35,235 nucleotides of DNA from Methanomicrobia archaeon. Lineage in GTDB: Archaea; Halobacteriota; Syntropharchaeia; Alkanophagales; Methanospirareceae. The position numbers and the translations under genes were made by a program. Shown in pieces: positions 1-35,235 of this stretch. Numbering within the stretch: position 1 is the first letter of the stretch; each line of letters starts with the position of its first letter. Location of the stretch: contig JAFGHB010000027.1 of assembly GCA_016930255.1 (NCBI GenBank), positions 1 to 35,235 of the forward strand. Reading direction: 5' to 3'. The notes under the pieces were generated by a model. The model searched no databases. It was not told the origin of the DNA and saw only the letters and a list, made by a program, of their open reading frames with translations.

Positions 1-95
1 GGTTCAACACTAAAAGGTATCATAGAGGGATCAAAGCCATACCAGCATCACTTTATACCGGGTAGTTTCAAAGTTTACTTAACAAAACATCAACC

Positions 96-104
96 TTTAT
101 ATAT
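96..104 (+). promoter_or_regulatory. TATA box of the rbkR-ribB operon
   Basis: TTTATATAT lies 57 nt before the rbkR start. An archaeal start site about 25 nt downstream would fall at roughly 125-130. No other gene is seen in bases 1-95. Confidence 0.55.
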
Positions 105-119
105 GTCCCCCCCTATTTA

Positions 120-133
120 TGAGATATATCTCA
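120..133. promoter_or_regulatory. Candidate RbkR operator, 14-nt palindrome
   Basis: TGAGATATATCTCA is a perfect 14-nt palindrome placed where transcription should start, between the TATA box and the start of a gene whose product has a DNA-binding domain. Binding there would block initiation. RbkR proteins are known autoregulators of riboflavin genes; that this palindrome is the site is inference. Confidence 0.4.
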
Positions 134-161
134 AAATTGACGTGGTCACGAAGAAAAGAAG

Positions 162-842
162 ATGGGTGGAGACATAATATTTTCGTTACGGAAGCTCGCG
201 TTGTTAGGTGCGATCGAACAGCCGATTAAATTGTCCTCCGGGCATTTCGCCGAGGGCATTGGAGCGAGCGTACAAACTGCCGCGAGGCGACTGCAAGAGC
301 TTGAAAGAGAAAATCTCGTGCACCGGAGAATAATCGCGGATGGCCAGTGGATAATGCTGACCACGAAGGGCGTAGAGTTCTTAAAGAAGGAATGTTACGA
401 ATATCAGGAGCTCTTTTTTTCCACACCGAAGATCGAGGTTGAAATCGCAGGACGGTTGGTAACCGGCCTGGGCGAGGGCGGCTATTACACGACGCTTAAT
501 GGATATAAAAAGCAATTCGAGGCTAAATTGGGCTTCATTCCATTCCCCGGCACCCTGAATCTCAGCCTTGACCTGCTCTGTATCGTAGCACGGAAGAAGC
601 TTGATGGACGCAAAGGGATAAATATAGAACCGTTCGAATCCGAGAACCGGACCTTTGGCGGCGGCAAATGTTTCCCTTGTAAGATCTTGAATGAGCGAGC
701 GGAAGGAATAAAAAGCGCGGTTATCATCCCCGATCGTACACACTATCCTGAAGATATTCTGGAGATTATTTCACCGGTTTACTTACGCGGCGAGCTTGAT
801 CTTAAGAACGGGGACGAGGTACGAACTCGAGTGGCGATATAA
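162..842 (+). CDS. rbkR: Winged-helix regulator fused to CTP-dependent riboflavin kinase (RbkR type)
   Basis: This bifunctional protein (226 aa) joins an N-terminal winged-helix domain (about residues 1-88; recognition-helix region around SVQTAARRLQELE) to a C-terminal archaeal riboflavin kinase (about 90-226), which makes FMN from riboflavin using CTP. The kinase signature is GLGEGGYY at 102-109 and GFIPFPGTLNL at 124-134. Kinases without the regulator domain are only about 130-140 aa, so the extra domain is real. The gene is followed after 6 nt by ribB, so the protein probably regulates the operon that supplies its own pathway. The start at 162 gives a complete first helix and follows a purine-rich AAGAAAAGAAG stretch. 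The ligand and operator are inferred from the RbkR family. Confidence 0.92.
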   Translation: MGGDIIFSLRKLALLGAIEQPIKLSSGHFAEGIGASVQTAARRLQELERENLVHRRIIADGQWIMLTTKGVEFLKKECYEYQELFFSTPKIEVEIAGRLVTGLGEGGYYTTLNGYKKQFEAKLGFIPFPGTLNLSLDLLCIVARKKLDGRKGINIEPFESENRTFGGGKCFPCKILNERAEGIKSAVIIPDRTHYPEDILEIISPVYLRGELDLKNGDEVRTRVAI

Positions 843-848
843 AGAACG

Positions 849-1571
849 ATGAGCACGAACAACATCCCGGAATCGGTAAAGAAGGGTATAGCATACGTAC
901 AAGAGGGAAAACTCGTGTTGATCTACGATGCGGAAGATAGAGAAGGCGAGACGGACTTTGTCGTACCTGCTTCCTTTGTGACGCCCCGGACGGTCGCGTA
1001 TTTCAGGAACGAGGCTGGCGGGCTTATATGCGTTGCCATCCCTTCTACTGCTGCTGATAAACTCGGCCTTCCACTGATGAGTGATATTCTGAAGAACATG
1101 AATGATAACTACTCGTATCTCAGGAAGGTAGTAGAGGGAAAAGGCGACCTTCAGTACGATAAACGCTCTTCCTTCTCCCTCTGGGTGAACCATCGTGATA
1201 CGTTCACCGGCATAACCGATAGGGACAGGGCTTTGACCATAAAGAAGATAGGAGAAGCAGTGGAGAGAGTAGCGAACGGTGGTGACCGCTCGTGCGATTT
1301 TTACACGGAATTCCGAGCGCCAGGGCATGTCGCATTACTCAGAGCTGCGGATGGCCTGCTCGATGAAAGGCAAGGCCAGACAGAGCTTTCCGTGGCGTTG
1401 GCTCTGCTTGCAGGCATCCCTCCAGCTATGTTGATTTGCGAGATGTTAGATACCAAATCAGGGAGAGCGCTCTCCAAGACGGATGCAAAGGCTTTCGCAT
1501 CCAAACGAGGCATGATCTTTATGGAGGGGAAGGAGATAGTAGAAGCGTTTCATTCGCTTTCATCTTACTAA
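849..1571 (+). CDS. ribB: 3,4-dihydroxy-2-butanone 4-phosphate synthase
   Basis: The enzyme converts ribulose 5-phosphate to 3,4-dihydroxy-2-butanone 4-phosphate and formate, giving the four-carbon unit of riboflavin. The acidic metal-site motif D-REGETDF is at residues 30-37. The segments EAGGLICVAI, an FRAPGHVALLRA stretch with the conserved His, and QTELSVALALLAGIPPAMLICEML match the archaeal family along its full length (240 aa). It starts 6 nt after the RbkR stop, so the two are co-transcribed and presumably share control by RbkR. No ribH or ribC genes follow in this window. Confidence 0.93.
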   Translation: MSTNNIPESVKKGIAYVQEGKLVLIYDAEDREGETDFVVPASFVTPRTVAYFRNEAGGLICVAIPSTAADKLGLPLMSDILKNMNDNYSYLRKVVEGKGDLQYDKRSSFSLWVNHRDTFTGITDRDRALTIKKIGEAVERVANGGDRSCDFYTEFRAPGHVALLRAADGLLDERQGQTELSVALALLAGIPPAMLICEMLDTKSGRALSKTDAKAFASKRGMIFMEGKEIVEAFHSLSSY

Positions 1572-1581
1572 TCCAAATCAC

Positions 1582-1643
1582 ACCGCTCGTCAGCGGTCAT
1601 CATCTTCTCTTCAGGGGTTGCCAGATTAAGGCAACATTGCCTT
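1582..1643 (+). terminator. Hairpins after ribB, possible terminator region
   Basis: ACCGCT-CGTC-AGCGGT (1582-1597) is a 6-bp tetraloop hairpin followed by a pyrimidine-rich run. Just after it GTTGCC (1617-1622) can pair with GGCAAC (1630-1635), or AAGGCA (1628-1633) with TGCCTT (1638-1643), and the two pairings exclude each other. The role is inferred from position. Confidence 0.35.
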
Positions 1644-1795
1644 TGTGTGATAATTCTGAGTACTATTAACACAGAGCACATTGACAATAAGGCCTTTTTA
1701 TTACTGCTGAGAGAATACATATCCTAAAACCCAAATTCAGAAATGGCGCTGCCTTCCATTACCGAGAAGCATGGTTTTTTCTGCGTGGTGGCTGG

Positions 1796-2017
1796 CTATT
1801 TATAGCCGATGAAATTGCTCTTCGCCGCCATTGATGCGAGTTCGGATCCTAACACAAAAATAGCCTGCTTGTGCTCGTCCTTGCTACGGTGTACTTGAAA
1901 CGGCGAGATCGCAAGCTCGTTATATTTCTTGAAATCGCAATCCAAACCGTGCTCCTCACAATACTTCTTCATCTGAGCCAGTAACATATGGAGATGTACC
2001 AACTCCTCTTTCTTCAT
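1796..2017 (-). CDS. UPF0058 family protein
   Basis: This 73-aa protein matches the small archaeal UPF0058 family (function unknown). It begins KKEELVHLHMLLAQMKKY, has the family's FKKYNELAISPFQVHRSK core, and ends with the EHKQAIFVLGSELA helix. The several conserved His and acidic residues suggest metal binding, but that is inference. A clear Shine-Dalgarno AAAGGAGT sits just before the ATG, and a TATA box lies about 25-35 nt upstream. The gene is divergent from the tRNA-Thr/proS unit and shares its promoter gap. Confidence 0.85.
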   Translation of the reverse strand: MKKEELVHLHMLLAQMKKYCEEHGLDCDFKKYNELAISPFQVHRSKDEHKQAIFVLGSELASMAAKSNFIGYK

Positions 2018-2037
2018 GATACTCCTTTGCTTTTTTG

Positions 2038-2053
2038 TAGTATATAAATACTA
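2038..2053. promoter_or_regulatory. Bidirectional TATA dyad between UPF0058 and tRNA-Thr
   Basis: TAGTAT-ATAA-ATACTA is a dyad with TATA-like sequence on both strands. It is about 25 nt from the likely UPF0058 transcription start on the minus strand and 37 nt before the tRNA on the plus strand. It is the only good TATA candidate seen in the gap. Confidence 0.5.
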
Positions 2054-2089
2054 TGGCTCACAAAAGATTACCTGCACTATAGTACGGAT

Positions 2090-2161
2090 GCCGCTGTGGC
2101 TTAGAGGTAGAGCAGCTGATTCGTAATCAGCAGGTCGTGGGTTCAAATCCCACCAGCGGCT
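2090..2161 (+). tRNA. tRNA-Thr (anticodon CGT)
   Basis: The acceptor arms GCCGCTG (2090-2096) and CAGCGGC (2154-2160) pair fully. The anticodon stem GCTGA/TCAGC (2115-2119, 2127-2131) encloses loop TTCGTAA, so the anticodon is CGT and reads ACG. The T arm has GTGGGTTCAAATCCCAC. The discriminator base is T, as in many archaeal tRNA-Thr, and CCA is not encoded. There is no intron. proS begins 10 nt after the tRNA. Confidence 0.97.
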
Positions 2162-2171
2162 TTCACTAACA

Positions 2172-3677
2172 ATGCAACGCAAAGAGGAAGCCCAGACGGT
2201 CATACAGAAGGAAGGCAACTTCAGCGAGTGGTATGGCGAGATCCTGAAACGAGCAGAGATTCTGGACATCCGGTATCCGGTGAAGGGCGTGTATGTCTGG
2301 TATCCCTACGGCTACAAGTTGCGGAATCTCGTTTACAGCATTCTGCGGTCGCTCTTGAACGAGGAGCACGACGAGGTGAAGTTCCCTCTGCTCATACCGA
2401 AGGACGAGCTGATGAAGGAGAAGGAGCACATAAAGGGCTTCGAGGAGGAGGTCTTTTGGGTGACCCGAGGCGGGAGCACCGAATTGGATATTCCGCTCGC
2501 ACTCCGCCCTACCTCGGAGACCGCGATCTATCCTGTGTTTAAAGTCTGGATACGGTCGCATCGCGACTTACCTATCCGGATCTACCAGGTAGTAAATACG
2601 TTCAGATATGAGACGAAACATACACGACCGCTCATTCGGCTGCGGGAGATAACGTCATTCAAAGAGGCGCACACCGCGCACGCAACCTTGGCAGATGCAG
2701 AGGAGCAGGTAAAGAAGGCGATGACGTTATACAAAAGCTTCTTTGACCAGCTTGCAGTCCCTTATGTGATCACACGACGACCCGATTGGGACAAATTCCC
2801 GGGCGCGGAATATTCTATCGCCTTCGATACCGTTATGCCAGACGGCAGGACGTTGCAAATCGGGACGATTCATTTACTCGGCGAAAGCTTTGCACGAACC
2901 TTTGACATAAAATACGAGGATAAAGACGGCTCGTTGCAGTTCGTAAATCAGACCTGCTACGGCATTTCGGAGCGATGCGTCGCCTCGGTGATCGCGATTC
3001 ACGGTGATGACCACGGCCTTGTACTGCCGCCACAAGTCGCACCCATACAGGTCGTTATCGTGCCGATCCTATTCTCACGCAAGGCAGGAGGAAGCGAAAA
3101 CGGCGGAAATCCTGTGGAGGATGCATGCATAGTAGTATACGAGGAATCAAAGAAAGCGGGCATACGAGCGTTCCTGGATGATTCAGAGGACAGACCGGGT
3201 GCAAAGTTTTATCGATGGGAGATGCGCGGCGTGCCTTTGCGAATCGAGCTCGGCCCGCGGGATTTGAAGAGCAAGAGCTGCGAATTTGTAATGAGAAGCG
3301 ACGGCAGCCGGAAACACGTCCCGCTTCGTGATGTTGTACCTGAAGTGCAGCGAACGCTGGAAGAAATCCAAATGAGCATTCATGACGATGCGAACGAAGC
3401 GCTACGCACTTCCATTTATACCTACGACGAGAACAGCAGAGGTAACGAGAGCAGCGAGGAGACGATGGCTGAGTTGAAAAGAAAGACTGAACGAGGCATT
3501 GTATCCCTATTCCTGTGCGGCAGCGAAGAATGCGGGCAGGCGATAGAGGAGCAGCTTGGTGTAAGCGTGTTAGGCGAGGCAGTAAACGGGACTATCGAAG
3601 AGCGCGAAAAGGGCGAATGTAACTGCGTGATCTGCTCACGACCTGCAAAGAGGGTGTATGTCGCTCGCGCATATTGA
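2172..3677 (+). CDS. proS: Prolyl-tRNA synthetase, archaeal/eukaryotic type
   Basis: The enzyme charges tRNA-Pro with proline. The 501-aa protein begins with the family's NFSEWYGEILKRAEILDIRY block. It shows class II motif 2 (VVNTFRYETK, then RLREITSFKEAHTAH) and motif 3 (GDDHGLVLPPQVAPIQ), then an anticodon-binding domain. It ends with a C-terminal Zn-type region with paired cysteines (CGSEECG, CNCVIC) and a terminal tyrosine, all typical of the archaeal class. The start is only 10 nt after tRNA-Thr, with no Shine-Dalgarno and no room for a separate TATA outside the tRNA. The mRNA is therefore probably the 3' product of tRNA processing. Confidence 0.97.
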   Translation: MQRKEEAQTVIQKEGNFSEWYGEILKRAEILDIRYPVKGVYVWYPYGYKLRNLVYSILRSLLNEEHDEVKFPLLIPKDELMKEKEHIKGFEEEVFWVTRGGSTELDIPLALRPTSETAIYPVFKVWIRSHRDLPIRIYQVVNTFRYETKHTRPLIRLREITSFKEAHTAHATLADAEEQVKKAMTLYKSFFDQLAVPYVITRRPDWDKFPGAEYSIAFDTVMPDGRTLQIGTIHLLGESFARTFDIKYEDKDGSLQFVNQTCYGISERCVASVIAIHGDDHGLVLPPQVAPIQVVIVPILFSRKAGGSENGGNPVEDACIVVYEESKKAGIRAFLDDSEDRPGAKFYRWEMRGVPLRIELGPRDLKSKSCEFVMRSDGSRKHVPLRDVVPEVQRTLEEIQMSIHDDANEALRTSIYTYDENSRGNESSEETMAELKRKTERGIVSLFLCGSEECGQAIEEQLGVSVLGEAVNGTIEEREKGECNCVICSRPAKRVYVARAY

Positions 3678-3681
3678 GTAA

Positions 3682-3696
3682 TCGAAAAGCTTAAAC
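3682..3696 (+). promoter_or_regulatory. BRE/TATA of the tandem-SIS gene
   Basis: TCGAAAAGCTTAAAC matches the strong BRE-TATA pattern seen before the winged-helix genes here. It ends 28 nt before the ATG, so the mRNA should be almost leaderless. Confidence 0.5.
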
Positions 3697-3724
3697 AGGA
3701 GTACTGTTTCTATTCCTATGGCGT

Positions 3725-4849
3725 ATGACACCAATTAACATCAGTGAAGAAGTGGGGTATATCAATACCGTCGTAAAAAATGTTCGCAACGTGAATACGC
3801 GAGATTTTAAGCCCTTTTTCGACGACCTCAATGACGCGGATTGTATCGTTCTCATCGGCGAAGGCAGGTCACAGAGCGCGCTCTATATCGGTATGGGCCA
3901 GATGAAGAAGGAAGTAGAGACAGTGATAGATATTGATTTTCCTGGTCGAAACATCCTGGAGGCCGCACCGATATTGGAGGAGAAGTATGAGCGGATCGCA
4001 CTGCTCGTTAATTCCGGCAGTGGCGAGACGACAACGCCTAAAATCGTGGTCAAGCAGCTCTCCGATTATATCGAGCGGACGAAGAGCGATAAATTCACGA
4101 TCGATGCCGTCGTCTCGAATCGGAACTCGTCAATCGGACAGGTGGGCGAGAAGGAGTATGGACATATCGTCGAGCTGGAAGGGCGAGAAGAAATACCACC
4201 GGACACCCTGAACGAATTTCTCAAACACGGCATAATGAACGACATCTATGAACTGAGTTCGTTGCTGCTCTTTCAAAAGACGAAGGAAGCGATAAACGAG
4301 AACAAGGATGACAAAGCGGTATTTAAAAAGATAGAGGAAGAGTCCGCGGTGATAGGCAGTATCGTGGATGGATTTGTTCGTTCGGATATGTACCGCGAGC
4401 TCATTGCCAGGCTGGAGACGAGAAGCCGTATAACCCTTGGCGGGCTCGGTCCCGCGCGAAACGTGGCGAAGATGACTGCGATACGGCTGCAGCATGTGAA
4501 ACGCGCCCTGGGCGACGAGGCCTATTTGTCGGGACCGTTTGCGCCACGACCTCGCGCAGGTGATATTCTGTTTTTAATCTCGTGGTCAGGTGAAACCGAA
4601 TCAGTTGTAAAGTGGTGTCGGGAGCAGCAGAAAACTGGCGCTTACGTTTATTCTCTCGTCGGTAACGAATCCACCCTATCGGAGGAGTCTGAAAGTTTTG
4701 TTATAGAGTCATCACCGACGACGTTCTACGAACGCGCGACCTTCACACTTAGCCCGCTTCCAATGCACTTAGTGGAACGATTGAATCTACGAAGGTTTAC
4801 GCTGCCCGAGTACATTATGCAATGGTGGGAACACTCCGTGACGCAGTAA
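3725..4849 (+). CDS. Tandem SIS-domain sugar-phosphate-binding protein
   Basis: The 374-aa soluble protein has two SIS (sugar isomerase) folds. The first covers about residues 35-150, with CIVLIGEGRSQSALYIGMGQ and LLVNSGSGETTTP. The second covers about 235-345, with ITLGGLGPARNVAKMTAIRLQ and LFLISWSGETESVVKW. The paired SGSGET and SWSGET loops are the phosphosugar-binding Ser/Thr motifs. A pair of SIS domains in one chain is seen in GlmS-like isomerases and bifunctional sugar isomerases, but there is no glutaminase domain here. The substrate cannot be told. A 3-hexulose-6-phosphate isomerase role is less likely because that enzyme has one SIS domain. The gene has its own promoter. Confidence 0.75.
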   Translation: MTPINISEEVGYINTVVKNVRNVNTRDFKPFFDDLNDADCIVLIGEGRSQSALYIGMGQMKKEVETVIDIDFPGRNILEAAPILEEKYERIALLVNSGSGETTTPKIVVKQLSDYIERTKSDKFTIDAVVSNRNSSIGQVGEKEYGHIVELEGREEIPPDTLNEFLKHGIMNDIYELSSLLLFQKTKEAINENKDDKAVFKKIEEESAVIGSIVDGFVRSDMYRELIARLETRSRITLGGLGPARNVAKMTAIRLQHVKRALGDEAYLSGPFAPRPRAGDILFLISWSGETESVVKWCREQQKTGAYVYSLVGNESTLSEESESFVIESSPTTFYERATFTLSPLPMHLVERLNLRRFTLPEYIMQWWEHSVTQ

Positions 4850-4953
4850 TCCCGTGAGCAAAAAAACAAAACGCGCACTGTAGAATGCGTAACAAGAGAT
4901 AGTGGGTGTTTTTAGATTTATTTGGTTTTTGTACACTTTGTAGTTTCCTATAT

Positions 4954-5412
4954 TCATTTTCCGGTCTGCAACACAGCGATCGTCGTTTTTCCGCACTTCA
5001 CACGGGTGCCTTCTTCCACGAGCACCTCGAACCCCTTGGGAATGGTTATGTCCACACGAGAGCCGAAGCAGATCTTACCTATCCTCTCTCCTTTCCGCAC
5101 TTCCTGCCCCTCTTCCACATCGCACAGTATTTTCCGCGTGAAGAATCCTGCTATTTGTATTACTTTTAGATCGCCATATTCCGTGCCTAATTCTATCGTA
5201 TTTTTCGTATTGGAATCGGCACTGCGAAGGAAAGCAGGCTTGAAAGAGCCTTTTTCCGGCGTTATCTTCTTCACCACGGCATCTAACGGCGCGGACGTTA
5301 CGTGCACATTATGAAGATGCATGAATATCGTGATCGTTCTGCTCTCCCCATCTGCTCCGATCCTCAGCACTTTCCCGCTTGCCGGTGAAAGCATATTTCC
5401 GCTCATGTTCAT
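4954..5412 (-). CDS. asd: Archaetidylserine decarboxylase-like protein (short form)
   Basis: The family decarboxylates phosphatidyl- or archaetidylserine to the ethanolamine lipid, using a pyruvoyl group made by self-cleavage. SPASGKVLRIG opens the domain, FMHLHNVHVTSAP carries the catalytic-type histidines, and ICFGSRVDI holds the Gly-Ser cleavage site near residue 117. At 152 aa it is shorter than typical archaeal proenzymes (about 200 aa) and lacks the N-terminal hydrophobic segment, so membrane attachment must differ or the protein is specialised. AAAGGA sits directly before the first ATG, so translation may instead start at the third codon (5406). It follows pcm by 13 nt and is co-transcribed with it. 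The best-supported role is membrane-lipid synthesis. Confidence 0.8.
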   Translation of the reverse strand: MNMSGNMLSPASGKVLRIGADGESRTITIFMHLHNVHVTSAPLDAVVKKITPEKGSFKPAFLRSADSNTKNTIELGTEYGDLKVIQIAGFFTRKILCDVEEGQEVRKGERIGKICFGSRVDITIPKGFEVLVEEGTRVKCGKTTIAVLQTGK

Positions 5413-5425
5413 TCCTTTATTCGTG

Positions 5426-6079
5426 TTAATCCCATTTGAATCCGTATTTGCCTAACAAAGGCACGAAAACCACATCGGCTTTTCTTTCTCGCTTTACGCC
5501 GTTTATCTTCTCCAGTAAATAGAGCACCTGCCGGTATTTCCCGATCGGTATAATCAGCTTGCCGCCGTGTTTCAACTGCTCGAGTAACGGCGGCGGCACG
5601 TCAGGAGCCGCACAGGTCACGCTTATTTTATCGTATGGCGCATGTTCCGGCAGGCCCAGAGTGCCGTCACCCGAAAGTACCGTCACATTTGTATACTCCG
5701 CACGCTCTAGGTTTCCCCGTGCGAACTCCACCAGCCACGGGATCCGTTCCACGGAATAAACGCGGCCCTCATCGCCGATCAGCTCAGCAATGACCGCGGC
5801 ATGGTACCCGGAGCCAGCGCCGATTTCAAGCACTCTATCATTCCGCTCAAGCTCTAAGTAATCGCACATCATCGCAACCATATGTGGCGCGCTTATCGTC
5901 TGTCCTTCGCCGATGGGCAGTGGATAATCAGCATAGGCCTGAGCATTGAGATACTGAGGTACGAAAAGATGTCGTTTAACTTGGAGCATCGCGATTAAAA
6001 CCGCCTCACTAACTCCCTGTCGCCTAAGATGGTCAACCAGCCTCTTCCTCTCTTCCTCGTAGCCACGCTCCTCTTCCAT
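5426..6079 (-). CDS. pcm: Protein-L-isoaspartate O-methyltransferase
   Basis: The enzyme repairs aged proteins by methylating L-isoaspartyl residues with S-adenosylmethionine. The 217-aa sequence has the family motif [16 protein letters not shown], the SAM-binding loop [14 protein letters not shown] and an SGDGTLG stretch, and is full length. The N-terminus ([22 protein letters not shown]) is the usual helical start. A TATA-like CATTATTATAG lies about 45-55 nt upstream, so it probably begins its own unit with the archaetidylserine-decarboxylase-like gene downstream. It is the third gene after aIF1A-RIO1-KH on the same strand but separated from KH by 97 nt. Confidence 0.95.
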
Positions 6080-6176
6080 CTTTCAAATAGGTAAGCTAAA
6101 CATTACAAAGTACGATTTACGAAGCTATAATAATGATTCTTACGAGCTCTTTGTAACGCGTCGGTGTTCACCTGTA

Positions 6177-6713
6177 TCACCATCCTGCCTGCTCCGCTTC
6201 TGCTCTTCGCTTCCGCTCCAAAAAGCTATACACCGAGTTGTGGGATGAGCCCTGTATCAGCAGCGCTATCGCGTCATGCGCTGTTCGTATCCGCTCCGCA
6301 TCACCGATTAAGCTGATCGTCTTCCCGTAAACGGATATTTTTACGTTCGCTAACTCCTCGATTATTCGCCTCGTCTTCCCATTTCGACCGATTATCCGCC
6401 CTTTCACGCGGGTTAGCGTCTTCGGCGAGAGATGCGAAAGCGAGATGACCTCGAGGAGTAGGAAATCATCGTCAAGGAGTGCAAACGCATTTTCGGGCGA
6501 AAAGCCACGGCCGATCGCCCTTATCACTTCAGTAACCCTGAGCATTTTTAGCGGGTCTCCGCCCTCGATGCTCTCCACACAGACCTCGCCGTCAGTGCTA
6601 TCGACGGTTATCGTGCACTCGGATTTCCGCTCTATGTCCTCCTTTACAAAGCCGTTATGACCGATGAGCACGCCTATTCTATCCTGAGGAATCTTAACGT
6701 GTTGGGTTACCAT
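6177..6713 (-). CDS. Two-KH-domain RNA-binding protein (archaeal Dim2/Pno1-like)
   Basis: The 178-aa protein has two KH RNA-binding domains. The first has IPQDRIGVLIGHNG at about residues 8-21; the second has RVKGRIIGRNGKTRRIIEE at about 103-121. It resembles the archaeal homologue of Pno1/Dim2/Krr1, which binds the 3' end of small-subunit rRNA during maturation. Its position after aIF1A and RIO1 supports this, since aIF1A-RIO1-KH is a common archaeal gene order. It has its own TATA (AGTTTAAAATG around 6775-6785) and an AGGAG about 12 nt before the start, so it can be transcribed separately. The C-terminus is basic and helical. Confidence 0.88.
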   Translation of the reverse strand: MVTQHVKIPQDRIGVLIGHNGFVKEDIERKSECTITVDSTDGEVCVESIEGGDPLKMLRVTEVIRAIGRGFSPENAFALLDDDFLLLEVISLSHLSPKTLTRVKGRIIGRNGKTRRIIEELANVKISVYGKTISLIGDAERIRTAHDAIALLIQGSSHNSVYSFLERKRRAEAEQAGW

Positions 6714-6807
6714 TTGTTTAACGCTCCTAAATCATCAAGTCTCGTTATCAATAAACATGTTGCCTCTCGAAACATTTTAAACTTTGTGCGGCGTGTGCTA
6801 TTCAGCC

Positions 6808-7659
6808 TTAGCCCTTCACCATCGCCATTACTTCATCCTCGGAATGATCGAGCCCGAGTTTGTTGAAGTAGGTAACGATATTGCGCGCGTCTCGCAAGAG
6901 GAATGCATCGGCATTGGGATGGTCTAACAGTACAGCTTGACCCAGATCGATTAGCACCGGCTCGATCTTAACTGTTGCACCCGCTTTTGCCGCCGGTCCT
7001 AATTCGCGCTCTACATAGCCGTTCATCACGATATTGAACTCGCTGAGATCCGCATGCACCATAGTGCCCTTCTCGTACATGGCTTTCATAGCGGAAACGA
7101 TACGGAGGAAGAGCTCTTCGATATCGAGATCTTCAGTGAGAATGTCTACGGGGATGTCCTTCAAGCGTGGCGCGGCCATCCCGTCTCTGCCGATGAACTC
7201 CATGAGTAACACATTCTTATCACAGGCGATCGGCTGCGGGACTCGAACGCCGGCATCGAAAGCGCGATTAAGATTCTTGAACTCCTTACGCGCCCAGGCG
7301 AATATGACGCTCCGGTGATCTTTCTTTATATGTTTGAACCGCGGATCGCCGATGATATAGTCAAGCATCGCGTTGAAGTTCGCAGTGTTTATTTTGTACA
7401 CTTTGATCGCCAGTTCCTCCTCGTCATCCGCGCCGAGCGCGTGAAAAATGACTGCCTCTTTGCCCCGGCTGATAGGGCCGCCTAACGCGGTTATCAACCC
7501 CTTCTTCGAGAACTTGTAGAGTGTTTCCAGCGTAGAAATGTCGAAGACGTACTGCTCTGTTTTGCGATCGCGAAAATCCTTCTTCCTGCGTTTGCCTTTG
7601 GGTACTTGCCGGTCGCTAATCCACTTATCTATTTCAAATAGCCCTTCTTTCTCAGCCAT
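6808..7659 (-). CDS. rio1: RIO1-family serine kinase
   Basis: RIO kinases act as ATPases/kinases in late small-subunit maturation. The 283-aa protein has the glycine loop region (LGGPISRGKEAVIFHA), the ATP-binding lysine in ELAIKVYK, the catalytic loop HADLSEFNI with Asp and Asn, and the metal-binding LIDLGQAVLLDHPNA. STLETLYKFSKKGLI at the N-terminus is typical of RIO1 rather than RIO2, which has a winged helix. Its start overlaps the end of aIF1A by 31 nt in another frame, implying translational coupling. The next gene encodes a KH protein of the same ribosome-maturation pathway. Confidence 0.94.
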   Translation of the reverse strand: MAEKEGLFEIDKWISDRQVPKGKRRKKDFRDRKTEQYVFDISTLETLYKFSKKGLITALGGPISRGKEAVIFHALGADDEEELAIKVYKINTANFNAMLDYIIGDPRFKHIKKDHRSVIFAWARKEFKNLNRAFDAGVRVPQPIACDKNVLLMEFIGRDGMAAPRLKDIPVDILTEDLDIEELFLRIVSAMKAMYEKGTMVHADLSEFNIVMNGYVERELGPAAKAGATVKIEPVLIDLGQAVLLDHPNADAFLLRDARNIVTYFNKLGLDHSEDEVMAMVKG

Positions 7660-7940
7660 TCTGCTTGCGGTCGCGTATATCGGTAGATAATTTCGCCCTT
7701 TTCATCCTGGAAGTCCCAGGGAACAATAATAACCACATTACCAGGAGCAACCCATTGTCGACGCTTCAACCTGCCGGGAATACGACCCATTCGCTCGACG
7801 CCGTCCACGCACTGCACTATTGCTCGTCGTCCGCCCAGCATTTTATCCACTACCCCCAGCACCTCGCGCTTATTCTTCTGCGGGATACGGACGCGTATTA
7901 CTTCTTCCTCCCCCCCTCCTTCTCGTGTCTTATATACCAT
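7629..7940 (-). CDS. eif1A: Translation initiation factor aIF1A
   Basis: aIF1A binds the A site of the small ribosomal subunit during initiation. The OB-fold core is clear: VIRVRIPQKNKREVLGVVDK, the MGRIPGRLKRRQWVAPG segment, and GDVV-like NVVIIVPWDFQ. The reading frame is open upstream to 8060, but the TATA box (8026-8034) lies inside that extension. A GGGGAG precedes the ATG at 7940, and this start gives 103 aa, normal for the archaeal factor. The longer form is therefore rejected. RIO1 follows with a 31-nt overlap. Confidence 0.94.
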   Translation of the reverse strand: MVYKTREGGGEEEVIRVRIPQKNKREVLGVVDKMLGGRRAIVQCVDGVERMGRIPGRLKRRQWVAPGNVVIIVPWDFQDEKGEIIYRYTRPQAEWLRKKGYLK

Positions 7941-8025
7941 TACTCTCCCCGTCGGCTCGCCGCTCTGCCTGCAACTTCCCCTCTTCCTGCTCTCGCAGAC
8001 GGTTTTCCCCCTATGCCTCTGCGAA

Positions 8026-8034
8026 ATATTTAAA
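8026..8034 (-). promoter_or_regulatory. TATA box for aIF1A-RIO1
   Basis: TTTAAATAT on the minus strand, with a purine BRE-like stretch nearby, gives a leader of about 60 nt before the aIF1A ATG. It fixes the short start of that gene. Confidence 0.5.
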
Positions 8035-8077
8035 TTTAATGTGAATGTTATGAAAAACAAAGCAATAGAGTAATATT

Positions 8078-8088
8078 AAGTTTAAGCG
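8078..8088 (+). promoter_or_regulatory. TATA-like element for the GTPase operon
   Basis: AAGTTTAAGCG lies 41-52 nt before the GTPase start and diverges from the aIF1A promoter. It is the best TATA match in the gap. Confidence 0.35.
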
Positions 8089-8129
8089 AATCTTCGAGTA
8101 AAACGTATTATGTATGGTATAAGGGAAGG

Positions 8130-8864
8130 ATGGAAGACGTGATGAAGCAGCGGAGAAGGAGGAAGGGCATTTTAGCGCGGCTATTAAGGGTATTTTTCTT
8201 CAGGAAGGCAACGGCGCGGATAGGTATTTATGGCCCGCCAAATGCTGGTAAGACGACGTTAGCGAATAGAGTAATTCATACGTTTGTGGACGAGAACGAG
8301 GATATAGGGGTGTCTACGGACGTGCCCCATGAGACACGGAGAGCGATAAGAAAGGAAGGAGTGCTTATAGACCTGAAGGCAAAGGCGTTGCAGAACCCTT
8401 ACAGCAACGAGGCCACGGACTCATCTTCAACTTCGGATTCGAAGCCGCGTGAGTCGAAAGCGAAATTGAAGCTTGACATCGTCGATACGCCCGGTTTAGC
8501 GACGAAGATAGATTTTCACGATTTCCTGGCGTTCGGGTTAGACGAGGCGGAGGCGAAGAAACGTGCGAAGGAGGCGACGGAAGGCGTCATAGAGGCGATC
8601 AAGTGGCTCGACGATATTGATGGCGTTCTGCTCCTGATGGATGCGTGCGAGGATCCGTATACGCAGACGAACATCGTGATAATCGGGAATTTAGAGGCGC
8701 GGGGCATTCCCGTGATAGTGGTGGCAAATAAAATCGATCTCCCAGAGGCATCGCCACAGCGGATAAAGGACGCGTTTCCCCAGCACACAGTCATACCCAT
8801 CTCAGCATTGAAGGGTGAGCACATGGAGGACTTGTATGAGGAAATGGCGAGGAGGTTCAAGTAA
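8130..8864 (+). CDS. Era/Obg-like archaeal GTP-binding protein
   Basis: This small GTPase (244 aa) has G1 GPPNAGKTT (35-43), G3 DTPGL (119-123), G4 NKID (200-203) and G5 SALKG (225-229). A very basic N-terminus (KQRRRRKGILARLLR) could bind RNA or membrane. A Ser/Asp-rich stretch at about 92-112 looks disordered. The next two genes are the COG3365-like and Zn-ribbon proteins, and in many archaea the three lie together, pointing to a joint role. That role is unknown; ribosome assembly is a guess from the GTPase class. The purine run AAGGGAAGG abuts the first ATG, so translation may begin at Met5 (8142). Confidence 0.88.
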   Translation: MEDVMKQRRRRKGILARLLRVFFFRKATARIGIYGPPNAGKTTLANRVIHTFVDENEDIGVSTDVPHETRRAIRKEGVLIDLKAKALQNPYSNEATDSSSTSDSKPRESKAKLKLDIVDTPGLATKIDFHDFLAFGLDEAEAKKRAKEATEGVIEAIKWLDDIDGVLLLMDACEDPYTQTNIVIIGNLEARGIPVIVVANKIDLPEASPQRIKDAFPQHTVIPISALKGEHMEDLYEEMARRFK

Positions 8865-8901
8865 CCGGAACGCGAAAAAGAGGAGAGTGAGAGCGTAAAC
8901 G

Positions 8902-9234
8902 ATGGAAATAAAAATGGATCTGATCTCTGAAGATAAAATAAATTCGATGGGCTCGATGGAGAAGCTGCGATTTATACTGGATGGGGTGAAGTCAGGTAAC
9001 ATCGTGATATTAGAAGGCGGTCTGAGTACGGAGGAGCAGATGCAGCTTATAGAGCTCACCATGGCAGAGGTGGACGATGATTTCCCGGGCATTGAGATCG
9101 GGGGCTATCCGGCGAAGCGAGGTTTTCTCAATCTGAGGAAGAAGACGCGACTCACCGTCATCGGGCCTGCGAAGGTGATGCGCACGATAAAGAAGGACAA
9201 AGACCTTATAAGCACGGTCGTTTCTGCAGTTTGA
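8902..9234 (+). CDS. DUF2073/COG3365-family archaeal protein
   Basis: The 110-aa protein matches a conserved archaeal family of unknown function. It has MDLISEDKINSMGSMEKLRFILD, then an alpha/beta domain containing VKSGNIVILEGGLSTEEQM and GIEIGGYP, ending TRLTVIGPAKVMRTIKK. No catalytic motif or membrane segment is visible. It lies 37 nt after the GTPase and 47 nt before the Zn-ribbon gene, the usual order for this trio. A purine-rich GGAGAGTGAGAG precedes the start. Family assignment is from recall of conserved context; function is not claimed. Confidence 0.8.
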   Translation: MEIKMDLISEDKINSMGSMEKLRFILDGVKSGNIVILEGGLSTEEQMQLIELTMAEVDDDFPGIEIGGYPAKRGFLNLRKKTRLTVIGPAKVMRTIKKDKDLISTVVSAV

Positions 9235-9281
9235 ACCGAACCGACTGAACTGAACTGAATCGAATCAAACCAAAAAGCAAA

Positions 9282-9620
9282 ATGCATAAATGTCTGAAAT
9301 GCGGGACGAAGTTTGAGAAGATAACGGAAGCGATGTTGAAGGGCTGCCCGAACTGTGGCGGCAAGCTCTTTCTTTACCTGAAGGACGTCGAGGACATAAA
9401 TGCGGCAGAGCTGGTGGATCGGATACAAATAGAGGAGCGGGAGCCCGTAGAGGGCGAGCGGATAGAGAGCTTACGGATCCTGAGTCCCGGCGTCTACGAA
9501 CTCAATCTGGATGCACTGTTAGAGCGCAAGGAGATCGTCATGCGGCTCAAGGAGAACGGCACGTACGTCGTTCCGTTACCCGCGCTCTTCAAGAAGAAGA
9601 AAAAGCAGCAGAAGCGGTGA
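9282..9620 (+). CDS. Zn-ribbon protein (COG3364-like)
   Basis: The 112-aa protein starts with a zinc ribbon formed by C4-C7 and C22-C25 (CLKC, CPNC). It continues with the conserved ESLRILSPGVYELNLDALLERKEIV block and ends in a Lys-rich tail (KKKKKQQK), suggesting nucleic-acid contact. It is the last gene of the GTPase/COG3365/Zn-ribbon trio. The 47-nt leader is an odd run of GAAC/TGAA-like steps and has no Shine-Dalgarno, so translation must be coupled or leader-specific. The biochemical role is unknown. Confidence 0.85.
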   Translation: MHKCLKCGTKFEKITEAMLKGCPNCGGKLFLYLKDVEDINAAELVDRIQIEEREPVEGERIESLRILSPGVYELNLDALLERKEIVMRLKENGTYVVPLPALFKKKKKQQKR

Positions 9621-9831
9621 TTTTCTTATAACGGCTAGGCAGACGGATTTGTCTGCGGGACGGACGTTCCTACGTCTTCATCTGCCAGCGGCACGCAGTT
9701 TTAAACGGTAACGAGCTGACTAACTAACGAGCGACGGTAGTAGTTACCGACCAGAGAGATAAGGTGGGCTGGCGAGCGGCAGACGGACTACGTAGTAGGT
9801 ACGAACCGGATAGTGCATGCGAACGGAAACG
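9621..9831. other. Convergent intergenic segment with dyads
   Basis: No gene is seen. It contains a 6-bp hairpin GCAGAC-GGATTT-GTCTGC (9639-9656), CGGTAAC (9706-9712) able to pair with GTTACCG (9743-9749), the palindrome ACTACGTAGT (9788-9797), and a direct repeat GGCAGACGGA at 9638-9647 and 9778-9787 that brackets the segment. A TATA-like TTTTAAAC lies near 9699. An RNA or a decayed small element is possible. Confidence 0.35.
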
Positions 9832-10125
9832 CTAAAGCTTCTTTTTGATCGCGGTAATTACTTCTTGTACTTTATCGGTCACCCAGTAGGTCCGTATCGC
9901 GCGGCCCTTCAACTTGGGCTTTGTCGAGAGTTCGTGCTTACTATTCACGAAGCCGTATTCCTCCAGAAGATCCAGATGGTAAGAAACAAGTCGTCGCTCT
10001 TCGCCCAGCGCTTTACTGATCTCGTTGATGTGCATTGGCTGCTTCAAGAGCAGTTCCACGATCCGAAACCGTATCGGATGCACGAGCACATGCGCTTCTT
10101 TTACTAACTTATCTTCTATTGCCAT
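9832..10125 (-). CDS. ArsR-like winged-helix regulator, copy A
   Basis: This 97-aa DNA-binding protein is a single winged helix. It begins EDKLVKEAHVLVHPIRFRIVELL, has the turn PMHINEISKALGEERRLVSYHLDLLEEYGFV, and ends with a basic wing and helix (KGRAIRTYWVTDKVQEV). No cysteine or histidine metal site of classical ArsR sensors is apparent. Copy C (18987-19280) has the same length and about 70% identity by eye, and copy B (18426-18842) is a diverged, partly duplicated relative. The ATG lies 24 nt after the TATA box, so the mRNA is probably leaderless. The target and signal are unknown. Confidence 0.85.
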   Translation of the reverse strand: MAIEDKLVKEAHVLVHPIRFRIVELLLKQPMHINEISKALGEERRLVSYHLDLLEEYGFVNSKHELSTKPKLKGRAIRTYWVTDKVQEVITAIKKKL

Positions 10126-10149
10126 ATTATAATTTTCCCTTAGTAGCAG

Positions 10150-10164
10150 TTATAAACTTTTCGC
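10150..10164 (-). promoter_or_regulatory. BRE/TATA of winged-helix copy A
   Basis: GCGAAAAGTTTATAA on the minus strand ends 24 nt before the ATG. The same element and spacing precede copies B and C. Confidence 0.65.
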
Positions 10165-10301
10165 TTTTAGTCGAGGGATATGATAAGGTATATCACATTG
10201 TTTCGCGTTTTTTGGATTTTTCAAAATTCGGTGCGTCGCTTCGTTTCGTGCATCGCGCGACCGTGTAGTGCAGTACGGTACAATCGACCAACGCGAACGC
10301 A

Positions 10302-10307
10302 AAAAAG
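10302..10307 (-). terminator. T-run after the small membrane protein
   Basis: Six T on the minus strand, 12 nt after the stop of the 65-aa gene, fits archaeal oligo-T termination. Confidence 0.4.
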
Positions 10308-10318
10308 ACTACGAGTGG

Positions 10319-10516
10319 CTACCGCTTTTTGTGTGTTCGATACCAGGTCAGGACAACGAATGCTACCGCCGCGCTGATAATGCCCGCGGGGATGCCGACG
10401 AAGAGCGAGAAGTAGATGATGTCTTCGAGGAGCCAGGCGACGGCGAGCATGACGATGATGAAGATCGCGATGGCAATTACGACTCTCAGTGCGATATTAG
10501 GGATAGTTCGCAGCAT
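10319..10516 (-). CDS. Small two-helix membrane protein
   Basis: The 65-aa product has two hydrophobic segments, roughly residues 9-29 (ALRVVIAIAIFIIVMLAVAW) and 36-58 (FSLFVGIPAGIISAAVAFVVL). A short acidic link (LEDI) joins them and the tail is basic (YRTHKKR). The layout is typical of a real small membrane protein, with the positive tail inside. GGAGAG lies about 9 nt before the ATG, and AT-rich TATA-like sequence lies further upstream (near 10555-10575). I do not recognise a family. It may be co-transcribed with the RelA/SpoT-type gene, which ends 79 nt upstream on the same strand. Confidence 0.6.
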   Translation of the reverse strand: MLRTIPNIALRVVIAIAIFIIVMLAVAWLLEDIIYFSLFVGIPAGIISAAVAFVVLTWYRTHKKR

Positions 10517-10595
10517 TTTGGTTTTCTCTCCGTTTACAACATTCAGGACGATTAAAATGATTTATTTGACTTATATTGACGTTAAAACTCAGTGA

Positions 10596-11615
10596 TTAAG
10601 GATTCCGCTCAGATAATACGATTCTGAACTTTTTTATCACATCACTACCCGGCCATCCTTTACGTACCTTCCAGTAATCGTCATTTGTTAGCTCCAAGAT
10701 TGTCCTTACAACACCGACTTGTGCCCATCTCCCTGCGGATTCCCCCCAATCCTCCCATCTTTTAAATGTTTGTACCTCTACTTGTGGCAACACGCCTTTT
10801 ACTTTCTCGAAGGCTTCCACAAGCTCTTTTATCGATACGTTATATTTCGTAAGTTCGTCGAGCAAAAGACTCGTCTCTTCAATAGATCCCTCTCTATCGG
10901 GGAAATAGAAGTCGAGAAAGGCTTGCAGACTATCGATATTCATCGGTTGACTAACATCGAATTGGCCACTCTCTTTAGCTCCCTCTGATAACAGAGATTC
11001 ACGATATTCTTCTTTGTCTTTCCACAGAGCATCGAATTGTTCGTCAGCCATCTCAAATAGGGCACTTAATCGATACAATTTGCGTTTGAATTGGTCTGGA
11101 ACATGTTCTTCCTTTTTATATGCAAGTTTGTGCTCGATATCAGCCCAGGCATGCATGAGAATTGTGCGCACTTGTACCTCAGCTTTGAGATTATCCAGAC
11201 CACGGTAGTTAGGTGCCCTTAGCCAATCCTTCTTTACCGTCACGATGAAATGAAGTGAACGATATCCAAATTTGTCGGGTTCCAATAGCTCTGCTTTATC
11301 TACAGACTCTTTAACGTCAAATTCACGGTTTATTATCTGTGATATTTTCTCCAAATCCGATGGGTAAAAGCATATAATCCTCAGACCGCAAATATCTTCT
11401 GTCTCTTTGAATGGGGCCTCATAACTCTTTCTTTGTATCTTATCATAGAAAGAGTCAAAGTCCTTGATCCTAAAAACAACATCGAGCACATCAATGCCCG
11501 CGTCATCAAGAAAATTCTTGAAAGCTTGCTGAAGATTCACCGCTAATCGCTCGTAATTCGGACATACATTTAGGTATTCACTTCTCAGAGCTTCTTTATC
11601 GGGTGGTTGTTTCAT
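10596..11615 (-). CDS. RelA/SpoT-domain nucleotide pyrophosphotransferase-like protein
   Basis: The protein (339 aa from this start) contains the RelA/SpoT synthetase fold of small alarmone synthetases, which transfer pyrophosphate to GTP/GDP or other nucleotides. Visible motifs are RIKDFDSF (49-56), DICGLRI (74-80), GYRSLH (117-122), EVQVRT (146-151) and HAWADIEHKLAYK (155-167), with the Tyr, Glu and His positions of the active site kept. There is no HD hydrolase and no TGS domain. The last about 150 residues are not recognised. An upstream TTG start at 11648 is possible, but GGAG lies 6 nt before the ATG at 11615. Classical ppGpp signalling is not established in archaea, so transfer from bacteria is likely. 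Product and target are unknown. Confidence 0.85.
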   Translation of the reverse strand: MKQPPDKEALRSEYLNVCPNYERLAVNLQQAFKNFLDDAGIDVLDVVFRIKDFDSFYDKIQRKSYEAPFKETEDICGLRIICFYPSDLEKISQIINREFDVKESVDKAELLEPDKFGYRSLHFIVTVKKDWLRAPNYRGLDNLKAEVQVRTILMHAWADIEHKLAYKKEEHVPDQFKRKLYRLSALFEMADEQFDALWKDKEEYRESLLSEGAKESGQFDVSQPMNIDSLQAFLDFYFPDREGSIEETSLLLDELTKYNVSIKELVEAFEKVKGVLPQVEVQTFKRWEDWGESAGRWAQVGVVRTILELTNDDYWKVRKGWPGSDVIKKFRIVLSERNP

Positions 11616-11648
11616 CGTTGTCTCCACAATAAAATTTGCCTCCGACAA

Positions 11649-11920
11649 TAAGGTTTATCTTTGAGTCCTCTATTCTGGAACTTTGTATATCTAACATAAT
11701 ACTTTAGGTCCCCCGTGTTTGTATCGTAATTACCAATATATATAGTTTTCCCTTTTGCTCAGAGTTTGCCGTGGAAGAAGCGAGAATGGGGTAAGCCTGA
11801 GCAACGTCGTTCCATGTGAGGTGCACCGGATACCCTGTCTAGTCGGCTTCACACATCCATCTACTACCAAAATCCGAAGTTTACTTAACGATGGGAACAT
11901 TTTCTTATTCTTAAGAAGGG
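11649..11920. other. Divergent gap between the RelA-type gene and alcohol dehydrogenase
   Basis: The gap is about 270 nt. A minus-strand TATA-like GATAAACC is near 11653-11660. A plus-strand AT-rich TATATATAG is near 11735-11745, far from the dehydrogenase start, and may be unrelated. No further gene or RNA is visible. Confidence 0.4.
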
Positions 11921-11932
11921 GTGATGGGAATG

Positions 11933-13069
11933 ATGATGTATGCGGTTCAACTGCCAAAGCGGGTTGTCTTTGGTGGTGGGATGGAGGAGAAGATAGGAGC
12001 GGAGGCGAAAGGATTAGGTGCAACCAAGGCGCTCATCGTTACCGATGAGACGATGCAAAGACTTGGTCTGTGTGGAAGGGTGGAAACGCCGTTAAAAGAG
12101 GTTGTGGAGGTTGACATTTTCGATGCAGTCGCGTCAGAACCGACGTTAGACGATGCGGAATTGGTTGCCAGCGCAGCAAGGGCGGATTACGACATGATTG
12201 TGGGCGTTGGAGGCGGAAGCGTGCTGGATATGGCGAAAGTCGCTGCGGCTGCGGCGGCGAACCCAGAGCAGCAAGCGAGCGATTTTTTGGGTGCCAATAA
12301 GATTGCCAAGCCCAGCGTTCCGAAGATTTTTATTCCCACAACTGCAGGTACCGGTGCCGAAGCTACACCGTTCGCGCTCGTCATTGTGGAGGGTAAGAAG
12401 AAAGCGATAGCGAGCCCGTATAATCTCGCTGATGTCGTGTTTATCGATGCCGCGTTCACCGCGACCATGCCGCCCAGAATAACCGCTTCGACGGGCATGG
12501 ATGCCTTGAGTCACGCGGTAGAAGCGTTCCTCTCACTGGGCGCGAACCCGTTAACCGACTCGTTTGCGTTGGAAGCAATACGGAAGATCACGGACAATTT
12601 AGAAGAAGCATTCGTGCACGGTGATAATCTGGATGCGCGTTTGAAGCTCTCGTTAGCAGCGATGCTCGCAGGTATGGCGTTTGGCAATGCGGGCGTCATC
12701 GCGGGTCACGCAATCGCGCATACGCTCGGAGCACGGTACAAAATCCCGCACAGCGTATCTGCCGCACTCGCTTTGCCCTATGTGATGGCGTATAATGCAC
12801 CCGCGGTAAAGGAGAAGCTGGCGAAAGTTGCACGAGAGCTGGGCGAGCCAGGGCTGTCCGAAGAAGAAGCTGCTTCATGGACTGTTGCACGTGTTAAGAG
12901 CCTGCTAGAGAAGCTTGACCTGCCAACGGGACTTTCAGATGTAGACGTGCCGAAGGAAGATCTGCCTGCACTGGCCGACGCGGTGGTAAAGGAAAAGGGC
13001 TACTTAGCGCGCAATCCACGCGCAGTCGAGCTTGAAGACGCGGTAAAAATCCTCGAAGGGATGAGATGA
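11933..13069 (+). CDS. Iron-containing (group III) alcohol dehydrogenase
   Basis: The enzyme interconverts alcohols and aldehydes or ketones with NAD(P). It opens with QLPKRVVFGGGMEEKIG. The nucleotide-binding GGGSVLDMAK and PTTAGTGAEATPFAL segments follow. The Fe ligands are in MDALSHAVEAF (Asp and His) and GHAIAHTLGARYKIPHS (first and last His spaced 14 apart, as in FucO). Length (about 378 aa) is normal. The frame is open to a GTG at 11921, but GGGGTGAT at 11918-11925 looks like the Shine-Dalgarno, favouring an ATG at 11930, 11933 or 11936. Substrate is not predictable. The gene stands alone between oppositely transcribed units. Confidence 0.93.
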   Translation: MMYAVQLPKRVVFGGGMEEKIGAEAKGLGATKALIVTDETMQRLGLCGRVETPLKEVVEVDIFDAVASEPTLDDAELVASAARADYDMIVGVGGGSVLDMAKVAAAAAANPEQQASDFLGANKIAKPSVPKIFIPTTAGTGAEATPFALVIVEGKKKAIASPYNLADVVFIDAAFTATMPPRITASTGMDALSHAVEAFLSLGANPLTDSFALEAIRKITDNLEEAFVHGDNLDARLKLSLAAMLAGMAFGNAGVIAGHAIAHTLGARYKIPHSVSAALALPYVMAYNAPAVKEKLAKVARELGEPGLSEEEAASWTVARVKSLLEKLDLPTGLSDVDVPKEDLPALADAVVKEKGYLARNPRAVELEDAVKILEGMR

Positions 13070-13160
13070 TGCGGTAGGTAAATAAACTTCGGCTCGTAAC
13101 TTCGGAATTCATCCATTCATCAGGAAAGAGCTTGAGCGGTTACGGCACTCTAGCTAGAAC

Positions 13161-14678
13161 TTAGAGTAACTCTTCGATCATTCGCGCATATGCCGGTCGC
13201 GTAATAAAGATACCGATCACAAGTCCAACGATGGTGACGATCGCAAAACCGCGCAGCGTGCCGAGCGCCAGAAGTGCAAGCGCGAGCATCGCCACGATGG
13301 TCGTCGCGGCAGAAGCGAATATGATGCCGAACGCAAATGAGATCCGTTTGCGATACATGCTCACCGAGGAGCGGCCACCTGAAATCACTTCGTCTGAGAT
13401 GATCACCAACTGGTCCACGCCCGTGCCGATCACCGCGATGATTCCCGCTATGCTTGGCAAATCCAACTGCCAGTTTATCGCCGCAGCAAAGCCCAGTATC
13501 AGGATCACCTCGCTCAGCAGCGTGAAAAAGAGCGGTAAAACGATCTTTCCTTCCTGATAGCGCAGGAAGACAACAAGTGCAACGAGCAGGAGCGCAGCAA
13601 AGCCCGCAATTAATGATCCCTCCTTGAATTTCGCGCCCAGATACGCAGGCACTTCTCCGGAACCGATTATTTCCACGTTTACCGGCAGCACGCCCGCTTT
13701 TAAGTGGATAATGAGCTCTTTCGCTCGTTCGAATCCTTCGTTTTCTACCCCCGTTTCCGCACGTAATGCGTACGCCGGCTTCGTCTTTAAGTCCTGCGCC
13801 AATTCAGGCGATAACGGCGCGCTGTAAATCACCACATCGTCAAGCAGCATCGCGAGCTCGTGGTCGGTTGGGTTATCGGTTGCGCCGTATTCCAGTGCGG
13901 CCTCTTGTAATGCGGTCGCCCCCTTTTCGGTCAGCGTAAAAGCAGCGCCCCATGGTGAATTTTCGCTCTCTCGCACGGGCATTGTCCCGACGCTCTTGCT
14001 CTCGATACCTTCGCTGCCAAAGACGACATGTGCCGTGATATTCTCAATCTCCTCGAATCGCATTCCTTGCTCTAAGTCGCTCCCGATGCCCGCCGTCTGG
14101 ATCCGTATCTCGAACTTTCCCGGCTTGCCTACTATAGCCTTTGCCGTTCCGATGTCCACACCCGCGAGATCAACAAGAATGAAATTGTTACCTACCGTTC
14201 GTATGTTCGTATCCGCTAAGCCGAGCAAATTGAGCTTGACGTCTATTATTCGCCGTGTCTCGTCGCGCGTCTCTTGTGTTACGCCCTCTTCAAAGAAGTC
14301 CGTGCCATCCACCCTCGTCACTAAACTGCCGCCTATCTCCTGCAAAACGTTCACGAGCTCATCCTTCGAGACGCTCTTCCGTATCTCATAGACCGAGACA
14401 TCTTCACCTTTGTAATAAACCACCTCGGCATTCAGCTCCTGCTCAAGGAAATCGGCCACTTCGGGCGCACTTATCGGTGCGTCTATACCTGCGACCGTAC
14501 CTTCTAATTTCAACTGCAGCCAGGACCCGCCTACCAAATCCAAGCCGTATCGCAAATTACCGTTGATACCTGCATCGGCAGGTGGCGCAGGATAAGCATA
14601 AATGAGAACCAAAGCCACTAAAACGGTTAAAATCAACGCAATTACTCGTATATCCTTTAACAATCCATTCCCATTCAT
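13161..14678 (-). CDS. secD: Protein-export membrane protein SecD
   Basis: SecD works with SecF to help protein translocation through SecYE using the proton-motive force. The protein (505 aa from this start) has one N-terminal membrane helix (VIALILTVLVALVLIYAY), the D1 motif GLDLVGG at 45-51 and a large extracytoplasmic domain. Five C-terminal helices follow, starting GSLIAGFAALLLVALVVF. The AIIAVIGTGVDQLVIISDE segment is the conserved fourth-helix block. The frame runs open to 14747, but the TATA (14751-14758) and a GGGAG 5-6 nt before the ATG at 14678 fix the shorter start. Archaeal secD usually follows secF; no secF is present next to it here. Confidence 0.94.
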   Translation of the reverse strand: MNGNGLLKDIRVIALILTVLVALVLIYAYPAPPADAGINGNLRYGLDLVGGSWLQLKLEGTVAGIDAPISAPEVADFLEQELNAEVVYYKGEDVSVYEIRKSVSKDELVNVLQEIGGSLVTRVDGTDFFEEGVTQETRDETRRIIDVKLNLLGLADTNIRTVGNNFILVDLAGVDIGTAKAIVGKPGKFEIRIQTAGIGSDLEQGMRFEEIENITAHVVFGSEGIESKSVGTMPVRESENSPWGAAFTLTEKGATALQEAALEYGATDNPTDHELAMLLDDVVIYSAPLSPELAQDLKTKPAYALRAETGVENEGFERAKELIIHLKAGVLPVNVEIIGSGEVPAYLGAKFKEGSLIAGFAALLLVALVVFLRYQEGKIVLPLFFTLLSEVILILGFAAAINWQLDLPSIAGIIAVIGTGVDQLVIISDEVISGGRSSVSMYRKRISFAFGIIFASAATTIVAMLALALLALGTLRGFAIVTIVGLVIGIFITRPAYARMIEELL

Positions 14679-14750
14679 TTCCGTCTCCCTTCTATCCTCT
14701 GTTTCCGCTCCATCGCTATGAGTAGTGCTAATAAGCAGAAGGAACAATTA

Positions 14751-14758
14751 CATATAAA
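14751..14758 (-). promoter_or_regulatory. TATA box of secD
   Basis: TTTATATG on the minus strand lies 72 nt before the ATG, giving a leader of about 50 nt that contains the Shine-Dalgarno. The presence of this promoter separates secD from nrdJ. Confidence 0.5.
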
Positions 14759-14831
14759 TCTCGCTTTTGTGACACCAACACCCCCTCGGCGGATCAGAAA
14801 ACGACTAACCAATCAGATCACGAGCAGAGCG

Positions 14832-16595
14832 CTACACCGAGCAGATCCTGCACTCGCCCGCGTATTCCGAATCGGCGGATACGTACTCGTCAAGCATGAG
14901 CTTTGGAATATCCAGTGATAAGACTTGCTCTTTACTGCCGTAGCGGTACACGGTAATGCCCTTGCACCCGAGTTCGTACGCCAGGAGAAACACACGTCTG
15001 ACCTCTTCTTGCGTTGCATCCGCGGGGAGATTGACGGTCTTTGAGACCGCGTTGTCCGTGTACTTCTGAAACGCCGCTTGCATTCGCACGTGCCACTCCG
15101 GCGAGATATCGAGTGCGGTAACAAAAATCCGCTTTATATCCGTGGGAATGCCATCAGTATCAATTATCGAGCCGCGTTTCGCAATCTCAGTTATCAAATT
15201 CTTGCTGTAAAAGCCCCGCTCCTTCGCCATCGCTCTAAACAGCTGGTTTATCTCCAGCATGCCGCCCATTACGTTCCGTACAAACGCAACGGCGAATAAC
15301 GGCTCGATACCGCTGGAACACCCTGCGATTATGCTTATCGTGCCCGTTGGCGCGATGGTGGTCACCGTGGCGTTACGCATCGGTTTGTATCCTTTCCAAC
15401 TGTTCAGCTCGAAGTTAGGAAACGAGCCTTTTTCCAGTCCCAGCGCCTGTGAGCACTGCCGCGCCTCGTCGGTAACGAATCGCATGAGCTTTTCAGCCAA
15501 CGAAAGCGCATCCGTCGAATCATACGGTATCCCCAGCGTGATCAGCAGTTCTGCGAATCCCATTACGCCCAGCCCGATTTTACGGTTCGCACGCGTCATT
15601 TTCTCTATTTCCGGCAACGGGTACTGGTTTACATCGATAACGTTATCTAAGAACCGAACGCAGAGCCAAATCGCTGCTTCAAGCCGCTCCCAATCCACAT
15701 CACCACTGCCCGAATTGACAAATCGAGAAACGTTAATCGAACCTAAATTGCACGATTCGTAGGGCAAGAGCGGCTGCTCGGAACACGGATTTGTCGCCTC
15801 AATCGCGCCAATTGCAGAAAGAGGATTGTGTCGGTTGATCTCATCGATAAAGATTAGCCCCGGGTCGCCGACCTTCCACGCGTACGTTACGATTTCGTCA
15901 AAAACCTTCTGTGCGTTTAGGCGCCTTACCACTTCCTTCGACCGTGGATTGATGAGGTCGTAGTCTTTATTCCGTTCTACAGCATGCATGAACTCGTCTG
16001 TTACGGCTACGGACGTATTGAAATTGGCAAACTCGCCTTCTTCTTTCGCTCGTATAAAATTCATGATGTCTGGATGATCAACGTCCAATATGCCCATGTT
16101 CGCGCCTCTTCTCTTTCCGCCCTGCTTGATTACGCCGGTAGCGACGTCAAACACGCGCATGAACGAAACAGGCCCCGAAGCGATCCCACCTGTTGATTTC
16201 ACGATGTCTCCTTTCGGTCTGAGTCGAGCGAATGAGAAGCCCGTACCACCGCCGCTTTGGTGTATCACCGCCATGTTCTTAACCGCGCCGAATATGCCCT
16301 CCATAGAATCCTCAACTGGGAGAACAAAGCACGCAGCGAGCTGCCCGAGCTCGGTTCCCGCATTCATGAGCGTCGGGCTGTTCGGCAGGAATTCCAAATC
16401 ATGCATGAGCTGGTAGAAGCGCTGTTCGATCGCTTCCAATTCCTCTTTGCTCGTGCCGTACTTCAGCTCCGCGCTCGCTACTGCTTTCGCCACACGCGCG
16501 AACATTTGACGCGGAGTCTCGATAACCTCGCCGCGTTCGCCCTTCAACAAATAGCGTCTCTTCAATACCTCTTCAGCGTTCAAAGAAAGCGTCAT
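14832..16595 (-). CDS. nrdJ: Adenosylcobalamin-dependent (class II) ribonucleotide reductase
   Basis: The enzyme reduces ribonucleotides to deoxyribonucleotides with a thiyl radical made from adenosylcobalamin. The 587-aa protein has PNSPTLMNAG at 71-80 and the substrate-side Cys89. The HQSGGGTGFSFARLRP block follows. The catalytic NPCSEQPL has Cys271 and Glu273 (Ser272 where Gly is more common). It also has the phosphate-binding APTGTISIIAG and a C-terminal Cys582-x-x-Cys585 pair that re-reduces the active site. It is a compact form without an ATP-cone domain, so allosteric activity control is probably absent. No second reductase or cobalamin gene is nearby. The promoter is not clear. Confidence 0.95.
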   Translation of the reverse strand: MTLSLNAEEVLKRRYLLKGERGEVIETPRQMFARVAKAVASAELKYGTSKEELEAIEQRFYQLMHDLEFLPNSPTLMNAGTELGQLAACFVLPVEDSMEGIFGAVKNMAVIHQSGGGTGFSFARLRPKGDIVKSTGGIASGPVSFMRVFDVATGVIKQGGKRRGANMGILDVDHPDIMNFIRAKEEGEFANFNTSVAVTDEFMHAVERNKDYDLINPRSKEVVRRLNAQKVFDEIVTYAWKVGDPGLIFIDEINRHNPLSAIGAIEATNPCSEQPLLPYESCNLGSINVSRFVNSGSGDVDWERLEAAIWLCVRFLDNVIDVNQYPLPEIEKMTRANRKIGLGVMGFAELLITLGIPYDSTDALSLAEKLMRFVTDEARQCSQALGLEKGSFPNFELNSWKGYKPMRNATVTTIAPTGTISIIAGCSSGIEPLFAVAFVRNVMGGMLEINQLFRAMAKERGFYSKNLITEIAKRGSIIDTDGIPTDIKRIFVTALDISPEWHVRMQAAFQKYTDNAVSKTVNLPADATQEEVRRVFLLAYELGCKGITVYRYGSKEQVLSLDIPKLMLDEYVSADSEYAGECRICSV

Positions 16596-16662
16596 TTCAT
16601 TCTTATTTCTCGATCCGGGTCGGGTAAAAGTAGGTAGCTATGAGGGTGCGTGTTTAACGTTT

Positions 16663-18204
16663 TTACTGCTTCTCTTTCACGTAAATAACATCCCCTTCTT
16701 TGAGCTTGCTGAGAAAAGACATCGTAGACGGTGTGAGGTCCTGAATCGAGAGGACGATATTGGCACCACCGAAGGTTTCACCGGTAGGTCCGTATTCTTT
16801 ATTCTTCTCCAGTCGTATCCCCATCATCCCTTTGTTCGATCGAGACATGTTAGTAACGCCAAGCACACCCTTTTTAACTTCCTTCTTTGGCACGTTCTCG
16901 GGGACGAGCGTTCCAGCCTCATTAGCGTTCCCTTCAAAGAGAACCAGCATTCCGGGAACCGTGAAATGCACTTTTAAATGCCCAATCGGCCGGTTAATCA
17001 GCCCGCTAACCTTCTTGAAATACCACACGGTCTGAGGCGCTTCTTCATGGTAGATCTTCACGTCAAATACGACCTCTTCTTCTACACCCACGGTCCTTAC
17101 AGTCCCGTGTTCCATAATCTCCATTGTCAATGCCGGTACCTGGTCCACAACGATCGCGTCATCATCCGTATTCCCTTCTCGTACCTGCTCGATATCCCAC
17201 TGCTCGAAGAACTCCTCGGCATCCTTCTGTGTTCGCCCCACGATCATCATCCACTTCGGCTCGGTCATCGTATAAATCATATTCCCCTTTTTTGCATGGT
17301 CTATCAGGTCTCCGCCCTGAACGATCTCGCCAAAGACGTTATGAGACGGGTTGGGCAATCGGCTGCCTTTATACGCGTAGACTCGCCCCTTATTAACGCC
17401 TTTATTTCTTGCAGTGAGGTAATACTTCGAACGATACTGAATGGGCTCAGGAGGCAAACTCAACCCTCTCATAGTATCAGTAGCAATATACGTGTGCGTA
17501 CGATCGTCAACGTGGAAAATATTGTCCCGTGCGAGCGATAGGAAATGTTCACTTGACATCGGTGCGTCTTGTGAGAGTCGTATCTTCATATAGGTGAATA
17601 TCTCCTGGCCGTCTTTTATCGTGGTATTCAAGTCAGTAGTGACGAAACCGATCCGCTCCGCCTCTGTTACGATCGGCGTTATCGACTCGATCCTATCCGT
17701 TTCGCCTAACGCAGCAATAATGCTTCTCCCTCGCGTTAATCTACCAATAACGGCATCAGCGCCGGTACCATAAGCAGCCTCATGCTCTCGCCTGCTTATC
17801 ATGAGATAGGTCATGCCAGGATCAAAACCACCAAAGCCAAAGAACACATCCCATTTCTTATAAGCATGCACACTCCGTTCTACGTTTAGACTCGATCCAA
17901 AAGGCCCAATAGCGGTTACATCCTCGCTTAGCCAGCCTATCTTTCCGTACACATCCTGCTGAAAGTTTTTATGAATCTCAAGAAATAAGGACAAAGCCTC
18001 GGTCTTTTTTTTTCCCGTGATCTTTATTCGTGCCTCGCCTTTTGTCGTTTGCAAGGCAAATTCGTTCTTCAATTCCCCGCCCTTCTTCTCCGCGACGACC
18101 GCGATTATACAGCCGGGTTTGTATGCGCCGTCTAACTCCTTGATAATATCCCCCAACCGCGTACTTTTGACTTCTCGGGGCTCACCGTTAAATATAACTT
18201 TCAT
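16663..18204 (-). CDS. Methanogenesis marker protein 3
   Basis: The 513-aa protein matches the UPF0288 / methanogenesis marker 3 family, found with methyl-coenzyme M reductase. It begins MKVIFNGEPREVKSTRLGDI. The middle holds a cyclophilin-like domain (NPSHNVFGEIVQGGDLIDHA) and the end a second one (NMSRSNKGMMGIRLEKN, PTGETFGGANIV). Function is unknown; a role in protein folding or MCR maturation is suggested by the family context only. The frame is open to 18351, but a TATA (18231-18238) sits 26 nt before the ATG at 18204, giving a leaderless mRNA and rejecting the longer form. It shows that the host belongs to an MCR-bearing lineage. Confidence 0.9.
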   Translation of the reverse strand: MKVIFNGEPREVKSTRLGDIIKELDGAYKPGCIIAVVAEKKGGELKNEFALQTTKGEARIKITGKKKTEALSLFLEIHKNFQQDVYGKIGWLSEDVTAIGPFGSSLNVERSVHAYKKWDVFFGFGGFDPGMTYLMISRREHEAAYGTGADAVIGRLTRGRSIIAALGETDRIESITPIVTEAERIGFVTTDLNTTIKDGQEIFTYMKIRLSQDAPMSSEHFLSLARDNIFHVDDRTHTYIATDTMRGLSLPPEPIQYRSKYYLTARNKGVNKGRVYAYKGSRLPNPSHNVFGEIVQGGDLIDHAKKGNMIYTMTEPKWMMIVGRTQKDAEEFFEQWDIEQVREGNTDDDAIVVDQVPALTMEIMEHGTVRTVGVEEEVVFDVKIYHEEAPQTVWYFKKVSGLINRPIGHLKVHFTVPGMLVLFEGNANEAGTLVPENVPKKEVKKGVLGVTNMSRSNKGMMGIRLEKNKEYGPTGETFGGANIVLSIQDLTPSTMSFLSKLKEGDVIYVKEKQ

Positions 18205-18230
18205 AACACTATTGTTAGGGTGTGACCACC

Positions 18231-18238
18231 TTTTAAAG
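18231..18238 (-). promoter_or_regulatory. TATA box of methanogenesis marker 3
   Basis: CTTTAAAA on the minus strand, preceded by an A-rich BRE, lies 26 nt before the ATG. The start is therefore leaderless. Confidence 0.6.
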
Positions 18239-18385
18239 TTTTTCTTTTTTTGAGGGGCTCCCGAAAAAATCTTTGATCGTAAAAGCCGTGAAAACCCTCC
18301 CAAGAGTGCCCAGGGTAGATGAAGAGCGCGGGAAGGGATATCTACGGTCAATCAAACTGACCCTATGTCAATCTAATGCAAGAAA

Positions 18386-18400
18386 GCGAAAAGCTTATAA
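18386..18400 (+). promoter_or_regulatory. BRE/TATA of winged-helix copy B
   Basis: GCGAAAAGCTTATAA ends 25 nt before the ATG; only one base differs from the copy A element. Confidence 0.65.
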
Positions 18401-18425
18401 AGTGTAATTAGCAAGATGAATTAGC

Positions 18426-18842
18426 ATGAATATCGAGGATAGGCTAGTGAAGGAAGCGCACCTTCTTTTGCATCCAACGAGATATAGGATTGCGGAACTG
18501 CTTGCTGAGAAACCGAGGCATATAAATGAGTTAATTGCGGCGCTTGGTGAAGACAGGCGACTCGTTTCTTATCATCTCCTTACACTAGAGGAACATGGCT
18601 TCGTGAGCAGTAAATTCGACTTCCCTCAGGAGCCGAGAGCAAACCGAAAAGCGGGAAAGAAATATGGCGTGACGGACAAAGGCCGCATTTCATATCAGTT
18701 CCTTATTCTGGAAGAGGAAGGTCTTTTGGGTGATGACCGCGAGATATCCCAACTGCAGGGATTAAAGGGAAAAGTGATGAGGAAATACAGTGTGACCGAG
18801 AAGGCGGAAGAGGCGCTTTCAGAGCTTAAGAACAGGGCTTAA
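18426..18842 (+). CDS. ArsR-like winged-helix regulator, copy B with internal duplication
   Basis: The 138-aa protein starts like copies A and C (NIEDRLVKEAHLLLHPTRYRI, DRRLVSYHLLTLEEHGFVSS). It is about 40 residues longer because the wing region occurs twice. Residues 46-86 run from LVSYHLLTLEEHGF to KKYGVTDKG. Residues 88-126 repeat this as ISYQFLILEEEGL to RKYSVTEKA. The duplication adds a second recognition-helix/wing-like unit without a second N-terminal helix. It may change DNA contacts or create a dimer interface. The gene has its own leaderless promoter and is followed by copy C after 144 nt. Target unknown. Confidence 0.83.
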   Translation: MNIEDRLVKEAHLLLHPTRYRIAELLAEKPRHINELIAALGEDRRLVSYHLLTLEEHGFVSSKFDFPQEPRANRKAGKKYGVTDKGRISYQFLILEEEGLLGDDREISQLQGLKGKVMRKYSVTEKAEEALSELKNRA

Positions 18843-18947
18843 TTTTTATCCGGCATTTATTACCCTCCCGTTCTTGAGTGAGTCTATTTCTCGTGATCTG
18901 AGATAACTTGGGATATAAATAGGACATATACTATACTCCGTGCAAAA

Positions 18948-18962
18948 TCGAAAAGTTTATAA
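18948..18962 (+). promoter_or_regulatory. BRE/TATA of winged-helix copy C
   Basis: TCGAAAAGTTTATAA ends 24 nt before the ATG at 18987. This supports 18987 rather than 18972 as the start. Confidence 0.65.
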
Positions 18963-18986
18963 ACCGCATTAATGGAAAAAAGTAGC

Positions 18987-19280
18987 ATGAAACTCGAAGA
19001 GGAGTTAGTAAAGGAAGCGCATGTGCTACTGCACCCGATACGATTTAAGATCGTGGAATTGCTGGTAGAAAAGCCGATGCACATCAATGCGATAAGTAAA
19101 GCGCTGGGCGAAGAGCGGCGACTCGTTTCTTACCATCTGCTTGCTTTAGAGGAAAGCGGCTTCGTGAACAGTAAGTACGAGATCTCGGAAAATCCGAAGT
19201 CGAAGGGAAAGGCGATAAGGAAGTATTGGGTGACGAAGAAAGTGGACGAAGTGATCACGAAGATAAAGAAAAATCTTTGA
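18987..19280 (+). CDS. ArsR-like winged-helix regulator, copy C
   Basis: This 97-aa winged-helix protein is nearly a twin of copy A: KLEEELVKEAHVLLHPIRFKIVELL, MHINAISKALGEERRLVSYHLLALEESGFVNSKYE, then GKAIRKYWVTKKVDEVITKIKKNL. An in-frame ATG at 18972 would add five residues. The ATG at 18987 gives the same length as copy A and the same distance to the TATA box, so I prefer it. It lies upstream of the acyl-CoA synthetase gene, with inverted repeats in the gap, so it could control that gene; this is inference. No sensor residues are evident. Confidence 0.85.
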   Translation: MKLEEELVKEAHVLLHPIRFKIVELLVEKPMHINAISKALGEERRLVSYHLLALEESGFVNSKYEISENPKSKGKAIRKYWVTKKVDEVITKIKKNL

Positions 19281-19354
19281 TGGTTTCGTTTTGCGCGCAG
19301 GCAGCATCGCGGGAATTTGTAAGATAGGGTGCTTGCTCTCAGGCCGTGAGGCGG

Positions 19355-19369
19355 CACACGTTACGTGTG
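19355..19369. promoter_or_regulatory. 15-nt palindrome upstream of acd
   Basis: CACACGT-T-ACGTGTG is a perfect palindrome around one base, between winged-helix copy C and acd. It is a candidate operator or the stem of a terminator. Either reading is inference. Confidence 0.35.
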
Positions 19370-19388
19370 TCAGTACCACTATGAGTTT

Positions 19389-19440
19389 GCTGAGGCGAAC
19401 GGTGACGGAAATGCAGGGTACATGTGGCGTTCGCCTTAGC
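19389..19440. repeat. Long inverted repeat just upstream of the acd promoter
   Basis: GCTGAGGCGAACG (19389-19401) pairs with CGTTCGCCTTAGC (19428-19440) over 13 positions with one G-T pair and a 26-nt loop. It ends about 11 nt before the acd TATA-like GGATTAAAAAG. Confidence 0.6.
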
Positions 19441-19483
19441 TACTTTTAATGGGATTAAAAAGAAATTGTTGAGTACCAATCCC

Positions 19484-21595
19484 ATGCTCGATCGCTTTTT
19501 CAATCCCGGAAGTATAGCAGTAGTGGGAGCGAGTGTGAGGGAAGGAAAAGTTGGCAACACCCTCCTGAAGAACCTACGCGCAGTTCAGGATCGCTCGAGA
19601 GGGCAGACGGGAGAAGAGGCGAGAAGGCTTTATGCAGTCAATCCGAACTACACGCAGATTTTTGACGCCCCGTGCTATCCGTCGGTTATTCAAATAGAAG
19701 ATCCAGTGGACCTCGCGGTTATCGCAGTTCCGGCCGCCGCGGTTCCTGAAGTCCTCGAACAGTGTGGTGAGCGGGAAATAAGAAACGTGGTGGTCATCTC
19801 CGCGGGCTTTAAGGAGGCGGGACGAGAAGGCGCAGTTCTCGAATCAGAACTTGCTCGTATAAGCGAGAAGTACCACATGAACCTCGTCGGTCCGAACTGT
19901 TTGGGTATCATAAATACGCATGCGAATTTAAATGCGACGTTCGGTACAGTGACACCTGCAAGGGGTGCGATCGCGTTCTTAAGCCAGTCAGGGGCGTTCG
20001 CACTGGCGGTTATCGACTGGGCAGTCGTGGCGAATATGGGGTTCAGCAAAGTGGTCTCTCTGGGAAACAAGGCGGTTCTTGACGAATGCGACTTCCTGGA
20101 ATATCTCGCCACGGACGACGATACGGATGTGGTGACGCTGTATCTCGAGGACGTGCGCGACGGCAGGAGATTCATGGAGGTCGTGCGGCGTGTATCGAGA
20201 ACGAAGCCCGTGGTCGTGATGAAGAGCGGCAAGACGGAAGCGGGAGCGAAAGCTGCTTCGAGCCACACCGGCAGCATAGCGGGCAGCGTAGCCGCGTACA
20301 GAACGGCGTTTCGTCAAGCAGGCGTGGTGGAAGCGAATTCAATCGAGGACCTGTTCGATTTTTCGCGTATCCTTTCGCGCGTTCGCCACGTAGACGGCGA
20401 CATAGCGATCGTGACGAATTCCGGTGGGCCGGGCGTTATGGCTGCAGATGCAATCGAGGAGTTCGGACTTACACTCGCGTCGTTTGAGCGGGCAACGATT
20501 GAAAAACTCCACGCATTACAGCTTGCCAATTTTTATAATCCCGTAGATGTGCGCGGAGATGCGGATTCAGGCAAATTTGGAAACGCTCTCGGTATCGTTG
20601 CTGAGGATAAAAACGTGGGTGGGATAATCGCTATTCTCTCGCCAACTGCGTCAATAGACTTTGAGAAGGCTGGTAATTACGTACTGGAACTGAACGCTCA
20701 AAAACCGATTGTACCCGTGTTCATGAGCGGTACGGCGGTTACACGTACCGTGGAGCGCTTTAAAAAGCGAGGAATTACCAATTACTTCGACCCGGTACGG
20801 GCGGTGAACGCGCTTCACGCGGTCAACGAATACAGCAAAAGTCGCAAAAAAGTGTACACTCCCCCGCCGCACTACGACGTTGACAGAAACGCCTTTGAGC
20901 GGTTATGTACGCGCATAGATCGAGAAGGGTCAAGACTGAGCATCGGCGTGGAGGGCTTTGAAATGTTAGAGACGTATGGCATTCCCGTGTCGCCGTATGG
21001 CAAAGCGGAAACGGCGGAAGCAGCGCTCGAAATCGCAGACCGCATCGGCTATCCGGTAGCCATGAAGATCCTGTCACCAGATATCGTGCATAAAACGGAT
21101 GTGGGTTGTGTAAAGCTGGGCGTGACGAGCGAAGAGGTTGAACGGTCCTTCTTTGAGATTGTGCACCGCGCTGAGCGGTACACGAGTGCGAGGCGAATAG
21201 ATGGCGTTCTTGTTCAACAGATGGTGGAAGGCGGAAGGGAGGTGATTGTTGGTATGAAACGGGACATGCACTTCGGGCCTTTACTCATGTTCGGCCTGGG
21301 CGGGATTTACGTCGAGGTCTTCAAGGACGTCTCGTTCGGGATTGCACCACTGAGCAAGGTCGACGCGCAGGAGATGATCGAGACGGTGAAGGCGTATAGG
21401 ATATTACGGGGCACACGAGGCGAGCCTATGTCCGACATCGATTCGTTACTCGACGTCTTGCTCAGGTTCTCACAGCTCAGTACGGAGTGCCCGGAGATAC
21501 TCGAAGCCGATTTAAATCCCATTAGAGTCTTTGAGCAGGGCAGAGGGTGCTGTGTGATCGACGTGAAAGTAATTCGGGGAGATGGAGGGAGGTAA
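19484..21595 (+). CDS. acd: ADP-forming acyl/acetyl-CoA synthetase (alpha-beta fusion)
   Basis: The enzyme converts acyl-CoA, ADP and phosphate to the acid, CoA and ATP (or the reverse). The 703-aa protein joins an N-terminal CoA-binding domain (FFNPGSIAVVGAS), a ligase domain with the phosphorylated His in SSHTGSIAGS (His261) and a C-terminal ATP-grasp domain (YPVAMKILSPDIVHKTDVGCVKL, with His-Lys-Thr). The frame is open to a GTG at 19424. ATTAAAAA centred about 27 nt before the ATG at 19484 and the normal family start support a leaderless start at 19484. A coupled small ORF and the PTA-like gene follow. Acetate is the most likely substrate but branched or aryl acids are possible. Confidence 0.92.
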   Translation: MLDRFFNPGSIAVVGASVREGKVGNTLLKNLRAVQDRSRGQTGEEARRLYAVNPNYTQIFDAPCYPSVIQIEDPVDLAVIAVPAAAVPEVLEQCGEREIRNVVVISAGFKEAGREGAVLESELARISEKYHMNLVGPNCLGIINTHANLNATFGTVTPARGAIAFLSQSGAFALAVIDWAVVANMGFSKVVSLGNKAVLDECDFLEYLATDDDTDVVTLYLEDVRDGRRFMEVVRRVSRTKPVVVMKSGKTEAGAKAASSHTGSIAGSVAAYRTAFRQAGVVEANSIEDLFDFSRILSRVRHVDGDIAIVTNSGGPGVMAADAIEEFGLTLASFERATIEKLHALQLANFYNPVDVRGDADSGKFGNALGIVAEDKNVGGIIAILSPTASIDFEKAGNYVLELNAQKPIVPVFMSGTAVTRTVERFKKRGITNYFDPVRAVNALHAVNEYSKSRKKVYTPPPHYDVDRNAFERLCTRIDREGSRLSIGVEGFEMLETYGIPVSPYGKAETAEAALEIADRIGYPVAMKILSPDIVHKTDVGCVKLGVTSEEVERSFFEIVHRAERYTSARRIDGVLVQQMVEGGREVIVGMKRDMHFGPLLMFGLGGIYVEVFKDVSFGIAPLSKVDAQEMIETVKAYRILRGTRGEPMSDIDSLLDVLLRFSQLSTECPEILEADLNPIRVFEQGRGCCVIDVKVIRGDGGR

Positions 21596-21602
21596 TGGTT
21601 AT

Positions 21603-21713
21603 ATGTGCGCTTATGGCGTTATACCACGTAGGATAGGAATGAAGGTTGAGGTGGCGGATAGAGACGTTGACAGGATAGTGAAATACCGCGCTAAGCGAGG
21701 TGCGAGCAGATGA
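21603..21713 (+). CDS. 36-codon small ORF between acd and the PTA-like gene
   Basis: This ORF encodes a basic 36-aa peptide (MCAYGVIPRRIGMKVEVAD, then RDVDRIVKYRAKRGASR). It has a perfect Shine-Dalgarno GGAGGT (21588-21593) with 9-nt spacing, lies 7 nt after the acd stop and its stop overlaps the next start as ATGA. All three are signs of real translation in an operon. I recognise no family. It could also be only a coupling leader that carries ribosomes from acd to the next gene. An internal ATG at 21639 would give a shorter form. Confidence 0.5.
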   Translation: MCAYGVIPRRIGMKVEVADRDVDRIVKYRAKRGASR

Positions 21714-22774
21714 AAAGCTTACTTATTTCGTCTATCGAGGAATACTCGGGAAAGAGTGCGTTGATCATAGCCCTCGGGCTGCTACTACGCGAGAAAGGCT
21801 ATACCGTTGGTTACTTCAAACCGCTTGGCGTCGGCACCACTCGAATAGGCGATCAGCTCGTCGACGAAGATGCGTACAATACTGCTATGGTGCTGGACAC
21901 GGGGGACGCTCTCGGGGATGTCTGCCCGGTCACGCTGAACCGGCCGTACGTGGAATTCGCTCGTTCTGCGAACCCCGTAGAATTACAGAAAAGCGTTGTG
22001 GATTCTTACGGGAGGGTAGCAGATGGTAAGGATATCGTCCTGGTGGAGAGCGGCGGCGAGTACAAATTCGGGAAAGCACTGGGGCTTTGTGACTCGGACG
22101 TATCAGCGATGCTGGATCTGGATATACTCATGATCGCGAAATACACGAGCGACTTCGTCCTTGACAAAATCCTGACTGCACGCGACATCCTTGGCGAGCG
22201 ACTTCGATTCATCGTCTTCAATCAGCTCGCAGGCTATAAGACAGCGTACGTCACGGCGATTAACGAGCGGTTTTTGCAGAAGGAAGGGATAGAGCTGCTG
22301 GGTACGCTGCCTTTCAGTCCGCTCCTTGCCGGGTTATCGGTGCGTGAAATCGCGGAGGCTTTGAACGGTGAGTGGTTGATAAAATGCAAGCCGGGCGAAG
22401 AGGTGATAATCGAGGAGTTGTTGATCGGAGCGATGTCACCGCCAGCAGCCCTCAAATATTTCCGGCGTGTACGGCGTGCGGCATTGATAACCGGTGGAGA
22501 TCGTGCGGATTTGCAGAACCTCGCATTGGAGACGGGCACGATAAACTGCCTTCTCCTGACCGGCAATTTAGAACCCACCGGGGCGATACTGGGAAAGGCG
22601 GAAGAAAAAGGAGTTCCGGTCATTCTGGTTGCGGACGATACGTTCACCACGCTGGAGAAAGTGGACGAAGTGTTCGGAAAGGCGCGAATACGTGGCGACG
22701 CGAAGATAGGGAAGGTGAAAGAACTTGCCGAGCGGTTCCTGGATCTCGACAAGTTGATGGACTATCTCGGCTGA
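21710..22774 (+). CDS. Phosphotransacetylase-family P-loop/DRTGG protein without PTA domain
   Basis: The 354-aa protein has a BioD-like P-loop ATPase domain (SSIEEYSGKSALIIALG at 7-23, then YFKPLGVG) and a DRTGG-type domain at about 225-335 (RRAALITGGDRADLQNLA, LTGNLEPTGAILGKAEEKGVPVILV). These two domains form the N-terminal regulatory part of long bacterial phosphotransacetylases. The catalytic PTA domain is missing, so it should not make acetyl phosphate. Its place directly after acd, coupled through the small ORF, suggests it regulates or senses flux through Acd; this is inference. A TGATCTCTTT tandem and T-rich run follow the stop. Confidence 0.85.
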   Translation: MKSLLISSIEEYSGKSALIIALGLLLREKGYTVGYFKPLGVGTTRIGDQLVDEDAYNTAMVLDTGDALGDVCPVTLNRPYVEFARSANPVELQKSVVDSYGRVADGKDIVLVESGGEYKFGKALGLCDSDVSAMLDLDILMIAKYTSDFVLDKILTARDILGERLRFIVFNQLAGYKTAYVTAINERFLQKEGIELLGTLPFSPLLAGLSVREIAEALNGEWLIKCKPGEEVIIEELLIGAMSPPAALKYFRRVRRAALITGGDRADLQNLALETGTINCLLLTGNLEPTGAILGKAEEKGVPVILVADDTFTTLEKVDEVFGKARIRGDAKIGKVKELAERFLDLDKLMDYLG

Positions 22775-22800
22775 TCTCTTTTGATCTCTTTTCACCTTTT
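22772..22800 (+). terminator. T-rich terminator of the acd operon
   Basis: The stop codon begins two tandem copies of TGATCTCTTT and then TCACCTTTT, an oligo-T cluster of the archaeal termination type. Confidence 0.45.
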
Positions 22801-22893
22801 CGCAGTCACATGCATAACCAACCAAACGGATTTGGGGAAGCGTTATCAGAAAGGGAGCAGTTGAAACCGTTTCTCGAAGAGAGACGAAGAAAT

Positions 22894-22904
22894 GTTTTAT
22901 TTAC
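22894..22904 (+). promoter_or_regulatory. TATA box of the SRP RNA gene
   Basis: GTTTTATTTAC is centred about 26 nt before the first base of the SRP RNA terminal stem. Confidence 0.6.
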
Positions 22905-22924
22905 TGCGGCGACTATGAGTAATT

Positions 22925-23240
22925 TGTGCGGGCTAGCCTGGAGGGTTAGGCGTCCTCTGTAACTCGAAATCGCCGATATGCGAGGGGCGAAGCCTGAGGA
23001 AGGCTCTGTGGCTACCAATTTCAGCTCACGGTTGGACGAAGAAGCACCGCCCTGCGGGGTTGGCGGTGGTATGGTGGCTGGCTGGAGGGCCTGTTGCCAT
23101 GCCTTTGTCATGGAGATCGGTTCAGGCCCGGAAGGGAGCAGACTCACTGTGAACGTTGGCGCTCGGAGGATAGTGGTGTGGAGAAAGACCTTGAGGGCCT
23201 GGTTGATGGCGACGGTGTCGACTGAGGGCGTGCCCGCACA
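22925..23240 (+). ncRNA. Archaeal signal recognition particle RNA (7S RNA)
   Basis: This RNA of about 316 nt scaffolds SRP19 and SRP54 and targets secretory proteins to the membrane. The ends TGTGCGGGC (22925-22933) and GCCCGCACA (23232-23240) form the archaeal helix 1. The Alu domain carries TGTAA at 22959-22963. The SRP54-binding helix 8 is unmistakable: CAGGCCCGGAAGGGAGCAG at 23123-23141, closed by GGTTC and GAAC. The small helix with CCATG/CATGG (23097-23112) before it fits helix 6. A TATA box is correctly placed upstream. The open frames that cross this region are not genes. Confidence 0.96.
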
Positions 23241-23243
23241 ATC

Positions 23244-23266
23244 AAACTTTCTTTGAAAGAAAGTTT
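23244..23266. repeat. 23-nt palindrome after the SRP RNA
   Basis: AAACTTTCTTT-G-AAAGAAAGTTT is perfect over 11 bp on each side of one base. It starts 4 nt after the SRP RNA terminal stem and overlaps the first 48-nt direct repeat. It may act as a terminator or be the tip of a repeat element. Confidence 0.7.
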
Positions 23267-23303
23267 AATCAAAGAACTCAAAGAAAAGGTTTATCAAAAG
23301 AAC
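23256..23303 (+). repeat. 48-nt direct repeat, copy 1
   Basis: The 48-nt sequence begins AAAGAAAGTTTAATCAAAG and ends GGTTTATCAAAAGAAC. It matches copy 2 at 45 of 48 positions, with copies 170 nt apart. Confidence 0.9.
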
Positions 23304-23337
23304 TATCTCTCCTGCAGCAAGAAAGGTTAGGCAAAGG

Positions 23338-23347
23338 ATATTTATAC
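23338..23347 (+). promoter_or_regulatory. TATA-like element inside the repeat block
   Basis: ATATTTATAC after a purine-rich GCAAAGG would start transcription near 23370, inside the hairpin cluster. No protein gene follows on this strand. Confidence 0.35.
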
Positions 23348-23356
23348 TGGGCACGC

Positions 23357-23412
23357 CCCACGACCCCGCATCGTGGGCTCTGCCCACGTCCCCGAAAACC
23401 CTGAAAGGGTTT
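23357..23412 (+). other. Hairpin cluster between the two repeats, possible small RNA
   Basis: CCCACGA (23357-23363) pairs with TCGTGGG (23371-23377). The same central bases can instead form CGTGGGC-TCT-GCCCACG (23372-23388). A third hairpin is AAACCCT-GAA-AGGGTTT (23396-23412). A T-run at 23497-23507 could end a transcript started at about 23370. Nothing identifies an RNA family. Confidence 0.35.
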
Positions 23413-23425
23413 ACTGTAAGGGCTT

Positions 23426-23473
23426 AAAGAAAGTTTGATCAAAGAACTCAAAGAAGTGGTTTATCAAAAGAAC
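23426..23473 (+). repeat. 48-nt direct repeat, copy 2
   Basis: This copy differs from copy 1 at one third-codon-like position and at two adjacent bases. In the frame starting at its first base it is open and continues for 15 more codons after the repeat before a stop. The rest of the gap up to 23578 shows no gene. Confidence 0.9.
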
Positions 23474-23578
23474 CTGCTGAAAAAGCTCAACCCACGTTCT
23501 TTTTACCTTACCGTATAGCGGATCGCACAAATTCTTCCATTGAAAGTGCCGTTCAGTCAGTCCGGCTACACCGTTTTT

Positions 23579-26233
23579 TCAGGGATTGATGTTCTTAGAG
23601 CGGTGAATTGTTCGTACCATCAATTTTCTGATTTCATCCGCGCTAAAGAGAAGGACGGCAAATGGCAGGAGAATGAGCCAATCACCGAGAGTGAGCGCCG
23701 TAGTGCCAATTATGTGCTGTAAAGGCGGGGTGTAGATGATGGCGAGCACCAGGAGTATCTCGAGAGCTATACCAAGAAGCAGATATTTGTTGGTCAGGAG
23801 TCCTATTTTAAAGAGGGATTCCTTGGCCGATCGACAGGTTAAGCCGTTGGCCATCTGTGCGACCACGATAGCCGCAAAGGTGATGGAGGTTGCCCTGAGG
23901 TAAAGCGGATCTACTTGTGAGAGGCTCATCCCATAGCTCCATCCGCCACTTTTTAAGACGAAGTAATAGCCGGTCAGGGCTGCGATTGCCTCGATGAGCC
24001 CGAGGAACAGATATGACCGCGCGAGGCTGCCCCGGGTGAGGAGTCGTTCGTTGCGGCTCCGTGGCGAGCGTGTCATCACGTCCGGTTCTGGCTTCTCGGC
24101 GCCAAGAGCTATGGAGGGCACCATCTCCGTGCCGAGGTCGATGGCGAGGATCTGAATCACGGTAATGGGGAGTGGTATACGGAGGAGTATGAAGAGGAGG
24201 TAGGGTACGATCTCCGGGGTAAGATGCGAGAAGATATACGTGATGAAACTCCGAATATTATCGAAAACGGTTCGCCCTTCTTCTATTGCCGATACAATCG
24301 TGGCGAAGTTATCATCTATCAGAATCATATCAGCCGATTCTCGCGCGACATCAGTTCCTGCTTTACCCATAGCAATGCCGATATCCGCCTCTTTAAGCGC
24401 CGGTGCGTCATTGACGCCGTCACCGGTTACCGCCACGATCGCCCCCATGTCCCGTAAGGTCCTCACGATGCGGAGCTTATGAGTCGGCGTGGCTCGCGCA
24501 AAGAGCACCTCACCTCTGAGCGCGTCTTCAAGCTCTGCATTGCTCATCCCGTCCAGTTCACGGCCGGTGATCGTCACGGGATCGCTTGCTATCCCCACCT
24601 CCTTTGCGATTGCCCTTCCCGTCTCCGGACTGTCGCCCGTTATGAGTATGACGGTGATGCCAGCCTGTTTGCATTTTTCCACCGCACGCGGCACTTCCTC
24701 GCGGGGCGGATCCCAGAGCGCGGCGAGTCCGAGGAACACCAGCCCATCCTCGAGCGTTTCTCGCTGGTACTCATCATCGAGCTGCTTTTTGGCAAACGCC
24801 ATCACGCGCATGCCCCTGCTCGCATAATCCGAGACTTGCGCTTTTATTCGCTCCCTGTCCTCCGCACCAAGGTTTTTGGAGGCGTTTTTCCCCGCAGCAA
24901 TGCGAGTGCATCCTGCAAGTATGATCTCGGGTGCACCCTTCGCGTAGAGTACGAGTACGTCATCTTTACGGTTCACCGTGCTCATCATCTTCCGTTCCGG
25001 AGTGAAGGCGAGTTCCTCCACGCGTTCCCACTGAGTTTGCACCTCGTCCATGACGGCCAGTGCAGCTCGCAGAAGTGCCGCCTCGGTCGGCTCACCAATT
25101 ACCTTGTTTCCTTCTACTTTCGCATTGTTGCACAGGATCGCGCCGAGCAGCAATTCGCACGGCTCCGCTTGACTTATTCTGCTACTGCCGGTGGGTGCTG
25201 TGTAAAGGTACTCGAGGGTCATCTCGTTCTTCGTGATGGTCCCGGTTTTATCCGTGCATATCACGGTCGCATCTCCCAATGTCTCCACTGATGAGAGCCT
25301 CTTTACGAGCGCATTCTTCTTTGCCATGCGCTGAGTAGCAAGGGAGAGGGATAACGTGACTGTGGGCAGCAGCCCCTCAGGAACGCACGCCACGATAATA
25401 CCAATGGCAAAGAGGAAGTTGTCCCAGACGGTTATGCCGATGAGATCCCCGGCGGCGAAAAATATCAGGCCGAGACCGATTGCTATACTGGCAATGACAC
25501 GAATCACCAGGGTAAGCTCTCGCTGAAGCGGTGTAGGCGCCTCTCCCACCTCCTGCGTGAGATGGGCTATCTTCCCAAATTCCGTCGCCATGCCGGTGGC
25601 AAAGACTGCCGCGATACCATTCCCCCGCACCACGGTCGATCCGGAATAGATAAGGTTAGCAAATTCGATATCGCTCTCTTCGGGAAGATCCGTCCTTGGT
25701 TGCGGCTCTGATTCGCCCGTCAGGGTAGAGTTGTCCACGGCAAGGTCAACCGCTTTGATCACTCGTGCATCTGCAGGCACACGGTCGCCTTCCTGCACCA
25801 CCACGATGTCTCCGGGCACGATCTCTTTTGCGGGTATCTGTACTTCCTCGCCACCTCGAATCACGCGGGCTTGATGTGGCATCAACTTTTTTAACGCCTC
25901 TGAAGCTTTCTCCGCACGGTATTCCTGCAGAAAGGAGAAGAAGCCGTTGATGAAGATCACTATGATTATCGCATAGCCCAGGTTTGCCATGCTCACATCC
26001 TCTCCAAGGCGGCTTGCGAGAATGGCGAGTCCGGCGGCGATCCACAGGAGTATCGCGAACCAGTTCACCAGGTGGGATGCGAATTGATATGTCCGGCGAA
26101 CCTGTTTTCGCTTAACGATTACATTTGCTCCGAAATCCCCGAGCCGTCTTTCTGCTTCCTTGCTCGTTAAGCCCAATTCAGTAGTATTCAGTTCTCGGAG
26201 CACCTGCTCTTTCGAGAGGGTGTGAATCTTCAT
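23579..26233 (-). CDS. P-type cation ATPase, type IIC-like (Na+/K+-ATPase family)
   Basis: The 884-aa ion pump has an N-terminal cation-ATPase domain, LTGES (171-175), PEGLLP in helix M4 (285-290), the phosphorylated Asp328 in CTDKTGT and GDGVNDAP in the P domain. PEGLL and the M6 block DLGTEMVPSIALGAEKPEPD followed by MTRSPR match Na+/K+- and H+/K+-ATPases rather than the Ca2+ type (PEALP). Compared with the animal pump, the second M6 acid is Glu instead of Asp, and the M5 Ser-Asn pair is His-Leu. Ion specificity is thus uncertain. No beta subunit is nearby. Its ATG overlaps the Usp stop by 4 nt, so the pair is one operon. Confidence 0.92.
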   Translation of the reverse strand: MKIHTLSKEQVLRELNTTELGLTSKEAERRLGDFGANVIVKRKQVRRTYQFASHLVNWFAILLWIAAGLAILASRLGEDVSMANLGYAIIIVIFINGFFSFLQEYRAEKASEALKKLMPHQARVIRGGEEVQIPAKEIVPGDIVVVQEGDRVPADARVIKAVDLAVDNSTLTGESEPQPRTDLPEESDIEFANLIYSGSTVVRGNGIAAVFATGMATEFGKIAHLTQEVGEAPTPLQRELTLVIRVIASIAIGLGLIFFAAGDLIGITVWDNFLFAIGIIVACVPEGLLPTVTLSLSLATQRMAKKNALVKRLSSVETLGDATVICTDKTGTITKNEMTLEYLYTAPTGSSRISQAEPCELLLGAILCNNAKVEGNKVIGEPTEAALLRAALAVMDEVQTQWERVEELAFTPERKMMSTVNRKDDVLVLYAKGAPEIILAGCTRIAAGKNASKNLGAEDRERIKAQVSDYASRGMRVMAFAKKQLDDEYQRETLEDGLVFLGLAALWDPPREEVPRAVEKCKQAGITVILITGDSPETGRAIAKEVGIASDPVTITGRELDGMSNAELEDALRGEVLFARATPTHKLRIVRTLRDMGAIVAVTGDGVNDAPALKEADIGIAMGKAGTDVARESADMILIDDNFATIVSAIEEGRTVFDNIRSFITYIFSHLTPEIVPYLLFILLRIPLPITVIQILAIDLGTEMVPSIALGAEKPEPDVMTRSPRSRNERLLTRGSLARSYLFLGLIEAIAALTGYYFVLKSGGWSYGMSLSQVDPLYLRATSITFAAIVVAQMANGLTCRSAKESLFKIGLLTNKYLLLGIALEILLVLAIIYTPPLQHIIGTTALTLGDWLILLPFAVLLFSADEIRKLMVRTIHRSKNINP

Positions 26234-27060
26234 GGTTGTGGTCTCCAGACTAAGACGTCACAGAGTATGTGGGATAACAGTTCTTCGATTGGATTACCGG
26301 CTACTACCTGTTTTAAGACCCCCCTTCGACTTGCTCCCACGAGCACAAGCGTGTGTCTTCCGATCGCCGCTTCCTTGAGAATGGCCGTGGTGCTACTGGA
26401 CGCCACTACGGCGCGCATCTCAACCGGGACACCTTTTTCCTTCAGTGCCTTTGTCACTGGCATCATATTCCCCTCGCCATAACGGCGGAGTTTCTGGAGC
26501 TTTTCTGTAGGGAGGTAATACCAGTGCTGGCGCTCGACCACATGCAGGAGCTCGACCTGATAGTGGTAATAGGCAGCAAGGCTCGAGGTGAGCAGTATCC
26601 GTTCGCCGGGGTTGTTTTCTCTGTGCGCAACGGGTACGAGCATGCTCTTCCCCCTCTTCGCTATTCCTGCGGGTTTCACGGCGAGGACGGAGCACGGCGC
26701 TTTGAGCATGAGCTTCTGAGTGATGCTCCGCACAAAGAAGCGATGATCTCCCCTGCGGGTAGCTGCGACTACCAGGTCGGCATGTTCTCCGGTAACCGCG
26801 TCGAGTATGGTTTTTACAACTTCCCCGCTTCGAACCGCGCCGCTCGGGTGGATACCACAGCCCCCTGCCTGGTGGCAGACGCGTTCCACGGCAGCGGATA
26901 AATCCTCCCGCTCCACCTCGCCGGTATCAACCGCAAGGACGATCAATTCACTCCCGCATGAGGTGGCGATGGCTATGGCATGGCGAGCTGCGAGTTCGGA
27001 ATGGAACGAGCCATCCACCGCGGATACTATTTTCCGATATGATGTATCCCCCCTTACCAT
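26230..27060 (-). CDS. Tandem universal stress protein (UspA type)
   Basis: The 276-aa cytoplasmic protein has two Usp domains. The first runs from KIVSAVDGSFHSELAARHAI to LVVAATRRGDHRFFVRSI. The second starts at KSMLVPVAHRENNPGERIL and ends LVLVGASRRGVLKQVVAGN. The last G-x2-G-x9-G(S/T) type loop is only partly kept (GASRRGVLKQVVAGNP), so ATP binding is uncertain. It overlaps the pump gene by 4 nt (ATGA) and lies near TrkH. Usp proteins next to ion transporters are often regulatory, which suggests control of the pump. AAAGGAG (27069-27075) precedes the ATG and a TATA-rich stretch lies at 27083-27096. Confidence 0.88.
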   Translation of the reverse strand: MVRGDTSYRKIVSAVDGSFHSELAARHAIAIATSCGSELIVLAVDTGEVEREDLSAAVERVCHQAGGCGIHPSGAVRSGEVVKTILDAVTGEHADLVVAATRRGDHRFFVRSITQKLMLKAPCSVLAVKPAGIAKRGKSMLVPVAHRENNPGERILLTSSLAAYYHYQVELLHVVERQHWYYLPTEKLQKLRRYGEGNMMPVTKALKEKGVPVEMRAVVASSSTTAILKEAAIGRHTLVLVGASRRGVLKQVVAGNPIEELLSHILCDVLVWRPQP

Positions 27061-27116
27061 TTGGTCTGCTCCTTTATACAGGCTATAAGTATATAGTGCG
27101 TGATCTACCTTTTGAC

Positions 27117-28574
27117 TTATAGCGGCTCGAATCCCTTAATGAGCGAACGGAAAACCATCAAAGCCGGAATGATCTCCAGACGACCGATCCACATGTTCAC
27201 TATCAGCATCACTTTCCCGATACTCGAGAGGCCTGCGTTGGTGATGCCCGTGGACAGCCCCACATTCCCCTGTGCCGAAGCAACTTCAAATACAATTTCG
27301 CTCAAGGTGTACTGGGCGGCGACGACGTGTGCTAACACACCTACACCGAGGAACAAGAATACGATCCAGAGGAGGATGACCGAATTTGCTGCTGATGAGA
27401 TTCGGTTGAATTGATCTTCATTTAAGAACCTGTCCCCGAATCGAATGCCTTTTATCGCCCTTCTCGGTAAGAGCGTTTTTGTTAATGACCACCTAATCCC
27501 CTTCCACGCTATTACTGCCTTTATAAGTTTAATCCCACCGGCCGTCGAGCCCGCCCCGCCACCGATAATCATCGCGAGAGCTACTATACCGAGCGCAGTT
27601 CCTGACCAGAGTCGCACATTGGTCGTCTGGAATCCAGTGCAGGTGATTCCAGAGATGAGTTGAAAGGCAGAGAACCGGAAAGAGGCAACGAGAGAACCGT
27701 AGGCGGTGAAATAGTTCTCCAAAAAGAGGGGGATGAACAGCAGGAGGAGTATGACAAAAAGGGCTCGGCATTGCATATCATTCAGAAACGCTTTTATATC
27801 CCCTTTTAATACCCGGTAATGCACCAGAAACGGGATGGCCCCGAGGATCATTAGGGGTATGATCGCCAGTTCGATCTGGGGATTGTTATAAAAAGCTATG
27901 CTGGTATCGGTTATAGAAAACCCACCGGTTCCAATACCGGTCATCGCGTGATTTATCGCTTCCCAGGCACTCATGCCCGCGAGATAAAAGAGCGCGATGC
28001 CGAAGGCAGTGAGAAGGAGATAAATCCACCAGATGATGCGCACGGTGGAGATAACGCTCGGGTGTATCTTCTCCTCGCGCGCTTCCGCTTTGTAAAGGAG
28101 AGAGGAAGCCGTTCCCGGACGCGCTAAGATCGTCACCATCAGCACAATCACTCCAATGCCGCCCACCCACTGCATCAAGCTTCGCCAGAACTGCACCGTA
28201 TGCGTAAGCGCAGAAGGATGCGCGACCATCGTCAATCCCGTCCCCGTCCAACCGGACATGCCCTCGAAGAAAGAATCGAGGGGGTTCATGCCTTCAATGA
28301 AGATGAACAGGAGTGAGCTAACTGCGGGGACAATGAGCCACGCTAATGCTGCCGTAATCATAGCGTGTTTCAGCTCGGGCTCTTTCTCGCTCCTGCAGAA
28401 ATGTCTGAGCAGTAAGCCGAGGCCAAGAGTAGAAAGAGCGATCAGGAGCACGGCGTCCAGGAGGAAGAGCTCATTGAAAAAGCCAGAGACGATGAGCAGC
28501 ACGAGCATGAGAACTCCCACAATACCCAGAATACTGCCGAGATCTTTAAGCACGATTCTCAAGTTTGGAAACAC
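27117..28574 (-). CDS. trkH: TrkH-family potassium channel subunit 1
   Basis: The 485-aa membrane protein takes up K+ with a TrkA partner. It has the four pore loops of the TrkH/KtrB family: GWTGTGLTMV, GIGTGGFSITD, GITCTGFQTTN and GNVGLSTGI. It also has WRSLMQWVGGIGVIVL after the first and a GGGAGSTAGGIKL intramembrane loop. The filter glycines are kept, although the first loop (TGTGLT) departs from the common TTTGAT. The start is GTG, preceded by AGGAGTGG. It is divergent from the second TrkH and on the same strand as usp and the pump. Confidence 0.93.
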   Translation of the reverse strand: MFPNLRIVLKDLGSILGIVGVLMLVLLIVSGFFNELFLLDAVLLIALSTLGLGLLLRHFCRSEKEPELKHAMITAALAWLIVPAVSSLLFIFIEGMNPLDSFFEGMSGWTGTGLTMVAHPSALTHTVQFWRSLMQWVGGIGVIVLMVTILARPGTASSLLYKAEAREEKIHPSVISTVRIIWWIYLLLTAFGIALFYLAGMSAWEAINHAMTGIGTGGFSITDTSIAFYNNPQIELAIIPLMILGAIPFLVHYRVLKGDIKAFLNDMQCRALFVILLLLFIPLFLENYFTAYGSLVASFRFSAFQLISGITCTGFQTTNVRLWSGTALGIVALAMIIGGGAGSTAGGIKLIKAVIAWKGIRWSLTKTLLPRRAIKGIRFGDRFLNEDQFNRISSAANSVILLWIVFLFLGVGVLAHVVAAQYTLSEIVFEVASAQGNVGLSTGITNAGLSSIGKVMLIVNMWIGRLEIIPALMVFRSLIKGFEPL

Positions 28575-28752
28575 GTATCATCCACTCCTGCGTTCGTAGT
28601 AGCACGTTAAAGAGTAAGTCTAAAATCTCCCTTTCCCTCTGGTTTATTTTTTACCGTGGTTATATCTATCAATCAAACACTTCGATAAAAAGAACCTTGT
28701 GCTTTTTTCTTTAATTAAGTATGATTCTCCTTTGTAAAAAGGGAATAGGTGC

Positions 28753-30210
28753 ATGGACAACCGGATCGTTTTCGGCAGCGTTGGGAGCGTCATCAAGTAT
28801 CTCGGTATCATGATGATTGTGCCGCTGGCCGTGGCATTCTGGTATGGCGACCGACCAGTACGTCTCACGTTCTTCATGGTTCAAACCTGGCTCATCCCGC
28901 TGGCGATGACCGTCATCTTCGGATTGATTTTGGAGAAGAAAGTGGGTACGACGGGGGTGATAAAGAGACGAGAAGGGTTTGCCATTGTTGCCCTGGGGTG
29001 GCTCGCGGTTGCCTTTTTCGGTGCGCTTCCCTACATCTTCTCAGCGACGTTAAGTCCAATTGACGCTTTTTTTGAGTCCATGGCGGGCTTCACCACCACG
29101 GGCTCCACCGTGATGCTGAACCTTGATCAGGTCGATCGCAGTATCATTTTCTGGCGAAGTTTCACGCAGTGGATTGGCGGTATGGGCGTCATTCTGCTCT
29201 TCATTGCGATTCTTCCGACCTTCGGCATTGCGGGCAGCCAGTTGTTCGACCGCGAATTCCCGGGACCGATGGCAGAACGGATTCGACCGCGAGTACAGGT
29301 GACCGCACGAATGCTCTGGTCGATCTACGTGGTATTGACCTTTATAGAAGTATTGGCGCTGTTCTTCGTGGCAAAGATGCCCTTGTATCACGCGCTTTGC
29401 AATACCTTCAGCACGCTGCCGACGGGTGGCTTTTCTCCTGATCCTGCAAACATCGCCGGCTACATGAACCCCCGAGCTGACTTCATTATCATGGTCTTCA
29501 TGTTCCTCGGCGGGATGAACTTCATCTTGCACTACTCGCTGGTGAGAAATCCCCGGAAGATACTGGCGAACAGGGAATTTCAGGCCTATTGCTTCTTTAT
29601 GTTCGCGGCTATTGCCATCTTAGTCGCCGATTTGTACATCCGGAACTATTACTCCTCATTGCTCGATGCATTCCGCTATGGCGGCTTTCAGGCTATCTCG
29701 TTCATGACCACGACGGGCTTCACCACCGCGGATTTTGATGCGTGGTCACATTTGGCCAAGATCGTGCTGTTGAGTCTGATGTTCATTGGCGGCTGCGGCG
29801 GGTCAACCGGCGGGAGCATAAAAGTCATCAGGATCTACGTGCTGCTCAAAACCATCAAGCAGCGGATTCACAGGATACTCTATCCTCATGCGATCTTCGT
29901 ACTGAAGATCGGTGGTAAGCCGATCTCTGAGGACATCATTCAAGGGATCAGTGCGTTCTTCATCTCTTATATCATGGTCTTCGCTCTGGGCTCAATTGCC
30001 ATGGCTGCGTTGGGCTTAGACATACTCAGCGCTGCCTCTTCCGTAGCAACGACCCTCGGCAATGTCGGTCCCGGCTTTGGTCTTGTAGCGGCCAATTACG
30101 CCTCTGTTCCAACGATAGGGAAACTCATTTTGTCCTTTTGCATGTGGCTGGGGCGGTTAGAGATCTTCACCGTCTTCGTTCTGCTCTCACCCGCATTTTG
30201 GAAAAGGTGA
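28753..30210 (+). CDS. trkH: TrkH-family potassium channel subunit 2
   Basis: This second TrkH is also 485 aa. The pore loops are more canonical: GFTTTGSTVML, LPTGGFSPDP, TTTGFTTADF and GNVGPGFGL. It has FWRSFTQWIGGMGVILL and CGGSTGGSIKVIRI. By eye the two paralogues are only moderately similar, so this is not a recent tandem copy. It is divergent from TrkH1 over a 178-nt gap and convergent with trkA. A TTTAATTAAG lies about 33 nt before the ATG, implying a short leader. Two TrkH with one visible TrkA suggests they share it or differ in affinity or ion. Confidence 0.94.
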   Translation: MDNRIVFGSVGSVIKYLGIMMIVPLAVAFWYGDRPVRLTFFMVQTWLIPLAMTVIFGLILEKKVGTTGVIKRREGFAIVALGWLAVAFFGALPYIFSATLSPIDAFFESMAGFTTTGSTVMLNLDQVDRSIIFWRSFTQWIGGMGVILLFIAILPTFGIAGSQLFDREFPGPMAERIRPRVQVTARMLWSIYVVLTFIEVLALFFVAKMPLYHALCNTFSTLPTGGFSPDPANIAGYMNPRADFIIMVFMFLGGMNFILHYSLVRNPRKILANREFQAYCFFMFAAIAILVADLYIRNYYSSLLDAFRYGGFQAISFMTTTGFTTADFDAWSHLAKIVLLSLMFIGGCGGSTGGSIKVIRIYVLLKTIKQRIHRILYPHAIFVLKIGGKPISEDIIQGISAFFISYIMVFALGSIAMAALGLDILSAASSVATTLGNVGPGFGLVAANYASVPTIGKLILSFCMWLGRLEIFTVFVLLSPAFWKR

Positions 30211-30262
30211 TGCGTGCGCCGTTTCTGCCGTGATTAAATTCAATCGAAATGCACGCAGAAAC
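30211..30262. terminator. Convergent inverted repeats between trkH and trkA
   Basis: TGCGTGC (30211-30217) can pair with GCACGCA (30251-30257), or GTTTCTGC (30221-30228) with GCAGAAAC (30255-30262). The two share three bases and exclude each other. The place between convergent genes suggests termination. Confidence 0.35.
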
Positions 30263-30328
30263 AAGAAGAAAGACGCAACTGCCTGCCGTTCCCTCCATCT
30301 AACTAATACCGTCTAGCAGGCACTTAAC

Positions 30329-30991
30329 TCAGAAGACTTTGTCATGGGCGAAGAGGGCACTTATCGCCTCTACTTCCTTCGCCTTCGCGAATATCGTTAC
30401 GTGATCGCCGGCTTCGATGACCGTATCCCCTTTCGGCATGATTACATCGCTATTTCGCTCTATCGCTACCACGATCCCTTTCTTTATATTCAGTTGCGAC
30501 AACTCCTTACCTACGGCACGCGAATCCTCAGAGACCACGACCTCAAATATCTCAGCCTTCCCCCCACCGATAGTAAGAAAATCTTTTATCTTCGGTCGTT
30601 TCGCCGAGAGGTAGAGATGCCGCGCAACGGTCATGTCCGGGTTTTCAAGCATGGTGACGTTCGCTTTCTTGAACATATCCACGTGCTCTTCCTGATTCAC
30701 CACGGCGATGGTATTCTTTGTACCCAGTTCCTTTGCCGTGAGCGCCATCATCAAGTTATCCGCATCGTCCGAGGTGGTGGCGATGAGCGCGTTCGCCCGT
30801 TGCGCATTCGCTTCCTCTAAGGTTGATTTCTGCGTTGCATCGCCAACGATCGTGAGGACATCGTATTTCTCCGCGATCTCCTTGCACCGCTTCTCCATCT
30901 CATCTATGACCACCACGTCATTCTTGTCTTTCGTCGCGATGTCCACCAGATTCTTGCCGATTCCGCCGAGCCCTACTATGATCAGGTACAA
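30329..30991 (-). CDS. trkA: TrkA K+ uptake regulator (RCK domain)
   Basis: The 220-aa cytoplasmic gating protein binds NAD(H)/ATP and controls TrkH. The N-terminal Rossmann domain has VGLGGIGKNLVDIA with GxGxxG and the acidic VVIDEMEKRC. TrkA_C follows from about residue 140 to the end (SRAVGKELSQLNIKK, GDTVIEAGDHVTIFAK). The short single-unit form is typical of archaea, unlike the double-length bacterial TrkA. The start codon is TTG, supported by GAGGTG 8 nt upstream and the usual YLIIVG start. It lies 32 nt after alaS on the same strand and may be co-transcribed with it. Confidence 0.94.
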   Translation of the reverse strand: MYLIIVGLGGIGKNLVDIATKDKNDVVVIDEMEKRCKEIAEKYDVLTIVGDATQKSTLEEANAQRANALIATTSDDADNLMMALTAKELGTKNTIAVVNQEEHVDMFKKANVTMLENPDMTVARHLYLSAKRPKIKDFLTIGGGKAEIFEVVVSEDSRAVGKELSQLNIKKGIVVAIERNSDVIMPKGDTVIEAGDHVTIFAKAKEVEAISALFAHDKVF

Positions 30992-31023
30992 AACCGAGCA
31001 CCTCGCTTATCGTTTTGTCTCTA

Positions 31024-33825
31024 CTAAATAATATCAGTTTCTATTTTTTCCTTACTTAATTTCTCTTTTACGTATCTTAACCCTTCGTCAAGAGCTTTAT
31101 CCACCAGTTCTATCTTTACACCGCCACCCTGAGCGAGCGTCGCGGTTCCGCCACCACCGCCCCCGTATCTCTGGGAAACGTGCTGTAACCACTCGTTAGC
31201 ATTTATCCTGTCGCTCAACTGAGCAGGGACTTCATAAACGCAACTACCCGATGAACCACTGACGAGCATCGTCGTGTTACCCTGTTCTGCAAGCTGTGAT
31301 GAAATACTCCTCAACGCCTTCGGAGTGGGCTCGGGCACCACCGCGGCAATTACGTGAACGCCTTCTATTTCTTGCGCTTGCCCTTGCAGCCGCTCGAGCT
31401 CCAATTCTGCAATTTCACCTTGCAGCCGCTCGTTCTCTTTCCTTAACTCTTTCCATTCCTCAAAGAACCGTTCAGCCACAGAGGGCAGTTTCTCCGGGGG
31501 GACTTTTAATACGGTAGCTGACTGCTTTATCAGGTCTTCCTGCGCTTGTATCGCCTCGATTGCAGCTTCTCCTGCTGCGTACTCCAATCGCTCGATACCA
31601 TCCTGTATTCGCTCGATGCGCAAGATCTTTATCGGGCCGCACTCGCCCGTCTTCGACAGATGTGTACCCGCACACGCCTGTACATCCTCGTCCTCGCCGA
31701 TTCGTACTATTCGTATCTTCTCACCGACAGGCACGCCGCCCTGATAAATACGAGAGCCGTATTTCCGCTCTGCTTCGGTTCGATCCACAAAACCCGTATG
31801 TATCTCCAGATTATCCATGACGATCTGGTTTGCAAGCATTTCGATTTCTTTTCGCTCAGCATCAGAGATCCGCTTGAAGTGCGCGATATCAATCCTTGCT
31901 CGCTTTTCACCCTTCTGCGCGCCCGCTTGCCAGACGTGATCGCCCAGCACCTTTCGCGCTGCACAGACGACGATGTGCGTTGCAGTGTGATGCTTCTTGT
32001 GCGCGGTTCGCCGCTTAGGATCCACACGCCCGGATACTTTCGATCCTGTGCTTAGCGTTCCGTCCTCGAGTTTATGAAGGATAACGCCCTCAACTTCCTG
32101 CACATCCACGACCCTTACGGGCTCCGCACGCTCTTCACCGTTCTGCTGCACCACCGTCAAGGAGCCGGTATCCGCAGGTTGGCCACCGCCCTCCGGGAAG
32201 AAGAGCGTCTTATCCAGCACAACAGAATCATCAACCACAGCGAGAACCGTAGCTTCGAACGCTAAAGCTGAAGGCTCCTCATAATACAGCTTTATCGTCG
32301 CCGGAATTGTCTTCATCTTCTCTCTCATACCTTCTACAGAGGGCTCCACCTCCTCCTTCTGTTCCTCACTGTGCATACGAGCGACCAGCGTGTAAAAGTC
32401 CTCGGGAATATCCACGCGTACTTCATTCCCTGATTTCGTGTTCTTCAAGGTGGATACCACGTCTTTCACAAATTCCGGCGGTAGACCGTGCGTATCGTAT
32501 AAATTAATGAGCTGGTCAATGGGTACTGTTTGCTCTGGTTTATTTTTATATTCCGTAACGAGCTGCTTTATGATTCGCTCGCCTTTTACGAGTGTCTCGT
32601 TATATCGCTGCTGCTCGAGCGAGACGATTTCGACGATTCGATCTATCGCTCGGAGCAACTCAGGGAAAGAGTTTCTGAGCGTTTTTATCTGCAGGAGTAT
32701 GATCTCTTCCAGCGGAGTTTCTATTTCGAGCGATTTTAACATCCGGAACGCTCGTCGTAAGACCAATCGCGCCAGATAGCCCTCTTTCGCATTGGAAGGC
32801 ACGATGCCATCGGCGAGCATGAACGCCAGGCATTTTGTATGATCGGCAACCGCATAGATTGTTTCTATTGGCCCCACTATGGCTTGAAGTTCTTCAAGTG
32901 AGATACCCAACTGCTCTGCTATCGCGACCCGGCTCAGAGCGCCGGACCAACTCGCCTGCTTTAAAATCAGCTCGGGATGTGTCTCTAACGGATGCTCGAT
33001 TCCCGCGGCGTTTACCAACTCACGTATCACGTCCGGAAACATCGCGTCATAGACCGTCGGCGTGCCTTTAGAAGCCCAAACAAAGCGCTCCAGCCCGTAG
33101 CCGGTGTCCACGATGTACGTGTCCATCTTATGATACGGTTGACCTCCCAAGTGTATGTCACCGCGCGGGGATCGCTCGAGATCCATGAAGACAAGTGTGG
33201 CAAGCTCTAATCCGCCGGAGATGACTTCGAGACACGGTCCCGCATTGCCGCCTCCCATCCACGGCGCTTCCTTATACGTTACACTCTCCGTAGCCACGCC
33301 AACTTGCTGCAAAAACTCATCGCAGTACCTCACGGTCTCGTTCTTCCAGTATATCTCTTCCACGCCTCGTTTATTGAAGGCGTGATGGCCCATCATCTCG
33401 AAAGCGGTTAAGTGACGACCGCTCTTACCTATGGATTCGAGGTCTTCAAGCCGTATACAGGGTTGCGAGATGACGAGCGGGTTCGCAGGCGGTGGGACTT
33501 TGCCGGACGTTACAAACGGTTGAAAATCAGCAATCGAAGCGATGGTGAGATAAATATCGTCGCGCCAGCGCGCTACTACCGGATACCTGCTCAGTCGTGT
33601 GTGAGAACGCTGCTCGAAGAAGGAGAGGAATGCTTCTCGTACCTCATCCGGACTTCGCTCTTTGAAGATGGGCGAGCCAATAAACGAATAAATCTCACAG
33701 GGGGCATCGCCGCACGTCGCTCTCTCACCGTCACGAGCCCAGAAGTACGAGCCGCACTTCTCGCAGTGCTTCCTTGTGAATCCGTTCTCCTTGAAGTATT
33801 CCAGTGCGTAATCCTCGTTCTTCAT
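31024..33825 (-). CDS. alaS: Alanyl-tRNA synthetase, archaeal type
   Basis: The enzyme charges tRNA-Ala and clears mischarged Ser/Gly. The 933-aa protein starts with an archaeal N-terminus rich in cysteine (EKCGSYFWAR, ATCGDAPCEIY). The class II catalytic core follows (VREAFLSFFEQRSHT, MMGHHAFNKRG, GYGLERFVWASKG). The editing domain carries HKKHHTATHIVV and CAGTHLSKTGECG, giving the His/His and Cys/His zinc ligands. The C-terminal domain begins near ENERLQGEIAELELERLQ, a coiled coil, and ends with a Gly-rich RYGGGGGGTATLAQGGG stretch. GCTTTTTAAG about 30-40 nt upstream is the likely TATA. Confidence 0.97.
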   Translation of the reverse strand: MKNEDYALEYFKENGFTRKHCEKCGSYFWARDGERATCGDAPCEIYSFIGSPIFKERSPDEVREAFLSFFEQRSHTRLSRYPVVARWRDDIYLTIASIADFQPFVTSGKVPPPANPLVISQPCIRLEDLESIGKSGRHLTAFEMMGHHAFNKRGVEEIYWKNETVRYCDEFLQQVGVATESVTYKEAPWMGGGNAGPCLEVISGGLELATLVFMDLERSPRGDIHLGGQPYHKMDTYIVDTGYGLERFVWASKGTPTVYDAMFPDVIRELVNAAGIEHPLETHPELILKQASWSGALSRVAIAEQLGISLEELQAIVGPIETIYAVADHTKCLAFMLADGIVPSNAKEGYLARLVLRRAFRMLKSLEIETPLEEIILLQIKTLRNSFPELLRAIDRIVEIVSLEQQRYNETLVKGERIIKQLVTEYKNKPEQTVPIDQLINLYDTHGLPPEFVKDVVSTLKNTKSGNEVRVDIPEDFYTLVARMHSEEQKEEVEPSVEGMREKMKTIPATIKLYYEEPSALAFEATVLAVVDDSVVLDKTLFFPEGGGQPADTGSLTVVQQNGEERAEPVRVVDVQEVEGVILHKLEDGTLSTGSKVSGRVDPKRRTAHKKHHTATHIVVCAARKVLGDHVWQAGAQKGEKRARIDIAHFKRISDAERKEIEMLANQIVMDNLEIHTGFVDRTEAERKYGSRIYQGGVPVGEKIRIVRIGEDEDVQACAGTHLSKTGECGPIKILRIERIQDGIERLEYAAGEAAIEAIQAQEDLIKQSATVLKVPPEKLPSVAERFFEEWKELRKENERLQGEIAELELERLQGQAQEIEGVHVIAAVVPEPTPKALRSISSQLAEQGNTTMLVSGSSGSCVYEVPAQLSDRINANEWLQHVSQRYGGGGGGTATLAQGGGVKIELVDKALDEGLRYVKEKLSKEKIETDII

Positions 33826-34035
33826 TTTTTTCTTATGCAGATGGGGAAGCGAGACTTAAAAAGCTTTTTGTTTTCTTTCTTCACGACCGTTCGCTTCCGT
33901 CTCTTCGGTCTTCGTTTAGCAGTGTGAAGGGAGGGATGACAGCTTGTCATGGAATGAATAAGCGATAAACTACCTACGGATTTAGTGCCCTAAAACTTTT
34001 TCTTACTAAGAAAGCGTTTCTCTTATTTAGTAACG
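33826..34035. other. Divergent alaS-endA promoter gap
   Basis: The gap of 210 nt contains the minus-strand alaS TATA near 33856-33865. It also has the dyad ATGACA-GCT-TGTCAT (33936-33950), a possible regulator site. The endA promoter is AT-rich but unclear. No other gene is seen. Confidence 0.4.
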
Positions 34036-35109
34036 ATGCAGGGGATACTTTCGGGCGGTCAGGTCGTGGTAACAGAGCTTGACGCAGATAGCTCTGAGTT
34101 TCGCGGGTACGGCCGGAAGACGGGTAAAGGTGGAACGGATGAAAGCGAGAGTAACGTCACGCTATCGCTGGAGGAGGCTGCGTTTCTGCTCGAAGCGGGG
34201 AAGCTGGTAATCACGAAAGGGCGGGGAAAAAAGCACGTTTTAACGTTTGAAGAGTTCTTGGAGCATTCATTGGAGTTCGTTCCGAACTTTGGAGCGCGCT
34301 ACATCGTCTACAAGGATCTGAAGGAGCGCGGCTATTTCGTGCAGCCAGGGGGAATTGATTTTTGGCTTTATCCACGCGGTGCGAAACCGGGCGCGAAGCC
34401 AGCGCGGTATTTCATCCGCATTTTATCAGAGCGTGAATTCTTAGCGGTAAAGGACTTGGAGGGACTCATTGATTTAGCGCATAACATGCGTAAGGAGCCA
34501 ATCATTGCGGTCGTGGATGACGAAAGTGACATCACGTACTACGAAGTGAAGGGAGCAACGTTTGATGCAATTGGCAAGCGCGCGACGCGCGGAGGAGGAG
34601 ACGGAAAAGAGAGCGGTAAAGCGTTTTTACTTGGTGATAAGGTAATCTTGTGGGATACCGACTTAGCGGCGGACATCCACAAGAACGATTTTTACGGCAC
34701 ATTAACGAAGGAGAATCGGCTACTCCTGTCGTTCGTTGAAGCGGCATATTTGATAAAGAGAGGGCTGCTGGATCTCGATTTCGATGCGTTCGTCGAGCAT
34801 GCAGCACGCGTAGAGAGCAATTTCATGGCTAAATACGCAGTTTACACGGATTTACGGGAAAAAGGGCTGACAGCAAAGACGGGTTTTAAATTTGGCTCGC
34901 ATTTCAGAGTTTACAAGGCGCTGGATCAAAAACATTCGCTTGATTTGATCCATGTGCTCCCCCACGAGCATGTTTTCTCAATGCCTGAATTGGCACGCGC
35001 AGTACGGTTGGCGCACGGCGTGAAGAAGCGGATGGTTTTCTCGTTCAAAACGGCCGCTGGTGAGGAAAGCAGAATCAGATATGTGGTCATAGGCAGGATG
35101 AAGCTGTAA
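34036..35109 (+). CDS. endA: tRNA-splicing endonuclease, two-unit (alpha2-type) form
   Basis: The enzyme cuts bulge-helix-bulge introns from pre-tRNA. The 357-aa chain has two EndA units. The first (about 1-175) is SLEEAAFLLEAGKLVIT to NMRKEPIIAVV; the second (about 195-357) is SFVEAAYLIKRGLLDLD to KKRMVFSF. The catalytic set in unit 2 is Tyr293 (GSHFRVYK), His306 (LIHVLP) and Lys330/331 (HGVKKRMVF). Unit 1 keeps Tyr112 but has Arg128 where the His should be, so it is a structural pseudo-unit, as in Archaeoglobus-type homodimeric enzymes. A Gly/Lys-rich linker (RGGGDGKESGK) joins the units. The gene is alone and divergent from alaS. Confidence 0.95.
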   Translation: MQGILSGGQVVVTELDADSSEFRGYGRKTGKGGTDESESNVTLSLEEAAFLLEAGKLVITKGRGKKHVLTFEEFLEHSLEFVPNFGARYIVYKDLKERGYFVQPGGIDFWLYPRGAKPGAKPARYFIRILSEREFLAVKDLEGLIDLAHNMRKEPIIAVVDDESDITYYEVKGATFDAIGKRATRGGGDGKESGKAFLLGDKVILWDTDLAADIHKNDFYGTLTKENRLLLSFVEAAYLIKRGLLDLDFDAFVEHAARVESNFMAKYAVYTDLREKGLTAKTGFKFGSHFRVYKALDQKHSLDLIHVLPHEHVFSMPELARAVRLAHGVKKRMVFSFKTAAGEESRIRYVVIGRMKL

Positions 35110-35141
35110 GACAAAAGTTTGCAAATAAGCCCCATTTATAG

Positions 35142-35235
35142 TCAAAACCCAAACAATTCATACTTAACACCCTCGCCTAGAAACCGCTCGATCCAGCCAT
35201 GCGCGAAACTAAGCCGTGATGAAAATTCCTCAAAA
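35142..35235 (-). CDS. Possible 3' end of an unknown gene
   Basis: On the minus strand an open frame enters from the window edge and stops with TGA at 35142-35144. It covers 30 codons ending SFAHGWIERFLGEGVKYEL and GF. Composition looks coding, but the piece is too short to identify and no start can be seen. Confidence 0.3.
   Translation of the reverse strand, partial: FEEFSSRLSFAHGWIERFLGEGVKYELFGF

Follow-up and report, generated by a model that had tools for sequence, protein, structure and literature searches.

Evidence for a dispersed family of gene-edge hairpin repeats in ANME-1/Methanophagales archaea

What is the palindrome, with its long direct repeats, that stands directly behind the SRP RNA gene of an ANME-1 archaeon, and does it belong to that gene alone? 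ANME-1 archaea are major consumers of methane in marine sediments. To our knowledge, they have never been obtained in pure culture, and the delimitation and regulation of their genes are therefore poorly understood. The locus was analyzed in a window of 35,235 nucleotides, which is contig C27 of a 2.23-Mb genome in 87 contigs. According to the original prediction, a 23-nt palindrome just past the SRP RNA and two 48-nt direct repeats 170 nt apart represented a dispersed element or a functional site, perhaps inserted next to the SRP gene. The features concerned are collected in Table 1.

Table 1. Features of the SRP 3' gap and its two flanking genes, with positions in the window
Feature	Position	Strand	Basis or composition
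Archaeal SRP RNA gene	22926..23239	+	Rfam RF01857, 185 bits, full model length
Complete alpha palindrome AAACTTTCTTT-G-AAAGAAAGTTT, SRP 3' edge	23244..23266		Sequence and inverted repeat
Direct repeat copy 1	23256..23303	+	Alpha right arm plus tail (23256-23277), beta-type right arm (23280-23303)
GC-rich double-hairpin module GGGCACGCCCCACGACC...GAAAACCCTGAAAGGGTTT...AAGGGCTT, between the repeat copies	23349..23425		Sequence, folding
Direct repeat copy 2	23426..23473	+	Alpha right arm plus tail, beta-type right arm; left arm absent
Convergent gene, presumably for a P-type cation ATPase	23579..26233	-	ORF of 884 aa, CTDKTGT motif

Both local features were confirmed. The 23-nt palindrome was perfect, was separated from the SRP RNA end by 4 nt, and formed a 10-bp hairpin when folded as either RNA or DNA; a longer version with 14/14-nt inverted repeats, 93% complementary, extended over 23241-23269. 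The direct repeats agreed at 45 of 48 positions. The 48-nt repeat in the SRP gap is beyond chance, the best 48-nt self-match after 200 shufflings of the intergenic region amounting to 28 identities. When up to 3 mismatches were allowed in the 21-nt core, only the two repeat sites were found in the window (expected number, 0.00). The 48-mer proved to be a composite of two half-units, namely an alpha right arm plus tail (AAAGAAAGTTTxATCAAAGAAC) and, behind it, the right arm from a beta-type palindrome (AAAGAAxxGGTTTATCAAAAGAAC). Each half-unit is present alone elsewhere, the beta half occurring solo in genus mates, and a comparable alpha plus beta composite lies upstream of TiaS on contig C31 of the same genome. 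The palindrome is complete in copy 1 only. In copy 2, the right arm is preceded by the unrelated GC-rich module, and modules akin to this double hairpin are scattered through the own and related genomes.

Copies were then counted in other genomes, mostly draft metagenome assemblies. At up to 2 mismatches, the 21-nt core turned up 7 times in the own genome and as often as 41 times in a family mate, and its reversed control gave no match. Outside the ANME-1/Methanophagales family, the core was nearly absent. The alpha/beta pattern was represented in 33 of 36 family genomes, with up to 97 copies per genome, the exact-match seeding being biased toward alpha copies. Genomes of other families had at most 3 copies each, and the reversed pattern gave almost none. 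A search of a named collection returned at least 120 stretches, most of which came from archaea under the label Methanophagales, ANME-1, or Methanosarcinales; among the matches listed were a few DPANN archaea and a few gut Clostridia. The 21-mer was also carried by two viral contigs. The family is thus almost confined to ANME-1/Methanophagales, the archaeal family of the window. The predicted dispersal was evident, since the sequence recurs in its own genome and in nearly all family genomes, mostly between predicted genes, as a repeat family with many intergenic copies; it is neither unique to this locus nor freely varying. The family was undescribed for ANME-1 in the part of the literature that our search covered, and ANME is unmentioned in a REP survey (PMC12306157); it apparently has not been described before.

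The unit, CAAACTTTCTTT-nnn-AAAGAAAGTTTGATCAAAGAA or one of its beta variants, is a hairpin of 10-12 bp that carries a conserved tail. The consensus of 131 copies reads CAAACTTTCTTTnnnAAAGAAAGTTTGATCAAAGAAAC followed by AT-rich sequence, with GATCAAAGAAAC as the tail and no GTAG/CGTC tag at the foot of the palindrome. Among 200 tail-anchored sites, 106 paired with the adjacent arm at 10 or more of 12 positions, and none did so after the 3' side had been shuffled. At each of two pair positions, 13 sites carried a C-G/T-A double change; these represent one shared arm-length variant and not 13 independent events. Another pair position had a G-G mismatch in 26 sites. Copies occur in mosaics with other hairpin modules.

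Placement relative to genes was evaluated for the 72 copies that were left once orthologue-like left flanks had been removed. Genes were called with a simple ORF picker and ARAGORN, so individual gene borders are approximate. The left foot of the hairpin lay between -8 and 4 nt from a gene in 24 of the 72 copies (12 ORF starts, 6 ORF stops, and 6 tRNA ends), and 7 further copies overlapped an ORF end. For the 58 clearly intergenic copies, 19 were found at 0-4 nt from an edge, compared with 7.3 expected under uniform placement and a maximum of 16 in 20,000 simulations. The hairpin foot often abutted a gene or RNA edge directly, and the tail then faced away from it. The original prediction had proposed checking whether copies flank RNA genes. 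This holds for SRP, tRNA-Pro, tRNA-Arg, and tRNA-Cys but not as an exclusive rule, because the starts and stops of protein genes are flanked too. Starts and stops were abutted alike, and the neighbouring gene read toward the abutted edge, the arrangement considered for a read-through insulator, in 17 of 29 cases. The class of gap made no difference (35 tandem, 12 divergent, and 11 convergent for the 58 copies versus a background of 85, 44, and 41; p = 0.40), and a terminator-like bias by gap class was rejected. We are highly confident that the repeats form a dispersed, edge-hugging palindrome family.

Three edges with a hairpin in the own genome, and chosen for that reason, were compared across genera: the TiaS start, the start of the adenylate kinase gene (AdK), and the SRP 3' end. 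Under the strict tail pattern, 10 of 18 family genomes had a tail-bearing hairpin at the TiaS start (9 of 17 without the own genome), 7 of 14 had one at the AdK start (6 of 13), and 6 of 18 had one at the SRP 3' end (5 of 17). Five control edges (TiaS 3', AdK 3', ProRS 5' and 3', and SRP 5') gave 0 of 85, the ProRS control being weakened by some starts that the ORF picker had misassigned. If remnants and hybrids judged by eye are included, the SRP 3' edge reached 13 of 18; in several family genomes this edge was without any hairpin. Alpha, beta, and hybrid hairpins interchange at one position; L255 and L258 exemplify this upstream of TiaS. Identity to the own TiaS protein is ~69-76% in the compared genomes, a divergence at which similarity would not be expected to survive in unconstrained spacer DNA. 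The shared sites may either have been maintained or have been rewritten repeatedly by related copies. Hairpin-filled and hairpin-free genomes coexist at TiaS, AdK, and SRP, with flanks too diverged to define a junction. As other genera have a family hairpin at this very SRP 3' edge, the repeats are not a recent insertion private to the own genome, and the suggested insertion next to the SRP gene did not hold in this sense.

REP and BIME sequences are repetitive extragenic palindromes tagged with GTAG or CGTC (PMC3733652, PMC2817692). REPs lie near ORF ends, sometimes supply the stop codon, and in REP-rich genomes prefer unidirectional and convergent gaps (PMC3733652). Like REPs, the ANME-1 family is made up of palindromic stem-loops of 20-40 bp that are many, mostly intergenic, mosaic, near ORF ends, and in some cases the source of a stop codon. 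Unlike them, it has the tail GATCAAAG without a terminal GTAG/CGTC tetranucleotide, shows no preference for unidirectional or convergent gaps, abuts start codons beside 3' ends, and recurs at orthologous edges across genera. A Y1/RAYT (TnpA-REP) transposase is a further point of difference: PF01797 (Y1), searched in 35 genomes, was absent in all 8 own-genus drafts (56-98% completeness). The palindrome-associated transposable elements (PATE) of Haloquadratum walsbyi (PMC3119063) are likewise archaeal, transposase-free, and non-coding, and have palindromes near the element ends, whereas no defined two-ended element was found for the ANME-1 family, nor, among 30 Y1 loci of relatives, an IS605-type element with matching ends. 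Because the GTAG/CGTC tag is missing, Y1 was absent from the own genus, and no coding element with matching ends was found among the Y1 loci, the family is best read as REP-like and PATE-resembling but a member of neither.

A third system for comparison is the archaeal U-tract terminator, which is reported to be acted on by aCPSF1/FttA (PMC7515710, PMC8716108). T-rich stretches of the ANME-1 family at gene ends could act in the same way. As far as we know, such terminators function without a palindrome and do not belong to any dispersed family of homologous repeats. The ANME-1 family differs from terminators in being unenriched in convergent gaps and downstream of genes, starts and stops being occupied alike.

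The explanation we favour, to which we give about an even chance, is that of a lineage-specific, REP-like family of intergenic palindromes in ANME-1/Methanophagales that spread early and whose copies were kept at transcript boundaries. The early spread would have been that of a non-autonomous element, by single-strand transposition or template switching, and copies would have been retained where a hairpin with a U-rich strand was useful at a transcript boundary. What the analysis shows is placement, orientation, palindromic form, and recurrence; a role of the palindromes at such boundaries is inferred. In the window, the 3' end of the 884-aa ORF, which we take from its motif to be a P-type cation ATPase, faces the SRP 3' end; thus two gene 3' ends meet within the gap, and no gene start lies inside it. 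T made up 27 of 48 positions of copy 1 and 24 of 48 of copy 2 on the minus strand, the one that transcripts running from the ATPase gene toward SRP read. Against such a role, T runs within the palindrome did not exceed 3 on the plus strand past the SRP RNA, and the SRP 3' edge had no hairpin in several family genomes. Given that the SRP and ATPase genes both have their 3' ends here and that ATPase-side transcripts read the T-rich strand, the most likely job of the repeats here would be to end or trim read-through between the convergent SRP and ATPase genes, plausibly by the archaeal U-tract/aCPSF1 (FttA) mode. A U-rich run on ATPase read-through RNA would keep antisense read-through out of the SRP gene. 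Across the family, the evidence does not point to termination in particular, as convergent gaps are unenriched and neighbours read toward the edge in the 17 of 29 cases given above. In a more ambitious and doubtful form, the interchangeable hairpins, maintained throughout the taxonomic family at fixed edges of particular unlinked genes, would be a shared punctuation system that marks or insulates transcript boundaries in ANME-1. It is equally speculative that this system would cover start, stop, and RNA-end edges and that the hairpin-plus-GATCAAAG units of DPANN archaea and gut Clostridia are its wider relatives. An edge-hugging, arm-swapping family that recurs across genera offers a testable handle on transcript boundaries in ANME-1, and it prompts one to ask what lets REP-like repeats last where no transposase is visible.

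Alternatively, the palindromes could be selfish and mobile, of the PATE or REP type, and be moved in trans by a Y1 HUH transposase; their bias toward gene edges would then stem from loss elsewhere, and they would have no host function. We regard this as unlikely, though worth serious consideration. The copies are short, transposase-free, dispersed, mosaic with other hairpin modules, and indifferent to gene orientation, and Y1 transposases are present in several genera of the family, all of which is consistent with such an origin. The 0 of 8 count in the own genus speaks against it, as do the 30 Y1 loci fetched from relatives, which had no consistent alpha/beta motif at their ends, and the recurrence at orthologous edges across genera suggests retention. 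With no Y1 transposase in the 8 own-genus drafts and no consistent motif at the ends of the 30 loci, the link to Y1 was rejected.

The hairpins could also be portable promoters or 5' leaders, the tail and the adjoining AT-rich sequence giving a TATA box to the gene at the foot. A TATA-like sequence was indeed found outside the tail in 5 of 14 copies at gene starts, and the own-genome AdK has TTTATAT upstream of its hairpin; with 2 of 16 at 3' edges and 6 of 30 elsewhere, there was no clear difference between locations. Equally many copies abut 3' edges, and the gap in the window lacks a gene start. We consider this model, which was left unsupported by TATA enrichment at 5' edges, very improbable. 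A scan for bacterial promoter and terminator consensus sequences gave chance-level matches only. It is hardly probable at all that a 48-nt segment of the SRP intergenic region was simply duplicated locally, without wider significance, for although the 45 of 48 identities over the whole alpha plus beta composite are closer than in any other copy found and such an event may account for the origin of copy 2, it does not account for the family, both halves being dispersed modules with a similar composite upstream of TiaS.

The SRP neighbourhood varied among the relatives. One gene lies downstream of SRP in an orientation that differs between L054, L064, L076, and L079 on the one hand and L063, L067, L069, L071, and L074 on the other, being convergent in some genera and co-directional in others. 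Thus, a rearrangement breakpoint falls in or near the hairpin-bearing SRP gap. The gene probably encodes a TrkH-type transporter, as judged from its sequence. In hairpin-free L059 (G015), a repeat-spacer array with the unit CTTTCAATCCTACCTTAGTCCGTGTTTAAC, probably a CRISPR, starts ~90 nt past the SRP RNA.

Similar modules were seen in other settings. In gut Clostridia/Oscillospiraceae (L096, L111, L132, L197, L097, L137, and L162), GGGGCTCTGCCCC-rich modules are followed by AAACTTTCTTGAAAGAAAGTTTGATCAAAGAAC, an arrangement very like the ANME-1 composite that could reflect either convergence or shared ancestry. Near position 4942 of L179, from a Micrarchaeota assembly, an alpha-like hairpin, CCAAACTTTTGAGAAAAGTTTGATCAAAAG, splits an apparent tRNA at the anticodon loop and is possibly a tRNA intron. 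In L003, L004, and L022 (G000:C7, C84), gene 3'-end fragments with ...NDWIPAIRL-like ends alternate with family hairpins, as though a gene end had multiplied along with the palindrome. Finally, a GC-rich hairpin module, GGGGCTTCGCCCCGTTGACCACGAAAACCCTGTAAGGGTTT, lies in frame within the tryptophanyl-tRNA synthetase gene of L010 (G000:C12; module at 1501-1524, ORF 897-2276, minus strand). It encodes NKPLQGFRGQRGEAPL in a region unmatched in solved homologues and recalls the palindromic elements of Rickettsia, which insert in genes.
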